Assembly: GCF_006538885.1 (NCBI RefSeq)
Contig: NZ_BJLY01000004.1
Span: forward strand, 310,001-374,000
Length of the DNA stretch: 64,000 nucleotides
Reading direction: 5' to 3'
DNA from: Gluconobacter roseus NBRC 3990
Lineage (GTDB): Bacteria; Pseudomonadota; Alphaproteobacteria; Acetobacterales; Acetobacteraceae
Below, one piece after another: positions 1 through 64,000 of this stretch. A program made the translations under genes and the position numbers. Position 1 is the first letter of the stretch; each line of letters begins with the position of its first letter. The notes below the pieces were generated by a model. That model was not told the DNA's origin, ran no database searches, and saw nothing but the letters and a program-made list of their open reading frames with translations.

Positions 1-1
1 C

Positions 2-127
2 CTTTCGGAGCGTGGCAAGATCGTGCCGAGCCGCATCACGGCCGTTTCGGCCAAGAAGCAGCGTGAGCTGGCACAGGCGATCAAGCGCGCCCGTTTCCTC
101 GCCCTGCTCCCCTACGTCGTGAACTGA
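2..127 (+). CDS. rpsR: 30S ribosomal protein S18, 3' end only
   Basis: Partial gene cut by the window edge; only the last 41 residues and the TGA stop are present. S18 is a small-subunit ribosomal protein that binds the platform region with S6. The visible tail has the S18 signature of a basic C-terminal helix ([14 protein letters not shown]) followed by LALLPYV, which is the usual ending of the family. The gene lies 10 bases upstream of rplI, the widespread rpsF-rpsR-rplI order, so rpsF is expected just outside the window. Confidence 0.93.
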
Positions 128-137
128 GGAGAGCATC

Positions 138-728
138 ATGTCCCAGACCGCACTGATCCTGCTGCAGCGGGTCGAGCATCTCGGCCAGATGGGCGACCTG
201 GTGCACGTGAAGCCGGGTTATGCCCGTAACTTCCTGCTGCCCCAGGCCAAGGCCATGCGCGCCACGGCTGCCAACAAGAAGCGTTTCGAGACCGAGCGCG
301 CACAGCTTGAGGCCCAGAACCTCAAGAAGCGTGAAGAGGCCGAGCGTCTTGCCGAGCGCATGCACGAACTGTCCGTCGTCATCATCCGTCAGGCCGGTGA
401 CAGCGGAAGCCTGTACGGCTCCGTCAGCACCCGCGACATCGCGGCTGCCGCTACGGAAGCTGGCCTGACGATTTCCCGTCAGCAGGTTGTTCTGGCACAC
501 CCGATCAAGCAGCTTGGCCTGACGGAAGCACGCATCGTGCTGCATCCGGAAGTGTCCATCCCGCTGACGGTCAACGTTGCCCGTTCCGCTGAAGAAGCAG
601 AGCGTCAGGCTCGTGGCGAAGCCATCGGCGTGCAGGACGAGGATGAGAACATCCTTGGTGAACTGCAGGCTGAGAACGCCGCCGAAGAGGCTGCTGCCGA
701 AGCTGCCGAGGCATCGGAAGAAGCGTAA
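138..728 (+). CDS. rplI: 50S ribosomal protein L9
   Basis: L9 of the large ribosomal subunit, 196 residues. The N-terminal RNA-binding domain is clear: [29 protein letters not shown] is the L9 signature (residues about 5-35), followed by the long connecting helix and the C-terminal domain to about residue 150. The tail beyond about 155 is acidic and Ala/Glu-rich, an extension common in alphaproteobacterial L9 and longer than the ~149-residue E. coli protein. An AGGAGAG ribosome binding site precedes the ATG. It follows rpsR and is closed by a terminator at about 756-792. Confidence 0.97.
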
Positions 729-755
729 GGCTTTTACCGCTGACCTTGTCCAAGC

Positions 756-792
756 GAACCCGGCCGGGAGTATTCCCGAGCCGGGTTTTTTG
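756..792 (+). terminator. Rho-independent terminator after rplI
   Basis: GAACCCGG at about 756-763 pairs with CCGGGTT at 781-787, with an inner CGGGA/TCCCG pairing, followed by a run of T residues. It ends the rpsR-rplI transcript before cfa. Confidence 0.85.
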
Positions 793-866
793 TGCCCGTT
801 TGACTGGCAAGATACAACTCCAGCGCTGCTCGGGCTTTTTCCCGATATTGGATACAGGAGATCGGA

Positions 867-2087
867 ATGAAGCGGATTCTGGATTTTGTCTTGAGGAAAT
901 TCATTCAGACTGGAAGCCTGAGGGTCACCTTCAGCGATGGCGTTGTCCGTACCTATCGTGGCCGCAAACCGGGACTGGAAGCCGGACTGCATCTGCTGAA
1001 CAAGCAGGCAGAGCGCGCTCTGATCATCAATTCCGGTCTGGCGTTCGGTGAGGAATATATGGCGGGCAGCATCGTGCCCGATGGCTGTACGCTCGAGACG
1101 CTGCTGACGGTTCTGATGGAGAACATCAACGGGCATGGGCATGTCTTCGAAGAAATCGAGGACCGTCTGCGTTATGTGACGCGGGCCTGGAAGACGCTCA
1201 ATTCGCTCAAGAAATCCCGCAGCAATGTCGCGCATCACTATGATCTGAACGGCAAGCTGTACGACCTGTTTCTGGACAAGGACCGGCAGTATTCCTGCGC
1301 CTATTTCGCGCGCGAGGATATGACTCTTGAAGAGGCACAGGTCGCCAAGAAGCGGCATATTGCCTCCAAACTCAATCTGGATCGTCCGGGACTTGAGGTA
1401 CTGGATATCGGCTGTGGCTGGGGCGGTATGGCCCTGACGCTGGCGAAGGATTATGGCGCCAAGGTTCTGGGCATTACGCTGTCACGCGAGCAGCTCGAGG
1501 TGGCGCGTCAGCGGGCGAAGGAAGAAGGGCTGGAGGGGCAGGTGCGGTTCGAGCTGATCGACTACCGCAATCTGCGCCAGCAGTTTGACCGGATCGTTTC
1601 GGTGGGCATGTTCGAACATGTTGGTCCGCCGCAGTTCGAGGCATTTTTCAAACAGCTGAAGGCCTGTCTGAAGCCGGATGGTGTGGCGCTGATCCATTCC
1701 ATCGGGCGTATGGACGGGCCGGGGACGACCAATCCCTGGATCCAGAAATACATTTTTCCGGGTGGCTATTCGCCGGCCCTGAGTGAGACGCTGGCGGCGA
1801 TTGAGCGCTCGGGGCTCTGGATGACGGATTGCGAGGTGCTGCGCCTTCATTACGCGCGCACGCTGGCGGAATGGCGCAAGCGCTTCGATGCCAATCGTGA
1901 CAAGGTTCTGGCGCTGTATGACGAGCGGTTTGTCAGGATGTTCGAGTTCTATCTCGTGGGGGCTGAGCTGGCGTTCCGGGTGCAGGGGCACATGAACTTC
2001 CAGCTTCAGCTGACCCGGTCGATCGACGCTGTGCCGTTCACGCGGGACTACATGTTCGAGCGGGAACGGGAAAGCGCAAAGCTGTAA
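867..2087 (+). CDS. cfa: Cyclopropane-fatty-acyl-phospholipid synthase
   Basis: SAM-dependent enzyme that adds a methylene bridge across the cis double bond of unsaturated acyl chains in membrane phospholipids; it works at the inner membrane surface. The 406-residue length suits the family. An N-terminal lipid-binding part is followed by the class I methyltransferase core: the SAM-binding loop VLDIGCGWGG is at about residues 178-187 and HHYDLNGKLYDLFLD, typical of CFA synthases, at about 122. The start is ATG with an upstream AGGAGA. It stands alone between the rplI terminator and the convergent rsmA, whose stop is only 6 bases away. Cyclopropane C19 acids are common in acetic acid bacteria and fit acid stress adaptation (inference). 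Confidence 0.93.
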   Translation: MKRILDFVLRKFIQTGSLRVTFSDGVVRTYRGRKPGLEAGLHLLNKQAERALIINSGLAFGEEYMAGSIVPDGCTLETLLTVLMENINGHGHVFEEIEDRLRYVTRAWKTLNSLKKSRSNVAHHYDLNGKLYDLFLDKDRQYSCAYFAREDMTLEEAQVAKKRHIASKLNLDRPGLEVLDIGCGWGGMALTLAKDYGAKVLGITLSREQLEVARQRAKEEGLEGQVRFELIDYRNLRQQFDRIVSVGMFEHVGPPQFEAFFKQLKACLKPDGVALIHSIGRMDGPGTTNPWIQKYIFPGGYSPALSETLAAIERSGLWMTDCEVLRLHYARTLAEWRKRFDANRDKVLALYDERFVRMFEFYLVGAELAFRVQGHMNFQLQLTRSIDAVPFTRDYMFERERESAKL

Positions 2088-2093
2088 GGGGCT

Positions 2094-2912
2094 TTAGCGG
2101 CTGGCGAGATTCAGTTCTGCCAGCCGCGCGAATTCGGCGACCGAAAGCGTTTCGGCCCGGCGGGTTGGTTCGATCCCGGCCTGTTCCAGCAGGCGTTCGC
2201 CGCCGATGGATTTCAGCGAAGAACGCAGCATCTTGCGGCGCTGTCCAAAGGCGGCAGCCGTAACCTGTTCCATGGCACGGAACAGCTGTGGGGAAGGCTG
2301 CTTTGCGTGTGGAATGATGACGGCGACTGCGGAATGGACTTTGGGTGGCGGTGAGAAGGCGGCTGGGGGAATACGCAGGGCGACCGAGCATGAGGCGCAC
2401 CACTGAGCCAGCACAGCGAGACGGCCGTAAGCCGAGCTTCCCGGTGCGGCGCAGATACGCTCGGCGACTTCCAGCTGGAACATCAGCGACAGGCGTTCCC
2501 ACTGCGAGGCCTGACGCAGCCAGCCCACAAGAAGGGGGGTGGCGACGTTGTAAGGCAGGTTGGCAATGATCTGGCGGGGAGCAGGCGCAAGAGCCGCAGC
2601 GTCCAGCTTCAGGGCATCCTGACGGACAACGTGCAGGCGATCCGGATAGTAAGTGGCCAGTTCGTCTAGCAGGGGCCAGGCGCGCTCATCAATTTCCACA
2701 ACATCGACGCGGCTGGCGGGTGTGTCCAGCAGGGCGCGGGTCAGGCCACCGGGACCGGGGCCGATCTCGACGACGCTGCGGCCCGTCAGGTCTCCGCCCA
2801 GAGCCGCGATGCGGGCGCAGATACCCGGATCGAGAAGGAAGTGCTGGCCGAGGGATTTCTTTGCATCCAGACCATGGGCCTGGATGGTGTCACGCAGTGA
2901 GGGAAGGGACAC
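2094..2912 (-). CDS. rsmA: 16S rRNA dimethyladenosine transferase (KsgA)
   Basis: Methylates the two adjacent adenosines in helix 45 of 16S rRNA during 30S maturation, using SAM. Family motifs: KSLGQHFL near the N-terminus, the SAM-binding EIGPGPGGLTRALL, and the target-base motif NLPYN. The likely start is a GTG at 2912, one base after the surA stop, giving 272 residues; a longer in-frame reading would run into surA and add an atypical leader. It is the last gene of the lptF-lptG-lptD-surA-rsmA series. In many proteobacteria pdxA lies between surA and rsmA, and it is absent here. Confidence 0.95.
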   Translation of the reverse strand: MSLPSLRDTIQAHGLDAKKSLGQHFLLDPGICARIAALGGDLTGRSVVEIGPGPGGLTRALLDTPASRVDVVEIDERAWPLLDELATYYPDRLHVVRQDALKLDAAALAPAPRQIIANLPYNVATPLLVGWLRQASQWERLSLMFQLEVAERICAAPGSSAYGRLAVLAQWCASCSVALRIPPAAFSPPPKVHSAVAVIIPHAKQPSPQLFRAMEQVTAAAFGQRRKMLRSSLKSIGGERLLEQAGIEPTRRAETLSVAEFARLAELNLASR

Positions 2913-2913
2913 G

Positions 2914-4275
2914 TCAGTTGAAAGCCGTTTTGGCGGCAGGACGCATCTCGATGATCGCACGACGCTGAAGGTCACGCTGGAGCTGGCGGGAGGCCTGCTC
3001 GACACGCTCGTTCATGAGCTGATCGGCGATTTCGCTCGGGCTCTGCTGGGCCAGGTTCTTCTGCTGGCGGTCGCAGACCATCAGCAGGGCGATGCCATCC
3101 ATCGAAACGAGTGGGCGGCTGACCCTGTTGGGCGGAAGTGATTCAAGAACGGCCTTCATCTGCGGCATCAGACGTTCGAGAATCTGCGACCCCGGATTGC
3201 TGGGGCGCTTTTCACCCAGCGACTTGTTAAGCGCTTCCATCTCAGGGCAGCTATGGGTGTTCTGGACCGCAGCCGTGGCACGCTGGAGCGCCATCTTCTG
3301 CTGGTCGGTCGGGTTCTGCGGATTGAGTGGTGCATCGAACGGGAAGAAGGCCTGTCGCAGATCGAGCAGGGTGCCCATCTGCTTGCCGACCACGCGTTTG
3401 GACTGCACGGTGGCGATAACGAAGCCGCCTGCAACCTGGATCGGGTTGGAGATGGCGCCGATCGGCATCTGGCGGACGATGTTGACGACCTGCGGATCGA
3501 GGTTGTCTTCCTGAACCCAGCCCATGGAGCCGCCATCGAGGGCTGACTGGGCCTGCGAGAACTGGGCCGCTACAATCGGGAAGGGCGCACCTTCGCGGAG
3601 CTGGGAAATGATGGTTTTGGTGAAGGCGAGTTCGTTCTCGTCATGGCGCGGATCAGCCACGGGAACGAAGATCTCGCTCATGAAATACTGCGCACGTCCC
3701 TGTTCGGCCTGAAGGGCCTGCTCGCGCTGGCTGATCTGGGTGGCGGTAATTCGCCCTTCTTCGCCCAGCTTTTCACGAAGCACCTGCATCCAGCCGATCT
3801 GCACGCGGATTTGGTCGATCAGCGTCGTGAGCGATACGCCATCGGTTGCCAGACGATCACGCAGGGCATTCTTGGGCATGCCGTTGCGCTGTTCGATGTT
3901 GGAGATGGCGCCGGCAATCTGGTCAGGCTCCACATTGATGTGAAGCTTGAGGATTTCCTGCGTCTTCAGACGCTCGTCGATCAGCTGATGGATGATCTGG
4001 CCGCGCATGCGGTTCATGATCTCCGGGCTGATGGGCAGGCCGGTGGAAAGCACGAAGAGCTTTGCGCGGTTGTCCACGTCACGCTGCGTCAGGACCTGTC
4101 CGTTGATGACGGCCAGGATCTGGTCCTCAGGCGGCTTGGCCGGAGCAGCAGCCTGCTTGGTGGTTTCTGTCTTCGGGGCTGCCTTGTGATGTGGGGCGGC
4201 CATGGCCGGGCAGACTGCCGAGAAGGCGAGGAAGGCAGCCAGGGCCGTTGATGCGGTGCAATGGGTCTTGGACAT
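2914..4275 (-). CDS. surA: Periplasmic chaperone / peptidyl-prolyl isomerase SurA
   Basis: Periplasmic chaperone that escorts outer membrane proteins, including LptD, to the BAM complex. An N-terminal signal peptide with cleavage near PAMAAP is followed by an Ala/Lys/Pro-rich stretch, the SurA N-terminal domain (AVINGQVLTQRDVDNR), then one recognisable parvulin domain (about 205-310, with DGGSMGWV and the GAISNPIQ..GGFVI pattern). The C-terminal half is diverged, with a second parvulin-like part. 453 residues. The ATG at 4275 lies 2 bases after the lptD stop; a TTG at 4281 overlapping that stop is an alternative. Placement directly after its client lptD is the classic arrangement. Confidence 0.92.
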   Translation of the reverse strand: MSKTHCTASTALAAFLAFSAVCPAMAAPHHKAAPKTETTKQAAAPAKPPEDQILAVINGQVLTQRDVDNRAKLFVLSTGLPISPEIMNRMRGQIIHQLIDERLKTQEILKLHINVEPDQIAGAISNIEQRNGMPKNALRDRLATDGVSLTTLIDQIRVQIGWMQVLREKLGEEGRITATQISQREQALQAEQGRAQYFMSEIFVPVADPRHDENELAFTKTIISQLREGAPFPIVAAQFSQAQSALDGGSMGWVQEDNLDPQVVNIVRQMPIGAISNPIQVAGGFVIATVQSKRVVGKQMGTLLDLRQAFFPFDAPLNPQNPTDQQKMALQRATAAVQNTHSCPEMEALNKSLGEKRPSNPGSQILERLMPQMKAVLESLPPNRVSRPLVSMDGIALLMVCDRQQKNLAQQSPSEIADQLMNERVEQASRQLQRDLQRRAIIEMRPAAKTAFN

Positions 4276-4277
4276 GC

Positions 4278-6602
4278 TCAACCGTTGATTCCGAATGTGC
4301 CGATCGTCTTGAACGTGAAGTTGAACAGGATGGTCTCGTTACGCTGTTCGCCGCCGATACGGGTGTATTGCTTGATATACATGATATCCAGCCCGAAACA
4401 GTCATTGGAATAGCCGATCGTCCCACCATTTGCGACGAACTGTTTCCGCGACAGGCTGCGGCGGAAGAAACCGGACGCATGGTAGTTGCGCCAGCGGGTT
4501 GAGAAACCACCCGTCACTTCGCTTGTCTTGACGATATAAGGCGCGTTGGGGCCGTATTCGCGGAAGTTTGTCGCGTAATAGTAATACGGCGTTACGGGTG
4601 CGTAGACGTAGCCGCCCGTCAGATGGAACAATGGAACGCCGGTGCTGATAAGGCCTTCGCCATAATCGAACTGATGCGTCCAGGGATTGAAACGGCCACG
4701 GGCCGTGACATCGACATACTGGTTCGGGCTGACACGCAGCCGGCCCACCGGATCCGACAGGTGATGGTCGAGGCCGGAATAGGGCAGACGGTTGTGATCG
4801 ATATGTTCCTGGAAGCTCTCGCCGACGAGCATGTCGATGGCGTGGCCGTTCCAGGACCAGTTCTGGTGAATGCCCACATTCGCGCGGATTCCGCCGTCGA
4901 GACGGTCCGTGCCGAGATAGCGGTTGAGGGAAAACAGCGTCGTGTCCGTGAATTCGTAGGACAGACTGTCTTCGTTGGGCAGATTGCGGTTCTGCGAATT
5001 GCCGGTGTTGGGAGAGGCAATGATCTGGGCGATCGGCTCAAGGATCTGCGAACCGTGGCCCTTGGCAAAGCTGCGCAGGAACGGCCAGTTCATGCGCAGG
5101 GCGACGGTAGGCTGCACCTGTCCCACAAGGTGGTTGCCACCGGCGTTCGTATAATAGGTCGGCTGCTGGTACGCCCGGGTGGCATGATAGACCATCGAGT
5201 CCAGGCGTGCCGTCAGGAGGAACTGCTGGCCGAGCCTGTTATGGAAGGGACGGTCCCACTGGATGGCCGCTTCGCCGCGCTGGTCGTTGATGCCGTTTTT
5301 TCGGTACAGATTAAAGTTTGTTGTCTGGACGCTGAGGCGACCGCCAAACATGTCGGGCTGACCCTGGAAGGCATAGGTCAGTCGGGGAAGCGCCCAGGGA
5401 AGATCCGAGTTGCGGATGACGCCCTGGTTCAGGCCCTGATAGGCCTGGCCGTCAAAACGCAGATAGGACCCGACGCCGTATCCTTCGAGGAACAGGTTGG
5501 AGTTCAGCATTTCCGAACCGTAACCGGGGACACGGTAATCACGCATATAATTGGCGGAACTGGCGACGTTGATGTTGGCGCCGACCTGCCAGTTGCGGTC
5601 GATGGCGAAGTTGGCGCGGCCGAACACGTAACCCTGCACGCCGTATTCGCTGGAGGCGCCGACGTTGTTGCCGAACGTGTTCGTGTAACGGCTTTCGTCA
5701 TGCGTGTCGTAAGCGATGCCGCCGGTCACGTCGATCGCTCCGAAATTAAGGCGGTTGCGGTACTGTGCCGTCAGTTCGGGGCCGGTTTTGGTCGAGACGA
5801 GGCCGCGGACCGTCAGGTCCTGCTGCTCGTCGATGGCCCAGAAATAGGGAAGTGTGAAATACGTGCCGAGATAGCGGTCATGCGGGCTGATGCCGGGCAT
5901 CAGGAAGCCGCTCTGCCGTTTGACGGACGGATCGGTCATGGAGAAGAACGGGAAGTAGAAAACCGGCAGGCCGAGCATTTTCAGCCAGGCATGATCGAAC
6001 TCAAGCCGCTTGTGCTGCACGTCCTGCGTCGCATCGAAGGCCTGGAACTGCCAGAAGGGGGGCAGGTCGGGGTTTTTCTCGCAGATCTTGCAGGCCGTGT
6101 AGACGGCATGTGTGAGGTCATTCAGCATCCCGTTCGTGCGGCGCATGCCGTTGCCGGCAAGCTTGGCGTTTTCTTCCATACGGATGTAGATGCCGCTGCC
6201 GATGCCGTCATGCATGCCGTGGGTGAACTCGACATAATCGGCATAGGTCGTGCTGCCATCAGGTTCGACGACGGCGACATGGCCCTTGGCCGACAGAATG
6301 CCGGTACTGCGGTCATAGGTGACGCGATCTGCGCGCAGGGCGTGATCACCCTGCCAGACGCGGACATTGCCGTCCCATGTGATCAGACCGTTCTTGGCGT
6401 AGCTTTCGCTGTCCGCAAGATAGGTCAGTGGATCAGTCTGGGATGTTGGTTTGCCGATGACGATGACATGGGAGTTGTCGCGCTGCATCGTGTTTGCAGA
6501 CATTTTCTGCGGCGCCACGAGCGCGGTTCCAGCCATCAGTGTGGCACCGACGAACGAAGCGCGTCTGCGGGCGCGTGTTGGGAGCCACAGGGGCACCGTC
6601 AT
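4278..6602 (-). CDS. lptD: LPS assembly outer membrane protein LptD
   Basis: Outer membrane beta-barrel that, with the lipoprotein LptE, inserts LPS into the outer leaflet. 774 residues. The N-terminus is a signal sequence, then an OstA/LptA-like periplasmic domain (about 70-200, with repeated Asp-Gly strands such as GNVRVWQGDHALRADRVTYD), a Cys pair TACKIC, and the LptD C-terminal barrel with many Tyr/Asn strands. The ATG at 6602 shares one base with the lptG stop (TGATG), so the two genes are probably translationally coupled. Operon with lptF, lptG, surA and rsmA. Confidence 0.93.
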   Translation of the reverse strand: MTVPLWLPTRARRRASFVGATLMAGTALVAPQKMSANTMQRDNSHVIVIGKPTSQTDPLTYLADSESYAKNGLITWDGNVRVWQGDHALRADRVTYDRSTGILSAKGHVAVVEPDGSTTYADYVEFTHGMHDGIGSGIYIRMEENAKLAGNGMRRTNGMLNDLTHAVYTACKICEKNPDLPPFWQFQAFDATQDVQHKRLEFDHAWLKMLGLPVFYFPFFSMTDPSVKRQSGFLMPGISPHDRYLGTYFTLPYFWAIDEQQDLTVRGLVSTKTGPELTAQYRNRLNFGAIDVTGGIAYDTHDESRYTNTFGNNVGASSEYGVQGYVFGRANFAIDRNWQVGANINVASSANYMRDYRVPGYGSEMLNSNLFLEGYGVGSYLRFDGQAYQGLNQGVIRNSDLPWALPRLTYAFQGQPDMFGGRLSVQTTNFNLYRKNGINDQRGEAAIQWDRPFHNRLGQQFLLTARLDSMVYHATRAYQQPTYYTNAGGNHLVGQVQPTVALRMNWPFLRSFAKGHGSQILEPIAQIIASPNTGNSQNRNLPNEDSLSYEFTDTTLFSLNRYLGTDRLDGGIRANVGIHQNWSWNGHAIDMLVGESFQEHIDHNRLPYSGLDHHLSDPVGRLRVSPNQYVDVTARGRFNPWTHQFDYGEGLISTGVPLFHLTGGYVYAPVTPYYYYATNFREYGPNAPYIVKTSEVTGGFSTRWRNYHASGFFRRSLSRKQFVANGGTIGYSNDCFGLDIMYIKQYTRIGGEQRNETILFNFTFKTIGTFGING

Positions 6603-7792
6603 CAACCATCCTCCATGTGCAGCAGAAGTGCTACGGCAAGGCAGAGCCCCGCACCCGTCGGCGCCCATGCTGCAAGAACCGGCGGCAGGGCGCCGGATTC
6701 ACCAAACTGTTCGGCCACTTTCGAGATGGTGAACAGCGCAAAGCCTGCGGCGATTCCCGATCCCAGCATCCGGGCCACACCGCCGCGCCGTGTCGGACGC
6801 ATCGAGAAGCCTGCGGATACCAATGCCATGGTCCCGGCCAGAATGGGAAGGGCCAGTAGCGACTGGAAATGAAGTCTGTGCCGGATTGAGGGAAAACCGG
6901 AGCGTTCCAGAAGGTTGATGAACCCCGGAAGCGCGAAGACGGAGAGGGTATCCGGCGATGCGAAACTTTCCTGAACGCGGCCGACGGTGAGGTCGGATGG
7001 CAGGGTCATGTCGCCGATCTGCTGGGGCAGGTGATCCGGATGCAGCAGGGAGGTGCCGTGAAGGATCCACTGATGATTGCCAAGGGAGCCGCTGGGCGCC
7101 TCGACGCGGACGATCAGGCGGTCATGGTCATCGAGACGGAAGATCGAGACACCCGAAACCTTCAGTTCTCCGTCAACGAGATGGACGTCCTGGGCATGCA
7201 GAATGGCAACGCCATGGGGAACAAGACCGTCATCGGCTTGTCTGAGCCAGAGCGCCCCCCCATTCAGGGTCAGGGGGCCGCCGCCGGTGCGCAGATAGGT
7301 CTGATCCAGCATTTCGGCGCTGCGGAACATGTCCGAGGACAGGGCGGAAATGCCCGTCGTCGTCAGCAGTCCGGTTAACAGGGCACAGGCCAGGGGGCTG
7401 GCGAGGAACTGCCAGGCTGAGATGCCGGCCGCGCGTGCCACGATCAGTTCGGACGAGCGCGTCAGGCGCGAGAAACAGACGATCCCGCCCAGCAGGATGC
7501 CGAAAGGCAGGACGTAGATGACGTAATACGGGACATGCAGGGCTGCGATCTTGACGACGAGGCTGGCCGGAACATTGGGGCGGGTGGCCGCACGGCGCAG
7601 CAGGTCGATGAAGTCGAACAGCGACACCAGTCCGGTCAGCGCAAGCACCATGGAAAGGGTGCTGAGCATGAACTGCCGTGCGATGTAGATCGCAAGTGTC
7701 GTGGAAAATCCTGCGTGATCGTCGCTGGTGCTGAAGATCTGGAACAGGGACGTCAGCCACGGACCTGGACGGAAGGCAGACGTAGCCCTCAT
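6602..7792 (-). CDS. lptG: LPS export ABC transporter permease LptG
   Basis: Inner membrane permease of the LptB2FGC exporter that extracts LPS from the inner membrane; YjgP/YjgQ family. 396 residues with three N-terminal transmembrane segments, a periplasmic beta-jellyroll domain (about 170-280) and three C-terminal segments, the standard LptG topology. RQFMLSTLSMVLALTGLVSLFDFIDLLRR is characteristic of LptG rather than LptF. The ATG overlaps the lptF stop by four bases (ATGA) and its stop touches lptD. LptB, LptA and LptC are not in the window. Confidence 0.93.
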   Translation of the reverse strand: MRATSAFRPGPWLTSLFQIFSTSDDHAGFSTTLAIYIARQFMLSTLSMVLALTGLVSLFDFIDLLRRAATRPNVPASLVVKIAALHVPYYVIYVLPFGILLGGIVCFSRLTRSSELIVARAAGISAWQFLASPLACALLTGLLTTTGISALSSDMFRSAEMLDQTYLRTGGGPLTLNGGALWLRQADDGLVPHGVAILHAQDVHLVDGELKVSGVSIFRLDDHDRLIVRVEAPSGSLGNHQWILHGTSLLHPDHLPQQIGDMTLPSDLTVGRVQESFASPDTLSVFALPGFINLLERSGFPSIRHRLHFQSLLALPILAGTMALVSAGFSMRPTRRGGVARMLGSGIAAGFALFTISKVAEQFGESGALPPVLAAWAPTGAGLCLAVALLLHMEDG

Positions 7793-8958
7793 CGGGCGGC
7801 CTCCGCAGATGTCGGGGCTGAAGCGGGTTCACGCACACTTCCGGTCCACTGTTCGAGGAACAGGAGCACTGCACAGACCACGGCGGGCAGGAGAGCTTCG
7901 ATCCAGATCAGCGGGACCAGGACGAGATGTCGTCCGGCGAGGTTCTGGAGCATGAGCGAAACGGCAAGCAGGCCGACAACCGTCAGGATGGCCGTCAGAG
8001 GACGGGTGATGTTGCCATGTCGTGAAAAGGCACCCCTGAGCACGGTGACGAGGCCGATCATGGCAAAGGAAAGGGCCGTCAGCGGTGAGGTAAGGCGGCG
8101 CCAGGCCACGACGATGTTCTTGCCGCGGTCACGTTCGGAGACCTCATGCGGATCGGGATGGAACAGCTCGTGGAGCGACATCTCGTCTGGGTCCCGGTCT
8201 TCATGGTTGTTCTGGCGCGATGAGGTGAGGTCGATCGTATTGCGTCCGAATGTCAGGACATTCAGCCGGCCGGTGTGGCGGTCGATTTCCTCTCGGGAGC
8301 CGTCATACAGAACAACACGGGGCTGGTCATTGACCACGACCATGGTGCCGCGTTCTGCCAGGATCGTCGTGTGGGAATCGGGATCACGGTCATCTTCGAC
8401 CAGTACGCCGTGGAGCTGTCCGTCATTGGTGCGGCCCCGCACATAGACCGTCATGTCGCTGGACAGGCTGGTGAAAACGCCGTCCTGAAGCAGGAAGGCG
8501 GCCATGCGGTTGCGGATCTGGAACTCGTAACGGTGGAACGCATGATAGGAGACCGGCGCGAGCCACAGGGTCAGGATATAGCACAAGATTACGGAGAAGC
8601 CCGCGCAGAGCAGGCCGGGACGGGCAAGCTCCAGTGGTGATCGGCCGGCAGCGCGCATGACCGTGAGTTCCCGGTCGCCGACCATCCGCTGATAAGTGAA
8701 GAGCACAACGAGAAACGTCGTGATGGGCAGGATGACGGCGATGAAGGATGGCAGCATCAGCGAGGTGAGCTGGATGAAGACCCGCAGGGACAGGCCATGC
8801 TGGACCACCATCGAGACAAAGTGCAGCGACTGGGTCAGCCAGATCAGTGCCGTCGCACCTCCTGTCAGCGCCAGCAGGGCGATGAGGAGCTGACGGAGAA
8901 TATAGCGGTCGAGCAGAGGCAGGATCTGCCGCCCGGAGGTACCGGAGGATGAGGCCAT
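7789..8958 (-). CDS. lptF: LPS export ABC transporter permease LptF
   Basis: Second permease subunit of the LPS exporter, partner of LptG. 389 residues with the YjgP/YjgQ layout: three transmembrane segments up to about 130 (LDRYILRQLLIALLALTGG start motif, MLPSFIAVILPI), a periplasmic domain, then three C-terminal segments from about 270. The motif FTYQRMVGDRELTVMRAAG is the LptF coupling-helix region. First gene of the lptFGD-surA-rsmA run; the promoter should lie in 8959-9015, although I cannot assign a convincing one. Confidence 0.93.
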   Translation of the reverse strand: MASSSGTSGRQILPLLDRYILRQLLIALLALTGGATALIWLTQSLHFVSMVVQHGLSLRVFIQLTSLMLPSFIAVILPITTFLVVLFTYQRMVGDRELTVMRAAGRSPLELARPGLLCAGFSVILCYILTLWLAPVSYHAFHRYEFQIRNRMAAFLLQDGVFTSLSSDMTVYVRGRTNDGQLHGVLVEDDRDPDSHTTILAERGTMVVVNDQPRVVLYDGSREEIDRHTGRLNVLTFGRNTIDLTSSRQNNHEDRDPDEMSLHELFHPDPHEVSERDRGKNIVVAWRRLTSPLTALSFAMIGLVTVLRGAFSRHGNITRPLTAILTVVGLLAVSLMLQNLAGRHLVLVPLIWIEALLPAVVCAVLLFLEQWTGSVREPASAPTSAEAAR

Positions 8959-9015
8959 GGCCCTTCATCTATCCCTAGCGCGTGGCGGGAGGAAGGCGAA
9001 AAAACGAAACAGTTT

Positions 9016-9498
9016 CTATCGCAGATAGGAGGCCCGGTCGATGGGTGCCCTTGTGGGTGTCAGGCTGTGATAAAGTTCTGTTGCGGCAATGCCGACCAGA
9101 AGGCCTGTGCCGACCGCGAAGACGATTGCCACATAACGCCAGGGTTTCTGTGTTTGCACGGTCGCCATCTCCATCTGAAGCAGTCCCACATCCATCTGGC
9201 ATCGGCCCAGACGGAGCTGGGCGGTACGGGTGTCCGCTTCGCTTTGCCGGAGGCGGCGCTCCAGCGTTGAAATCCGCTCCTGCAGTCCCTGTTCTCGATC
9301 CGATGTGTCTTTCTGCGGGACCGTTCCGATGCGGGTGATGAACAGGTTTTTCAACGCGCCGCCCGTGACGTTGTCACGCCGGGCCATCTGGCGGATCCGC
9401 TCCAGCGCAGTGGCGGCGTGACCGGGCTGTTCGTCCAGCACCAGAGCCAGGATATCGGAGAGAATCTTGATTTCCCTGGGATCCGGGGCGCGGGCCAT
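9016..9498 (-). CDS. Unknown protein with coiled coil and one membrane segment
   Basis: I do not recognise a family. 160 residues: an N-terminal helical region rich in Leu/Ala/Arg (to about 60), a heptad-like coiled coil from about 70 to 115 (ISTLERRLRQSEADTR), then one transmembrane helix at about 121-142 (YVAIVFAVGTGLLVGIAA) and a short tail. This suggests a membrane-anchored protein with its bulk in the cytoplasm. It begins 2 bases after the tsaC stop, so it is probably cotranscribed with cysQ and tsaC. The context gives no clear function. Confidence 0.7.
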   Translation of the reverse strand: MARAPDPREIKILSDILALVLDEQPGHAATALERIRQMARRDNVTGGALKNLFITRIGTVPQKDTSDREQGLQERISTLERRLRQSEADTRTAQLRLGRCQMDVGLLQMEMATVQTQKPWRYVAIVFAVGTGLLVGIAATELYHSLTPTRAPIDRASYLR

Positions 9499-9500
9499 CG

Positions 9501-10514
9501 TCAGGAGAGCGTCGCAGCATCCGTGCGCGGTTCGGCGGCACGGCGAAGACGGTCACGGATGGCGAGGCCAAGCCCATGGCGCGGGATCGGCTGGGCGGCG
9601 ATGGTTTTCAGGCCGCGGCGGGTTCCTTCCGCATCCAGAAAGCGTAGTCCGGCGAAGAGACGGGCCGCAGCTTCTTCAAGGTCGCCGCTCTCGCTCAGGT
9701 TCCAGGTCAGGCCGGCGCCGGGAAGGGGCGTGCCAAAAGCAAGCTGGGCCTCGTTCGGGGCGATGGAGGTTGCATCCAGTCTGACGGGCAGGCTCGGGGC
9801 ATAGTGCGAGGCCAGTCTGCCGGGGGAGGCGGGGGCAATTTCCGAAAAATCGTCCGGATGACGGATCGGGCCGCAAAGCGCGGTCAATTCTTCGAGTGTC
9901 ACGCCGCCCGGTCGCAGGAGGACGGGTACTTCGCGGGTCAGGTCGAGCACGGTGCTTTCCACACCGATAGAGCATGGGCCGGAATCCAGAACCGCGTCGA
10001 TCCGGCCATCGAGTGAGCGCAGAACGTGGAAGGCATCGGAGGGACTGACGGTTCCCGAGACGTTTGCAGACGGTGCAGCCACAGGGGCGCCAACTTCGCG
10101 GAGCAGGGCCAGAGCCGTCTTGCCACGCGGGACACGCAGCGCCAGCGTGGACAGGCCGGCGGCGGCAAGATCGGAGACAGTCGAGTCCGGGGAGCGGGGA
10201 AGCACCATCGTCAGCGGGCCGGGCCAGAAACGGTCGGCAAGGGCGTGTGCGACGTCTTTCATCCTGCCGCTGAGCGAGGCCTGTGCGAAAGCGCTTTCAG
10301 CATCGGGAAGATGGCTGATGAGCGGATTGAAACGTGGGCGTCCCTTGGCGGCGAAGATTTTTGCGACAGCCGTATCGGACGAGGCAATGGCACCCAGGCC
10401 GTAGACGGTTTCGGTTCCGAACGCGACGAGCTTGCTGGCTTTCAGAAGTTCAGCCGCGCGGCGGATCCCTTCGGGTGTGGCTGTCAGACGTTCGGTATGC
10501 GGCGTGTCGCTCAA
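9501..10514 (-). CDS. tsaC: L-threonylcarbamoyladenylate synthase, Sua5 type
   Basis: Makes threonylcarbamoyl-AMP from threonine, bicarbonate and ATP, the first step of t6A37 modification of ANN-decoding tRNAs. 337 residues from a TTG at 10514 that overlaps the cysQ stop (TTGA); longer readings add only low-complexity Arg/Pro sequence. The YrdC domain (about 15-200) carries FGTETVYGLGA and KGRPRFNPLI, and a linker SPGRLASHYAP leads to a C-terminal Sua5 domain. It is thus the two-domain Sua5 form rather than the short TsaC form. Likely cotranscribed with cysQ. Confidence 0.92.
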   Translation of the reverse strand: MSDTPHTERLTATPEGIRRAAELLKASKLVAFGTETVYGLGAIASSDTAVAKIFAAKGRPRFNPLISHLPDAESAFAQASLSGRMKDVAHALADRFWPGPLTMVLPRSPDSTVSDLAAAGLSTLALRVPRGKTALALLREVGAPVAAPSANVSGTVSPSDAFHVLRSLDGRIDAVLDSGPCSIGVESTVLDLTREVPVLLRPGGVTLEELTALCGPIRHPDDFSEIAPASPGRLASHYAPSLPVRLDATSIAPNEAQLAFGTPLPGAGLTWNLSESGDLEEAAARLFAGLRFLDAEGTRRGLKTIAAQPIPRHGLGLAIRDRLRRAAEPRTDAATLS

Positions 10515-11308
10515 GATGCGCCTCCGGTGCAGTAGAAAGATGAATTCAGCCGGTCCGGCTTGCCGTAGCGCAGGGGGTTTCCGTGCTCGTCCAGAAGGGC
10601 GCCGCCTGCGGCTTCCAGAATGGCCTGGGGGGCGGCCGTGTCCCATTCCATGGTGGGACCGAAGCGGGGATAGAAATCCGCAGCGCCTTCGGCAACCCGC
10701 ATGAACTTGACCGAGGAGGACAGCTTTCCCACGGAAGCGACTTTCCGTCCTGCGAGCCAGCGCTCCAGCAGTTCCGGGTTGCCATGGTGGCTGGACGCCA
10801 GAACGCGCAGCCCCTCGGCCGAGGGTGTGGCGGTCCGGATCGGTGTGCTGTGGGTTCCGTCCGAACGGTAGGCGCCGAGACCCTGTCCGCCGCTATAGAT
10901 CAGGCCGTAGCCGGGAAGGGCCACGACGCCCAGAACCGGGCGGTCGTGTCGGACAAGGCCGATATTGACGGTGAAATCTTTTCCCCCTGACGCAAAGCCG
11001 CGTGTTCCGTCGAGCGGATCGACCAGCCAGTAGGAGTCTTCTGCATTGACCCGGATCCCGGCTGACATTTCTTCTTCGCCGATGGCGGGAATGGACGGGC
11101 AGGCTGCGCGCAGGCCGGACAGGATGTGCCGTTCGGAAGCATGATCCGCTTCCGTGACGGGAGAGGCATCGGTCTTGATGTCCGTTTTGAAACCCCGGGC
11201 GCGAATGGCATTGATGATGTCCGAGGCTTCGGAAGCGAGCCGGAATGCCAGGGCCAGAAGGGCGCGGTCATCGTCCGCAGGAACGGTGATGGGGGGGGCA
11301 GAAGTCAT
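10511..11308 (-). CDS. cysQ: 3'(2'),5'-bisphosphate nucleotidase CysQ
   Basis: Mg-dependent, Li-sensitive phosphatase of the inositol monophosphatase superfamily that converts PAP (from sulfate assimilation and phosphopantetheine transfer) to AMP. 265 residues. Metal-site motifs are all present: SPVTEADHASE, GEEE, WLVDPLDGTRGF (the DPxDGT motif) and the C-terminal EWDTAAPQAIL. The ATG is 50 bases downstream (in transcription) of the preceding secreted-protein gene. It heads the cysQ-tsaC-unknown set. Confidence 0.93.
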   Translation of the reverse strand: MTSAPPITVPADDDRALLALAFRLASEASDIINAIRARGFKTDIKTDASPVTEADHASERHILSGLRAACPSIPAIGEEEMSAGIRVNAEDSYWLVDPLDGTRGFASGGKDFTVNIGLVRHDRPVLGVVALPGYGLIYSGGQGLGAYRSDGTHSTPIRTATPSAEGLRVLASSHHGNPELLERWLAGRKVASVGKLSSSVKFMRVAEGAADFYPRFGPTMEWDTAAPQAILEAAGGALLDEHGNPLRYGKPDRLNSSFYCTGGAS

Positions 11309-11358
11309 TTTCCCAGACTACTCCAAGATACACTTTGCGTCATGTGCTGATGCGCCCG

Positions 11359-11997
11359 TTATTGCGGGCAGGTCAGGACGGGCTCCTGATCACCGTTCCA
11401 TTTTGCGAACGGGATTTTTGTCGCAGCGCTCAGGGCGATGTCTGCGTGGCATGTCGTGAGCGGGGAGGGGAGCGTGGTGCGGAGTGAGAAATAGAATGGT
11501 GTGGTGGCAGGTTCTCCGTCTCCGCGCGTCAGTTGATAGATCCGGACATGCGCCGGGCTGGGCTGTGGGACAGGATGGGCACCGGTGTCGCGGGTGGTCA
11601 CGAACAGCAGGAAGGCTGGCTTTCCGTTAGCCCGGCCGAAGGCAAAATGAATGGTCTGGATGGCATCTTCGCCGGTATGCGGAATGTCACGCAATATATC
11701 GAGAAGCTGACCGCCTTTGTCCGGGTCTTCTGTATCCACAAGGCTTGTGCGGTCGGGTTGTTCTGTATCGCGGGTGCTGATGGCATACAGCGTGTAGCTC
11801 CATGCATTGCCGTTTTCGCGCCATAGCGGCGTGATGGTCACGTCAGGGAAACCTGCCGGGTGAAGCGTGACGGGACGGTTGTTGATCACGATCGGGTGGA
11901 TATCGGTAATCTCTACGTTGGCCGTGGCAGCGCATCCCTGTGTGGTTCCGAAAGCCAGGCTAGCGCAGAGCAGGATCTTCACAAGAGCGCGATGCAT
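11359..11997 (-). CDS. Unknown secreted protein
   Basis: No family recognised. 212 residues with a clear Sec signal peptide (basic MHRALVK, hydrophobic LLCASLAFG, cleavage near CAA-TA at about 24). The mature part is a mixed alpha/beta soluble domain with Cys residues near residue 187 and the C-terminus (TTCHAD, LTCPQ) that could form a disulfide in the periplasm. It lies divergent to pepA across a 103-base gap and 50 bases upstream of cysQ. Confidence 0.7.
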   Translation of the reverse strand: MHRALVKILLCASLAFGTTQGCAATANVEITDIHPIVINNRPVTLHPAGFPDVTITPLWRENGNAWSYTLYAISTRDTEQPDRTSLVDTEDPDKGGQLLDILRDIPHTGEDAIQTIHFAFGRANGKPAFLLFVTTRDTGAHPVPQPSPAHVRIYQLTRGDGEPATTPFYFSLRTTLPSPLTTCHADIALSAATKIPFAKWNGDQEPVLTCPQ

Positions 11998-12100
11998 GGA
12001 GAGGCCTTTCTTCAGGCCGGACGTGCAGAGGGCTTGTATGGGCGGTTGGTGTTCCCGATAACGGGGACAACGACTTCATGTTCCAGACGACAGGATCATC

Positions 12101-13573
12101 ATGCTTTCAGTGATTTTCGATTCCCTTCCAGCCTTTTCTGCGGATGCGCCCAAGGCTGTCGTTCTGTTGTGTGATGCGGCCTCTGGCGAGATTTTCGCGG
12201 CGCTGGACAAGGCTTCGGCAGGAGCAGTTTCGCGCGCTGTTGCGCTGAAGGGATTCAAGGGTGAGGCCGGGCAGAGCGTGGTGCTGCCGGCTCCGGCTGA
12301 AGGGCTGTCGCAGATCGTGCTCGCCGGCGTGAAACCGAAGGGTGGTGCTGCTGTGGATGCCGTGGCCGTCGAGAACGCTGCCGGTCGGGCCGTTCGTCTG
12401 CTGGATGGTGTTGAGAGCGCGGTTCTGGCGCTTTCCGAAGGGCTGGAGCAGTTTGCTCCGGACGCGGCTCTGGGCGCGCGCCTGTCGTCCTATGATTTCG
12501 ATGTGTACCGCACGAAAAAATCCGACAGCCGTCCGGTTCTGAACACGCTGCATGTTGCGGTTTCCGATGTTGCGGCGGCGCGGACGCGATGGGCGGATCT
12601 GGATGCGGTCTCGCAGGGTGTGATCCTGACGCGGGATCTCGTGAGCGAGCCGCCGAATGTACTTTATCCCCAGACCTTTACGCAGCGTATCGAAGAACTG
12701 CGCGAGCTTGGACTGACGGTTGAAGTTCTCGACGAAAAGGCCATGACGGAGCTGGGCTTTGGCGCACTTCTGGGCGTGGCGCAGGGTAGTGTGCACAAGC
12801 CGCGCACGGTGATCGTCCGTCATAACGGCGGTGGCAGCGAGGCGCCTCTGGCCTTCATCGGCAAGGGCGTGACCTTCGATAGCGGTGGCATTTCCATCAA
12901 GCCTGCGGCCGGCATGGACGAGATGAAGACGGACATGGGCGGTGCTGCGACCGTGATCGGTCTGATGAGTGCGCTGGCCCGTCGCAAGGCGCCGGTCAAT
13001 GCGATCGGTGTTGTGGGGCTTGTCGAAAACATGGTGTCCGGCGGGGCGCAGCGTCCGGGCGATATCGTGCGGGCCTATGACGGTCAGACGATCGAGGTGC
13101 TGAACACCGACGCAGAGGGACGCCTCGTTCTGGCGGATGTGCTGTCCTATACGCGGAAGCGGTTCAGCCCGAAGCTGATGGTCAATCTGGCGACGCTGAC
13201 GGGCGCGATCGTGGTCAGCCTTGGCTACGAAAATGCCGGTCTGTTCAGCAACAGTGATGCTCTGGCTCAGGGACTGGCCGAGGCCGGGGCGCAGGTTGGT
13301 GAAGGTCTGTGGCGGATGCCGATGGGCGAGGCTTATAACCGCCAGATTGATTCCGACATCGCGGATATGAAGAATATTGGCGGTCGTCCGGGCAGTGCCA
13401 TTCTGGCGGCTGAGTTCCTCAAGCGTTTCGTGGGTGACACGGACTGGGCGCATCTGGATATTGCGGGCACGGCCTGGAAGACCAAGGCGTCCGCTATTGC
13501 GCCGAAGGGTGCGACAGGTTTTGGCGTGCGTCTGCTGGACCGGTTCGTGAAGGCACACGAAGCCAGCACCTGA
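12101..13573 (+). CDS. pepA: Leucyl aminopeptidase PepA
   Basis: Cytosolic di-metal (Zn/Mn) M17 aminopeptidase that removes N-terminal residues from peptides; in E. coli it also binds DNA for Xer recombination. 490 residues, normal for the family. The C-terminal catalytic domain shows the metal-binding sets [24 protein letters not shown] and [12 protein letters not shown]. The N-terminal macro-like domain is diverged. pepA followed by holC is a common alphaproteobacterial pair, and here the lpt operon lies nearby on the other strand as in relatives, with four other genes in between. Confidence 0.96.
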
Positions 13574-13589
13574 GGAGCGGGATAACGCC

Positions 13590-14033
13590 GTGGATGTCGG
13601 GTTCTATCATCTGACGCGCACGCCGCTTGAGCAGGCGCTTCCGGCCCTGCTGGGCCGGACGCTGGATGCCGGGGAACGCGCGGTTGTGCGCTGCCCGGAT
13701 GCGGCTGCGGTCATGGCGCTGGATACGGCGCTGTGGGCGTGTCGGGATCCGGTCTGGCTTCCGCATGGCACTGCAAAGAGCGGCCATGCGGCCCGGCAGC
13801 CGATCTGGCTGACCGAAGGAGAGGACGTGCCGAACGGGGCGCGGTTCCTGTTCCGCGTGGATGGGGCGGGAAGCGATGCGTTCGCGCCCTTCACCCGGAT
13901 TTTCGATCTGTTCGATGGTGGAAATCCGCAATCCGTTCAGCGGGCAAGAGAACGCTGGGTTACGATGAAATCTTCCGGTCACAATCTCGTGTACTGGAAA
14001 CAGGAAGAGCGGGGCTGGAAAAAGGCGGGGTAA
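13590..14033 (+). CDS. holC: DNA polymerase III chi subunit
   Basis: Clamp-loader accessory subunit that links the replisome to SSB. 147 residues from a GTG start 16 bases after pepA with an upstream GAGGAG. The N-terminal motif VGFYHLTRTPLEQALPALL and the later ARFLFRVDG and WVTMKSSGHNLVYWKQ patterns are those of alphaproteobacterial HolC. Its position after pepA supports the call. Confidence 0.92.
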   Translation: MDVGFYHLTRTPLEQALPALLGRTLDAGERAVVRCPDAAAVMALDTALWACRDPVWLPHGTAKSGHAARQPIWLTEGEDVPNGARFLFRVDGAGSDAFAPFTRIFDLFDGGNPQSVQRARERWVTMKSSGHNLVYWKQEERGWKKAG

Positions 14034-14117
14034 GGTTTCAAATTGTGTCTGAAACCATTGATGGAAGACGCTCCGTAACCGGGGTGCCGTTCATTGCACT
14101 GGAGAGGACGCCCGACT

Positions 14118-15242
14118 GTGCCAGACCCCATGACTTCTTCCCCCGCATCTCCGAAAACTGACCTTCGTCGCGCCGATATCAATCCCGACTTCTGGTATCC
14201 GCTGGCCTGGTCGAAGGATCTCAAGCGTGGCAAGACGATCGGGCGGCGGTTCGGGCGCTTTCCTATTGCACTGGTCCGTCCTGAAGAGGGCAGCGTTTTT
14301 GCGCTTGAAGATCGCTGCGCGCACCGTCAGGTTCCGCTCAGCCTCGGCAAGGTCAGCGGTGAGGCGGTGCAGTGCTGTTATCATGGCTGGGCCTATGGCC
14401 GCTCGGGACGCTGTATTGATGTGCCGTATCTGGGTAAGGGCAAACTGCCGAATGGTGTGAAGACATATCCCTGTCGTGAGGCAGGCGGAATGATCTTCGT
14501 TTTCCCCGGTGATGCGAGCAAGGCGGAGAGCGTGCCCCTGCCGCCTCTGGCACAAGTGGACAATCCGGCGTTCAAGACACGGCATTTCAGTCCGGTCGTG
14601 AAATGCCACTACACGTTCCTGCATGAAAACCTGATGGACATGAACCATCAGTTCCTGCACCGCCGTCAGATGGGGCAGATCAAGGCGCGTTTTCTGGGGC
14701 AGGACGCGGGCGAGAACTTCATCGAGGCGCGGTACAGCTTCGCGCGGACGGGAAACCAGCAGCCGCTGGCGGAACGCCTGATCTTCGGCAAGCATCATGA
14801 TGATCCGACCCGGGAGCAGCCGGTTGAGGAAATCGTCAGCATCCGCACGACCTATCCGTATCAGAGTCTGAAAATCCATGACAAGGACGGTGATCTGATC
14901 ATGGAGCTGTTCAGCGTTTATGTGCCGAACACGGCGGATGGGATGAGCACGCAGACTTTCGGTCTGCTGTCGGTACTGCGGCCAAAGACGCCGTTCCTGA
15001 TTGATCTGATCTGGCCGGCGCTGGGCATTTTCACGCACCGGATCTTTGAAGAAGACCGCGAAATCATGGAGCTGGAGCAGAACGCCTGGCGCGAACTGGG
15101 CGGCGATCATAACGTCGAGGTCTTCCCGATCGTGCGGAAATTGCGGGATCTTCTGGCAGCCAATGGTGCGGCGCCGGGGACCGATACGACGGCGCAGGCT
15201 GAAGTTTCGAGGGAACAGCCGGCTGATCCTGTCGTTGTCTAA
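14118..15242 (+). CDS. Rieske non-heme iron oxygenase, alpha-subunit type
   Basis: Aromatic-ring-hydroxylating-type oxygenase: a Rieske [2Fe-2S] domain feeds electrons to a mononuclear iron site that activates O2. The Rieske ligands CAHR and CYHGW are spaced normally (about residues 60-80), and the catalytic iron motif DMNHQFLH is at about 173-180 (Asp/His/His type). 374 residues from the GTG at 14118, chosen for GGAGAGG 10 bases upstream; TTG 14094 and ATG 14130 are alternatives. No beta subunit, ferredoxin or reductase gene lies nearby, so the partner is elsewhere or generic. The substrate cannot be told. A partly related group includes vanillate and Rieske-type sterol/lipid oxygenases. Confidence 0.85.
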   Translation: MPDPMTSSPASPKTDLRRADINPDFWYPLAWSKDLKRGKTIGRRFGRFPIALVRPEEGSVFALEDRCAHRQVPLSLGKVSGEAVQCCYHGWAYGRSGRCIDVPYLGKGKLPNGVKTYPCREAGGMIFVFPGDASKAESVPLPPLAQVDNPAFKTRHFSPVVKCHYTFLHENLMDMNHQFLHRRQMGQIKARFLGQDAGENFIEARYSFARTGNQQPLAERLIFGKHHDDPTREQPVEEIVSIRTTYPYQSLKIHDKDGDLIMELFSVYVPNTADGMSTQTFGLLSVLRPKTPFLIDLIWPALGIFTHRIFEEDREIMELEQNAWRELGGDHNVEVFPIVRKLRDLLAANGAAPGTDTTAQAEVSREQPADPVVV

Positions 15243-15263
15243 AGACACAGACAGGAAACAGTC

Positions 15264-16109
15264 ATGAAGACAGTCACACTCAGGAATGGTGTTACGGTTC
15301 CCGCGCTTGGAATGGGAACCTGGAATGTCGGCGACAGTGCGGCCCGGCATTCGGATGAGGTCGAAAGCCTGCGCAAGGGGCTTGAGGCCGGTCTGCGGGT
15401 CATTGATACGGCCGAAATGTACGGCAATGGCCGGTCGGAAAAGCTGGTGGGCGAGGCCATCGCGGATGTGCGTGATGACGTCTATCTCGTCAGCAAGGTT
15501 GTGCCGTCAAATGCGTCCTATGACGGTGTGCACAAAGCGTGCCGACGTTCGCTGAAGCATCTCGATACGGACTGGCTGGACCTTTATCTGCTGCATTGGC
15601 GTGGGGGCACGCCGCTGGAAGAGACGATCCGGGCGTTTGAGGATCTGAAGGATGACGGGCTGATCCGCGGATGGGGCGTTTCGAACTTCGATGTCGATGA
15701 CATGGAGGAAATCGAGAACCTGTCGGGGAACTGTCTGGTCAATCAGGTGCTCTATAATCTGGAACATCGCGGGACCGAGTTCGATCTTCTTGAACATGAT
15801 CTCAAGTCCGAAACCGTGACGATGGCCTACTCGCCATTGGGACAGGGGGGCGAGCTTCTGGATCATCCGGCGCTCAAGGAAGTGGCGTCACGGCATGAAA
15901 CGTCGCTTGGCCCGGCGGATACGGCCCAGATTGCTCTGGCATGGGTGCTGCGGCGGCCGAATATCATGGCGATCCCGAAGGCCGGCTCTCCGAAGCATGT
16001 GGCCGGAAATATCGCCAGTCTGGAAATCAGCCTGACGGATGAGGATCTCAAAACGCTCGACAGCGCTTTTCCTCCGCCGAAACGCAAGGTATCTCTCGCC
16101 ATGATCTGA
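15264..16109 (+). CDS. Aldo/keto reductase
   Basis: NAD(P)H-dependent carbonyl reductase with a TIM-barrel fold. 281 residues. The catalytic tetrad is recognisable: Asp and Tyr in VIDTAEMYGNG, Lys in LVSKV, His in LYLLHWRG, with the coenzyme-binding region IPKAGSPKHVAGN. The family in acetic acid bacteria reduces sugars, ketoses or small aldehydes; the substrate is unknown here. It begins 21 bases after the Rieske oxygenase stop and is probably cotranscribed with it. A short GC-rich inverted repeat follows the stop. Confidence 0.9.
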   Translation: MKTVTLRNGVTVPALGMGTWNVGDSAARHSDEVESLRKGLEAGLRVIDTAEMYGNGRSEKLVGEAIADVRDDVYLVSKVVPSNASYDGVHKACRRSLKHLDTDWLDLYLLHWRGGTPLEETIRAFEDLKDDGLIRGWGVSNFDVDDMEEIENLSGNCLVNQVLYNLEHRGTEFDLLEHDLKSETVTMAYSPLGQGGELLDHPALKEVASRHETSLGPADTAQIALAWVLRRPNIMAIPKAGSPKHVAGNIASLEISLTDEDLKTLDSAFPPPKRKVSLAMI

Positions 16110-16124
16110 CGGTCGTGGTGGTAT

Positions 16125-16155
16125 GCGGTCCGTTTTCACTTAACCTGCGGACCGC
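16125..16155. repeat. Inverted repeat between aldo/keto reductase and the hydrogenase-like operon
   Basis: GCGGTCCG (16125-16132) and CGGACCGC (16148-16155) form a perfect 8-bp stem with a 15-base loop. No T-run follows on either strand, so this is either an imperfect terminator or a leader hairpin of the next operon. Confidence 0.5.
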
Positions 16156-16242
16156 GCCCTGCATATTTTCTCCACCCTGTTTTACGCCGATCCGGTCTCT
16201 CTCTGCCTTGCTGTTCTGGCCATTCCTGCCTGTCTGCAGGCG

Positions 16243-17460
16243 ATGGAAGCCGGACATGGGGCGCGATCGGTGGTTATCTGTATTGCGGCACTGGCTGCGA
16301 TACTGGTGCTGTCCCCGGCTGTTCTGGCTGTTGCGCTTGGCGTGATCATCGCGCAGGATCGGGACGCGTGTCCGGCAGTCTGGACGGTTCCGGCCCTGCT
16401 GTTGAGCGTCCTTTTTCCTGCACACACCTTCGTTTTACTAGCACTGCTGCCGGTTCTGTTCTGGTCTTCGCTTGTGCGTCGGCGGGATGGGGCCTGTCCT
16501 TCCATTATGAGTACTCTTGCCGTCTCGCTGATCTGGCATGCGCCTTTGGCAGTTCCGGCAGAACTTGTGGCCGGTCTGGGGGGTGCGGTGTGCGGACTGG
16601 TTGGCTGGTCCGTTCTTGGGGCAGTCCGCCCCGGAAATCTGGGGCTGTTACGGCCTGTTCTTCTGATGGTTCTGGTCGTGGCGGCGCTGGCTGAGAGCCT
16701 TGCAGTATGCGCGCGGATCGCGCTGGAGGCGCTGCTTCTTGATCTGGCGCTGCTGGTACTGGCGGCTGCATTGGGACGAAGATTTCCAGTACTTGCCGTG
16801 CTGCGTCTGCCGTTCCCACCCTTGCCTGGACTGGTTGTGTTGTGGCTCGGGGTTCATGCGGCTCTTGGCATGGCGGCAGGCGTGGAGGGCTGGAGTGTCC
16901 TTGGCGTAGTTGTGGCCCTGCTGCTTGGGCTTTTGAGCCTCTCGGACATTCTCGAAGTGGGACGTTTGTTTTTCCTGCGTCGAGAAATCGTTTCAGGGGC
17001 ATCTGTTCTGCTGCTGGGCGCGGGAAGTCTTCTCGCGCCAGCTCTTGTGTTTGGACTGACAAGCCCTGTGCTGCACGCAATGGGGGGAGAGTGGGTCTGG
17101 CCCGTCTGGAGCATTGGTGCCGGGGATGGAGCGCATCTGCTGCTGCCAGCGTTCATTCTGACTGGTGCGGGGATCTGGATCGTTCTTGTACGACCCTGGC
17201 GGGTCATGGGTGGTGTGGTGCAGGCGGCCTCCCTGCTTGTGCCTGCGCTCGGGAAACTGCTGACGATCGGGGATGGGCTGTTTGACGAAGCACCTTCCCT
17301 GAACTGGACACTGCGTCGTGTCATCGCGGGTGGGCGGCTGCGTCTCCGAGGTCTGCGGAATGTGAGGGCGCCCGTGCTTCCCGATCTGCGTCAGGGCGCC
17401 GTCGGCCTCTGGCTTGTGCTCCTCGGTCTCGTCCTGGCGGTGCTGGGAGTGATGACGTGA
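16243..17460 (+). CDS. Membrane subunit of a hydrogenase-4/complex I-like operon, antiporter-like
   Basis: Very hydrophobic protein of at least 405 residues with about 12 transmembrane segments. Position and hydropathy suggest an NuoL/NuoM/HyfB-type ion-translocating subunit, but the sequence is strongly diverged and shorter than HyfB (~670), so the call rests mainly on context. The start is uncertain. The same frame stays open and plausible back to about 16144 (LFYADPVSLCLAVLA precedes the ATG, reminiscent of antiporter-like subunits), yet that stretch contains no ATG, GTG or TTG, and an ATG further up at 16123 is cut off by an in-frame TAA at 16141. Its stop overlaps the next gene by four bases. 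Confidence 0.6.
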   Translation: MEAGHGARSVVICIAALAAILVLSPAVLAVALGVIIAQDRDACPAVWTVPALLLSVLFPAHTFVLLALLPVLFWSSLVRRRDGACPSIMSTLAVSLIWHAPLAVPAELVAGLGGAVCGLVGWSVLGAVRPGNLGLLRPVLLMVLVVAALAESLAVCARIALEALLLDLALLVLAAALGRRFPVLAVLRLPFPPLPGLVVLWLGVHAALGMAAGVEGWSVLGVVVALLLGLLSLSDILEVGRLFFLRREIVSGASVLLLGAGSLLAPALVFGLTSPVLHAMGGEWVWPVWSIGAGDGAHLLLPAFILTGAGIWIVLVRPWRVMGGVVQAASLLVPALGKLLTIGDGLFDEAPSLNWTLRRVIAGGRLRLRGLRNVRAPVLPDLRQGAVGLWLVLLGLVLAVLGVMT

Positions 17461-18329
17461 TAGCGCATGAGATCGGAATGATCCTGCTGGCGATGCTGGA
17501 GGCGCTCTTTCAGCTCGGCCTGCTTCTAGTGCTGGCGCCTGTTATCGGCTGGTGTCTGGATGATCTGCCATTCCTGCTGGCTGGGCGATCGGTCGGGCCG
17601 GTGCGGTTCCGTCTTCTGCAGGCCGGACGCTTCTGGAAAACATTGTTCCGGGCTCCGCTGGGCGGGAGAACGGCGCTGGCGTTGATGGCTGGCATTCTGA
17701 CGCTTCTGTGCCTGCCTGCGGTCACGACGGGATCGGTCTTTTCATCTCTGGCGGACCCGCTGGTCATCGGGCTGGTGGTTTTGCTGGGACGCGGATTTGT
17801 GGGGCAGAGCCTGCTGCCGGGTGAGGCGGGGCGGTTCATTCCTGCCGTTCTGCTGCTGTGCCTGACCGAGGCGCTGATTGCGCTTGCGGCTCCGGGAACG
17901 GACGGGTTGGGGGGCTTGTGTGCGATGCTGCATATCGAGCCGGAGCCTGGTCTGGAAGGCGCGCTTGCCGCCTGTGCTCTGGCGCTGGGCATTGCGTGTC
18001 CTCCCCTGCGGGCGCAGGACGTCACGGGAATGCTGTCCGGCATCCGGGACCGTCAGGAACGTGAAGCGGCTCGGAGCATTGCCGATGTGCTGAACTGTGG
18101 GTGGCTGCTTCTGCTGTCCGATCTGGCGCTGCCGGTGAGTGTCGGGCTGGCGCAGGGCGGTGTGCAGGGCTGGTGGCTGGGGCTGCTGGCTCTGGTCGGG
18201 CGTCTGGCATTGACGGTTGCGGTTGCGGTCGGGCTGCGGCTTATGGCGCAGGAACGGAGCGCACGTCTGACGGCCCTGTTTGCAGGAGTGGCGCTTCTGC
18301 TGGCTCTGGCGGGGAGGTTCGGCACATGA
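17457..18329 (+). CDS. NuoH/HyfC-like membrane subunit
   Basis: 290-residue membrane protein with about 8 predicted segments. The N-terminal pattern LLLVLAPVIGWCLDDLPFLLAGRSVGP followed by FRLLQAGRFWKTLFR resembles the HyfC/HycD/NuoH family signature (hydrophobic helix, GR..GP loop, amphipathic helix leading to a K/R-rich turn). That subunit links the peripheral redox arm to the proton-pumping modules. The GTG start overlaps the previous stop (GTGA) and its stop overlaps the next ATG. The charged residues typical of the NuoH quinone-side loop are only partly kept. Confidence 0.65.
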   Translation: MIAHEIGMILLAMLEALFQLGLLLVLAPVIGWCLDDLPFLLAGRSVGPVRFRLLQAGRFWKTLFRAPLGGRTALALMAGILTLLCLPAVTTGSVFSSLADPLVIGLVVLLGRGFVGQSLLPGEAGRFIPAVLLLCLTEALIALAAPGTDGLGGLCAMLHIEPEPGLEGALAACALALGIACPPLRAQDVTGMLSGIRDRQEREAARSIADVLNCGWLLLLSDLALPVSVGLAQGGVQGWWLGLLALVGRLALTVAVAVGLRLMAQERSARLTALFAGVALLLALAGRFGT

Positions 18330-18847
18330 TCGTCGGGTTCGGATTGCTGCTGCTTCTGGCGCTTGCGGGGCTGGGCAAGGACGGGCGGGGTTTGCCGCTT
18401 TACGGGGCGGTCTGCGCCTTTGCAGGGGCGACGGTCTGTTCGGGGCTGATGGCGCTGCTGACGTCTGTGGCGCTGATCGGGCTGAATGGTCTGGCCTGGG
18501 CATGGCTGCGGCGGTTTGCGGCGGAAGCACCAGACCGGGCGGCTGTTCTGCCGGTTGTGGGGACGCTGGTGCTCCTGCTGGCACTTGGGCTGTCCGGTGC
18601 GGGGCTTGGACTGGCGCCGGTTCTGGGCGCGGGCGCGGTTCTGGCCGGGCTGTGTGGAGCGGCATGGGGTGTGCCGCTGGTGCAGTTTACCGGCCTGCTG
18701 CGGGCTGCTGACGGGCTTATTGTCGTGTCCTGCATTCTGCATTCCTGGCCACTTTTCTTGGCAGCACTGAGCCTTTGGGGCGTGCTGGCGGCCCTTGGCG
18801 TCACGCTTCTGCCGCGTCTGGCCTGGCGTCGGGTGGAGGAGGTCTGA
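18326..18847 (+). CDS. HyfE/NuoK-like small membrane subunit
   Basis: 173-residue protein with about five to six transmembrane segments and a basic C-terminus (RLAWRRVEEV). Size and operon position match HyfE (~216 residues), which contains an NuoK-like part. No diagnostic motif is strong enough for certainty. ATG at 18326 overlaps the previous TGA by four bases; its own TGA shares one base with the next ATG. Confidence 0.55.
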   Translation: MIVGFGLLLLLALAGLGKDGRGLPLYGAVCAFAGATVCSGLMALLTSVALIGLNGLAWAWLRRFAAEAPDRAAVLPVVGTLVLLLALGLSGAGLGLAPVLGAGAVLAGLCGAAWGVPLVQFTGLLRAADGLIVVSCILHSWPLFLAALSLWGVLAALGVTLLPRLAWRRVEEV

Positions 18848-19935
18848 TGCATCCGCTTGCCCCGATCGGAACGCTGTTTGCCGTAACGGTCTGGCCGCTT
18901 CTGGCGGCGTTCCTGCTGCTTCTGACGCCTGAAAACCGTCAGGCCGCCAGCAGTCTGACCTTTGCCGTGGCTGGGTTGGTTATCACACCGCTGGCTGTCT
19001 GGCTGATGCCGGGGACGGATGCGCTGGCGGCAGCCTGTTCGTGCATCGTGACCGCCATTCCACTCCTTCTGCCGCCGGCACAGGACCGGACCGGTCGGGT
19101 CCTGCCGTTCCTTGTTACGGGCTGTGCGCTTCTGGCACTGAACATTCATTCGGCCTTTGCCGTGACGGTTTTGTGTGGTGCGGGCACTGTTCTTCTGGCC
19201 TGGCGGGAAGGCCGGGGGCCGCGAAAGGCTCTGGTCGTGTGGGACATCGCACGCAGCAGGCTGGGCGGCGTCGTGCTGGGGCTTCTGGGGGCATCGCTTC
19301 TGCCGATGCCGCAGTCCTCGCTGGGGGCGGTGCTGCTGACGGTCGGGCTGTGCATTGTGGCGGGGCTTGGGCCATCGCCTGCTCCTGCACCCGAGGCGGC
19401 TTTGCTAGATACGGGACTGCGGTTTTCGGCGCTGATGCTGATGTTTCGTCTGAGTGCGTATCCGCTGGTTCATCTGCTGATGCTGATCGCGGGGTTCGGG
19501 ACGATCCTCATGCTGGTGACGGCGCGTTCCTCCGGCCGGGTCGTCTCGCTGCCGATGCTGTCGGCGTTCGGTGCGCTGGCCGCGGCGACCGGGGAAGGGA
19601 CGGCGATTGTTCTGCTGCTGCTCGCGGCGCTGGGGCTTGCGGTTCTGGATCTGCGTAGTGCTGAGGGGACTGATGTGATTGCGGCAGGCGCTGCGCCCTG
19701 GCCGGTGTTTTGTGCGCTTGTTGGCATCGGTCGATCGCTTGAGACGGGGCAGCTGATCCTGCTGATCGTATGCCTGCTCCCGGTTCTGTGGTCCGTGCGG
19801 CCCGCGACGCTTCTTTCGGCGTTCGGGCGTGGGGAGCGCGGCGTGGTGGCCGTGATGCAGGCCGTTCTGCTGGTAGGAGGGTTGTGCGGTCCGCTGTTTC
19901 TGGCCTGGCATCCGGTGACGGGGTGGCGGCCATGA
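18847..19935 (+). CDS. NuoN/HyfF-like antiporter-type subunit, shortened
   Basis: 362-residue polytopic membrane protein. The segment SPAPAPEAALLDTGLRFSALMLMFRLSAYPLVH lines up with the conserved antiporter-like stretch (AP..VSALL..G..K..LY..L) of HyfF/NuoN/NuoL; an Arg appears where the functional TM7 Lys normally sits. HyfF is about 526 residues, so several segments are missing. Whether it can pump ions is doubtful. It overlaps both neighbours (TGATG before, ATGA after). Confidence 0.6.
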   Translation: MHPLAPIGTLFAVTVWPLLAAFLLLLTPENRQAASSLTFAVAGLVITPLAVWLMPGTDALAAACSCIVTAIPLLLPPAQDRTGRVLPFLVTGCALLALNIHSAFAVTVLCGAGTVLLAWREGRGPRKALVVWDIARSRLGGVVLGLLGASLLPMPQSSLGAVLLTVGLCIVAGLGPSPAPAPEAALLDTGLRFSALMLMFRLSAYPLVHLLMLIAGFGTILMLVTARSSGRVVSLPMLSAFGALAAATGEGTAIVLLLLAALGLAVLDLRSAEGTDVIAAGAAPWPVFCALVGIGRSLETGQLILLIVCLLPVLWSVRPATLLSAFGRGERGVVAVMQAVLLVGGLCGPLFLAWHPVTGWRP

Positions 19936-21371
19936 GAAGCATGGGGCGGATTATTCGCAGTGGCGAGCGGGTCGCGCTGTCGCATTATCATCTTGATCCC
20001 GCGCAGTGGAGCGAGATGCTGACGGTGCCGGGAACGACGCTGCCGCTGATTTCCTGCTGGGCGGATGATGCCCGCGCTTACGTGCTTCTGTTGGAGGGGG
20101 ACTGTCCGCTTCTGGCGAGTACAATCGTGGAAGACCGGCGCTATCTTGCCCCGTCCTCGCGCTTTGCCGGCGCGGAATGGGGCGAGCGGGTGTCATATGA
20201 TCTTTACGGCGTGGAAGCGATGGATGCCCGTGGGAACGGGGCTCCCGCGCTGGATGAAGGGGGCTGGACCTCGACCTGGCCGCTGTCATCGCGTCCGGGG
20301 CCGGCGGCGGGAGGATTGCGGCCGCTGGCGGGAAGCCATCTGCTGCGTCCCGAGCAGACCGGACTGAGTGGTCCGCTGGAATTTTCCTTTGAGGTTCTGA
20401 AGGGGAAAATCCGGGATGTGGAAGTCTGCGCCGGGGCCGCGCATCGCGGTCTGATTGCCCGGCTGGCGGGAAAGACGCCGGAAGAGGCGATGTCGCTGGT
20501 GTCGCGTGTGACGGCGGGCGGGTTTGTTGCGCATCCGCTGGCTTTTGCCCGGGCCGTCGCGCAGGCGCGCGGGCTGGTTCCGGGACCGGGAATCCGGGAT
20601 GTCTGGATGATCCTGCTGGAGATCGAGCGGATTTCGATCCATCTGTTCGACATGGCACGGACGGCACGCGGCGTGGATGCGGAGCTTCTAGCGACCCATT
20701 GCGATCATGCGCGCGAAGCTATTGCGCGGGCCTGTGCGGAGCAGGGTGTTTCGCGTCGTCTGATGGATATGGTGACCTGTGACGGGTTCCGCGATGGGCT
20801 GGAAATCGTGCCGCTGGCGCAGGCTGTGCATGCGGCCATGCAGCCGCGTCTTGCGGCGCTGGAAGAGCTTCACCGGGTTTTTGCACCGCGTCTGGACGGG
20901 TTCGCCACGCTGGATGCGCGACTGGCAGAGCGTTTTGCCGTGGGGGGCGTGACCGGGCGTTCGAGTGGTCGCAGCATGGACATGCGGCGGCGGGAAGCCG
21001 GGATGCGGCTGGAGGCATTGCGGGCGACAGGTTCGAGCCAAGGCGATGCCCGGGCGCGCGAAGGGCTTCGGCTTGCGGAAATCCGGGATTCGCTGGCGCT
21101 GATGGAGCGTATTCTGGGAAGTATCGGTCTGGAGGATGACGAGCCTGCGCCGGACCGGACGGAAGAAGGGATCGGTGTGGCTGAAGGCGGGCGCGGAGAC
21201 GTCTGGTACTGGGTACGTCTGAAGGAGGGCCAGATCGAAAGTCTGCATGTCCGCGATCCCGGCGTTTCCCTGCTGCCTGTTCTGGGAGCGATGTTGCGGG
21301 GTTATGCTGTCGATCGCGTTCCGGCGGCGCTGGGCTCGATCGGGCTGTCACCGGCGGGGATTGCGCTGTGA
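19932..21371 (+). CDS. HyfG/NuoCD-like large subunit lacking the NiFe-binding cysteines
   Basis: 479 residues. An N-terminal NuoC-like part (to about 120) is fused to a NuoD/hydrogenase large-subunit-like part, as in HyfG and HycE. Family landmarks kept: EVCAGAAHRGLIARLAGKTPEEA and EIERISIHLFDMA. The two metal-site motifs are changed: RVCGIC becomes R-V-T194-A-G-G197 with His201 kept, and the C-terminal DPCxxC becomes D-P-G444-V-S-L447. No NiFe centre can be held, so this is not a hydrogenase. It matches what is known as Ehr (energy-converting hydrogenase-related) complexes or NuoD. The stop overlaps the GTG of the next gene. Confidence 0.8.
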   Translation: MRSMGRIIRSGERVALSHYHLDPAQWSEMLTVPGTTLPLISCWADDARAYVLLLEGDCPLLASTIVEDRRYLAPSSRFAGAEWGERVSYDLYGVEAMDARGNGAPALDEGGWTSTWPLSSRPGPAAGGLRPLAGSHLLRPEQTGLSGPLEFSFEVLKGKIRDVEVCAGAAHRGLIARLAGKTPEEAMSLVSRVTAGGFVAHPLAFARAVAQARGLVPGPGIRDVWMILLEIERISIHLFDMARTARGVDAELLATHCDHAREAIARACAEQGVSRRLMDMVTCDGFRDGLEIVPLAQAVHAAMQPRLAALEELHRVFAPRLDGFATLDARLAERFAVGGVTGRSSGRSMDMRRREAGMRLEALRATGSSQGDARAREGLRLAEIRDSLALMERILGSIGLEDDEPAPDRTEEGIGVAEGGRGDVWYWVRLKEGQIESLHVRDPGVSLLPVLGAMLRGYAVDRVPAALGSIGLSPAGIAL

Positions 21372-21850
21372 GCGTTAGACGTACAGGGCCTCTGAGCCTG
21401 CTTTATGCGTTCATGGATGCGACACGCTGGCGTCCGTCCATGCAGGAAACGGCTCCGCGCCGGGAGCGTCCCATCGGGCTGTATGTGCTCGAGACCGGAG
21501 GGTGCGAGGGCTGCTTCATGGAAATCGAGTCCCTGAACGGGAGTGCCTTTGCGCTGGAGCAGGCCGGGTTTGTCTGCGTGAATGACCCGGCGGATGCGGA
21601 CTGGCTGCTGCTGACGGGAGCCGTGACACGGGTCTGTGCTGAAATGGTGGACCGGGTGTGGCGGGCGATGCCACCGGGAAGATGTCTGATTGCGGTGGGG
21701 GCCTGCGCGGTGGATGGCGGGCCTTTTCCGGCCGGTTATGCGACGCTGGGCGGATTGCAGGCCCTGACGCCGGTGCGGCGTTCGATTGCGGGATGTCCGC
21801 CATCGCCGGAGGACCTGCTGCGGGCCTTGCAGGAGCTTGCGCAGGGCTGA
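21368..21850 (+). CDS. HyfI/NuoB-like small subunit with intact [4Fe-4S] ligands
   Basis: 160-residue soluble subunit that should carry the terminal iron-sulfur cluster next to the large subunit. All four ligands are visible: Cys46 and Cys49 (GGCEGCF), Cys113 (VGACAVDGGPF) and Cys143 (AGCPPSPEDLL). The GxCxxxGG and GCPP motifs are those of NiFe-hydrogenase group 4 small subunits and NuoB relatives. It is the last of six overlapping genes. No polyferredoxin (HyfH/NuoI) or HyfA gene is present, so the electron donor is unknown. Confidence 0.85.
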   Translation: MSVRRTGPLSLLYAFMDATRWRPSMQETAPRRERPIGLYVLETGGCEGCFMEIESLNGSAFALEQAGFVCVNDPADADWLLLTGAVTRVCAEMVDRVWRAMPPGRCLIAVGACAVDGGPFPAGYATLGGLQALTPVRRSIAGCPPSPEDLLRALQELAQG

Positions 21851-21908
21851 AGCGCCTGTCTGGAGATGGGAATTTTCCTGAAACAACGAAGTTTTGTCCC
21901 CGGACGAC

Positions 21909-21936
21909 TTGCCGTGACACGGTTTCGCGTTAAAGT
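21909..21936 (+). promoter_or_regulatory. Candidate sigma-70 promoter for fructokinase
   Basis: TTGCCG (21909-21914) and TAAAGT (21931-21936) are separated by 16 bases, in the 165-base gap before the fructokinase gene and about 80 bases from its ATG. Pattern match only. Confidence 0.4.
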
Positions 21937-22015
21937 AGACGGACGCACTGGATGCGTTTTCCATGAGGTTCGGTCGCCTGATACTCAGGTCACCGTATAG
22001 AGCACAGGGCTAGAG

Positions 22016-22951
22016 ATGGCTGATTATCGCCTTGGAATTGATCTTGGTGGCACGAAGATCGAAATCGTGGTTCTGAATCGTTCGGGCGATCTCGTCCTGC
22101 GTGAACGCATTCCCAACCCCGGCATCTATAATGAAGCCGTGCTGGCCATCCGTGATCTGGTCACGGATGTGGACCACCGTCTGGGTGCGGTGCCGAGCCA
22201 TCGTGTTTCGGCAGGGCAGCATACCTCCACGCTGGGCATCGGGATCCCGGGTTCCATCTCGCCCGAGACCGGTCTGATCAAGAACGCCAATGCGACCTGG
22301 CTGAACAACCAGCCTTTCGGTCAGGATCTGGAATCCGCGCTCGCGCGTCCGGTCCGGACGGAAAATGACGCGAACTGTTTTGCGTTGTCCGAAGCGGCGG
22401 ATGGTGCAGCCAAAGGCATGCTGACGGTCTTCGGTGTCATCATCGGCACGGGCATGGGTGCGGGCATCGTCAATAACGGTCGCGTTCTTGAAGGCCGTCA
22501 TCACATTGCGGGCGAATGGGGGCATCTGCCTCTGCCTTGGCCAACGGAAGAAGACATGCCCGCGCGTGACTGCTTCTGCGGAAACAAGGGCTGCATGGAG
22601 CGCTATCTGTGCGGTCCTGCTCTGGCGGCAGATTGGAAAGGTCCGGGTCACCGTAATACGGCCGGGATTGAAGATGCGGCCGCCAATGGTGATCAGGCCG
22701 CGATTGCTGCTCTAGGGCGTTATACCGAGCGTTTTGCCCGGGCCTGCGCGATGGTCATCAACTTCCTTGATCCGGATGTAATCGTGCTCGGCGGCGGCGT
22801 GTCCAACCTGCATACGTTGTATGAGCGCGTGCCGCCGCTGCTGGCCAAGCATGTGATTACGCCGGTTTGCACGACGCCGATCGTGCGCAACAAGCATGGC
22901 GACAGCTCTGGCGTGCGTGGCGCAGCATGGCTGTGGGACGTGACGGAATAA
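22016..22951 (+). CDS. frk: Fructokinase, ROK family (Mak-like)
   Basis: Phosphorylates fructose (and possibly other hexoses) with ATP at C6 in the cytoplasm, feeding the pentose phosphate pathway, which is the main sugar route in Gluconobacter. 311 residues. The ATP-binding motif DLGGTK is at the N-terminus; GIPGSISPETGLIKNANATWLN, ENDANCFALSEA and the zinc/ROK motif CFCGNKGCMERY follow. The overall pattern is close to E. coli Mak (manno/fructokinase), including the C-terminal KHGDSSGVRGAAWLW. Single-gene unit with a likely promoter in the 165-base upstream gap and a strong terminator downstream. Confidence 0.9.
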   Translation: MADYRLGIDLGGTKIEIVVLNRSGDLVLRERIPNPGIYNEAVLAIRDLVTDVDHRLGAVPSHRVSAGQHTSTLGIGIPGSISPETGLIKNANATWLNNQPFGQDLESALARPVRTENDANCFALSEAADGAAKGMLTVFGVIIGTGMGAGIVNNGRVLEGRHHIAGEWGHLPLPWPTEEDMPARDCFCGNKGCMERYLCGPALAADWKGPGHRNTAGIEDAAANGDQAAIAALGRYTERFARACAMVINFLDPDVIVLGGGVSNLHTLYERVPPLLAKHVITPVCTTPIVRNKHGDSSGVRGAAWLWDVTE

Positions 22952-22973
22952 GCCTGTCGCATAGAGGATATGA

Positions 22974-23006
22974 AAAAGGCCGCCCGATCATCCGGGCGGC
23001 CTTTTT
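22974..23006. terminator. Bidirectional terminator between frk and pssA
   Basis: AAAAAGGCCGCCCG and CGGGCGGCCTTTTTT form a GC-rich stem with a short ATCAT-containing loop, flanked by A and T runs. It can end both frk (plus) and pssA (minus). Confidence 0.9.
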
Positions 23007-23023
23007 TGTTGGCTTGTTTTCGT

Positions 23024-23905
23024 TCAGGCGGGCTCTTCTTCCACCGTTTCCGACATCTCCTCCGCCGCCTGTTTCAGGCGGTGATAGGAGCGGCGGGAGA
23101 AGGGCAGGATTGCGATATAGAGCAGTCCCGCACCGGCCAGAGCGCCCCAGGGGTCGGCGACCAGAAGCGCTGCATAAAGGCCGGTTCCGAGCATCAGGGG
23201 CAGCACGTAGCGCGCCGGGACCTTGAAGTTTTTGAAGGACCAGACGGGCAGGGTCGAGACCAGCAGCAGGCCTGTGACAATCAGGCAGACGGCCGAGACA
23301 AGCGGCAGTCGGGCAAAGGTGGCCAGACCTTCGGCATGCAGGCGGTCGGCTTCGAGGCCGAGGAAGACCGGGAACAGCACCAGTCCGGCACCGGCAGGGG
23401 CCGGGACGCCCGTGAAGAAACTGTAGGAGTATTCCGGCTTGTCTTCGTCATCAAGGCTCGCATTGAAGCGCGCGAGACGCAGCGCCATGCAGACCGTGAA
23501 CAGGATGCAGGGGACGAAGGCATAGCGCCCGGCATGTTCGAGCGACCACATGAGCAGCACGAAGGACGGTGCCACGCCGAAGCACACGAAGTCCGACAGG
23601 CTGTCGAACTCGGCGCCGAAGCGTGTGGCGCCCTTGAGCAGGCGCGCGATGCGCCCGTCCAGACCGTCGATGCAGGCGGCGATCAGCAGGGCCACGGCTG
23701 CGGGTTCGAACTGGTGTTCGAGCGCAAAACGCATGCCGCTGAGCCCGGCGCAGAGGCCGAGCATCGTCATGATGTTGGGGATGAGGCGGTTGAACGACGG
23801 CCCCCGCACGCGGGTGCGGGGATTGCGCCCCATGCGTCGGAGCCTGCGGCGGATGCGGCGTTTTCTGGCGGGGCGGCTGGGTTCAACCGTCGGAGGCAGG
23901 GTCAT
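23024..23905 (-). CDS. pssA: CDP-diacylglycerol-serine O-phosphatidyltransferase
   Basis: Inner membrane enzyme making phosphatidylserine from CDP-diacylglycerol and serine, the first step to phosphatidylethanolamine. 293 residues from ATG 23905. The CDP-alcohol phosphatidyltransferase motif DG(x2)AR(x8)G(x3)D(x3)D is complete in DGLDGRIARLLKGATRFGAEFD. A strongly basic N-terminal tail (RPARKRRIRRRLRRM) precedes about eight transmembrane segments. It is the membrane-integral type II enzyme. psd ends 14 bases upstream, so the two steps are one operon. Confidence 0.95.
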   Translation of the reverse strand: MTLPPTVEPSRPARKRRIRRRLRRMGRNPRTRVRGPSFNRLIPNIMTMLGLCAGLSGMRFALEHQFEPAAVALLIAACIDGLDGRIARLLKGATRFGAEFDSLSDFVCFGVAPSFVLLMWSLEHAGRYAFVPCILFTVCMALRLARFNASLDDEDKPEYSYSFFTGVPAPAGAGLVLFPVFLGLEADRLHAEGLATFARLPLVSAVCLIVTGLLLVSTLPVWSFKNFKVPARYVLPLMLGTGLYAALLVADPWGALAGAGLLYIAILPFSRRSYHRLKQAAEEMSETVEEEPA

Positions 23906-23919
23906 GAACGGCGTCTGGC

Positions 23920-24597
23920 TCAGAGCTTCGCCAGGACAGTTTCGCCACCAACCATGGTCTGTCCTTCCACAACCAGGGGTTCGACACCGGGCGGCAGGTA
24001 GACGTCGGTGCGGGAGCCGAAGCGGATCAGGCCGAAGCGCTCGCCGGCTTCCACGCGGTCGCCTTCTTCGACGAAGCACAGAATGCGGCGGGCGATCAGC
24101 CCGGCGATCTGGACAACACCGATATTGCGACCGTCCGGCAGCGTCAGGCGCAGTTCGTTGCGCTCGTTGTGTTCGGACGCCTTGTCGAGGCTGGCATTGA
24201 GGAACTTGCCGGCGTGATAGGCGATCTTCGTCACTTCACCAGCCGCGGGCATGCGGTTGATGTGGACGTTCAGCACGGAGAGGAACGTCGAGACGCGCCA
24301 GACCGGGGTGTGGCCCATTTCCAGAGCGGCGGGCGGGGTGACGAGCGCGACGGAGGTCACGCGGCCATCGGCGGAGGCCAGCACCAGATCGGCGCGCGGC
24401 GGCGGGACGCGCTTGGGGTCGCGGAAGAAGTAGAGGCAGAACGCCGTAAAGGCGATGCCGGCATTGCCCAGCAGGCGCGTGGGACGCCAGGGCGTGGCCC
24501 GTCCGAGCAGGCCTACGAGCGAACCCGCGAGGAGGAAGGGAGTCGCGGCACGGTGCGGCGGCGACAGGACAAGCTTGAAGGACTGGATCAGCGACAT
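23920..24597 (-). CDS. psd: Phosphatidylserine decarboxylase, short form
   Basis: Converts phosphatidylserine to phosphatidylethanolamine; a self-cleaving proenzyme whose new N-terminal Ser becomes the pyruvoyl group. 225 residues, the short form typical of alphaproteobacteria. [16 protein letters not shown] and the cleavage site region [12 protein letters not shown] (Gly-Ser) near the C-terminus are visible, plus one or two N-terminal membrane segments. ATG 24597 was chosen; the longer upstream reading is low-complexity. It pairs with pssA downstream. Confidence 0.95.
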
Positions 24598-24686
24598 GGA
24601 ACGCACTCTTACGGCACACGACGGGAGGGTCAAGAATTCGCCACAAAGAAGGCGTTTTTCGGGCAGGTTTTCCGCCTGAGCCTGTT

Positions 24687-25403
24687 TCAGGCGGGTTCGG
24701 CAACCTGTCGGGGGAGCGGAACGCGCAGTTTTTCGTCGATCAGCGGGGTTCCGGCATAGACGTTCTTGCGGGCCGTGACGATGTGCACACCGGCGCAGGG
24801 AAGCCGTGCGCCCCGGCCGATCCGTTCCATCAGGCGCCCGTGGGTGGCGGACAGGGCGGCGGGAGGCGCCATCAAGGCGCCGGAATGGTGTTCGATCCGG
24901 AAAAGGGTCTGGTCGAGTAGGCGGGTCAACTGGCCGCTGCTGTAGGGAATGCCATGGCCGAATGGTGTGGCGTCGGTATGGGCCCAATAGCCCGAGCGGT
25001 TGGGGACCACCAGCGTCAGGACGCCATCATCGGTGAGTGTGCGCCAGATGGCCCGCAGGAAATCCGGAGCAAAGCGGGTAAATTCGAGCCCGTGGATCAC
25101 GAGAACACCATCCATCGACAGGTCATCGAAGGGCAGACGGCCGCTGTCGACGATGCAGTCTCTTCGGGAAGGGCGGATGATTTTTTGCGTCTGTGGGTGG
25201 AGGAGGCGTGCGGACACCGCGCAGTCGGCACTGTCTGGAAGATAGGGTGCTGTGTAGCCTATCCCGAGAATGCGCCGGCCCCGCATGGGGGGCATGAGAC
25301 TTTGCAGGCGGTCATTGAGGAGCAGGGCCGTGCGCTGACCCTGCCGACTTTCATAGAAAGTGGTGGCATCATCGGAACGGGTGCGGGCCAGAGACGTCAG
25401 CAT
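24687..25403 (-). CDS. SAM-dependent methyltransferase-like protein
   Basis: 238 residues with a class I methyltransferase outline: motif I region [15 protein letters not shown], an acidic strand [14 protein letters not shown], and [23 protein letters not shown], the post-motif typical of methyltransferase 11-type folds. Motif I is degenerate, with no GxGxG, so activity is uncertain. Its 5' end lies 40 bases from gloB on the opposite strand; this divergent pair (methyltransferase-like/gloB) is common in alphaproteobacteria. The substrate is unknown. Confidence 0.75.
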
Positions 25404-25443
25404 GCAGTTACCTAATCAGCAAGACAGTCCAAGGGGAACAGTC

Positions 25444-26160
25444 ATGCCACTCGATATCAAGCCGATTCCGGTTCTCTCCGACAATTATGCTTGGCTGCTG
25501 ACCGCGACCGAGGGGCCGCGCGCCATTGTGGACCCCGGCGAGGCGGGGCCGATCATGGACGAGATCGGAGAGGGGCGGCTGGATATGATCCTGCTGACCC
25601 ATCACCATGCCGATCATACGGGCGGGACGGATGCGCTGCGGGAGCGTTATGGCGCGAAAGTCTATGGGCCGCGCCAAAACAGGGAGTGGCTGCCCCGGCT
25701 GGATCATGACGTCGAGGACGGAGAGAGCTTCCCGCTGGGGAACACGCAGATCCGCGTTCTCTCAACGCCCGGTCATGCGGTCGGTCATGTATCATATGTC
25801 GTGCCTGATGTGCCGGCGCTGTTCTGTGGCGATGTACTGTTCAGTCTGGGATGCGGGCGTCTGCTGGAAGGGACGGCGCAGGAACTGTTCGACAGTCTGC
25901 ACCGCTATGACAGTCTGCCGGACCGGACGCTTGTGTGCGCGGGGCATGAATATACCCGTTCCAATCTGGCTTTCGCGCTGCATGTTGATCCCGATAATGA
26001 GGCGTTGAAGGCGCGTGCCGGGGAAATCGAGCGTCTGCTGGAAGCCGGGCGGCCGACGCTGCCGGTAACATTGGGGATGGAGCGGAAGACCAATCCTTTC
26101 CTGCGGGCGCCGGATGTTGCGACCTTTGCGCGGCTGCGCAAGGAAAAGGACAGTTTCTGA
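25444..26160 (+). CDS. gloB: Hydroxyacylglutathione hydrolase (glyoxalase II)
   Basis: Hydrolyses S-lactoylglutathione to lactate and glutathione in methylglyoxal detoxification. 238 residues, metallo-beta-lactamase fold. Metal ligands: the THHHADHTGG motif (about residues 54-63), GHAVGHVSY, CGDVLF and the C-terminal CAGHEYTRSN. The start at ATG 25444 is supported by AAGGGGAA seven to ten bases upstream. Divergent from the methyltransferase-like gene and closed by a strong terminator. Confidence 0.94.
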   Translation: MPLDIKPIPVLSDNYAWLLTATEGPRAIVDPGEAGPIMDEIGEGRLDMILLTHHHADHTGGTDALRERYGAKVYGPRQNREWLPRLDHDVEDGESFPLGNTQIRVLSTPGHAVGHVSYVVPDVPALFCGDVLFSLGCGRLLEGTAQELFDSLHRYDSLPDRTLVCAGHEYTRSNLAFALHVDPDNEALKARAGEIERLLEAGRPTLPVTLGMERKTNPFLRAPDVATFARLRKEKDSF

Positions 26161-26167
26161 GGATACG

Positions 26168-26202
26168 AAAAAAGCCCCGCTCGAAAGAGACGGGGCTTTT
26201 TT
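26168..26202. terminator. Bidirectional terminator between gloB and the cio operon
   Basis: AAAAAAGCCCCG and CGGGGCTTTTTT pair around a loop of about 11 bases, with A and T tracts on the two sides. It serves gloB (plus) and the DUF2474-like gene at the end of the cio operon (minus). Confidence 0.9.
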
Positions 26203-26223
26203 CTGTGAAGTATCGTCAGATTG

Positions 26224-26373
26224 TTACCAGCCGAAGATGACCTTCTTGAGCAGTTCGGCGCCGAGACCGACGACGACAACGCCGCCAGCCCAGATTGCCA
26301 CGAACCAGCCCACACGTTTCATCCAGTTCAGGAACCCCGTCTTCTGATCGGGCTGTCCGTATTCGATGCGCAT
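26224..26373 (-). CDS. DUF2474-like small membrane protein of the bd oxidase operon
   Basis: 49-residue single-pass protein. A basic amphipathic N-terminal part (DQKTGFLNWMKR) leads into one transmembrane helix at about 21-40 (VGWFVAIWAGGVVVVGLGAE) and a short Lys/Trp-containing tail. Size, layout and position 18 bases after cioB match the DUF2474/CydX-like peptides that accompany bd-type oxidases and stabilise the heme-bearing core. I assign the family by pattern only. The gene is easily missed because of its length. Confidence 0.75.
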   Translation of the reverse strand: MRIEYGQPDQKTGFLNWMKRVGWFVAIWAGGVVVVGLGAELLKKVIFGW

Positions 26374-26391
26374 GGGCCGGGTTCCCTGTTC

Positions 26392-27417
26392 TTAGTGATA
26401 GTGGTGCCCAGCGGACATTTTTCCGCGGAACACGTAGTACGAGTAGGCCGTGTAGGAGAGGATCAGCGGCAGCAGGAACATCGTACCGACCAGCAGAAAG
26501 GTCTGGCTCTCCGGCGGAGAGGAAGCCTGCCAGATGGTGATGGTCGGCGGCACGATATACGGCCACACATTAATGCCTAGACCGCTGAAGCACAGGAAAA
26601 ACAGGCCCAGCGTTGCAACGAAGGGCAGCAGATGCGAGCGCGGGTTGCGCAATCCCATGAACAGGACGCCCGCCAGCACGACGACGGCAACCGGAACCGG
26701 AGCGACCAGTGCGAGCTGCGGCATGGCGAGCCAGTGCTGCATGTAGGTGGTGTGCAGCATCGGGGTCCAGGCGGAGACCAGTGCGATGGTGATCAGCATC
26801 AGCGCACCGAGACCGAAGGAGACCCTGCGCATCGTGTCATGTAGTTCACCCTCACAGCGCCATAGCAGCCAGGTTGCGCCGAGAAGCGCATAGCCGATGA
26901 CCACGGCGAGGCCGCAGAACAGCGAGAACGGAGAGAACCAGTCGAAGCTGGAGCCGATGAAAACGTTGTTCTCGACCTTGATGCCCTGAACGAGCGTTCC
27001 GAGAATGACACCCTGCATGAAGGCCGCAATGATGGAGCCGCCACAGAATGCCCAGTCCCAGAAGAACTGGCTCATCGGGGATTCGGCTTTGAAGCGGAAC
27101 TCGAAAGACACGCCGCGCAGGATCAGGGCCAGCAGCATGAACAGCACCGGCAGGTAGAGTGCCGGGAGGATCGTGCCGTAGGCAACGAGGAAGACGCCAT
27201 AGAGTGCGGCGCCGCCGAAGATCATCCAGGTCTCGTTGCCGTCCCAGACGGGAGCAACGGTGTTGACCATGAGGTTACGGTGATCGTGGTCCTTTTCCTT
27301 GAGGAAAAGGACGCCGATCCCGAGGTCGAAACCATCAAGGCAGATATAGAGGAAGATGGCTGTTGCTGCGAGCAGCGCCCAGACCACGGGAAGCCAGAAG
27401 CCGGCTGTTTCTGTCAT
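26392..27417 (-). CDS. cioB: Cyanide-insensitive bd-type ubiquinol oxidase subunit II
   Basis: CydB-family subunit of the terminal oxidase that pairs with CioA to reduce O2 with ubiquinol. 341 residues, about nine transmembrane segments. ICLDGFDLGIG near the N-terminus and WDGNETWMIFGGAALYGVFLVAYG (about 58-81) are CydB landmarks; FEFRFKAES follows. It sits 5 bases after cioA and is followed by the DUF2474-like gene. In Gluconobacter this oxidase is the low-efficiency, cyanide-resistant alternative to cytochrome bo3 (established for the genus). Confidence 0.95.
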   Translation of the reverse strand: MTETAGFWLPVVWALLAATAIFLYICLDGFDLGIGVLFLKEKDHDHRNLMVNTVAPVWDGNETWMIFGGAALYGVFLVAYGTILPALYLPVLFMLLALILRGVSFEFRFKAESPMSQFFWDWAFCGGSIIAAFMQGVILGTLVQGIKVENNVFIGSSFDWFSPFSLFCGLAVVIGYALLGATWLLWRCEGELHDTMRRVSFGLGALMLITIALVSAWTPMLHTTYMQHWLAMPQLALVAPVPVAVVVLAGVLFMGLRNPRSHLLPFVATLGLFFLCFSGLGINVWPYIVPPTITIWQASSPPESQTFLLVGTMFLLPLILSYTAYSYYVFRGKMSAGHHYH

Positions 27418-27422
27418 GGTTC

Positions 27423-28850
27423 TTACTCCGCCATGCCAGCGTCAGGCTGGGGCTGATGGGAGACCTGTGTTGTTCCAGCAGCGCGCTGGGGCTGATCTTC
27501 GGCCGGACCGTGCTGATCGGGGTGCGGTTCTTCGGCAAAAGTCCGCAGCAGGATGGTGATGCCGCCAGCGAACACAATGAAGTAGACGACCACGAAGGCA
27601 ACCATCGACGTTGCGATGTTCGGCAGAGCAATCGGGGAGACGCTCTCGGAGGTCCGCAGCAGGCCATAGACGGTGAAGGGCTGACGGCCGACTTCAGTCG
27701 TGATCCAGCCACACAGCAGCGCCAGGAAGCCTGCAGGCGACATGAACAGTGCCACGCGGTGCAGAAGCGGCGTGTCGTACAGCTTGCCCTTCCAGCGCAG
27801 GTAGAGCGACCACAGGCCGACCAGCACCATCAGCATGCCAAGTGCGATCATGATGCGGAAAGAGAAGAACAGCAGTGGCGAGTAGGGACGGTCTTCCTTC
27901 GGGTAATCCTTCAGGCCCGGCACCTTGCCATTCAGGCTGTGCGTCAGGATCAGCGAACCCATGTAAGGGATGGCGATCTTGAAATGCGTTGTCTCGTTCT
28001 TCATGTCGGGGATACCGAACAGAAGCTCGGGCGCGCGGCTTTCGGACTCCCAGTCACCTTCAAGGGCTGCGATCTTGGCCGGCTGGTATTCCAGCGTGTT
28101 CAGGCCCTGCGTATCACCGGCCAGAACCTGGATCGGAGCCACGATGGCGGCCATCCACATGGCCATTGAGAACATCAGACGCACTTGTTCGGACGCCTGA
28201 CGGCCTTCGCGACGGGCCTTGAGAAGATGCCAGCCCGCTACGCCAGCCACGATGAATGCCACGCAAAGGAAAGCTGCGAGGCCCATATGGACGAGACGGT
28301 ACGGGAAGGAAGGATTGAAGACGATCTGCCACCAGTCGGCAGGCAGGAAACGGCCAGTTGCCTCGTCGATGCGATAGCCGCGCGGTGTCTGCATCCATGA
28401 GTTGGAGGACAGGATCCAGCTCATGGAGATCAGGGTGCCGATCGAGACCATGCAGGTGGCCGCGAAGTGGAGACCTTTGCCGACGCGGTTGAGGCCGAAC
28501 ATCATGACGCCGAGGAAGCCGGCTTCGAGGAAGAAGGCCGTCATGACCTCGTAGGCGAGCATCGGACCAAGGATCGGGCCGGCTTTCTGGGAGAATGCCG
28601 ACCAGTTGGTCCCGAATTCGTAGGACATGACGAGGCCGGAGACCACGCCCATGCCGAAGACGACGGAGAAAACTTTCAACCAGTATTTGAAGAGGTCGAG
28701 ATAGGCGCTGCGGCCTGTCTTGAGCCAGAGCCCTTCGAGAACGGCGAGATAGGCCGCCAGACCGATCGAAAATGCCGGGAACACGATGTGGAACCCGACG
28801 GTAAACGCGAACTGAAATCGCGCCAGGAATAGAGCCGACAAGCCAAACAT
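27423..28850 (-). CDS. cioA: Cyanide-insensitive bd-type ubiquinol oxidase subunit I
   Basis: Catalytic heme-bearing subunit. 475 residues from ATG 28850, supported by AGAAGG eight bases upstream; the common CioA start MFGLSALFLARFQFAF follows at once. Heme and quinone-site features: N-terminal His in TVGFHIVFPAFSIG, GMGVVSGLVMSYEFGTNW, and a short Q-loop, the mark of the Cio class. The usual GRQPW motif reads GRQPF near residue 390. The N-terminal reading upstream of this ATG is not family-like. Candidate FNR-type sites lie 125-195 bases upstream. Confidence 0.95.
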   Translation of the reverse strand: MFGLSALFLARFQFAFTVGFHIVFPAFSIGLAAYLAVLEGLWLKTGRSAYLDLFKYWLKVFSVVFGMGVVSGLVMSYEFGTNWSAFSQKAGPILGPMLAYEVMTAFFLEAGFLGVMMFGLNRVGKGLHFAATCMVSIGTLISMSWILSSNSWMQTPRGYRIDEATGRFLPADWWQIVFNPSFPYRLVHMGLAAFLCVAFIVAGVAGWHLLKARREGRQASEQVRLMFSMAMWMAAIVAPIQVLAGDTQGLNTLEYQPAKIAALEGDWESESRAPELLFGIPDMKNETTHFKIAIPYMGSLILTHSLNGKVPGLKDYPKEDRPYSPLLFFSFRIMIALGMLMVLVGLWSLYLRWKGKLYDTPLLHRVALFMSPAGFLALLCGWITTEVGRQPFTVYGLLRTSESVSPIALPNIATSMVAFVVVYFIVFAGGITILLRTFAEEPHPDQHGPAEDQPQRAAGTTQVSHQPQPDAGMAE

Positions 28851-28940
28851 GTCGATTGCCTTCTGGGTAGATGGCGAGACAAAGGAACCGTCAGGAGGAA
28901 TGTCGGACCCCCGGGGGACCTCCGCACGCACAACAGGATA

Positions 28941-28961
28941 ACGAAGTTGTGGTTACTTCGT
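28941..28961. promoter_or_regulatory. 7-7-7 palindrome upstream of cioA
   Basis: ACGAAGT-TGTGGTT-ACTTCGT, a perfect 7-bp inverted repeat with a 7-base spacer, 91 bases upstream of the cioA start. It could be an operator or a 5'-UTR hairpin. Confidence 0.4.
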
Positions 28962-28974
28962 GTGTTGCCGTCTT

Positions 28975-28988
28975 TTGAACCTTTTCAA
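28975..28988. promoter_or_regulatory. FNR/CRP-like palindrome 1 upstream of cioA
   Basis: TTGAA-CCTT-TTCAA, the 5-4-5 geometry of FNR-family boxes (consensus TTGAT-N4-ATCAA) with one change in each half. Centre about 131 bases from the cioA ATG. Confidence 0.4.
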
Positions 28989-29028
28989 CGCCTTTAGCCA
29001 GAAAAAGTTTGATAACTTGGCCATGATT

Positions 29029-29042
29029 TTGACAAAAATCAA
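29029..29042. promoter_or_regulatory. FNR-like palindrome 2 upstream of cioA
   Basis: TTGAC-AAAA-ATCAA matches the FNR consensus in nine of the ten fixed bases with correct spacing. It lies about 185 bases from the cioA ATG, between cioA and the stop of the DUF2125 gene. FNR-type regulators are known in Gluconobacter and respond to oxygen. Confidence 0.5.
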
Positions 29043-29069
29043 TGCGCCCGCACCGGTTTTTTCAACGGT

Positions 29070-30134
29070 TCAGGGAACTTTCGACTCGCTGTTGAGAAGT
29101 GTCGAAAAGGCCTGTGCATCCGGGGTCATCCGGCCATTGATGACTGGAACGGACAGAGAGAGTGGTCGTTCCCTGAGACCCGGTGTGACAGACATTTTTT
29201 TCAGCAGTGTCTGCAGGGCGGTTTGAAGGTCTGGGGAGAGATGCGACTCTATCTGCGGCTGATCAAGCAGACGGACAGTGAGGTCGTGCCATCCGGTAAG
29301 GGTAAGGGTGAGCGCTCCGTTGGCATCGGGCAGATCCAGTGCGCCGGACAGTCCGATACGATCGCCCGGTGCAGAAGAAGTCGGAGACGCGGATGCTTCC
29401 TGCAGGAGGAGGCGACCATAGGATGCGGGGTCGAGAAGCGAGCGAGTTTTGGGCGTGTTGGAAGCTGTCAGGGCGATGGCAAGACGGACGTTCCTGAGAT
29501 CGGTCGAAAGACCATAAGGCAGGGGAAAGCCGATTACGCCTTTGGTCTGTGCGCTGAGGCCAAGCCGGGTTGCGCCACTGAGAGCCTTGGGAAAGCGGAT
29601 GAGTCGTCCTGAAAGAGCGTTGAGGGAGATGTGTTTCTCGGGCCAGAGACCGGAGAGTGTCAGGTCTAACTTTGGGGCTGAAAAAAACAGGTTGTCCGGA
29701 TTTTTGGCGCGGATCTGAAAAGCAGGCGCAAGAGCAGTCAGAACATTGCCGTTTTGTACAAGGCGCGCTGCCTGATGCCCTGACATCGAGATCGTAACGC
29801 CCTGGCGCAGCAGGGTTGCCCAGCTTCCACCGAGACGGATGTGCTCTCCAGCCCACCCTGCATCATAAGGGGCCTCTGAAGACGCCGGATGTGTCGCGTT
29901 CAGCCGATCCAGTTCAACCCAGGCACCCAGAGGCCATCCGCCTTTGCATAATGGAGTCGTTTCAACGGTCCAGCCGTTTTTGCGTGCATTGGTCAGCGCA
30001 GTGTTTGCAGTGGCTTCCAGCCTGTGGGTCGTGCGATGCCAGAAAACTGTATCCAGAGCGGCTGATATTGCGAGGAACGCAATCAATACCAGAACCACTC
30101 TGTTGTAACGGACAGTAAAGAATGGACGAACCAT
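29070..30134 (-). CDS. DUF2125 family membrane-anchored protein
   Basis: 354 residues from ATG 30134 (GGAAAAG about ten bases upstream); a TTG at 30173 is an alternative. One N-terminal transmembrane anchor (VVLVLIAFLAISAALDTVFW) precedes a large periplasmic domain with CKGGWPLG, typical of DUF2125, and AsmA-like short strands such as LDLTLSGLWPEKHISL. Function is unknown; related proteins resemble lipid-transfer or AsmA-like folds. It precedes cioA on the same strand but with a 219-base gap containing regulatory palindromes, so it is probably a separate unit. Confidence 0.75.
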   Translation of the reverse strand: MVRPFFTVRYNRVVLVLIAFLAISAALDTVFWHRTTHRLEATANTALTNARKNGWTVETTPLCKGGWPLGAWVELDRLNATHPASSEAPYDAGWAGEHIRLGGSWATLLRQGVTISMSGHQAARLVQNGNVLTALAPAFQIRAKNPDNLFFSAPKLDLTLSGLWPEKHISLNALSGRLIRFPKALSGATRLGLSAQTKGVIGFPLPYGLSTDLRNVRLAIALTASNTPKTRSLLDPASYGRLLLQEASASPTSSAPGDRIGLSGALDLPDANGALTLTLTGWHDLTVRLLDQPQIESHLSPDLQTALQTLLKKMSVTPGLRERPLSLSVPVINGRMTPDAQAFSTLLNSESKVP

Positions 30135-30383
30135 TGGGTATGTCTTTTCCGGCGGGGTTCCGGGATTGGTCAAGTGGGGCCTGTTTTATCCCCAGCCATT
30201 CAAAGCGTTTCTGGAAAGTGGGAAAACGCTCACGGACGCGTGATTGCGCATGAAATCTTTATGAGAGTGGAACTGCCAGATCCGCAGAAAACCAGGGGCT
30301 GTGGCAATTCTGTCAATGTGCGGGAGTCGGGCTTACATTGGTGATGGGAGAGCATTGAAAGATTTCAGTTTTTTGCAGACCCA

Positions 30384-31136
30384 TCATGCGTTTTTCAGGT
30401 CCACAGAGTTATCCACAGGATCGCGGGGCAGGACATGGGTTGTGCACAGTTCGTCCCATGCGCTTTCCAGTGCCTGCGTGAAGGCCTTGCGCTCCTGCTG
30501 TGGTGCAAGAGGTTGGCCGATGACGACATGCAGGACGCCCGGGTTTTTGATCCATGGATTGCGGTCCCAGAACAGTCCTGAATCAGTCGCGACGGGTACA
30601 ACAGGAACGTCTGCCTGCCGTGCCAGGGCGATGATGCCCGGCTGGATCGGATGGCGCTCTCCGGGGAGGGTGCGCGTGCCCTCGGGGAAAATGATGATCT
30701 GGCGATTGGCAGCGTGAGCCGCCTTGGACGCCTGCATCATGTCGCGAAGGGCTTTTGAACCGGCTTTGCGGTCGACAGCGATCATGCCGGTCAGGAGCAG
30801 CATCGGGCCTACGACGGGGATGCGGGTCAGTTCGGATTTGATGATGTAATCGGGCCGGTCAACGAGGTTCATCCAGATGAAGCCATCGAAGAAAGACTGG
30901 TGCTGCGAGGCAATCAGCAGCGGACCGGAAGGCAAGTTTTCCTGCCCCGTGATCTCGATGCGGACCGAGCAGATCCGGGTGAAACCGGCCAGGACGGCCC
31001 GCGCCCAGAGTTTTGCATAGGACAGCGCCAGATCCTGCCGTTTCATCAGGCGGATCGGGATGGTCCCGAGGCCCATGAACAGAGTGATCCAGAACAGATA
31101 GAGATTGAACAGGACGCCGCGCAGAATGCTCATCAT
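30384..31136 (-). CDS. plsC: 1-acyl-sn-glycerol-3-phosphate acyltransferase (PlsC family)
   Basis: Transfers an acyl chain to lysophosphatidic acid in phospholipid synthesis, or acts on another lysophospholipid, at the inner membrane. About 250 residues. The acyltransferase motifs are complete: SQHQSFFDGF (HX4D-type), IAVDRKAGS, and FPEGTRTLPGER. One N-terminal membrane helix. The start is chosen at ATG 31136, where ATG-ATG-AGC begins the hydrophobic stretch; a TTG at 31172 is possible. It follows the ydcF-like gene on the same strand. Confidence 0.88.
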   Translation of the reverse strand: MMSILRGVLFNLYLFWITLFMGLGTIPIRLMKRQDLALSYAKLWARAVLAGFTRICSVRIEITGQENLPSGPLLIASQHQSFFDGFIWMNLVDRPDYIIKSELTRIPVVGPMLLLTGMIAVDRKAGSKALRDMMQASKAAHAANRQIIIFPEGTRTLPGERHPIQPGIIALARQADVPVVPVATDSGLFWDRNPWIKNPGVLHVVIGQPLAPQQERKAFTQALESAWDELCTTHVLPRDPVDNSVDLKNA

Positions 31137-31178
31137 GACCGTCTGCACACCAGAAAAGCGGATTGGACACAAGGATTT

Positions 31179-31772
31179 TCAGGCACCATCCAGTCCCTCG
31201 CGCCCATCAGGAAGGCCGGTGAGGGCTCCGATTTGCGCACCGAGAAGCTTGTTATATTCACGGAACATCAGAAACAGGGTTCGTCGGGACATGGGCCCCT
31301 GAAGAGCAAGGGGGACAACCGGGTAGGCCACGAGATCCAGATCGGGGGCCATCCGGTGAATTTCGAGCATGGCGCGGCGAATATGGTAACCGGCCGTGAC
31401 GATGAGGAGCCGTCGGAGGTGGTTGCCGTGGGCCCATTGCGCGGTTTCGTGGGCATTGCCGATCGTACTGGTGGCGCGGCGGCCGAGTGTGATCCGGTTT
31501 GCCAGCGGTGAGGACAGGGGTTCCTGCTGAAGATGCAGGATATGCTGGAGCGTGACGTGAGGGCCGACTCCCGAAATCAGGAGAAGGTGTCCATAACCGC
31601 CCCTAAGAAGCGAGATGGCTGTGTCAACGCGCTGCTCGCCTCCCGTCAGCGCGACGATGCCATCGCACATGGAAGCGGTTACGGACGTCTTGCCGGCATC
31701 CTGAATAAACCAGCCGAATCCCGCCAGCCAGAGGCCTCCCAGCGCCAGACATGCCGAGAGCAGGCGTTTCAT
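31179..31772 (-). CDS. YdcF/SanA-like DUF218 protein
   Basis: 197 residues with an N-terminal membrane anchor (LLSACLALGGLWLAGFGWFI) and a DUF218 domain: CDGIVALTGGEQRVDTAISLLRGG, LLISGVG, and GNAHETAQW..RRLLIVTAGYHIRRAMLE are the conserved stretches. Related proteins affect envelope permeability (SanA, ElyC); the precise reaction is unknown. The ATG overlaps the ftsX stop (ATGA), so it belongs to the ftsE-ftsX unit. Confidence 0.85.
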   Translation of the reverse strand: MKRLLSACLALGGLWLAGFGWFIQDAGKTSVTASMCDGIVALTGGEQRVDTAISLLRGGYGHLLLISGVGPHVTLQHILHLQQEPLSSPLANRITLGRRATSTIGNAHETAQWAHGNHLRRLLIVTAGYHIRRAMLEIHRMAPDLDLVAYPVVPLALQGPMSRRTLFLMFREYNKLLGAQIGALTGLPDGREGLDGA

Positions 31773-32674
31773 GGCAGACGCCGGAGCCAGACGAGAACAA
31801 CGGTCTGTGCAGTCATCCAGCCCAGACAAGCGGCAATCAGGGGTAAGGCTCCGAGCTCTTCAAGTAGCATGCGCGGCAGGACGTGCAGGGTTGCCCACCA
31901 GCTTGCGAACATGTCCGTCCATGTGTTCGTCGGAAGGGGCGGCGTAGCTTCATGCGAGAAAGGTGCCAGTTTCCGGGCCAGCATGGTGATGACCGGGCTG
32001 AGGAACAGCAGGCCCGTGAGACCTCCGGCGAGGCTCAGGAGTGCTGCGCGTCCTGCGATCCTGCTGGAGATCGTCAGATCGCCTGCGCCAAGAAAATGGA
32101 CGATCTCGACGGCCTTGCGCTGGGCCATAACAGAACGCCGTACGGTCATGCCGACCGACAGGACTGCGATGGCTGCAATGAGGCTCACGGCCAGCCAGGC
32201 GCAGGCGACCAGACTGCTTCCCAGGCCGTTCAGGCGTTCACCCCAGCGGCGATCCTCTTCCACAACGGCTTCAGGAAGGGCTTCGTGAACGACGGCGCCG
32301 AGATCGGGTGTTCCTGTATGCGCGACGATCAGGACGACGGGCAGGGAAAGGCCCGGCAGGTGTCCGCTGCTGGAAACCTGACCCAGCCATGGCGCCAGAA
32401 GGGTCTGGACCTGCTGCGGGGAGAGTTCCCGGACGTTAGTGACCTCCGCTGTCCTGTGCAGGGTCTGGACCAGGGTGTGGGTGCGGTCTTCGAGTTGAGG
32501 TGTATCGGATGGGATCTCGATCGTGGTGGCGTTACGGGCAGCGCTCGACCAGCCTTCGGCAAGAGTTTGCACTCCCGTCAGTCCGGCGAGGGAGAGGCCA
32601 GCGAGCAGGGTCATCAGGGCCACAAGAAGGGGTAGGCTGCCGGAGCGCAGGCCGGGTGAGACAGGCGCGCTCAC
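31769..32674 (-). CDS. ftsX: Cell division ABC transporter permease FtsX
   Basis: Polytopic partner of FtsE that controls septal peptidoglycan hydrolases. 301 residues with one N-terminal segment, a large periplasmic loop (about 45-155) and three C-terminal segments, the FtsX topology; VGMTVRRSVMAQRKAVEIVHFLGA is the conserved cytoplasmic coupling stretch. Its start overlaps the ftsE stop (ATGA). Sequence identity to well-studied FtsX looks low, as usual for alphaproteobacteria. Confidence 0.88.
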   Translation of the reverse strand: MSAPVSPGLRSGSLPLLVALMTLLAGLSLAGLTGVQTLAEGWSSAARNATTIEIPSDTPQLEDRTHTLVQTLHRTAEVTNVRELSPQQVQTLLAPWLGQVSSSGHLPGLSLPVVLIVAHTGTPDLGAVVHEALPEAVVEEDRRWGERLNGLGSSLVACAWLAVSLIAAIAVLSVGMTVRRSVMAQRKAVEIVHFLGAGDLTISSRIAGRAALLSLAGGLTGLLFLSPVITMLARKLAPFSHEATPPLPTNTWTDMFASWWATLHVLPRMLLEELGALPLIAACLGWMTAQTVVLVWLRRLP

Positions 32675-33372
32675 AGGGTTCCGCTCCTGTGGAGTGCGGG
32701 CTCGTCCTGCGGGGCTGGATCTGCGAGCGAACCGTCGCGAAGGTCAATGGATTTGGCCGGAGCTTCACGCACCAGAGCTTCGTTATGCGTGGCGACGATG
32801 ACGGTTGTTCCCATGTCCACCAGTTCCTGAAACGTGCTCAGGAGGCGGCGGGCCTGTGCGTCTTCCAGGGCGTTAGTAGGTTCATCGGCGAGGAGCAGTT
32901 CCGGTCGGCCGATCAGGGCGCGGGCGATGGCGGCGCGCTGCTGCTCGCCACCGGACAGGGTGCCGGGCCGCTTGTCCGCGAGATGTACGACATCCAGCCA
33001 TTCCAGCACGGCGAAGGCCTCTCGCCGTGTGTCGCGTTCGGAGGCGCCGCGCAGTCTCAGCGGAAGGGCCACATTGTCGAACACCGTCCATTCCCCGATC
33101 AGGCGATAATCCTGGGGTACAAACCCGATGCGTCGGCGCAGATTGCGCAGGGTGGATCGGCTGGCCTGACTGACGGAAACGCCGAGCAGGTCCATCTGAC
33201 CTGCGGAGGGTCGTGTTTCGAGCGTCAGGAGACGAAGGAGACTCGATTTGCCGGCGCCCGATGGGCCGAGCAGCCAGCGGAACTCGCCCTTTGGTACGGT
33301 GAGCGTCAGATTCCGCAGAACGGGCTGTCCTACGCCGGGAGGCATCATCGAGACATTCAGAAGGCGGATCAT
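32671..33372 (-). CDS. ftsE: Cell division ATP-binding protein FtsE
   Basis: Cytoplasmic ATPase of the FtsEX complex at the divisome. 233 residues. Walker A GPSGAGKSS, Q-loop FVPQDYRLI, signature LSGGEQQR and Walker B LLLADEP are intact, and H-loop ATHNEA follows. The D-loop reads TNALED rather than the usual TGNLDP. First gene of ftsE-ftsX-ydcF-like, divergent from the zinc-ribbon gene. Confidence 0.9.
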   Translation of the reverse strand: MIRLLNVSMMPPGVGQPVLRNLTLTVPKGEFRWLLGPSGAGKSSLLRLLTLETRPSAGQMDLLGVSVSQASRSTLRNLRRRIGFVPQDYRLIGEWTVFDNVALPLRLRGASERDTRREAFAVLEWLDVVHLADKRPGTLSGGEQQRAAIARALIGRPELLLADEPTNALEDAQARRLLSTFQELVDMGTTVIVATHNEALVREAPAKSIDLRDGSLADPAPQDEPALHRSGTL

Positions 33373-33412
33373 AGCGCTTTCATTGAAAATACAGGCAATC
33401 TATTAACCATTT

Positions 33413-33420
33413 AATAACGA
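33413..33420. promoter_or_regulatory. Candidate CtrA half-site between ftsE and the zinc-ribbon gene
   Basis: TTAACCAT, a half-site described for the alphaproteobacterial cell-cycle regulator CtrA, sits in the AT-rich 123-base divergent promoter region. The full TTAA-N7-TTAA form is not present; a second TTAA is only 4 bases away. Confidence 0.35.
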
Positions 33421-33495
33421 TCTTTTCGTCATAACACAGAGGCACAAAGATCAGGCTATGCCGGATCGAAGCCGGCTGTCGAAGGGATTGATTGA

Positions 33496-33987
33496 ATGCG
33501 CGTTGAATGCCCTCACTGTCATGCAGTCTTTGAGGTTCCGGAGGCACTGGCAAAGGGGGTCAAGCGGCTGCGCTGCGCCAACTGTGGAGACAGCTGGGAT
33601 ATCGCATCGCCGGCTGTCGCAGCTGAAGCGGCACCGGATGCCGGGGCGGCGGAACCTGCCATCTTCGAGGTTCCGGAAGAACCAGAAGCTCAGGCTCCTG
33701 CCGTGGCCGAAGCGCCGGTGTCCAGAAACGAGACGCAGGGGCCGGCGATCGGGAGCATGGCCAGCCGGAACAGTGCCCGTCGTTCTGCCGTGCTTCACTC
33801 GCGGTCTGCCGGCGATATCCGGACACGCACGGATAATGCCGGACCGTCGATGATCGGTTCCACGGGCGCCTGGATTGCAGCCTGGGGCGCCAGTCTTGTT
33901 GTGGCGGGATCGGGTGTTGCCGCGCTGTGGTACTGCAAGGGCGCAGGTATTTTCGGTTTTCTGCCCGGGGCCGGCCATCTTTCCTGA
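33496..33987 (+). CDS. MJ0042-type zinc-ribbon membrane protein
   Basis: 163 residues. The N-terminal zinc ribbon has CPHC and CANC pairs (residues 5-8 and about 28-31) in the MJ0042 pattern, followed by a long Ala/Pro/Glu-rich disordered linker and one transmembrane segment near the C-terminus (about 128-147). Proteins of this layout are typically found divergent from ftsEX in alphaproteobacteria, as here. Function is unknown; a membrane-tethered regulatory role is only a guess. It converges on the next gene with a 12-base gap. Confidence 0.75.
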   Translation: MRVECPHCHAVFEVPEALAKGVKRLRCANCGDSWDIASPAVAAEAAPDAGAAEPAIFEVPEEPEAQAPAVAEAPVSRNETQGPAIGSMASRNSARRSAVLHSRSAGDIRTRTDNAGPSMIGSTGAWIAAWGASLVVAGSGVAALWYCKGAGIFGFLPGAGHLS

Positions 33988-33999
33988 CCCCGGCGCCGC

Positions 34000-34410
34000 T
34001 TACATGTTGCGGGCGGCGAGTGCCGAGACCGTGGCGCCAATGGCGGCGATGGCCATGAGCAGGATGCCGTCGAAAATGAGGGAACCTGGCGTGATCAGGT
34101 GACTGCCGATCTGCAGATGGTTCGGAAGCGTTCCGGCGACATGGTTCATGATGTCGCGGGCCTGGGGATCTGCGCTGGCCGCGCTTGTCGTAATGGCGTT
34201 GACGATATGCGGAAGGATGTACCAGCCAAGCCCCAGAATGAGCAGCAGGGGCGCCATGAGTTCCGCAACCTGCTGGGCCAGATAGAACGCGAAATAGCAG
34301 ACGGACCACACGCCCATCCGGATCATGGATGAGGTTGTCACTGACGAATCACTTCGGCTTCTGCTGCCGAGCAGGCGGTCCGTGATATGGGGTGGGGGCT
34401 GCATGTCCAT
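34000..34410 (-). CDS. Unknown membrane protein
   Basis: 136 residues from ATG 34410. A polar N-terminus with Ser/Arg-rich stretch, two or three hydrophobic segments (about 38-70 and 110-130), no motif recognised. It converges on the zinc-ribbon gene and is divergent from the histidine kinase operon. Confidence 0.6.
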   Translation of the reverse strand: MDMQPPPHITDRLLGSRSRSDSSVTTSSMIRMGVWSVCYFAFYLAQQVAELMAPLLLILGLGWYILPHIVNAITTSAASADPQARDIMNHVAGTLPNHLQIGSHLITPGSLIFDGILLMAIAAIGATVSALAARNM

Positions 34411-34526
34411 AGATATGGCTTCCAGTGGTCCGGCAACGGGAGTTAGTCTTCGCCCCTGAAATCGGACGAATGGTTTACTTCGGACTAGCTGCAAGAGAAC
34501 GCCAATGCAAACTTTCCCGTGCTGTC

Positions 34527-36347
34527 ATGCCTTTTCCTGAGTTCGAGATGCCTCCGGTGACGCCGAACATGCCTCGCGTCGTTCTGGTCGAGCCTGACTG
34601 TGATCATGCCCGCAAGATTGCCCGCGTTCTGGTCAAGGAAGGTTTTGCTCTGACCTGTGCCAGGAGCGGCGAAGAGGGGCTTGGTACGATCGAGGAGACC
34701 ATGCCGGATCTGGTGGTTGCCTGTACCGAGCTGCCGGGCATGAGCGGAGGCCAGCTGGCGAGGCGCCTGCGTCTGGATGCGCTGACCCGCAATATCCCGA
34801 TCCTAATGCTGACCGAGGATGCCTCGCCGGGCGTGGAGCGCGAGGGACTGGAGAGTGGCGCGGACGCCTATATCTCCAAATCGGCGCATCCGGATCTAAT
34901 GGTTCTGCGGATGCGCGCTCTTCTGCGCGAAGGGCCGGAACTTCTGCAGGTTGACGAGGCATCGCGGTTGCGGCGGTCGCGGATCGTCATCGTCAATTCT
35001 CCACGGGAGGATGAGGACGAGGAAGATGTTGTCGAAGATGTGCCCGAGACCACGCTGGGCGAGTTGCTCTGGCGTGACGGGCATACTGTGACGTCTATCG
35101 AGCGGTCCGATGATCTGATCGAGGGCGGATGGCTGCGGGGGGCGGATAGTCCGGACTGTCTGGTGCTTGAACTGGGCAGCGGAGAGGAGGATTTGAAGTT
35201 CTGCCGTCTTCTGGATGCGCGTCGGCAGGCGGTGCTGGAAGCGGGTGGGATTCCGTTCCGGACGCTGGGCATCGTGGAGGCGTCGCGTTTTCGGCGGCAG
35301 TCTTCCGGTGAGTTCTTTGAGGCCGGGATTGATGATCTTGTGCCCAGCGATATTGCGCTTGAGGCTTTGGCCATGCGGATCCGCACGCTGGCGCAGCGCA
35401 GGATGGCGCAGGACGAGTTCCGTCAGCAGGAAATCGAGCGTCAGCAGAATGCCCTGACGCTGGAGGCTGCGCGTGCCAAGGCGGAAATGGCCGAAGCGCT
35501 GGCGCAGGCCAACATGGAACTGGCGCGAACGAACGAGCAGCTTCTTCAGGCCCAGTCCAAACTCGTGCAGACGGCGAAAATGGCGTCTCTGGGTGAACTG
35601 GTGGCGGGGATCGCGCATGAGATCAACAATCCGCTCGCCTTCACGATCGCTCATGCCGACACTGTGACGCGGACGCTCAAGCGGTTGCAGGGCGTCAATG
35701 CCTCTGACGAAGCGATGGCCCTGACGAAGAAAGGCATGTCCCGGCTGGAATCCATGAAGCTGGGATTGCAGCGCATCCAGAATCTGGTGCTGAGCCTGCG
35801 GAGATTTTCGCGTCTGGATGAAAGTTCGTTTCAGAAAGTCGATGTTCCGGCCGCTCTGGACACGGCACTTGCCCTTCTGGCTCACAAGCTGGGGCCGGGG
35901 ATCGTGGTGGAGAAGGATCTTCAGGCGCCGGCTGAACTGGTCTGTCAGCCGGCATTTCTCAATCAGGTTGTCATGAACATCATCTCCAATGCGGCCGATG
36001 CGCTGGCGGACATGTCTGCGGATGGGGACGTGGTGCGGGGTCGGATTGTCATTGCATCGCGTCTTGAAAACGGACGTTATGAAATGAGCATCAGTGATGA
36101 CGGGCCTGGCCTGCCGCATGAGCTTCGGACGCGGATTTTCGATCCGTTTTTCACGACGAAGCCTGTAGGAACCGGGACGGGTCTGGGTCTGGCCATTGCC
36201 TATAGCGTCATGGAGGCGCATGACGGTGCGATTGAGGTAACGGACGCCAATCTGCCGGGCGGGCATGGCATCGGAGCGTGTTTCCGGTTGAGTCTTCCCG
36301 TTCGCATGACCGAGGAGGGGCCGGTGGCGACTGGTCGCGCAGCATGA
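34527..36347 (+). CDS. Soluble histidine kinase with two degenerate receiver domains
   Basis: About 606 residues, no membrane segment. Domain order: receiver-like 1 (about 15-130), receiver-like 2 (about 145-290), a coiled coil (about 295-345, rich in Gln/Ala/Glu), then HisKA with H-box [20 protein letters not shown] (His363) and a full HATPase domain ([14 protein letters not shown] N-box, [23 protein letters not shown]). Receiver 1 has Cys66 where the phospho-accepting Asp should be (VVACTELPG). Receiver 2 has Glu215 (LVLEL) and Ser instead of the conserved Lys (VPSD). The layout recalls PleD followed by a kinase. The stop overlaps the next kinase gene. The start is uncertain; nearby ATGs exist. 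Confidence 0.85.
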
Positions 36348-38281
36348 CTTTCTGGAGCGCCAAAGGGCCGACACGGCCTTTGATCCTGCTTGTTGATGAT
36401 GAGGAAGAAATCCTCGTTGCCCTGACGGATCTGCTGGAAGACCAGTATGAAATCCTGTCCACAACGGACCCGCTGCAGGCGCTGGAGCTGTTGCGTGAGC
36501 ACCGAGACGTTGCGACCATCATTTCCGATCAGCGGATGCCGGGGCTGACCGGCGATCAACTGCTCATGCAGGCCCGGGCGTTTTCGGATGCCCGCAGTAT
36601 TCTTCTGACGGGATATGCCGATCTGGAAGCCGTTGTGTCGGCCCTGAACCAGGGGCAGGTGCAGGCTTATGTGCATAAACCCTGGGATTCAGATGCACTG
36701 CGTTCTCTGGTTGGCGAAGTCACACAGCATTGTCTGGCGCAGCGGGCCCTGCGAACGGAACAGGCGCTTCTGCGTGGACTGATGGAAGCTTTGCCGATCG
36801 GGCTTGTTTTTTCGGACAGGGATGGCCGCTGCATTCGCAGCAATGTACGGGATGAAGCCGAAAGTGGAGCTGAAATCGAACAGGCTCATTTCTCGGAAAC
36901 GCTGTGGCCCGAGATCACGGCCATGCGTGAAGACGTTCGTAGATCGGGGCAGGAAGAGCGTCTGGTCGGGGAAGTCCTGACCGAGGGAGATGGCAAGACA
37001 TCCACGCGCTGGCATGAGCTGACACGGTTGGCGCTGGCCTGGCCGGAAGGGGCGTCTCCTGCGGATGCCTGGCAGGTCAGCATGGACCGGGACGTGACCT
37101 CGCGCGTCGTAATGGAGTCACGGCTTCGGCAGGCTGAGAAGCTCCAGTCGCTGGGAACGCTTGCGGGAGGGATTGCGCATGATTTCAACAATCTTCTTGC
37201 GGCGATTTCGGGGTCTCTCGAACTGTTGGAAGATATTGCCGATCTGGATGAGGCTTCGATGGCGCTGCTTCGTAATGCTGCGGACTCTGCACAGCGTGGG
37301 GCAGTACTGACGCGGAGGTTGCTGCAGTTTGGGCGTCCACGCGAAGCCCGTCTTTCGGCGGTGTCTCTGGAGCAGCTTCTGCCAGGTCTGGCGGATCTGC
37401 TGCGCCAGAGCCTCAAGAAGCGTGGTGTTCCGACGTCCTCGGCACCCTGTGCGCTGTGTATCGAGGAGTTTCCGCTGGATCTGCCGCCGGTCTGGTCAGA
37501 TGCGGATCAATTGGAAATGGCGCTTCTGAATCTCTGTGTGAATGCGCGGGATGCGATGGCAGACGGTGGGACCGTGCGGATCAGCGTACGTGTTATCGAG
37601 CAGAAGCGGACCGATCTGCCGGCTGAGTGCTGTCCGGATCAAGCGGTGGCGCTTGAGGTCATCGATGAAGGTGCGGGCATGCCGCCGGAGGTTGCGGCGA
37701 GGATCTTTGACCCATTCTTTACGACCAAGGATGTCGGGCGCGGGACCGGGCTGGGTCTGTCGAGCGTTTATGGGTTTCTGAGCCGGAGTTATGGCGAGAT
37801 CATTGTCGATAGTGTGGTGGGTGAAGGGACACGCATGACACTGGTGTTGCCGGTCGCGCGTGTCTCGCAGGAGCGGGTAGCGCTTCCTGAAGGCAGCACG
37901 GACGAAATCGGTCGGCCCCTGAAGGTTCTGGTGCTGGACGATGAGGCGCCGGTCCGGATGGTTACCGCAGGTTTCCTGTCTCAGGACGGACACGAGGTAA
38001 CCGCTGTTGCATCGCTGGGCGATGCTCTGAAGCAGGTTGATCCAGCAGCGCCGTTCGAACTGGCGATTATTGACATGCGGATGCCCGATCATGACGGTCT
38101 GGCCTGTGCGCGAGCCTTGCTGGACGTTCTTCCCGACCTGAAGGTGTTGTTTATCAGCGGTCATACGGATGATATGCCGGTTCCGGAAAACGGGCTGCTT
38201 TTGCCGAAGCCTTTTACGCAGGACAGTCTGCGGAAGGCAGTTGCTGAGACCATGCAGTCTGTGAGCCCTGACGCTTCATAG
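36344..38281 (+). CDS. Hybrid histidine kinase REC-(PAS)-HisKA-HATPase-REC
   Basis: 645 residues, soluble. The first receiver (about 14-130) has an intact site with Asp62 (SDQRMPGLTG). A PAS-like region (about 140-255) follows, then the H-box GTLAGGIAHDFNNLLAAI (His279), a HATPase domain (NLCVNARDAM, DEGAGMPPE, GTGLGLSSVYGF) and a C-terminal receiver with Asp577 (IDMRMPDHDG). The GGIAHDFNN H-box groups it with CckA-like kinases, but it lacks membrane segments. ATG overlaps the previous stop by four bases, so the two kinases are made together. The final output regulator is not encoded here. Confidence 0.9.
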   Translation: MTFWSAKGPTRPLILLVDDEEEILVALTDLLEDQYEILSTTDPLQALELLREHRDVATIISDQRMPGLTGDQLLMQARAFSDARSILLTGYADLEAVVSALNQGQVQAYVHKPWDSDALRSLVGEVTQHCLAQRALRTEQALLRGLMEALPIGLVFSDRDGRCIRSNVRDEAESGAEIEQAHFSETLWPEITAMREDVRRSGQEERLVGEVLTEGDGKTSTRWHELTRLALAWPEGASPADAWQVSMDRDVTSRVVMESRLRQAEKLQSLGTLAGGIAHDFNNLLAAISGSLELLEDIADLDEASMALLRNAADSAQRGAVLTRRLLQFGRPREARLSAVSLEQLLPGLADLLRQSLKKRGVPTSSAPCALCIEEFPLDLPPVWSDADQLEMALLNLCVNARDAMADGGTVRISVRVIEQKRTDLPAECCPDQAVALEVIDEGAGMPPEVAARIFDPFFTTKDVGRGTGLGLSSVYGFLSRSYGEIIVDSVVGEGTRMTLVLPVARVSQERVALPEGSTDEIGRPLKVLVLDDEAPVRMVTAGFLSQDGHEVTAVASLGDALKQVDPAAPFELAIIDMRMPDHDGLACARALLDVLPDLKVLFISGHTDDMPVPENGLLLPKPFTQDSLRKAVAETMQSVSPDAS

Positions 38282-38335
38282 CCGGCTTGTTCAGGACTGT
38301 ATGACGGCATCAAGACTGAATGGAGATTGAGACGC

Positions 38336-38770
38336 GTGAGTGATGTCTATCTTGTGCCCCAGGAGGACACGGCTGCTGCTGCCATCGAGGAGATCGAGGC
38401 GGAGCTGGGTCTGTTTGATGACTGGATGGAGCGGTATCAGTATATCATCGAGATGGGGCGCAAGCTGCCGCCCTTCCCGGAAGAGTGGCAGGACGATGCC
38501 CACCGGGTTCCGGGCTGTCAGAGCCAGGTCTGGCTGGAAGCTGTTGAACGGGACGGGAAGCTGTTTTTTGCCGGTGCGTCCGATGCCGCGATCGTTCAGG
38601 GGCTCGTTGCACTTCTGCTGAGGGTTTATTCCGGCCGTCCGAAATCGGAGATCTTGGCGACAAGCCCGGTATTTCTGCACGATATGGGTCTGGTCAAGGC
38701 GCTGTCGACGAACCGGGGCAACGGGGTCGAGGCTATGGCGCAGGCTATTCAGAAGCGCGCATCCCGCTAG
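38336..38770 (+). CDS. sufE: Cysteine desulfuration protein SufE
   Basis: Accepts persulfide sulfur from SufS and passes it to the SufBCD scaffold in Fe-S cluster assembly. 144 residues from GTG 38336 (GGAG ten bases upstream). The active-site Cys lies in VPGCQSQVWL, the SufE signature. It stands apart from any suf operon in this window. Confidence 0.92.
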   Translation: MSDVYLVPQEDTAAAAIEEIEAELGLFDDWMERYQYIIEMGRKLPPFPEEWQDDAHRVPGCQSQVWLEAVERDGKLFFAGASDAAIVQGLVALLLRVYSGRPKSEILATSPVFLHDMGLVKALSTNRGNGVEAMAQAIQKRASR

Positions 38771-38775
38771 GTATG

Positions 38776-38811
38776 AAAAACCCCCGCTGGTCTGAACCGG
38801 CAGGGGTTTTT
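38776..38811. terminator. Terminator after sufE
   Basis: AAAAACCCCCGC... and ...GCAGGGGTTTTT form a hairpin with T-run on the plus strand and A-run on the other; it can end sufE and the convergent small-protein gene. Confidence 0.85.
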
Positions 38812-38819
38812 GCAAGAGC

Positions 38820-39101
38820 TTACTGCGGGTGATTTTCCGATGCGGACGGAATCTTGCCGCCGGTCATGCTGTATGGCGGTGCTGCTGACGGGGCAGGGCC
38901 ATTTGCAGGCGGAGTTCCGCTTACAGGCGGAGGGCATTTGACGAACTTGCCCTGTCTATCACGGCAGGGTTTCGGCTTCTGCGGTGCTTCGCATTTGACG
39001 AACTTGCCCTTGTCGTCACGACAGGGAGGCTTGGCATGGGCCATCTGGGCGCCGAGCGCCAGAACGGCGAGAGCGGCGACGGAAAGTCGGCGGAAGGACA
39101 T
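38820..39101 (-). CDS. Small secreted protein with duplicated Cys motif
   Basis: 93 residues. A Sec signal peptide (cleavage after about AHA at 23) is followed by two copies of PCRD-x2-GKFVKC (about 26-37 and 45-56) separated by a Lys/Pro linker, then a Pro/Ala-rich tail. Two Cys per repeat suggest a disulfide or metal site in the periplasm. I know no defined family function. It converges on sufE. Confidence 0.75.
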   Translation of the reverse strand: MSFRRLSVAALAVLALGAQMAHAKPPCRDDKGKFVKCEAPQKPKPCRDRQGKFVKCPPPVSGTPPANGPAPSAAPPYSMTGGKIPSASENHPQ

Positions 39102-39215
39102 GGGCTTTGGTCTCCAGAGCAGAGCCAGGCCATGAGGCAGGAGCCCATGTCCTGGCGTTCCGAGAAGAATGCAATACGTTTCGAGCGTGGCGCAAGTTGC
39201 CTTGATTTCCGCTGA

Positions 39216-39869
39216 TTAGCGGAAACCCTTCTGATCCACCGGGTGCGATGCATCCCAGTTGATATTGCCCCGATACTGGGCTGGAACGGGCTGCCCATTC
39301 TTGAGGGCAGGGTAGTAACGTGCGAGGCCGAAATAGGCGAGTGAGGCACGCTGCAGGATGGCAGGGCCGTCGCTGACGGTGCAGTCATGGGCTGCGCCGA
39401 TCTGATCGATCTGGCAGATGACGGTGATACGCCCTCCAATTCCGGCGGCATCAGCAGCCTCGGGATAATGAGGCTGCGCCGAGTGGGTCTTGTCGAGCAG
39501 CGGTGTTGTCAGGTCGGGAGAAGCACGAAAGCTATAGGTCTTTTCCCATGTGCTCTGGACTGGCGTGCCGCCTTCATAGGCAGGCAGGAAATTTGACGTA
39601 TAGGCCAGATTTTCGGCCGCGAGAGCAAAATCCGGTTCCGAGGCCGTGGCCTGACATTCGGTTGGAAATCCGGCGGGGCTGATGGTGCAGCGGATGTGGG
39701 CTGTTCCATCCTTATGCTGCTCGAGTTCGGCAGGCGGGTAAATGAGCTGTCCGTGATGATGAGGATCCAGCATGGCACCGAGAGGTCGGTCCTCGGCCTG
39801 TAAGGTCGTCGTACCGCTGGCCAGCAGCATGACTATGACAGGAGCGGGACGGATGACGGACAGCCTCAT
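39216..39869 (-). CDS. Secreted protein with two TonB-C-like domains
   Basis: 217 residues from ATG 39869. N-terminal signal peptide (RLSVIRPAPVIVMLLASGTTTLQA), then two TonB C-terminal-type domains: about 45-125 (YPPAELEQHKDGTAHIRCTI, FLPAYEGGTPVQ) and about 135-215 (HYPEAADAAGIGGRITVICQI, YYPALKNGQPVPAQ). Each has a Cys pair (HIRC/PTEC and VIC/HDC). There is no TonB proline-rich span or ExbBD partner, so it is unlikely to energise a receptor. GAGAG lies upstream of the ATG. Confidence 0.8.
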   Translation of the reverse strand: MRLSVIRPAPVIVMLLASGTTTLQAEDRPLGAMLDPHHHGQLIYPPAELEQHKDGTAHIRCTISPAGFPTECQATASEPDFALAAENLAYTSNFLPAYEGGTPVQSTWEKTYSFRASPDLTTPLLDKTHSAQPHYPEAADAAGIGGRITVICQIDQIGAAHDCTVSDGPAILQRASLAYFGLARYYPALKNGQPVPAQYRGNINWDASHPVDQKGFR

Positions 39870-39941
39870 GATATGTCTCTCATCTGGAAATGCTTCTGTT
39901 ACCTTATGTAACGATCTGCGCCTTTGCCAGTCTGTCGAAAC

Positions 39942-39980
39942 GAAAAAAGGGGAAGTGCCCGAAAGCACTTCCCCTTTTTC
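39942..39980. terminator. Terminator downstream of glucose dehydrogenase
   Basis: GAAAAAAGGGGAAGTGC pairs with GCACTTCCCCTTTTTC around CCGAAA. The A-rich side is the U-run in the minus-strand transcript, so it ends gdhM. Confidence 0.9.
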
Positions 39981-40003
39981 ATGACCTCAACGGTCCTGTC
40001 AGA

Positions 40004-42430
40004 TCATTTCTGATCGGGCAGGGCGTAGGCGATGATGTCGTCGCCCATGCGGGTCGGGAACGAGTTGTGTCCGCCTGCATAGGTCACGATGTACTGCTTG
40101 CCGTTGATGGCATAGGTGATAGGCGTTGCCTGCGCACCAGCCGGCAGACGGTCCTGCCACAGCACCTTGCCCGTCGTCAGGTTGTACGCGCGGATGTAGT
40201 AATCCATGGACGCCGTCAGGAAACCGAGGTTGCCGGCCGTGGAGAGCGGGCCACCGAGGCTCGGGACACCGATCTTGATCGGCGGCAGCGGGATTGGCAG
40301 CGAGCTGCCATACATCGAGTCACGCAGGGTGCCGTTGCGGTGCTGCCAGACGACCTTGTTAGTCTTCAGGTCAATACCGGCGACATAGCCCCAGGGCGGC
40401 GTACGGCAGGGCATCTTGATGCCGAACGGTAGCAGCACCGGATCCAGGAACGGATGCAGGTTAACGGCATACGGGATGCCATAGTTGTGCTGCAGGCCGG
40501 TTTCGCCACCTGTGCCCTTAGCGTCCTTCTCAGGCCAGAGCGGATTGCCCGGTCCACGGGGAACAAGCTGGGAGACGAACGGCAGGGAGATCGGGTTGGC
40601 GAAAGCCACCTGACGCTGCGGATCGACGGCCAGACCACCCCATTCGAACATTCCCAGATCGCCCGGGAAGATGAGCGAGCCCTTGAGCGATGGCGGCGTG
40701 AAGGGGCCTTCGTAGCGCAGGGTGTGGAAATAGATGCTGCAGAACATCTGGTCGAAGATCGTGCCGCCCCAGATATCTGAGTCGTTCAGCGGGTTCTTCG
40801 GACGCAGGGTCAGCTGCGACATCGGCTGGGTCGGATTGGTGTGATCGCCCGGAGCAGCGCCTTGGGGAACCGGGGTTTCCGGAGCCGGGACGATTTCCTT
40901 GCCGGTGCGACGGTCGAGGACGAAGATGTCGCCGGTCTTGGTCGGAGCGTAGATGGCCGGAACAAGCGTGCCGTCCTTCTGCGTTACGTCCACGAGGCTC
41001 GGCTGGGACGGAACGTCCATGTCCCACAGATCGTGATGAACGGTCTGGTAGAACCAGGCAAGCTTGCCCGTATCGGCGTTCAGCGCGACGATACCCGGAG
41101 CGAAACGCTCGGAATCCTTCGTGCGGTCACCGCCCCACTGGTCGGGAGTACCCACGCCCATCGGGATGTACACGAGGTTCAGATTCTTGTCGTAGGACGA
41201 CACGATCCAGGAGTTCGGGGAGTTCGGGTGGAAGACGGGGTGGCTTTCATCCGGAAGCTGGTTCGGATCCGGGTTGGACGCATCGAATACCCAGACGCGC
41301 TTGCCGGTGTAGACGTCGAATGCCTGCGTGGCGCCCGAAGCCTGCTTGACCGAACCGTTATCAGTGACGGCGCTGTTGGCGATGATCAGCTTGTCCGTGA
41401 TGACCGGCGGGGACGTCGGCTCGTACTGGCCGGGCGTCGTGTAAGGCTGGTTCGGGACGCGCAGATCGATCTCGCCATTATTGCCGAAGCCTGAGCAGGT
41501 CTTGCCTGTGGCAGCATCGACTTCAACCAGACGGCCATCGTTGACCGGCAGGATGATGCGCTTGGCGCAGTCCGTCGGAGCGGGATTGCCATCGGAATCC
41601 GTGGCATTGGCCGGCGTTTCGTGGAAGCTGACGCCACGGCAGGTCAGATGCTGGAAGCCCGGATTGATCTGAAGCTTGGGATCGTAGGTCCACTTGATGT
41701 TGCCGGTGGCACCATCAACCGCAAACAGCTTCTGGTGCAGTGAGCACATGTAAAGCGTGTTGTTGAACTCGATCGGGGTCGCTTCGTTCGTCGCTTCACC
41801 CGGGTCGTTGGAGTTCATCATATCCTTGGTATGGATATGCCAAGCGACCTTGAGGTTGCTGACGTTGGACGCGTTGATCTGGTTCAGCGGTGACCAGCGG
41901 TCACCAGCCTGCGTACGACCATAAGCGTGCCACTCGCTGGCCGGGACGTTGTCCGGATCGGCGGGGGAGGCGTTTGCGATCTGCGTCGGCAGTTCGCCGC
42001 TGATGTCATGCGGATCGGTGAAGAGGCTGGCAAACAGGGCCAGAACTGCAACGCCAACGGCGCCGGCGAGCGGCAGAACGGTCGTCCGCGTGCCGCCGAT
42101 CTGGCGGGAGACGAACGGCAGCAGCAGCCAGATGCCGAGGATGATGACGATGTCCGAGCGCGGGATCAGGGCCCAGATGTCGAGACCGACAACCGTGAGT
42201 TCCCAGATAACCGTTGCGAACACGACGACTGCGAACAGGTAGAGAGCAGCCGGATTGCGCCGGAATGAGAGGAAAGCCGTGGCAAGGAGCGCCAGGCCAA
42301 GGAGGACATAGTAGAGAGGGCCGCCGATGGCAGCGACCCATGCGCCGCCAACGGTAAGGATCGCGCCGCAAAGCGCGAATACCGCGGCCGTAATCAGGGC
42401 CCAGAGCCCTGGCCGGGATGTTGTGCTCAT
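40004..42430 (-). CDS. gdhM: Membrane-bound PQQ-dependent glucose dehydrogenase
   Basis: Oxidises D-glucose to glucono-delta-lactone on the periplasmic face and passes electrons to ubiquinone; the key enzyme of gluconic acid production in Gluconobacter. 808 residues from ATG 42430, the length of the known G. oxydans enzyme, and close to it throughout as far as I recall the sequence. Five transmembrane segments span residues about 10-150, then an eight-bladed PQQ propeller with motifs such as WHAYGRTQAGDRWSPL, CRGVSFHE, LDRRTGKE and DRLPAGAQATPITY. His at about 787/788 (AGGHNSF) matches the glucose-specific allele; an Asn substitution there is reported to widen specificity to maltose. PQQ genes are outside the window. 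Confidence 0.97.
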   Translation of the reverse strand: MSTTSRPGLWALITAAVFALCGAILTVGGAWVAAIGGPLYYVLLGLALLATAFLSFRRNPAALYLFAVVVFATVIWELTVVGLDIWALIPRSDIVIILGIWLLLPFVSRQIGGTRTTVLPLAGAVGVAVLALFASLFTDPHDISGELPTQIANASPADPDNVPASEWHAYGRTQAGDRWSPLNQINASNVSNLKVAWHIHTKDMMNSNDPGEATNEATPIEFNNTLYMCSLHQKLFAVDGATGNIKWTYDPKLQINPGFQHLTCRGVSFHETPANATDSDGNPAPTDCAKRIILPVNDGRLVEVDAATGKTCSGFGNNGEIDLRVPNQPYTTPGQYEPTSPPVITDKLIIANSAVTDNGSVKQASGATQAFDVYTGKRVWVFDASNPDPNQLPDESHPVFHPNSPNSWIVSSYDKNLNLVYIPMGVGTPDQWGGDRTKDSERFAPGIVALNADTGKLAWFYQTVHHDLWDMDVPSQPSLVDVTQKDGTLVPAIYAPTKTGDIFVLDRRTGKEIVPAPETPVPQGAAPGDHTNPTQPMSQLTLRPKNPLNDSDIWGGTIFDQMFCSIYFHTLRYEGPFTPPSLKGSLIFPGDLGMFEWGGLAVDPQRQVAFANPISLPFVSQLVPRGPGNPLWPEKDAKGTGGETGLQHNYGIPYAVNLHPFLDPVLLPFGIKMPCRTPPWGYVAGIDLKTNKVVWQHRNGTLRDSMYGSSLPIPLPPIKIGVPSLGGPLSTAGNLGFLTASMDYYIRAYNLTTGKVLWQDRLPAGAQATPITYAINGKQYIVTYAGGHNSFPTRMGDDIIAYALPDQK

Positions 42431-42527
42431 GTTGTTCCTGGATCTGTTGTTCTGATGAAGCACGGTGACTTCGGGAGAAAGCACATGGAAGGACGACAAG
42501 GGTCAAGATGTCAGAAGGTTCATATTG

Positions 42528-42555
42528 CTCACGTCACTGTGAGTTCTCTCACGTC
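42528..42555. repeat. Direct repeat CTCACGTC x2 in the gdhM/rpmI promoter region
   Basis: CTCACGTC occurs at 42528-42535 and 42548-42555, start-to-start 20 bases or about two helical turns, suggesting a binding site for a dimeric or tandem regulator. The first copy also overlaps a CTCAC...GTGAG inverted repeat. Confidence 0.4.
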
Positions 42556-42651
42556 CTCGGGACTTGAGGAAAGGAAGCACTTATGATTGAGCGTTCAAGA
42601 AAATAATGCGCTTGCAGAGCACTTTGCCTTGAGATAAGGACACCGCTCCGC

Positions 42652-42689
42652 GCACGCGTCCGGGCCACAAGTGGCATGCCCGGCCGTGC
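42652..42689 (+). promoter_or_regulatory. Leader hairpin upstream of rpmI
   Basis: Nested stems: GCACG/CGTGC outside and CCGGGC/GCCCGG plus CAC/GTG inside, 50 bases before the rpmI ATG. There is no T-run, so it is not a terminator. Possibly an L20- or L35-type autoregulatory leader. Confidence 0.4.
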
Positions 42690-42738
42690 AGAGTCCCGCT
42701 GCATGCAGGACCAATCGTTTACGGCGAGGGAGACCGAA

Positions 42739-42942
42739 ATGCCCAAGATGAAGACCAAGTCGTCGGTCAAGAAGCGGTTCAAGATCACCGCGACCGGCAA
42801 AGTGATGTGCGGCCCGGGCAACAAGCGCCATGGCCTTATCAACCGTCCGCAGAAGATGAAGCGCACCAACCGTGGTCCCCAGACCATGACGGACATGGAT
42901 GCGAAGACAGTCAAGCAGTGGGCGCCCTACGGGCTTTCGTAA
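42739..42942 (+). CDS. rpmI: 50S ribosomal protein L35
   Basis: 67-residue basic ribosomal protein. [22 protein letters not shown] and [14 protein letters not shown] are the L35 signature. GAGGGAGA precedes the ATG. It lies 13 bases before rplT; infC, which usually precedes it, is absent and replaced by the divergent gdhM. Confidence 0.97.
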
Positions 42943-42955
42943 GGAGATAAGGTAA

Positions 42956-43312
42956 ATGGCACGTGTCAAGCGGGGCGTAACGTCGCACGCCCGTCACAAG
43001 AAGGTTCTCGAGCTCGCCAAGGGCTATCGCGGCCGTTCATCCACGAACTACCGCATTGCTCTGGAGCGCGTCGAGAAGGCGCTGCGTTATGCGTATCGTG
43101 ACCGTCGCAACAAGAAGCGTGATTTCCGCGCCCTGTGGATCCAGCGTATCAACGCTGCCGTCCGCGAGCATGGTCTGACGTACAGCCGCTTCATCAATGG
43201 TCTGGACAAGGCTGGCATCGAGATCGACCGTAAGGTCCTCGCCGCCATCGCTTTTGACGATAGCGCCGCTTTCGGTGAAATCGTGAAGAAGGCCCAGGCC
43301 GCTCTCGGCTGA
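42956..43312 (+). CDS. rplT: 50S ribosomal protein L20
   Basis: 118-residue large-subunit assembly protein. [18 protein letters not shown] and the [27 protein letters not shown] stretch are typical. AAGGAGATAAGG lies upstream of the ATG. In other bacteria L20 represses its own operon by binding the leader. Followed by a strong hairpin terminator or attenuator before pheS. Confidence 0.98.
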
Positions 43313-43351
43313 GCTTTTCCGGCTTGATCCCTTTGGGGGTCTGGTGACTGG

Positions 43352-43389
43352 CGGGCCGTCCTGTTATCAGGACGGCCCGTTTTGTTTTG
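43352..43389 (+). terminator. Hairpin terminator/attenuator between rplT and pheS
   Basis: A perfect 12-bp stem CGGGCCGTCCTG/CAGGACGGCCCG with a TTAT loop is followed by TTTTGTTTT. It ends about 20 bases before the pheS ATG, leaving no room for a separate promoter behind it, which suggests conditional read-through. Confidence 0.85.
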
Positions 43390-43409
43390 TGCTGCAGGGG
43401 ATGGGCGGT

Positions 43410-44480
43410 ATGGCTGACGATCTCGATACACTCAGGAATGACACGCTGGCTGCGCTGGCCGGAGCGCAGGACCGCGCGCAGTGGGATGCGATCCGCGTCG
43501 GAACGCTGGGCAAGTCCGGTGCGCTGACCGGGCTGCTCAAACAGCTGGGCAAGCTGGAGCCGCAGGAGCGCAAGGAGCGTGGTCAGGCGCTGAACCGTCT
43601 GCGCGACGAGCTGACGGCTGCTGTCGAGGCGCGTGGCCGCGATATCGAGGAAGAGGCGCTTCAGGCCCGTCTGCGCTCCGAGCGTGTGGACGTGACGATG
43701 CCGGCGCCTGCGATCGTCACGGGCACCATCCATCCCATCAGCCGCACTATTGAGGAAATGACGGCCATTTTTGGCGCGATGGGTTTTTCCGTTGCCGAAG
43801 GGCCGGATATCGAAAGCCAGTGGCACAATTTCTCGGCGCTCAACACGCCGGATCATCACCCTGCGCGCACCGAGCATGATACGTTCTATCTGCCGCCGAA
43901 GGCCGAGGGTGGAGAGCCGCGGGTTCTGCGCACACAGACCTCTGGCGTGCAGATCCGCACGATGCTTGGCGAAAAGCCGCCGATCCGGATCATTGCACCC
44001 GGCCGCACCTATCGCGCCGATCATGACGCCACCCATTCGCCGATGTTCCATCAGTGCGAAGGTCTTGTGGTCGATCGCAACATCACGCTCGGCCACCTCA
44101 AGGGCTGTCTGATCGAGTTCCTGCGCGTCTATTTCGACAAGCCGAACCTGCCTGTGCGGTTCCGGGCGTCTTACTTCCCGTTCACCGAGCCTTCCATGGA
44201 AGTTGATATCGGCTGGTCGAAGGCGACCGGTGAAATCGGTGGCGGGTCCGACTGGCTGGAAGTTCTGGGATCAGGGATGATCCATCCGCGGGTTCTGGCG
44301 AATTGCGGGCTTGATCCGTCCGAATGGCAGGGCTTTGCGTTCGGGATGGGAATCGAGCGTCTGGCGATGCTGAAGAATGGCATCCCCGATCTGCGGTCTT
44401 TCTACGAAAGCGATCTGCGCTGGCTGCGTCATTACGGATTTTCGGCATTCTCGCCTGCCACGCTGACGGAGGGCGTGTGA
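43410..44480 (+). CDS. pheS: Phenylalanyl-tRNA synthetase alpha subunit
   Basis: Catalytic subunit of the alpha2beta2 class II synthetase that charges tRNA-Phe. 356 residues from ATG 43410 (GGGG about ten bases upstream); ATG 43401 is in frame too. HPISRTIEEMTAIFGAMGF, TPDHHPAR, TSGVQIRTM, APGRTYRADHDATHSPMFHQCEG (motif 2 area) and GFAFGMGIERLAMLKNGI (motif 3) are all standard PheS. Its stop is 1 base from pheT. Confidence 0.97.
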   Translation: MADDLDTLRNDTLAALAGAQDRAQWDAIRVGTLGKSGALTGLLKQLGKLEPQERKERGQALNRLRDELTAAVEARGRDIEEEALQARLRSERVDVTMPAPAIVTGTIHPISRTIEEMTAIFGAMGFSVAEGPDIESQWHNFSALNTPDHHPARTEHDTFYLPPKAEGGEPRVLRTQTSGVQIRTMLGEKPPIRIIAPGRTYRADHDATHSPMFHQCEGLVVDRNITLGHLKGCLIEFLRVYFDKPNLPVRFRASYFPFTEPSMEVDIGWSKATGEIGGGSDWLEVLGSGMIHPRVLANCGLDPSEWQGFAFGMGIERLAMLKNGIPDLRSFYESDLRWLRHYGFSAFSPATLTEGV

Positions 44481-44481
44481 C

Positions 44482-46950
44482 ATGAAGTTCTCTCTTTCCT
44501 GGCTGCGCGAACATCTTGATTTTACGGCTTCTGTTGAAGAGATCTGTGCCCGGCTGAATGTCATCGGGCTTGAGGTCGAGAGCGTTGAGAACCCTGCTGA
44601 CCGTCTGGTGGGCTTCCGGACCGCCAAGATCGTCGAAGCGCATCGCCATCCGGATGCGGACCGGCTTCAGGTCTGTCGGGTTGCTGCTGGCGGCGGTTTT
44701 GAGGATGTGCAGGTCGTCTGCGGTGCGCCGAATGCTCGGGCCGGTCTGCATGTGATCTTTGCGGCTCCGGGGACTTATATTCCTGGCCTCGACATCACCA
44801 TCAAGAAGGGCAAGATCCGGGGGCAGGAGAGCGGCGGCATGCTGTGCTCCCTGCGTGAGCTAGGGCTTGGCGAGGAAAGCAATGGCATTGCCGAGCTTTC
44901 CGAAACGGCGCCGATCGGAGAGTCCTATGCCGTTTATGCCGAGCTGGATGATCCTGTCATTGAGATCGCGATTACGCCCAACCGTGGCGATGCTTTGAGC
45001 ATCCGTGGTATTGCGCGGGATCTGGCCGCGGCTGGTATTGGCCGACTGAAGCCCTGGCTGACAGAAGCGGTGGAGGGAGATTTCCCGTCTGCGCTGACGT
45101 GGAAGACCGAGCATCCGGCCTGTCCGTATATTGTCGGGCGTGTCATCCGGGGTGTGAAGAACGGGCCGAGCCCGGACTGGCTGCAGCGCCGTCTGGAATC
45201 AGTCGGGGTCAAGCCGATCTCGGCACTCGTTGATGTGACGAACTACCTCACATACGATCTTGGCCGTCCGCTGCATGTCTTTGATGTTGCAAAACTTAAA
45301 GGCGATACGCTGACGGTGACGCATGCGGCCCGCGAGACCTTCACAGGTCTTGATGGCCGGGAATATGTGCTCGGCACCGAGGACATGGTCATCGTTGATG
45401 AGGCTGGTGTGCAGTCGCTTGCCGGTCTGATTGGTGGTGAGCACAGCGGCGTTGACGAGAACACGACTGATGTTTTCGTGGAATCTGCGCTGTTCGATCC
45501 TGTGCGGATTGCGCTGACAGGGCGTCGTCTGGCTATCCATACCGATGCACGGCAGCGTTTTGAGCGTGGGATCGACCCGGCGCAGGTACTCAACGGACTT
45601 GAAGCCGCGACGACCATGATCCGGGACCTGTGTGGCGGTGAGGTGAGCGAGATCACCGAAGCCGGTGCCCTGCCGGACTGGAAGCGGACGGCGACGCTGC
45701 GTTTCGAGCGCCTCAAGACGCTCGGTGGCGTGGATATTGCGGCTGACGATGCCGTGCGCTCGCTGGAGCATCTTGGCTTCGAAGTGACGGAGCGCTCAGA
45801 CGAGGCGGCAACGTTCCTTGTGCCGTCCTGGCGGAATGACGTTGCCTCCGGTCAGGTTCTGGCGCAGGCGCCGACACTGGATGAAGATGTGGCGGTCAAG
45901 GCTGCAAATCGTGTTCAGGCGATGGAAGCAGAGTGCGATCTGCTTGAGGAAGTGCTGCGGCTTTACGGGCTGGACAATGTTCCGGCAGTGGCACTGCCGC
46001 AGGTGACGGTTGTGCCGGCTCCGGCCGTTACGCCCCTGCAGGCTCGTGCGGCTCTGCTGCGTCGTGTCTGTGCGGCACGCGGGCTGACGGAGACGGTCGG
46101 GTTCTCGTTCGTGGCGCAGGATGATGCCGCACTGTTCGGGGATGTGCCGGAAACGCAGCATCTGCTGAATCCGATTGCTACCGATCTGGATCAGCTGCGT
46201 CCGACGCCGCTGATCAATCTGGCGCGGGCTCTTTCTCGTAATCTGGCCCGTGGTTTGGGTCTGTCTGGCGAAGGTGCGCTGTTCGAGGTCGGACCGAGCT
46301 TCGATGCGACTGGGCAGCATCTGCGTCTAGCGGGTTTGCGGGCTGGCCTGACGGCACGTGAGCCGGGTGTGGCAGCGCATGAAGCAACGCTTTGGGAGGC
46401 AAAAGCCGACCTGACGGCGGCTCTTGTTTCGCTGGGCGTGCCGGAAGCGGCGCTGTCGGTCACGGCTGATGCACCGGGGTTCTATCATCCGGGTCGGTCA
46501 GGTCAGGTGCGGCAGGGGCCGAAGATGGTCCTGGGGACGTTCGGTGAACTGCACCCGCGTGTTACGCGGGCGCTGGGGCTGAGCGGGACCGTGGTGGCCT
46601 TCGAGGTCTATCTGGATCAGGTGCCGCAGCCGAAAGCGAAGCGTAAATCCGCACCCGTCCTGTCGCCGTTGCAGCCCGTTCGCCGGGACTTTGCTTTCGT
46701 GGCGGGTCCGGATGTGGAAATCCAGGCGGTTCTGAAAGCTGTTCGGATGGCGGATCGCAATCTGGTGCAGGAAGTGCGTCTGTTTGACGTGTTCGAGGGT
46801 GGCAGTCTGCCGGAGGGGCATCGTTCGCTCGGTGTGGAAGTGGTCTTGCAGCCACAGACCGAGAGTCTTACGGATACGCAGCTTGAAGCGGTTTCCAAAT
46901 CAGTGGAAGCTGCGGTTCTCAAGGCAACAGGGGCTGTGCTGCGTCGATGA
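44482..46950 (+). CDS. pheT: Phenylalanyl-tRNA synthetase beta subunit
   Basis: Editing and tRNA-binding subunit partner of PheS. 822 residues. N-terminal OB-fold tRNA-binding domain (about 40-150: VVCGAPNARAGL, KIRGQESGGMLCS), B3/B4 editing domain (about 200-400, ISALVDVTNYLTYDLGRPLH), B5 domain and a C-terminal ferredoxin-like anticodon-binding domain (PVRRDFAFVA..VREVRLFDVFEG-type). Normal length. The stop overlaps lpxB by four bases. Confidence 0.97.
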   Translation: MKFSLSWLREHLDFTASVEEICARLNVIGLEVESVENPADRLVGFRTAKIVEAHRHPDADRLQVCRVAAGGGFEDVQVVCGAPNARAGLHVIFAAPGTYIPGLDITIKKGKIRGQESGGMLCSLRELGLGEESNGIAELSETAPIGESYAVYAELDDPVIEIAITPNRGDALSIRGIARDLAAAGIGRLKPWLTEAVEGDFPSALTWKTEHPACPYIVGRVIRGVKNGPSPDWLQRRLESVGVKPISALVDVTNYLTYDLGRPLHVFDVAKLKGDTLTVTHAARETFTGLDGREYVLGTEDMVIVDEAGVQSLAGLIGGEHSGVDENTTDVFVESALFDPVRIALTGRRLAIHTDARQRFERGIDPAQVLNGLEAATTMIRDLCGGEVSEITEAGALPDWKRTATLRFERLKTLGGVDIAADDAVRSLEHLGFEVTERSDEAATFLVPSWRNDVASGQVLAQAPTLDEDVAVKAANRVQAMEAECDLLEEVLRLYGLDNVPAVALPQVTVVPAPAVTPLQARAALLRRVCAARGLTETVGFSFVAQDDAALFGDVPETQHLLNPIATDLDQLRPTPLINLARALSRNLARGLGLSGEGALFEVGPSFDATGQHLRLAGLRAGLTAREPGVAAHEATLWEAKADLTAALVSLGVPEAALSVTADAPGFYHPGRSGQVRQGPKMVLGTFGELHPRVTRALGLSGTVVAFEVYLDQVPQPKAKRKSAPVLSPLQPVRRDFAFVAGPDVEIQAVLKAVRMADRNLVQEVRLFDVFEGGSLPEGHRSLGVEVVLQPQTESLTDTQLEAVSKSVEAAVLKATGAVLRR

Positions 46951-48194
46951 ACTCTCTTCCAGAATCCGGATCTGACGGACAGTCTTCAGGGGATCCTTCC
47001 CAAAAGACCACGCCCATGCCCCGTTACGGGCGGGTGATCTGGATTCTGGCGGGTGAGGCCAGTGGGGACGTGATTGGTGCGCGTCTCATGCAGGCGCTCC
47101 ATGCGCAGGACCCGTCACTGGTTTTTGCCGGCGTCGGGGGCGGGCGCATGGAAGCGCTCGGGCTGCACAGTCTGTTCCCCATGAGCGATCTGGCCGTCAT
47201 GGGGCTGGTCGAGGTCGTGCCCCGTCTGCGGCAGCTGTCGCAGCGTCTGCTCGAAGCCGTGCAGGATATCGAGCTGCGCAAGCCCGATCTGGTCGTGACG
47301 ATCGACAGTCCGGGCTTCGCTCTGCGGCTGTTGCAGAAAATCGAGCGCTCCGGGATCAAGCGCGTTCATTACGTTGCACCGCAGGTCTGGGCTTGGCGGG
47401 AAAAGCGGGTCAAGGAGTTTCCGGGGCTCTGGGACCGGCTTCTGTGTCTGCTGCCGTTCGAGCCGGAATGGTTTGCGCAGCGCGGGCTGGAAGGACGCTT
47501 TGTCGGTCATCCCGTCCTTCAGTCAGGTGTCCGGAATGGAGACGGGCAGCGGTTCCGGCTGCGGCATAATATTCCGGCCCATGCGCCGGTTGTGATCCTT
47601 ATGCCGGGAAGCCGGCGTTCGGAAGCGCCCCGACTTCTGCCTGTGTTCCGCAAGATGTTGGATATCCTGCGTGTGCAGTATCCGGATATCTGCCCGGTTA
47701 TTCCGGTCGCACCCGTCATTGCGCCAACTATCCGTCAGCTGATCCGCAAATGGCCGATCCAGCCGCATATTGTCACCGATATTCACGACAAGCATGATGC
47801 GTTTGCAGCCGCCCAGTGCGCGCTGACGAAATCAGGGACGTCCACGCTGGAACTGGCAATGGGCAATGTGCCGATGGCGGTGACGTATCGCGTCAATCCG
47901 GTGACGGCGACGATTGCGCGGCGTCTGATCAAGGTGCCGCATGTCGCGATGGTCAATCTGCTGGCAGGGCGGGAGGTGGTGCCTGAACTGCTTCAGGAAA
48001 ACTGCACGCCGAAGAAGCTGGCCGAGACGGTTTCGAAGCTGCTGAGCGATCCGCAGATGGTGGAAAAGCAGCGTATGGCGTTTGCCGACGTGCTCGACAT
48101 GCTCTCGCCGCCTGTGGGAACGCCTGCGGATGCGGCGGCGGCCGAGATCATGGACCTTCTGAACGAACCGGTGTCCCGGTCGTCCAGAAGCTGA
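46947..48194 (+). CDS. lpxB: Lipid-A-disaccharide synthase
   Basis: Joins UDP-2,3-diacylglucosamine and lipid X to make the lipid A disaccharide on the cytosolic face of the inner membrane. 415 residues. The family motifs ILAGEASGDVIGARLM, GVGGGRM, VTIDSPGFALRL, HYVAPQVWAWRE, FVGHPVL, LMPGSRRSE and the C-terminal SGTSTLE are visible. A polar 27-residue N-terminal extension precedes the core, so the real start may be ATG 47016 (MPRYGRVIW). lpxB usually follows lpxA; its fusion to the pheST transcript here is unusual. Confidence 0.94.
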   Translation: MNSLPESGSDGQSSGDPSQKTTPMPRYGRVIWILAGEASGDVIGARLMQALHAQDPSLVFAGVGGGRMEALGLHSLFPMSDLAVMGLVEVVPRLRQLSQRLLEAVQDIELRKPDLVVTIDSPGFALRLLQKIERSGIKRVHYVAPQVWAWREKRVKEFPGLWDRLLCLLPFEPEWFAQRGLEGRFVGHPVLQSGVRNGDGQRFRLRHNIPAHAPVVILMPGSRRSEAPRLLPVFRKMLDILRVQYPDICPVIPVAPVIAPTIRQLIRKWPIQPHIVTDIHDKHDAFAAAQCALTKSGTSTLELAMGNVPMAVTYRVNPVTATIARRLIKVPHVAMVNLLAGREVVPELLQENCTPKKLAETVSKLLSDPQMVEKQRMAFADVLDMLSPPVGTPADAAAAEIMDLLNEPVSRSSRS

Positions 48195-48198
48195 AATT

Positions 48199-49188
48199 TT
48201 AGCGCAGGAAGCCGACCAGGCGTTCGGCTTCCTGAACGATCGGTTCAGAAATGCTGTTGGCACGTTCCGCACCTGCGCGCAGGACGGACAGAAGATGCGC
48301 TTCGTCCTGTAACAGGCGCTGTGTTTCGCTGGCAACCGGGGCCAGACGCTCGACCAAAAGATCCGCAAGAGCGTTTTTGAACGGGCCAAAGCCCTGACCG
48401 CTGAAGCGGCTGAGAACGGCGGCGGGCGTTTCATCTGACATCGCCGCATAGATGGAAACAAGGTTGCGGGCCTCAGGGCGGTCGATCAGGCCATCCATCT
48501 CGCCGGGAAGCGGTTCGGAGTCGGTTTTGGCGCGGCGGATCTTCAGGGCGATGTCGTCAGCCGTGTCGGTCAGGACGATGCGGCTCTGTTCTGACGGATC
48601 GGACTTGGACATCTTCTTGCTGCCGTCGCGCAGGCTCATGACGCGGGCTGCAGCGGGCGGAATAAATGCCTCGACCTGTGGGAAGAACTCCACGCCCATG
48701 TCGTGATTGAATTTCTGGGCGATGTCGTTGGTGAGCTCGATGTGCTGACGCTGGTCTTCGCCCACGGGCACGCGGGTAGCATGAAAGGCCAGAATGTCGG
48801 CGGCCATCAGGTTCGGATAAACATACAGACCAGCCGAATGGTTTTCACGGTTCTTGCCAGCCTTGTCCTTGAACTGGGTCATGCGGTTCAGCCAGCCGAG
48901 GCGGGAGACGCAGTTGAAGATCCAGCCGAGGCGGGCATGGGCACTGACGGCGGACTGGTTGTACAGGCGCGTGGGCTCGATTCCTGCTGCGAGGAGGCAT
49001 GCTGCCGAGCCGAGCGTCTGCTCACGCAGGGTTTGCGGATCCCACGGCATGGTAATGGAATGCAGGTCCACCAGACAAAAGACGCAGTCATGATCTGCCT
49101 GCAGCGTGACCCAGTTGCGGATTGCTCCGAGATAGTTGCCCAGATGGGGAATGCCGGTTGGCTGAATGCCGGAAAATACGCGCTGCAT
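48199..49188 (-). CDS. trpS: Tryptophanyl-tRNA synthetase
   Basis: Class I synthetase charging tRNA-Trp. 329 residues. The HIGH-equivalent TGIPHLGNYLGAI is at the N-terminus and KMSKSDPS at about 197-204; VGEDQRQHIELTNDIA is the usual substrate-site stretch. It converges on lpxB with only 4 bases between the stops and no terminator in between. Confidence 0.97.
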   Translation of the reverse strand: MQRVFSGIQPTGIPHLGNYLGAIRNWVTLQADHDCVFCLVDLHSITMPWDPQTLREQTLGSAACLLAAGIEPTRLYNQSAVSAHARLGWIFNCVSRLGWLNRMTQFKDKAGKNRENHSAGLYVYPNLMAADILAFHATRVPVGEDQRQHIELTNDIAQKFNHDMGVEFFPQVEAFIPPAAARVMSLRDGSKKMSKSDPSEQSRIVLTDTADDIALKIRRAKTDSEPLPGEMDGLIDRPEARNLVSIYAAMSDETPAAVLSRFSGQGFGPFKNALADLLVERLAPVASETQRLLQDEAHLLSVLRAGAERANSISEPIVQEAERLVGFLR

Positions 49189-49237
49189 GAATTCAGTCTT
49201 CAGTTTCTGAAAAAATCAGGGAAAGGGATGATGCATT

Positions 49238-49723
49238 TCATCGAACGGGTGTCTGCAGGTCCAGCTTCTGGCGTTCCTGCAGAACCTCGGATGCCGACAT
49301 CGGATGCGTGCGGGCGGCGGCAATGTCCGCAGCAGTGAAGGTTGGAGCACTGCCAGACATTTCCTGACTCGCGACGAAGGTCAGGATACGGGCGATTTCG
49401 TCGTCTGGCAGGCGCTGGAAAGACGGCATGGCACCGTTGTAATGGCCGCCGCCTGCCGTGATGGAGCCATCCAGTCCGTAAAGCAGGACATCGACGAGAT
49501 AGTGATGACCGGCAGGAGTTTGGGCAATCGGGCCGACGCGTCCGAAAATGGGGGCGATTTCAGAGACCTGACCGTGGCCGCCGTGGTGGCAGATACTGCA
49601 CTCATTGGAGTATTCGCGCGGAGCCTGAACACGATTTTCCCAGGCATGGCCGATCACGAAGACTATCACCATGGAAATGGCGAGAAACAGGGGAAGCCGG
49701 ACAGCGGGGTCAATTCTGATCAC
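49238..49723 (-). CDS. Membrane-anchored c-type cytochrome
   Basis: 161 residues from a GTG start. One N-terminal anchor or uncleaved signal (LPLFLAISMVIVFVIGHAW) exports the protein. The heme motif CSICHH (about residue 42-46) and a Met ligand candidate in AMPSFQRLPDDEIARILTFVAS mark a class I mono-heme cytochrome c. It could carry electrons between a periplasmic dehydrogenase and an oxidase. Divergent from tdk across 94 bases; no dehydrogenase partner is adjacent. Confidence 0.85.
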   Translation of the reverse strand: MIRIDPAVRLPLFLAISMVIVFVIGHAWENRVQAPREYSNECSICHHGGHGQVSEIAPIFGRVGPIAQTPAGHHYLVDVLLYGLDGSITAGGGHYNGAMPSFQRLPDDEIARILTFVASQEMSGSAPTFTAADIAAARTHPMSASEVLQERQKLDLQTPVR

Positions 49724-49817
49724 ACTGTCGTTGTGGCATTTTCAGAGGCGTTTCAGCAAGGCCGGGCTTGGCAAAACACTCGGAATAGGGCTCATGGCGC
49801 TATCGGAAGGAGATCCC

Positions 49818-50360
49818 ATGACCGTCAAAGGACGTCTTGTAGTGTATGTCGGGCCCATGTTTGCCGGCAAATCCGCGCATCTGATTGCTGCTGCAAAAAG
49901 GGAGACAGACGTTCTGGCGCTCAAGCCCGATTTTGATACACGCGATGGTTCCGAGCTTGTGAGTCGCGACGGGTCGCATCTGGCCGCTGTGTCTGCGAAT
50001 GTCTGGCCCGCGGATGCCGACCGCTACGATCACATCGTGCTTGATGAAGGGCAGTTCTGGGTTTCGCCGCATTATAATGGCGATATTGTTCAGGACATCC
50101 TGCAGGCGCGTTTACGCGGCGCGCATGTAACGGTCGGTGGGCTGGATACCGACTACCGTCGTGTGCCGTTCGACGTCATGACGCGACTGATGGATGAAGC
50201 GGATGAAGTCATTGTCCTGAAGGCGCACTGTCACGTCTGCGGAGCGCCTGCGGCCTGGACCGCAAAAACCCATGAGACTGGTCATCTGCTCGAGACGGGC
50301 GATCAGGAGCTTTATGAAGCGCGCTGTGATGCGCATTGGACCCTTCCAGACAGACCCTGA
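49818..50360 (+). CDS. tdk: Thymidine kinase
   Basis: Type II thymidine kinase of nucleotide salvage. 180 residues from ATG 49818, set by AAGGAG six bases upstream. P-loop GPMFAGKSAHLI, Walker B-like VLDEGQFW and the lid region are present. The zinc site has Cys138 and Cys141 (CHVC), but the second pair is Cys170 and His173 (CDAH) instead of the usual Cys-x2-Cys or Cys-x2-His seen across the family. Its last bases are part of a hairpin terminator. Confidence 0.93.
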   Translation: MTVKGRLVVYVGPMFAGKSAHLIAAAKRETDVLALKPDFDTRDGSELVSRDGSHLAAVSANVWPADADRYDHIVLDEGQFWVSPHYNGDIVQDILQARLRGAHVTVGGLDTDYRRVPFDVMTRLMDEADEVIVLKAHCHVCGAPAAWTAKTHETGHLLETGDQELYEARCDAHWTLPDRP

Positions 50361-50387
50361 GGTCTGAACCGGAAGGGCAGGCGGTTT
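50341..50387. terminator. Terminator shared by tdk and the FKBP gene
   Basis: CCCTTCC...CAGACC ctga GGTCTG...GGAAGGG (50341-50377) forms a two-part stem that begins inside the tdk 3' end and is followed by GGTTTTTA. Confidence 0.7.
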
Positions 50388-50894
50388 TTACTGGCCGCCG
50401 CCACCGCCATTATTAACGCCCAGAAGACGGATCTTGAAGATCAGCGGGCTGTTGGGCGGGATGATGCCCATGGAACGCTTGCCGTAGCCGAGGTTCGGCG
50501 GAAGGTAGAGCATCCACTCATCGCCGACATGCATCATGGGCAGGGCTTCGAGCCAGCCCTGAACCAGACCGTCCAGCGGCATTTCCATATAGGCGCCATT
50601 TCCGTGCTGATCGGAACTGTCAAAGATGCCGCCATCCGGCAGGCGCCCCTCATAGATCACCATGATGGTGGAGCCGTGATGGGGGCTGTCACCATCCTTG
50701 GGGCCCGACTGGAGAACCTTGTAGGACAGGCCATCCGGCAGGGTCTTGATGCCCGGGGTCGCATGGATTTTCGCCATGAACTGTTCAGGCGTCAGGTCGG
50801 AATCATCCACCTGCTTGTGGCCACCCGCGCACCCTGTCAGGGCGAGAGCGCCGCACAGGGCGAAAGCGGACGTAAGACGGATCAGACTGGTCAT
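50388..50894 (-). CDS. FKBP-type peptidyl-prolyl isomerase, lipoprotein
   Basis: 168 residues. A lipoprotein signal with lipobox ALTGC (Cys22) anchors it to a periplasmic membrane face. The FKBP fold follows: VIYEGRLPDGGIFDSS, FDSS motif, LVQGWLEALPMMHVGDEWMLYLPPNLGYG, and the closing SPLIFKIRLLG. The tail is a Gly run. Role: proline isomerisation of exported proteins. It lies 26 bases after argG. Confidence 0.92.
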   Translation of the reverse strand: MTSLIRLTSAFALCGALALTGCAGGHKQVDDSDLTPEQFMAKIHATPGIKTLPDGLSYKVLQSGPKDGDSPHHGSTIMVIYEGRLPDGGIFDSSDQHGNGAYMEMPLDGLVQGWLEALPMMHVGDEWMLYLPPNLGYGKRSMGIIPPNSPLIFKIRLLGVNNGGGGGQ

Positions 50895-50920
50895 GGTCCC
50901 CCGGGGAGTCAGTTGAGAAA

Positions 50921-52153
50921 TCAGAGCGTGCCGCCGCGACGGCCGATCTGACCGCCGAGGCGCAGGCGCAGGGCGTTGAGCTTGATGAAGCCCTGGGCAT
51001 CCTGCTGATTATAGGCGCCTTCGTCGTCCTCGAAAGTCACGACGCGGGTATCATACAGGCTGTTGGGACTTTCACGACCCACACAGGTCACATTGCCCTT
51101 GTACAGGCGCATGCGGACACGGCCGGTCACGGAATGCTGGCTGGTGTCGATGAGGGCCTGAAGCATCCGGCGCTCGGGCGAGAACCAGAAGCCGTTATAG
51201 ATGATCTCGGCATAGCGCGGCATGATGCTGTCCTTGAGATGGGCAGCTTCGCGGTCGAGCGTGATGCTTTCGATGGAACGGTGCGCGGCCAGCAGGATCG
51301 TACCGCCCGGCGTTTCGTAGATGCCGCGGGACTTCATGCCCACGAAACGGTTCTCCACGATATCGAGACGGCCGATGCCGTTGTCACGGCCCAGTTCGTT
51401 CAGACGGGTCAGCAGGGTGGCCGGGGTCATCTCGACGCCGTTGATGGCTACCGGGTCACCGCTGACGAAATCAATGGTGATTTCGGTTGCGACGTCCGGA
51501 GCGGCTTCCGGCGAGATCGTACGCTGGAAGACGATTTCCTCAGCACCGATCGACGGATCTTCAAGCAGCTTGCCTTCGGAAGAGGAGTGCAGAAGGTTCG
51601 CGTCCACGGAGAAGGGGGCTTCGCCGCGCTTGTCCTTCGTGACGGGGATCTGGTTCTCTTCGGCAAAAGCGAGGAGCTTCGTGCGGGACGTCAGATCCCA
51701 CTCGCGCCACGGTGCGATGACCTTCACGTCCGGCTTGAGCGAATAATAGCCGAGTTCGAAGCGGACCTGATCGTTGCCCTTGCCGGTTGCGCCATGAGCC
51801 ACGGCGTCGGCGCCGACAGCTTCGGCGATCTCGATCTGGCGCTGTGCGATCAGCGGGCGGGCGATGGACGTACCCAGCAGGTACTGGCCTTCATAAAGCG
51901 TGTTGGCCCGGAACATCGGGAACACGAAATCCTTGACGAAGGTTTCGCGCAGATCTTCGACGAAGATCTCCTTGACGCCGAACATCTCGGCCTTCTTGCG
52001 GGCCGGTTCGAGCTCTTCGCCCTGGCCGAGATCGGCGGTGAAGGTGACGACCTCGCAGTTATAGGTCTTCTGGAGCCAGCGGAGGATAACCGAAGTGTCC
52101 AGGCCGCCAGAATAGGCGAGCACAACTTTCTTGACGTCCTGGTGGGCGCTCAT
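50921..52153 (-). CDS. argG: Argininosuccinate synthase
   Basis: Joins citrulline and aspartate with ATP in arginine synthesis. 410 residues. The PP-loop [15 protein letters not shown] is at the N-terminus, then [31 protein letters not shown] and [21 protein letters not shown]. Normal length and start. Together with the FKBP gene it lies downstream of rlmN on the same strand. Confidence 0.97.
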
Positions 52154-52230
52154 AACTGCGTGGTCCTTGGTGTGTTTCGTTTGAGAAGCGTTTCTAGCAT
52201 CTCGGGGAGAAGAGGGAAACCGGGCGAATG

Positions 52231-53454
52231 TCAGGCTTCCGGGGTGGCGGAGCGGCGCTGGCGCTCGCTTTCGGTCTTCAGCTGACCGCAGGCCGCGAGG
52301 ATGTCCTGACCGCGTGGCGTGCGGATGGGAGAGGCGAAGCCGGCATCCATCACGATATTGGCGAATTTCGCGAGCTGCTGTCTGGTCGAGGGCTGGAAAT
52401 CCGAGCCCGGCCAGGGGTTGAACGGGATCAGGTTCACCTTGGCCGGCAGGTCACGGATCAGCCGCACGAGTTCGCGGGCATCGGCTTCGCTGTCATTCAC
52501 GCCGCGGAGCATGATGTATTCGAATGTGATGCGGCGGGAGTTGGATGCGGCCGGATAGCGGCGGCAGGCAGCGATCAGTTCTTCGATCGGGTATTTGCGG
52601 TTGAGCGGCACGATTTGGTCGCGCAGTTCGTTGGTGACGGCGTGCAGCGAAATCGCGAGATTGATGCCAAGCTCATCGCCGCAACGGTCCATCATCGGGA
52701 CCACGCCGGACGTCGAGAGCGTGATGCGGCGGCGGGACAGGGCGATGCCTTCGCCGTCCATGATGATCCGCATGGCTTTGGCAACATTTTCGTAATTGTA
52801 GAGCGGCTCCCCCATACCCATCAGGACGATGGTGGACAGGTAGCGTGGCATGTCTGCGCTCGGGCTGGGCCATTCGCCGTAGCTGTCGCGGGCTGCCATG
52901 AACTGGCCGACGATCTCGGCCGGGCCGAGGTTGCGGACGAGCTTCTGCGTGCCGGTGTGACAGAAGGTGCAGGAGAGGGTGCAGCCGACCTGCGAGGAAA
53001 TGCAGACGGCGCCGCGGTCTTCCCGGCGGTCCGGAATGTAGACGGTTTCGGCTTCCTGACCATCACGAAAGCGGAAGAGGAACTTGCGCGTCTCGTCCAC
53101 GGAGGTCTGTTCGGTCGCGGTGGTGGGGCGGCTGACGACGAAATGCTCGGCCAGTTTGGCCTGCATGGGCTTGGCGATGGTCGTCATGGCCGAGAAATCG
53201 GTCGCGCCCTGATGGTAGATCCAGTGCCAGAGCTGCTTGGCCCGGAAGGGCTTTTCGCCGATTTCCGTCATGAGTACGGCCAGCTCTTCGCGTGACAGGC
53301 CCACCAGATCACGCCGCCCGTCTGCAAGGCGTGCCTCGGGCGGCGCGAACAGGGCGGATTTCGCATGGATGCGCTCGCGCTCGGCAGCGTTCAGGTCGTC
53401 AGAGGCGACGGAATTGATTCGGGGGCGGATATCGGGATGGATTACGGCTGTCAT
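52231..53454 (-). CDS. rlmN: 23S rRNA A2503 / tRNA A37 methyltransferase RlmN
   Basis: Radical SAM enzyme making m2A2503 in 23S rRNA and m2A37 in some tRNAs. 407 residues. The radical SAM cluster motif CTLSCTFC, the following [24 protein letters not shown] and the catalytic C-terminal Cys (DILAACGQL) are all seen. N-terminal accessory helices ([14 protein letters not shown]) are typical. The extra N-terminal stretch of about 40 residues is longer than the E. coli enzyme. Confidence 0.96.
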
Positions 53455-53471
53455 GGCGGCGGAGCCATAGC

Positions 53472-53517
53472 ACGGGGAAGACCCGCAGTTCCAAAGGAAA
53501 AGCGCAGTCTTCCCCGT
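53472..53517. repeat. 11-bp inverted repeat between rlmN and tlyA
   Basis: ACGGGGAAGAC (53472-53482) and GTCTTCCCCGT (53507-53517) pair perfectly around a 24-base loop. No clear T-run follows in the direction of tlyA transcription; it may still act as an RNA end-structure. Confidence 0.5.
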
Positions 53518-53521
53518 AAAA

Positions 53522-54283
53522 CTATTCTGCCGCTGGCATGGTTGTGCTGGTCTTGCGGGCCGCGATCAGGAACTCGCGATTGCCTTCAGGACCGGTAATG
53601 GGGCTTGCCTCGATCCCTAGGACTTCCCAGCCGGGGAGAGCTGCGAACCATTCCCGGATTTCTTCACAGACACGGTCGTGGACGGCAGGATCCCGGACGA
53701 CACCTTTTGCGCCGACTTCCCCGCGTCCGGCTTCGAACTGGGGCTTGATAAGCGCGACGGCCCAGGCGTCCGGCGTCGTAAGTTCAAGGGCGGCAGGCAG
53801 GACGGTGCGCAGGCCGATGAAGCTGGCATCGCAGACCACGATCCCGGCGGGTTCGGGGATCTGTTCGGCCGTCAGGGCACGGGCGTTCGTCTTTTCCAGG
53901 ACGACGACGCGTTCGTCCGAGCGGATTTTCCAGGCAAGTTGGCCATGCCCGACATCCACGGCATAGACCTTTTCGGCCCCATGGGTCAGCAGGACATCCG
54001 TGAAACCGCCGGTTGAGGCGCCGACATCGATGGCGATGCGGTCTTTCGGGTCCAGCCCGAAATGTTCGATGGCGTGGATCAGCTTCAGGCCGCCACGTGA
54101 CACCCAGGGATGATCCTGCCCTTTGAGGGCGAGGGGCGCGTCTTCGGGGAGCTGGTCGCCGGCCTTCGCGATCCGGCGGTCACTCGTATAGACGAGGCCC
54201 GCCATGATCAGGGCCTGCGCCCGTGTCCGGCTTTCGACCAGCCCCCGGTCAACGAGGAGCTGGTCGGCGCGGCGTTTGGCCAT
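53522..54283 (-). CDS. tlyA: TlyA-family rRNA 2'-O-methyltransferase
   Basis: 253 residues from ATG 54283. An N-terminal S4 RNA-binding domain (ADQLLVDRGLVESRTRAQALIMAG) is followed by an FtsJ/RrmJ-like methyltransferase with SAM motif AIDVGASTGGFTDVLL and catalytic-like Asp/Lys residues. In mycobacteria TlyA methylates 16S and 23S rRNA; the same role is likely here. The gene sits 7 bases after dxs, the usual alphaproteobacterial order xseB-ispA-dxs-tlyA. Confidence 0.92.
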   Translation of the reverse strand: MAKRRADQLLVDRGLVESRTRAQALIMAGLVYTSDRRIAKAGDQLPEDAPLALKGQDHPWVSRGGLKLIHAIEHFGLDPKDRIAIDVGASTGGFTDVLLTHGAEKVYAVDVGHGQLAWKIRSDERVVVLEKTNARALTAEQIPEPAGIVVCDASFIGLRTVLPAALELTTPDAWAVALIKPQFEAGRGEVGAKGVVRDPAVHDRVCEEIREWFAALPGWEVLGIEASPITGPEGNREFLIAARKTSTTMPAAE

Positions 54284-54290
54284 CAGTCGT

Positions 54291-56273
54291 TCAGGCGGAC
54301 TGCTGGGCGACTTCGACGCCAAGGGCGTCTGCCGCAGTGCGTACGATATGCGGTGCGGTCAGGCCTGCGTCTTCGTACTGGGCGTCCTGCGTGTTGTGAT
54401 CGATGTAGCGATCCGGCAGAGCCATCGGACGGAACTTCACCTTGTCCAGCAGGCCGGTCTCGGCGAGGTGCTGAACGACGAGGCTGCTGAAGCCGCCAAT
54501 GGCGCCTTCTTCCAACGTGATGAAGACTTCGTGCTGGCGCGCGAGGTCCTCGGCGAGTGCCTTGTCGATCGGCTTGGCGAAGCGGGCATCGGCAACCGTG
54601 ACAGGAACACCCTGTGCGGCAAGCTGATCGGCTGCGCGCAGGGAGTCGTGCATGCGGGGACCAAGCGACAGGATGGCAACGCCACCGCGGGCATTCGGCG
54701 CACGGCGTGCTTCGCGCACGATGCGGCCCTTGCCGATTTCCAGAACTTCGCCCTTTTCCGGGAGATCCAGACCAATGCCGCTGCCACGCGGATAGCGGAA
54801 GGCGATCGGGCCGGCATCGTACTCGCAGGCCGTGGCCGTTGCGTGGAGCAGTTCGACTTCGTCGGACGGCGCCATGACCACCATGTTCGGCAGGCAGCAC
54901 AGATAGTTCAGGTCAAAGGCACCGGCATGGGTGGCGCCATCGGCACCGACCAGACCTGCGCGGTCAATGGCGAAGCGGACCGGCAGGTTCTGCAGGGCGA
55001 CGTCATGCACGACCTGATCGTAGGCGCGCTGCAGGAAGGTTGAATAGATCGCGCAGAACGGGCGCAGACCTTCGGACGCGATACCGGCAGCAAAGGTAAC
55101 GGCGTGCTGCTCGGCAATGCCGACGTCGAAGAAACGGTCCGGATAGGCCTTGGCGAAAGCGCTCAGGCCCGTGCCGGACGGCATGGCAGCCGTGATGGTA
55201 ATCAGCTTGTCGTCGGTCTTGGCGCGACGCATGAGTTCGCGGCTGAAGATGGACGTGTAGCTCGGCGGACCGGCCGGGGCCTTCTTCTGCTCGCCCGTAA
55301 CCACGTTGAACTTGCTGACGGCGTGGTACTTGTCACCGGCGGCTTCGGCGGGTTTGTAGCCGCGGCCTTTCTCGGTGATGATGTGCAGCAGGATCGGACC
55401 CTGATCGTCGGCATCGCGCAGATTGCGCAGGATTGGCACGAGCTGGCTCATGTCATGGCCGTTGACCGGGCCGACATAGTAGAAGCCGAGTTCTTCGAAC
55501 AGCGTGCCGCCCGTGATCATGCCGCGGGCATATTCCTCGGCGCGCTTGGCGGTGCGTTCGATCTTGCCCGGAAGACGCTTGGCGACCTTGCCGGCGAGAT
55601 CGCGCAGGCTGAAGAACTGGCGCGAGGACATGAGGCGGGACAGGTAGTCCGACATCGAGCCGACGGGCGGGGCGATCGACATCTCGTTGTCGTTCAGCAC
55701 CACGATCAGGCGGTTCGCACCGGGGCCTGCGACAGCCGCGTTGTTCATGGCTTCATAGGCCATGCCAGCGGAAATCGAGCCGTCACCGATCACGGCGATG
55801 ACGTTGCGTTCGTGATAGCTCGGGTCTTCTTCCGCGCGCAGGTGGTGCGCCACGGCCATGCCGAGGCCGGCCGAAATCGACGTGGAGGAATGAGCGGCGC
55901 CGAACGGGTCGTATTCGCTTTCTGCGCGGCGGGTGAAGCCGGACAGGCCTTCGGGCTGGCGCAGGGTGCGGATGCGGTCGCGGCGGCCCGTCAGGATCTT
56001 GTGCGGATAGGCCTGGTGGCCGACGTCCCAGATGATGCGGTCGTCTGGCGTGTTGAAGACGGCGTGCAGGGCAACGGTCAGTTCGACCACGCCGAGGGAC
56101 GCGCCGAGATGGCCGCCCGTGGTGGAGACGGCATCAACGGTTTCTGAGCGCAATTCGTCGGCAAGCTGCTTGAGCTGGTCGACGGACAGGTTCCGCATGT
56201 CGGCAGGGAAGCGGACGCGATCCAGCTCCGGATAGCGGCCATAGGTGGGAATCGTGGAGGACTTCTTGCTCAT
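54291..56273 (-). CDS. dxs: 1-deoxy-D-xylulose-5-phosphate synthase
   Basis: Thiamine diphosphate enzyme at the entry of the MEP isoprenoid pathway (pyruvate plus glyceraldehyde 3-phosphate). 660 residues from ATG 56273. [35 protein letters not shown], the TPP motif [31 protein letters not shown] and LPDRYIDHN are family landmarks. Four bases after ispA. It supplies precursors for ubiquinone and hopanoids. Confidence 0.97.
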
Positions 56274-56277
56274 GGGA

Positions 56278-57183
56278 TCAGTTCCTGCGCTCGACGACAT
56301 AATCTGCCAGAGCCCTGAGGGCGTCGGCCTGTGCACCGAAAGATGAAAGGGCCTCCCGGGCCCGGTCGCTCAGGCGACGGGCTTCGGCGCGGGCACCGTC
56401 AATGCCAAGCAGGGAGACATAGGTTGATTTGCCGCTGGCTTCGTCCTTGCCTGCGGTTTTGCCGAGTTCCTCGGCGGTTGCTGTGGAGTCCAGAACGTCG
56501 TCCGCAACCTGGAAGGCGGTCCCGAGATCGCGGCCATAGGCAACGATGGCAGCGCGGCGGGCGTCGTCCACATCGGCGAGAATGGCGCCAGACTCGGCGG
56601 CATAGCGGATGAGGGCGCCGGTCTTCAGGGCGTGCAGACGACGAACCTGGTCCAGCGGGAGGGCGCGGCCTTCGCCGCGGATATCAATAACCTGACCGCC
56701 GACCATGCCGGCCGATCCGGATGCCTGTGCAAGCGCAAGCGCCAGATTGGCGCGGACGGACGCGTTGGGGCTGGTTTCGGGCTCGACGAGAATTTCGAAG
56801 GCGCGGGTCTGAAGGGCGTCACCGGCCAGAATCGCGATGGCTTCGTCAAACTGCTTGTGCGTAGACGGCTGGCCACGTCGCAGATCGTCATCATCCATGG
56901 ACGGCAGATCGTCATGCACCAGCGAATAGGCGTGAAGCAGTTCAACCGATGCGGCGACACGCAGGGCGGCCTTGCGGTCTGCGCCGAACAGCGTTGCCAC
57001 TTCGACAGCCAGGAAGCCGCGCAGACGCTTGCCGCCGCCGAGGGCTGCGTAGCGCATGGCTTCAATAAGAACGGACTCGTCTCCCGGCACCATGGGCAGC
57101 AGGGTGTCGATCGTGTTTTCGATCTCGGAACAGGCGCGGGCAAGCGCGTCCTTCAGGGAAACAGACGTGGTAGGGGCATTCAT
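56278..57183 (-). CDS. ispA: Farnesyl diphosphate synthase (IspA-type prenyltransferase)
   Basis: Condenses IPP with DMAPP or geranyl-PP to farnesyl-PP (or geranylgeranyl-PP). 301 residues. First Asp-rich motif [14 protein letters not shown] (about 85-99) and second DDVLD (about 225) are intact; [10 protein letters not shown] is the IPP-binding region. The ATG overlaps xseB by four bases. Confidence 0.94.
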
Positions 57184-57431
57184 CGGCCGGAGTCTCCGGT
57201 ATCGGCAAGAGGCTCCGTGCCTGTCGTGCCGTCATCGTTCTGCACGATGGCGCGGACACGCATCTCGGCCTCTCCCAGCTTCGCATCACAGTGCCTGCGC
57301 AGGGCGGCGCCGCGTTCATAGGCGGAAATAGCGTCCTCGAGCTTCATCTGGCCGCCTTCAAGGCCGCGGACGATCCGCTCCAGTTCGGAGAGGGCATCCT
57401 CGAAAGACATGGCATCAATGGGTTCGGGCAT
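57180..57431 (-). CDS. xseB: Exodeoxyribonuclease VII small subunit
   Basis: 83 residues from ATG 57431. SFEDALSELERIVRGLEGGQMKLEDAISAYERGAALRRHC is the XseB signature. It supports the large subunit XseA, encoded elsewhere, in single-strand DNA degradation. First gene of the xseB-ispA-dxs-tlyA operon. Confidence 0.93.
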   Translation of the reverse strand: MPEPIDAMSFEDALSELERIVRGLEGGQMKLEDAISAYERGAALRRHCDAKLGEAEMRVRAIVQNDDGTTGTEPLADTGDSGR

Positions 57432-57528
57432 GAAAAGCCTCAAGGCACACTTTGGAACAAGGTAGCGAGGGGATTACAGGCAGAAGACAGGTTTTGCCAG
57501 CCCCGAGCATGGGAACGCTGGAGTTTCT

Positions 57529-57783
57529 TCAGGACGGTGACGTTTCTGCACGTCGTCGGATCATGAAGGAAAGCACGCCTGCGGTGTCCGTGAACGCGAT
57601 GAGTGCATGGCCGGTTTCGCGGCAGTAAGACTGGAAATCCGCCACGGAAGCGCGGTCTGTTGCCAGGATGCGCAGCTTCGCACCCGGTGGCATGTCCCGA
57701 AGCGCACGATTGGCTTTGAGAACGGGCATGGGGCAGGCCAGTCCACGCAGATCAAGAAGTGTTTCTGTCGGAGGAGCGCTCAT
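57529..57783 (-). CDS. tusA: TusA/SirA-like sulfur carrier protein
   Basis: 84 residues. The CPMPVLKANRAL motif with the N-terminal catalytic Cys, in DLRGLACPMPVL, and a compact beta-alpha-beta fold define the TusA family, which passes persulfide sulfur to thiolation enzymes. The second Cys (SYCRETG) is also common. Stands alone; the promoter would lie in the 57784-57861 stretch. Confidence 0.88.
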   Translation of the reverse strand: MSAPPTETLLDLRGLACPMPVLKANRALRDMPPGAKLRILATDRASVADFQSYCRETGHALIAFTDTAGVLSFMIRRRAETSPS

Positions 57784-57861
57784 GGGTTTTCAGTATGCGC
57801 CCATCTGCAGAGGTGGCCAAGCCGGGTTTTCCGACATCGGGCAGTGGATTTCAGGTTTTCG

Positions 57862-57890
57862 TTGATAAACCATGAGTTTATTTCTATATT
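57862..57890 (+). promoter_or_regulatory. Strong sigma-70-like promoter of the phage-like islet
   Basis: TTGATA (57862-57867) and TATATT (57885-57890) with exactly 17 bases between them, in an AT-rich stretch unlike its GC-rich surroundings. Start expected near 57897. Confidence 0.7.
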
Positions 57891-57906
57891 AATGGCTCAA
57901 TGCCAC

Positions 57907-57940
57907 AAAAAGCGTTCCCCTTGGGGAGCGCTTTTTTTTA
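57907..57940 (+). terminator. Hairpin terminator just after the islet promoter
   Basis: AAAAGCGTTCCCC ttgg GGAGCGCTTTTTTTT: the stem has one mismatch and is followed by eight T residues. Only about 10 bases separate the predicted start site from the stem, and the next ATG is 15 bases beyond the T-run. Confidence 0.8.
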
Positions 57941-57954
57941 TTTGGGGGAACGGC

Positions 57955-58299
57955 ATGGCGGAGATGGAAGGTCTGACTGTCAGTCAGATCGATGGAAATG
58001 AGAGACGCGCTTATACGCTGCGGATGCTTGAGGACCGGGTGCTGCGGCTGGAGACCATCGCGGGGGGGTTGTCGGATCGATATGAGGAACTGCGTACCGA
58101 GATGCGGCAGGAAATCTCATCGCTCCGGGATCAGATGAAACTTCTGGAGACGAAGGTTGATGAGGGGAATCGCGTCGTCAACGGGAAGCTGGATCGCCTG
58201 ATTGGAGGGCGGGCGGTCATTACGGGGATCATCACGCTGGCAACATCCATTCTTGGGACGGGCATGGTGCATTTTGCCCTGTCCCTGAGCACGAGGTGA
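57955..58299 (+). CDS. Small coiled-coil protein with C-terminal membrane segment, holin-like
   Basis: 114 residues from ATG 57955 (GGGGGAA about seven bases upstream). A long coiled coil (about 18-80, MLEDRVLRLETIAGGLSDRYEEL) ends in one hydrophobic segment (about 83-107, AVITGIITLATSILGTGMVHFAL). Layout and position before an endolysin-like gene suggest a phage lysis-type protein; I cannot name a family. Confidence 0.65.
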   Translation: MAEMEGLTVSQIDGNERRAYTLRMLEDRVLRLETIAGGLSDRYEELRTEMRQEISSLRDQMKLLETKVDEGNRVVNGKLDRLIGGRAVITGIITLATSILGTGMVHFALSLSTR

Positions 58300-58308
58300 G
58301 GGGGCAGC

Positions 58309-58788
58309 ATGAGCGGAATTGATGCGGGCCAGCTCAAGCATCTGGTTGTCGCGCCCGCACTTGCGGCGCTGGGACTTGGTGGAGACGTTGCGGTCAATCT
58401 GGTGACGGGCACGGCTTTGGCGGAAAGTCGGGGGACTTATGTGAGGCAGATCGGTGGGGGGCCGGCTCTGGGGCTGTGGCAGATGGAGCCTGCAACCCAT
58501 GACGACTGCTGGGTCAATTTTCTGTGTTACCCGGTCGGGAAACGGTTTGAGCGGGTTCTGGAGGGGATGCTTTCACAGGATCTGCCCCGCAGCGCGCAAC
58601 TGGTTTCAAATCTGAGATATGCGTCCGCGATGGCCCGTATCCGGTATTACCGGGTCAAGGCGTCCTTGCCGGCGACGAGCGATCCGGCTGCTCTCAGCTA
58701 TTTTCACAAGCAGTATTACAACACGGCTGCGGGTGCGGCGGACCCGGTGAGTAATATCTCGTATTTCCGGCAGGCGGTCATGGTCTGA
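58309..58788 (+). CDS. Phage endolysin-like protein
   Basis: 159 residues. TALAESRGTYVRQIGGGPALGLWQMEPATHDDCW carries the Glu-Ser and GLWQMEP pattern known from phage-encoded lysozyme-like proteins with a transglycosylase-type fold. No signal peptide is seen, consistent with release through a holin. 9 bases after the holin-like gene. Confidence 0.75.
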   Translation: MSGIDAGQLKHLVVAPALAALGLGGDVAVNLVTGTALAESRGTYVRQIGGGPALGLWQMEPATHDDCWVNFLCYPVGKRFERVLEGMLSQDLPRSAQLVSNLRYASAMARIRYYRVKASLPATSDPAALSYFHKQYYNTAAGAADPVSNISYFRQAVMV

Positions 58789-58796
58789 ATGGGGGA

Positions 58797-58836
58797 GCGG
58801 TGTCGGGGAATGTATGCATCACGCTCCCGACACCGC
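58797..58836. repeat. 11-bp perfect inverted repeat after the endolysin-like gene
   Basis: GCGGTGTCGGG (58797-58807) and CCCGACACCGC (58826-58836) with an 18-base loop, in the 113-base gap between the plus-strand endolysin-like gene and the minus-strand glycosyltransferase. There is no T-run. Confidence 0.6.
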
Positions 58837-58901
58837 AAGGGAGCTTAAACCGTCTTATTATGACGGAATAGTGGCAAGTAGCGTCCTGCGGAATAATCGC
58901 T

Positions 58902-59690
58902 TCATACAGGCAACGCTGACAGCGGCAAGGTTCGTGCGGACAGATCACCCTTGAATGTCGTGCTTCCGGTGTGGGTGAGAGACAGGCCCTTATGCAGGGA
59001 TACGGTGCCACCAATATTGATCCAGCGGCGGCAGAAGGCAAAATCCTCCGAAAGATAGGTTCGGGTTTCCGGGTCGATCAGGCAGTCAAACAGGGCGTAG
59101 GCGTCTGAAGACGGCGTGTTCGGAGTTTTGCCCTCAGTCTGGGCGTCGATACGGCTGTACCGGGTTTCTGGATAATGGGCGATCATGTCGAGAACCATCT
59201 GGCGGGTCATGAGCATGAAGCCGGTGCCAATATAGGAGAGGGTCGCGATCTCGCCGGAAGTATTGCCATCGTGCAGTGCGGCGCAGTCTCCGACATAGCG
59301 CAGACTGGCCGTGGAAGCGGATTCTCCGGCTGCGATGAAACGGTCTGTATTCTGGTCCCAGTAATGGGATTTGAGGGGGTAGGCGCCACCGATCAGGGGG
59401 CGGTCTGCATCCAGAAGGGCGAGAATATCGGTGATTGAAAAACCGATATCGCTGTCGATGAAAAGAAGATGGGTCGCATCGGTCATGGTTACGAACTGAT
59501 GCAGCAGTGTGTTGCGTGCCCGCGTGATGAGGGCATCACTTCCGATCGTGGAAAGCGTGAGTTGAAGAGCGTGGGCCGGTGCCGCTGCCATGCAGCCGAT
59601 GATGGACTGCATGTAGTCCAGCGTGACGGTGCCCCCGAAACAGGGTGTGGCGATGAAGACGTGGCGCGGTTGGGCAGGGCAGGAAGTCAT
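58902..59690 (-). CDS. GT-A type glycosyltransferase-like protein
   Basis: 262 residues from ATG 59690, supported by AGGA eight bases upstream. Pattern: VFIATPCFGGTVTLDYMQSI, RARNTLLHQF, then LLFIDSDIGF with the DxD-like metal motif (DSD, about residue 80) and YPLKSHYWD. A CxxC-like context SEDFAFCRRW appears late. Related genes occur in phages and cell-wall loci; donor and acceptor are unknown. It converges on the endolysin-like gene. Confidence 0.7.
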   Translation of the reverse strand: MTSCPAQPRHVFIATPCFGGTVTLDYMQSIIGCMAAAPAHALQLTLSTIGSDALITRARNTLLHQFVTMTDATHLLFIDSDIGFSITDILALLDADRPLIGGAYPLKSHYWDQNTDRFIAAGESASTASLRYVGDCAALHDGNTSGEIATLSYIGTGFMLMTRQMVLDMIAHYPETRYSRIDAQTEGKTPNTPSSDAYALFDCLIDPETRTYLSEDFAFCRRWINIGGTVSLHKGLSLTHTGSTTFKGDLSARTLPLSALPV

Positions 59691-59750
59691 ATGAGGCATC
59701 CTGCCCGGAAGCCATGAAAAAAGGATTAAAACCTGCGACGGGAAAAGTCT

Positions 59751-61085
59751 TCAGGCCCCCATATGTGCCTGAAGGAGCATGTAAAAGACGAAGGCGGCAT
59801 CCAGACCGAGAACGATCGGCGTCAGACGCTGGAACTGACGTGTCGCGATTGCAAGCGCCGTGTAGATCAGCAGGCCGCAGGAAAGGCTGAGCATGAAATT
59901 GCCAGTGACGCCGGCGATGAGCAGCATTGTTAGCGGCGGAATGGCTTCGGATGGTGTTTCAGCCACACGGCTGAGGCTGCCCAGCATGTTCAGACCAACG
60001 AGAATAAGCACGGGGGCTGTGGCAATGGCCGGAATGGCGGTGATGAGCGGCCAGAAGACCGAGGACAGGGCGAACAGGACGGCGACGACCAGTGCGCTCA
60101 GACCTGTACGGCCGCCGGCTTCGACGCCTGCAAGGCTCTCGACATAGGCGGAGACGGTGCAGGTTCCGAGCGAGGCGCCAATGATGCTCGCGGCACCATC
60201 AGAGCCGAAGGCGCGATGATCGAGAGCGGGTTTCTCGACCGTTCCGTCCAGACCGGCGCGGTGGGCGACGCTCATCATGGTCGCGGTTGCGTCGAAGAAA
60301 TCACTCAGCAGGAAGTACAGGGTGATGGGGACGAGCAGTCCGAGATGGGAAAAATATTCGTGGAAATCGAAGGGCAGGAAGAGGTTGGTCGGGTAGTGCG
60401 GCCAGTCCAGAAGCTGTGCCGGCAGATGCGTGATTGGGCCGGAAGGCGTCTGGATGAAGAGTCCGGCAATAGTGATTGCCAGAATGGCGATGAGCAGACC
60501 TGCCGGAACGCGCAGCACCACGAGGATGGCGCTCAGGACGACACCTGCCATGCTGAGCAGAACGGACGGGTTGCTCAGGGCGCCGAAGGTCAGGCCTTCG
60601 GATGAGGGAACGGCGATCCCGCCTGTTGTCAGTCCGATCCGGGCAATGAAGGCACCGAGGGCGATCTGGATGCCGAGGACGATTGAAGGCGGGAAGCCGC
60701 GGATGATGCGCTGGCGGATCTGGCTGAGGGAAAGGGCCGTGAAGCAGAGTCCGCTGAACAGAACGACCGTGAAGGCCGTGCGCGGGCTGACATGGGCCTG
60801 CTGGACGACGACCTGCGCAAACAGGACGTTGCTGCTCATGGCCGGAGCCAGGGCGATGGGAAGTCTGGCCCAGAGCGCCATGAGCAATGTGCCGGCAACG
60901 GCGCCCGCGATCGTGGTCATGACCATGTCATGGCGATCCAGACCCGCAGCCGAGAGAATGGCGGGATTGACGGCCACGATATAGGCCATGGCCCCGAAAA
61001 CCGTCAGTCCGGCAATGATCTCACGCGGGATCGTTGAACCGCGGGCCGTGACATGAAACCAGCGGTCGAGTCTGGATAGCAGCAA
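59751..61085 (-). CDS. Purine permease, AzgA-like NCS2 family
   Basis: Proton-linked importer of adenine, guanine or hypoxanthine. 444 residues, about 12-14 membrane segments, starting at a TTG at 61085 with GGAG seven bases upstream. GSTIPREIIAGLTVFGAMAYIVAVNP is the AzgA N-terminal motif, followed by LAPAMSSNVLF and the conserved DFFDATATMMSVAHRAGL stretch and SAYVESLAGVEAGGRTGL. No purine riboswitch is evident upstream. Confidence 0.9.
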   Translation of the reverse strand: MLLSRLDRWFHVTARGSTIPREIIAGLTVFGAMAYIVAVNPAILSAAGLDRHDMVMTTIAGAVAGTLLMALWARLPIALAPAMSSNVLFAQVVVQQAHVSPRTAFTVVLFSGLCFTALSLSQIRQRIIRGFPPSIVLGIQIALGAFIARIGLTTGGIAVPSSEGLTFGALSNPSVLLSMAGVVLSAILVVLRVPAGLLIAILAITIAGLFIQTPSGPITHLPAQLLDWPHYPTNLFLPFDFHEYFSHLGLLVPITLYFLLSDFFDATATMMSVAHRAGLDGTVEKPALDHRAFGSDGAASIIGASLGTCTVSAYVESLAGVEAGGRTGLSALVVAVLFALSSVFWPLITAIPAIATAPVLILVGLNMLGSLSRVAETPSEAIPPLTMLLIAGVTGNFMLSLSCGLLIYTALAIATRQFQRLTPIVLGLDAAFVFYMLLQAHMGA

Positions 61086-61167
61086 GCGGGCACTCCGGAG
61101 GCAGGGGGGATCTGGGCCCAGCTATAGTCAAAAAACTTTCCCCTGCCACGGTCCGGAGCGTATCTTT

Positions 61168-63309
61168 TCATTTCGGGTTCGATTTTTTCTCCCAGGCCTT
61201 GCGGACTTCTGCCGGGCTGAGGTGGCGATGGCTTGTTTTTGCATGAGTTCCACTTTTGGCCTGCGCAGGGTGCGGAACGCTGCTGGGGCCGGAGCCGGTC
61301 GTCCGGCCGGGAGCAATTCCGGCGGCCGGGTGTTCGTTGGCTTCCAGAATGGCCTTCTCACAGGCCGATCCCTTGCCGACACCGAGCTGGATGGTCGGGA
61401 TAAGGGCAGCAGGCGGGAAGACGATCCCGAGGCCTACGGATGCGGCGACCCGGCCAAGCAGTTCTGCGCCGGGCATGATCGTCGGGCTTTTCATGGAACC
61501 GAAGATGTGAACCGCGCCGGGCAGGGACAGGATCTGTGGGCCGATCGAGCGCGTCGTGACGGCGTAGTCGAGGGTGTCCTTATGGAAATTAACGGTCCCG
61601 GTGCCCATCGTGCGCGTGGTGCCAGTCTGCAGAAGCATCGAATTGGTATGCACGATGCCGTCTTTCAGCGGCAGGTCTGCTACAAGACATTGCAGTTTCG
61701 AGCGATCGGGGATGCCTAGTGCGGACAGGACGGCCGAGCCGAGTTTAAGGCCCAGAAGATCGGGAAGAAGGGCTGTGACATCGCCGCCGCGATCCAGAAC
61801 CAGAGTGGTGCCGCCATCGCCGTTTTCGACCAGGGTTGCGACCGAGTTACCGGTTGAGGTGAGGGTAACATGACCGCCGATGGTGCCGTCGCCCTGGAAC
61901 ATGTCCTTTGACGTCATGATGCGCGAGAGCGGCAGTCGGGAGACGTCCAGGCGGAAATGGGTGTGGAACTGTTCATCCTTTGTGGGATTGAGCGTGGCAT
62001 TTGCTGAGATGGTGCCTGTCCCCGTGGCGAAGGTCAGGTGCTTGAGGTCAATCGCACCGTCCCGGACTTCCAGCTCGGTATCAATATTATCTAGTGGCCA
62101 GTTCTTATTGCGGATGTGATCGCCGTGATAAGTCAGGTGCGCGTTGGCGGCATTAAGCTTGGGGACATTGATTTTTTTGTCCGGAAGCACGCGTGCGCTG
62201 GCTGGTTCGGCTTTCTTGCCTTCGCCGGGCTGGGCGCCGATGAAGCCGCCTAGATCCGCAAGATCGACTGAATGAGAATGAAGGACTGATTCTATGAAAA
62301 TCGGCTTCTGATGCGGGTCGACATTGATATCTCCTCCAATATCCGAAGATCCCATGTGACCTTCGAATTTCTGGAAGCGGATCGCACGGTCCGAATAGGC
62401 CAGATTGCCTGTGACGCTGTAAGGCGGCGTCTGGGGAATGGGGACACCTGTGAGCGGGTACAGGAGCGACATGTCCGGTCCTGCGAAGTGCAGGGCAAGA
62501 TTGGTGCCCTGAAAGTGGATCGGGTCATCGACCGTGCCGCGAAGCGTGACATAGGTCGGCCCGTTGGCGAGGCGTCCGTCGATCGGATAGGGGTGTGTGG
62601 CGTCCGTCAGGCCGAGAAGAGCGCCGCCGACAATGTGGCCCGTGATGGGAGCCTGCGCATAACGTCCCTTGAGGTCGATCACGAGATGTCCGTCATCGCC
62701 GTCTTTCGGGTCTTCAGTGTGAATCAGGACATGCATGTCCGTTTTCAGCTTTGCCAGCGCCAGACGGATATCGCCGTCATTGATCTCGATTTTGCCTAGT
62801 TTGGGCAGGGTTGTCGTTGAGGACGATGATGTCTGGCTGGATGCGTCTGACGATGATGTGAACGTGTAGTTATTTGTCCCGTTGAGCAGGGAGACGATGT
62901 CGCCTTTGGGCGCGTCGGCGCGGATGAGCGGCAGGGACAGACCTCCACCCGTCAGATAGCGCCAGACATCGGCTGTGACTGTGATGGCATGGGCGGACGC
63001 GAAATCGTCCTTTTCTTTTTCGAAGCCTTCGGGTTGACCGATTTTCAGGTCGTCCACGGTCACCGTTGTCTTGAAGCCCAGGCGGACATGCAAATGAGCA
63101 ATGCTGACCGGGCGATGCAGGGCTGCGGTCGCCTTTCGATCGATATAGGGAACGAACCAGTCCCATTGCCACACCAGGATCAGAATGATGATGGCAGCAG
63201 CCAGTGCTCCCAGCACGCCTCCGACAGTTTTCAGGACCAGATGTCGTCTGCCCGGTCTGGGAGAACGCGTGTCTGATGGGGAGGGCTGCCGGGGTGGGGT
63301 GCTGCTCAA
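61168..63309 (-). CDS. AsmA family envelope protein
   Basis: 713 residues. One N-terminal transmembrane anchor (about 24-50, VLGALAAAIIILILVW) with cytosolic Pro/Arg-rich tail, then a large periplasmic part. AsmA/TamB-like features: WFVPYIDRKATAALHRPVSIAHLHV near the start, LARFQ-type beta stretches, and the C-terminal domain with VNTLDYAVTTRSIGPQILSLPG-like pattern. Family proteins help move phospholipids to the outer membrane or protect assembly. The gene is monocistronic here. Confidence 0.85.
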   Translation of the reverse strand: MSSTPPRQPSPSDTRSPRPGRRHLVLKTVGGVLGALAAAIIILILVWQWDWFVPYIDRKATAALHRPVSIAHLHVRLGFKTTVTVDDLKIGQPEGFEKEKDDFASAHAITVTADVWRYLTGGGLSLPLIRADAPKGDIVSLLNGTNNYTFTSSSDASSQTSSSSTTTLPKLGKIEINDGDIRLALAKLKTDMHVLIHTEDPKDGDDGHLVIDLKGRYAQAPITGHIVGGALLGLTDATHPYPIDGRLANGPTYVTLRGTVDDPIHFQGTNLALHFAGPDMSLLYPLTGVPIPQTPPYSVTGNLAYSDRAIRFQKFEGHMGSSDIGGDINVDPHQKPIFIESVLHSHSVDLADLGGFIGAQPGEGKKAEPASARVLPDKKINVPKLNAANAHLTYHGDHIRNKNWPLDNIDTELEVRDGAIDLKHLTFATGTGTISANATLNPTKDEQFHTHFRLDVSRLPLSRIMTSKDMFQGDGTIGGHVTLTSTGNSVATLVENGDGGTTLVLDRGGDVTALLPDLLGLKLGSAVLSALGIPDRSKLQCLVADLPLKDGIVHTNSMLLQTGTTRTMGTGTVNFHKDTLDYAVTTRSIGPQILSLPGAVHIFGSMKSPTIMPGAELLGRVAASVGLGIVFPPAALIPTIQLGVGKGSACEKAILEANEHPAAGIAPGRTTGSGPSSVPHPAQAKSGTHAKTSHRHLSPAEVRKAWEKKSNPK

Positions 63310-63423
63310 CGGGGTGTTCTCCGAAATCCGGGGGCGTGACAGACAGGATCTGGTTATTGCAAGTCACTCTAATTACGGACAGAACCGGCAACGGTTTCAC
63401 AACGCACGGGAAGATCGGCAGGA

Positions 63424-63987
63424 ATGGAAACAGCAGGACGTGCGGATGAGCGGAAGAATTCCGGTCTGGAGGAGCTGCGGCGTGTCAGCCGGAAAGCTCA
63501 TGACGCTGTTGATGAGGCTTTTTCGCGTTTTGAACTTACGGACCGGAAATCCTACGGCGCCTTTCTAACGGCACATGCCCGCGCGCTTGTCGTCACGGAG
63601 GCCTATCTAGGCCGGTATTCCGCATCGGTGCCGCCGTGGCGCCCGCGGGCAGAGCTGTTGAAACAGGATCTGCGCGACATGGGACTCCCGATGCCCGTCA
63701 GTCAGCGGCACGTGCTGTCCGACTGCTCGGGTACGGCATTTGGAGTCCTGTATGTTCTCGAGGGCTCGCGACTTGGCGGGCGGATCCTGTCAGGGCGTGT
63801 GGGCGAAGGATTGCCGAGGGCCTATCTGTCGGCCGTGCATCAGAAGGGCGAATGGTCCGCGTTTCTGGAGCGGCTTGGGCAGTTTCTGGACGAAAGCCCT
63901 GTAGCGCGAAGACAGGCCGTGACCGATGGTGCTGTCGCGGCGTTTGCCCTGTTCCGTGACAGCGCGCTGCTTCAGTTCAGCGACTGA
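63424..63987 (+). CDS. Biliverdin-producing heme oxygenase
   Basis: 187 residues, all-helical. RKAHDAVDEAFSRF contains the proximal heme His (about residue 25), and VLYVLEGSRLGGRIL is the distal helix region of bacterial heme oxygenases. The enzyme opens heme to biliverdin, iron and CO. Such genes often sit before a bacteriophytochrome kinase; the window ends before the neighbour. ATG start, divergent from the AsmA-like gene. Confidence 0.82.
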   Translation: METAGRADERKNSGLEELRRVSRKAHDAVDEAFSRFELTDRKSYGAFLTAHARALVVTEAYLGRYSASVPPWRPRAELLKQDLRDMGLPMPVSQRHVLSDCSGTAFGVLYVLEGSRLGGRILSGRVGEGLPRAYLSAVHQKGEWSAFLERLGQFLDESPVARRQAVTDGAVAAFALFRDSALLQFSD

Positions 63988-64000
63988 GGGGCAGGCAGGA

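Follow-up and report, generated by a model that had tools for sequence, protein, structure and literature searches.

What does an operon with the gene order of a hydrogenase do in Gluconobacter roseus NBRC 3990, and does the complex that it encodes still couple redox chemistry to ion transport? The question is raised by six genes in a stretch of 64,000 nucleotides of this genome, the whole of which is called the window here. A sequence-only reading of the window had taken them for complex I- or hydrogenase-4-like subunits resembling Ehr (energy-converting hydrogenase-related), and had suggested that a quinone or ferredoxin reaction might be coupled to ion transport.

Gene layout and relatives of the six subunits

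The six genes follow each other on the + strand in the order B-C-E-F-G-I, each overlapping the next by 1-4 bases (Table 1), and one stop-free frame per gene runs through the window and 16 named Gluconobacter loci; L035 and L038, both at contig ends, were left out of this six-gene frame comparison and of the HMM chain. The stop-free frames in these 17 loci, including the window, and dN/dS values of 0.01-0.22 bear out the earlier claim that the overlapping genes are real. For gene B the claim stands for the gene itself and not for its start, which had been placed at 16243, probably 78 bases late. The CTG at 16165 sits at the conserved N-terminus of B in 19/19 loci (17 from Gluconobacter plus L051 and L052), an ATG or GTG near the same site takes its place in L049, L053 and L054, and the ATG at 16243 is missing from 11 of the 17 Gluconobacter rows of the B alignment; these comparisons suggest that B probably starts at the former codon rather than at the latter. 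A hairpin at 16125-16162 (GCGGTCCG/CGGACCGC), with its 3' end a few bases upstream of the CTG, has a shuffle z-score of -3.9 in the window and of -2.4, -3.3, -0.9, -2.9 and -1.5 in five relatives, and may serve either to terminate transcription or to control translation.

Table 1. Genes of the operon and their positions in the window
Gene	Position	Strand	Product and basis of assignment
B	16165..17460	+	HyfB/HycC/NuoL-type antiporter-like subunit remnant; 431 aa from CTG 16165, 405 aa from ATG 16243
C	17457..18329	+	HyfC/NuoH-like membrane subunit, 290 aa, acidic loop missing; HMM chain, hhalign, fold
E	18326..18847	+	HyfE-like (NuoK-type) small membrane subunit, 173 aa; position and HMM chain
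F	18847..19935	+	HyfF-type antiporter-like subunit remnant, 362 aa; linked via intermediate profiles
G	19932..21371	+	HyfG/HycE/NuoD-like large subunit, 479 aa, without [NiFe] cysteines; PF00346
I	21368..21850	+	HyfI/HycG/NuoB-like subunit, 160 aa, four [4Fe-4S] cysteines; PF01058

As had been stated before, the operon has no neighbour of the HyfH/NuoI-like, HyfA-like, maturation or formate dehydrogenase kinds on inspection of 12000-27000 by eye, and NuoEFG or NuoI genes were likewise not seen beside it. In several loci of the acetous genera the neighbours are leucyl aminopeptidase, HolC and aldo/keto reductase genes upstream and pss-psd downstream, all of these names being assigned by eye. 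A Rieske-type oxygenase-like gene, also recognised by eye, lies at 14094-15242 between HolC and the aldo/keto reductase, and is absent from L051 and L054.

The two soluble subunits have direct matches in Pfam searches, G to PF00346 (1.4e-11) and I to PF01058 (1e-23), and their best solved-structure matches are both from E. coli formate hydrogenlyase, HycE for G (7z0s_E, 1.1e-8) and HycG for I (7z0s_G, 4.1e-20). The nearest named relative found for G is from G. vitians (97% identical), and I is the sole PF01058 protein of the window's genome in genome-wide profile searches, which covered PF00361, PF01058 and PF01924. For B, C, E and F there is no significant Pfam match and no NCBIfam family match, and their kinship was traced through profiles. 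Iterative HMM links C to canonical HyfC-like proteins of basal Acetobacteraceae (hhalign 98%, E 1.8e-13); its AlphaFold2 model (pLDDT 83) has E. coli HycD as the top Foldseek matches (TM 0.66 and 0.70), with NuoH also matched, and the predicted structure retains the HyfC/NuoH fold. The B proteins of a 33-locus derived set match canonical B at 96% (E 4.5e-9) in profile-profile comparison, over 175 columns around a PP..GF motif, and the B model is poor (pLDDT 58), with no fold match below E 0.001 and with weak HycC and NuoL matches behind an unrelated transporter at the top. Derived F is connected with its canonical counterpart by way of intermediate profiles (hhalign 99.6%, then 97.7%), the direct comparison giving only 11.8%, and E is connected to HyfE by position and the HMM chain. 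That the set is complex I/Hyf-like is supported by PF00346 in G, PF01058 in I and the HycD/NuoH fold of C.

The order hyfBCEFGI is that of hydrogenase-4. The order found here corresponds to it, which, with the formate hydrogenlyase subunits as best solved matches of G and I, would favour a functional [NiFe] hydrogenase-4; against it, the RxCGxC and DPCxxC cysteine motifs of [NiFe] enzymes were not found in G, either in the sequence or in its alignments, and HypD (PF01924) is absent from the window's whole genome (control positive 4/14). The missing Ni ligands and the missing HypD rule out a working hydrogenase, and a functional hydrogenase-4 is given next to no chance. A respiratory complex I is ruled out by the lack of a PF00361 antiporter, since no protein of this family occurs in the window's whole genome (profile search; control positive 13/14).

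Residues lost and kept in the derived clade

In an outgroup-rooted tree of G, the window falls in one clade of Acetobacteraceae that holds 53 of the 84 sequences (support 0.998), and with extra copies added this derived clade is again monophyletic, with 54 of 90 sequences (support 0.993); the first tree used 84 of 85 G sequences, L097 being too short as cut, and it was restored in the second. Outside the clade, the canonical signatures of C, B and F are all present in three outgroup loci from other alphaproteobacterial families (L122-L124), the acidic loop of C is present in basal Acetobacteraceae, and in one of the latter (L070) canonical B and F match PF00361 at 3.8e-44 and 1.6e-42. The outgroup and basal forms are thus Ehr-like and have their antiporter subunits intact.

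The charged residues scored in B, F, E and C are those which complex I antiporters, NuoH, Hyf and Mrp relatives use for protons. The acidic HyfC motif is absent in 52/52 clade loci with a C match and present in 20/21 such loci outside the clade, and the H..K motif of B is absent in 50/50 clade loci with a B match; in nine loci, short or at a contig end, B could not appear. The patterns themselves are imperfect: L109, L120 and L121 fail that of C, L074, L106 and L113 that of B, and L119 that of the cysteines. In the residue alignment of B (22 of 23 rows used, positions numbered by the L081 row), the canonical E91, K203, K302 and E357 occur in 0/14 derived rows and in 7-8 of 8 canonical rows, the derived rows being those outside the Gluconobacter side, where the divergence of B prevents alignment at E91 and K203; at E91, 12 of the 14 are gapped instead of carrying a substitution. 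In the window itself, the alignment of B with the canonical form extends over only 175 columns, which do not take in E91 and K203; within them, the segment with K302 is lacking and E357 has given way to another residue. In F, for which 29 rows were chosen, K234, H349, K353 and E408 are found in 0/21 derived rows, the window included; statements on F rest on this alignment, as the label 'f-' also covers loci without any canonical F. In E, the LENGL of two canonical rows is replaced, with the Glu absent in all 23 others. The PF00361 match at the operon weakens by steps: canonical genomes give 1e-39 to 1e-49, intermediate ones 1e-16, 6e-12, 1e-5 and 8e-4, and others none. In L079, a basal derived row, E persists at two of the F positions, and PF00361 is still matched in part.

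With the residues that carry it out gone, ion coupling by the complex I mechanism is unlikely, and the complex probably no longer pumps protons in that way; the earlier suggestion of coupling to ion transport finds no support, the charged complex I/NuoH path residues being missing from the membrane subunits either in the window or across the derived clade. A redox reaction might still be coupled to ion transport through a rewired path, to which the HyfC/NuoH fold retained in the C model, the purifying selection on all four membrane genes, and a few conserved titratable residues in the membrane would lend themselves: in the alignment of the Gluconobacter side, for which 22 of 33 rows were used, B H204 is conserved in 20/22, C D96 in 19/22 and C D218 in 21/22, and C Glu138 is invariant in 18 aligned rows. 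Nevertheless, in the same 22 rows no Lys or Glu of B reaches 80% conservation, the core Lys and Glu are lost from those derived rows that were aligned, and both antiporter-like subunits are shorter than their L070 versions, B by reduction from 626 to 405-431 aa and F from 491 to 362 aa, so that a rewired path is considered decidedly improbable.

The soluble subunits have fared differently from each other. Subunit I has kept all four Fe-S cysteines in 32/32 derived rows, all from loci with I, and in 10/10 relocated copies. In G, 50 of the canonical-conserved positions are kept and 56 are lost in the derived clade, the losses including H157, E162, D211, W468, N490 and N494 (canonical protein numbering). 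Both the cysteine and the G residue-conservation alignments left out 14 Gluconobacter loci together with L074, L075, L104, L107, L109, L111 and L115. Their place beside the [NiFe]/quinone motifs suggests that these lost residues of G line the catalytic cavity, and the quinone-binding His/Tyr of Nqo4 are unmatched in the G alignment. Residues newly fixed in the derived clade number three in G, one in I and none in C, too few to signal clearly one new common function.

Distribution, retention and selection

A G match at 1e-3 was obtained in 353 of 397 genomes of the family, the weak matches including NuoD, and each acetous genome sampled has one copy besides the NuoD-type matches. Across the class, 17 of 115 sampled genomes have a G match at 1e-40, 15 of them outside Acetobacteraceae, and 14 of these 15 are 52-60% identical to the G of basal Acetobacteraceae. 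In the fifteenth, a 1.4 Mb alphaproteobacterium of another family (G417:C70:9532-10878), a G that is 30% identical contains one in-frame TAA, possibly a separate instance of decay.

The gene order is conserved for B-C-E-F-G, and I follows next in most loci and has moved in some genera. In eight genomes (G022, G192, G037, G008, G228, G149, G085 and G259) I is either on a different contig from G or over 1.8 Mb distant from it; in others, G170 among them, it is found a few kilobases further downstream, and in G046 (L089) a 32% match lies elsewhere in the genome. A loss of I, which seemed absent beside the operon in L059, L060, L062 and L063, is ruled out, given that I is present in 25/25 genomes searched, even where it stands outside the operon. 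The complete 2.0 Mb genome G066 has neither G nor I.

Some basal Acetobacteraceae have more than one copy. G329 combines a derived-clade G (L075, its B and C cut off by the contig end) with a canonical-type copy (L117), and further canonical-type copies occur in G113 (L118, L119) and G143 (L120, L121). None of the five extra copies groups with the derived clade, and all have retained signatures of B or F, which means that the canonical and the derived type occur side by side in some members of the family; there, the loss may have been preceded by a duplication or transfer.

In nine pairs drawn from 16 Gluconobacter sequences, with dS near saturation in some pairs (up to 2.65), dN/dS is 0.09-0.22 for B, 0.07-0.17 for C, 0.01-0.09 for E, 0.05-0.11 for F, 0.04-0.10 for G and 0.05-0.19 for I, the neighbouring genes giving 0.05-0.07 (aminopeptidase), 0.02-0.11 (aldo/keto reductase) and 0-0.05 (ROK kinase). 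These ratios indicate that acetic acid bacteria keep the six-gene complex under selection. A slowly decaying relic without function would agree with the outright loss in at least one small genome (G066) and with the pace of B, the fastest-evolving of the six, B, C and I all exceeding the aminopeptidase; it would not agree with dN/dS far below 1 in all six genes, with the lack of an internal stop in G among the matches listed, with retention of the operon in genomes of about 1.9 Mb, or with the preservation of I and its cysteines after leaving the operon. Such a relic has a slim chance only, and simple decay is ruled out by the dN/dS values and the invariant cysteines.

Retention under selection could also be that of a structural or assembly scaffold without redox turnover, comparable to the deranged bc1 and COX1-like proteins of Acetobacteraceae. 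According to the available sections of Degli Esposti et al. (2023, PMC10715153), this family retains non-functional respiratory proteins, perhaps stabilising complex I or CtaB, and the joint loss of pocket and proton-path residues in the operon would fit such a role. In 4 of 26 sampled genomes, however (G250, G170, G070 and that of the window), the operon is retained with no PF00361 protein and hence no recognisable complex I, so that stabilising complex I cannot account for its retention, and the explanation offered for bc1 in those sections does not apply. The four cysteines of I are, moreover, invariant, and a pure scaffold would not obviously need them. By analogy with the deranged proteins, a scaffold is ranked second to a redox module, and is regarded as unlikely.

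Proposed function and comparison with known systems

That the complex is retained and the cysteines of I are invariant argues for redox work by the I/G pair. The sequence comparisons show that the operon descends, in stripped form, from a complex I-superfamily complex that was Ehr-like and had six subunits. They also show that its membrane arm lost the proton-moving residues in the ancestor of the clade to which the acetous genera belong, that I retained the one [4Fe-4S] site, and that the core of G was kept and its pocket rebuilt. In the preferred reading, a cytoplasmic one-electron donor might then reduce the cluster of I, from which the electron would pass to a ligand in the altered pocket of G, and the four membrane subunits would serve as an anchor, perhaps also as an entrance from the lipid side. 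The predicted non-pumping, membrane-anchored, single-cluster redox module is given an even chance of being right. The broader proposal, that the whole clade of acetic acid bacteria converted a pumping relative of complex I into a non-pumping membrane redox device whose four membrane subunits stay under selection despite the loss of the known proton-path residues, is put forward more tentatively, as somewhat more apt to fail than to hold.

If the broader proposal holds, the membrane arm has a use other than ion transport. Debates on complex I hinge on which residues couple redox chemistry to pumping, and a clade from which the coupling residues are gone, with the Fe-S site and the NuoH-type fold remaining, would serve as a naturally uncoupled control, in industrial bacteria that are amenable to genetics; as no other antiporter of the complex I superfamily is recognisable in the window's genome, a phenotype would be free of confounding. 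For Acetobacteraceae, it would add another 'deranged' respiratory complex, and at least this one is argued not to be kept for the stability of complex I. No description of the complex in Gluconobacter or Acetobacteraceae was found in the open-licence literature.

With the deranged bc1 and COX1-like proteins, as described in the available sections of PMC10715153, the complex shares the retention of respiratory proteins of the same family despite the loss of key residues, and it differs from them in keeping the Fe-S ligands of I and losing the ion path; the six-gene complex is unmentioned in those sections, where the only 'hydrogenase' is a type 1 hydrogenase. Respiratory complex I (Nuo) has the same NuoB-, NuoD- and NuoH-like core, whereas the window's genome is without PF00361 and the quinone-site His/Tyr of Nqo4 are unmatched in G. 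The Hyc and Hyf complexes of E. coli provide the best solved relatives of G, I and C (HycE, HycG and HycD), but the window complex lacks a [NiFe] site, neither a polyferredoxin nor a formate dehydrogenase gene lies beside the operon, and the genome has no HypD; of the features of group 4 [NiFe] hydrogenases, neither the two CxxC pairs nor Hyp maturation is found, as judged from the G alignments and the genomic lack of HypD.

A G without [NiFe] cysteines makes Ehr the nearest named kind. Ehr is reportedly the subject of papers by Coppi (2005) and Marreiros (2013). The likeness lies in the G/I core, with a NuoD/HyfG-type G that lacks the [NiFe] ligands and a NuoB/HyfI-type I that has one [4Fe-4S] site, in the NuoH-type C, and in two genes in the antiporter position. 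The description of Ehr in the available part of a Sulfobacillus paper (PMC4378227), where its function is stated as unknown, fits these shared features. The difference is that the antiporter-like (NuoL/M/N) subunits of Ehr have an intact proton path, whereas the window complex lacks the antiporter and NuoH path residues, has a shortened B and F, and has replaced pocket residues in G. The resemblance to Ehr in the sequence-only reading therefore holds for ancestry and for a G without [NiFe] cysteines, and not for the present anatomy, from which the antiporter path residues are gone; by its sequence, the window complex is a descendant of Ehr and not a working Ehr.
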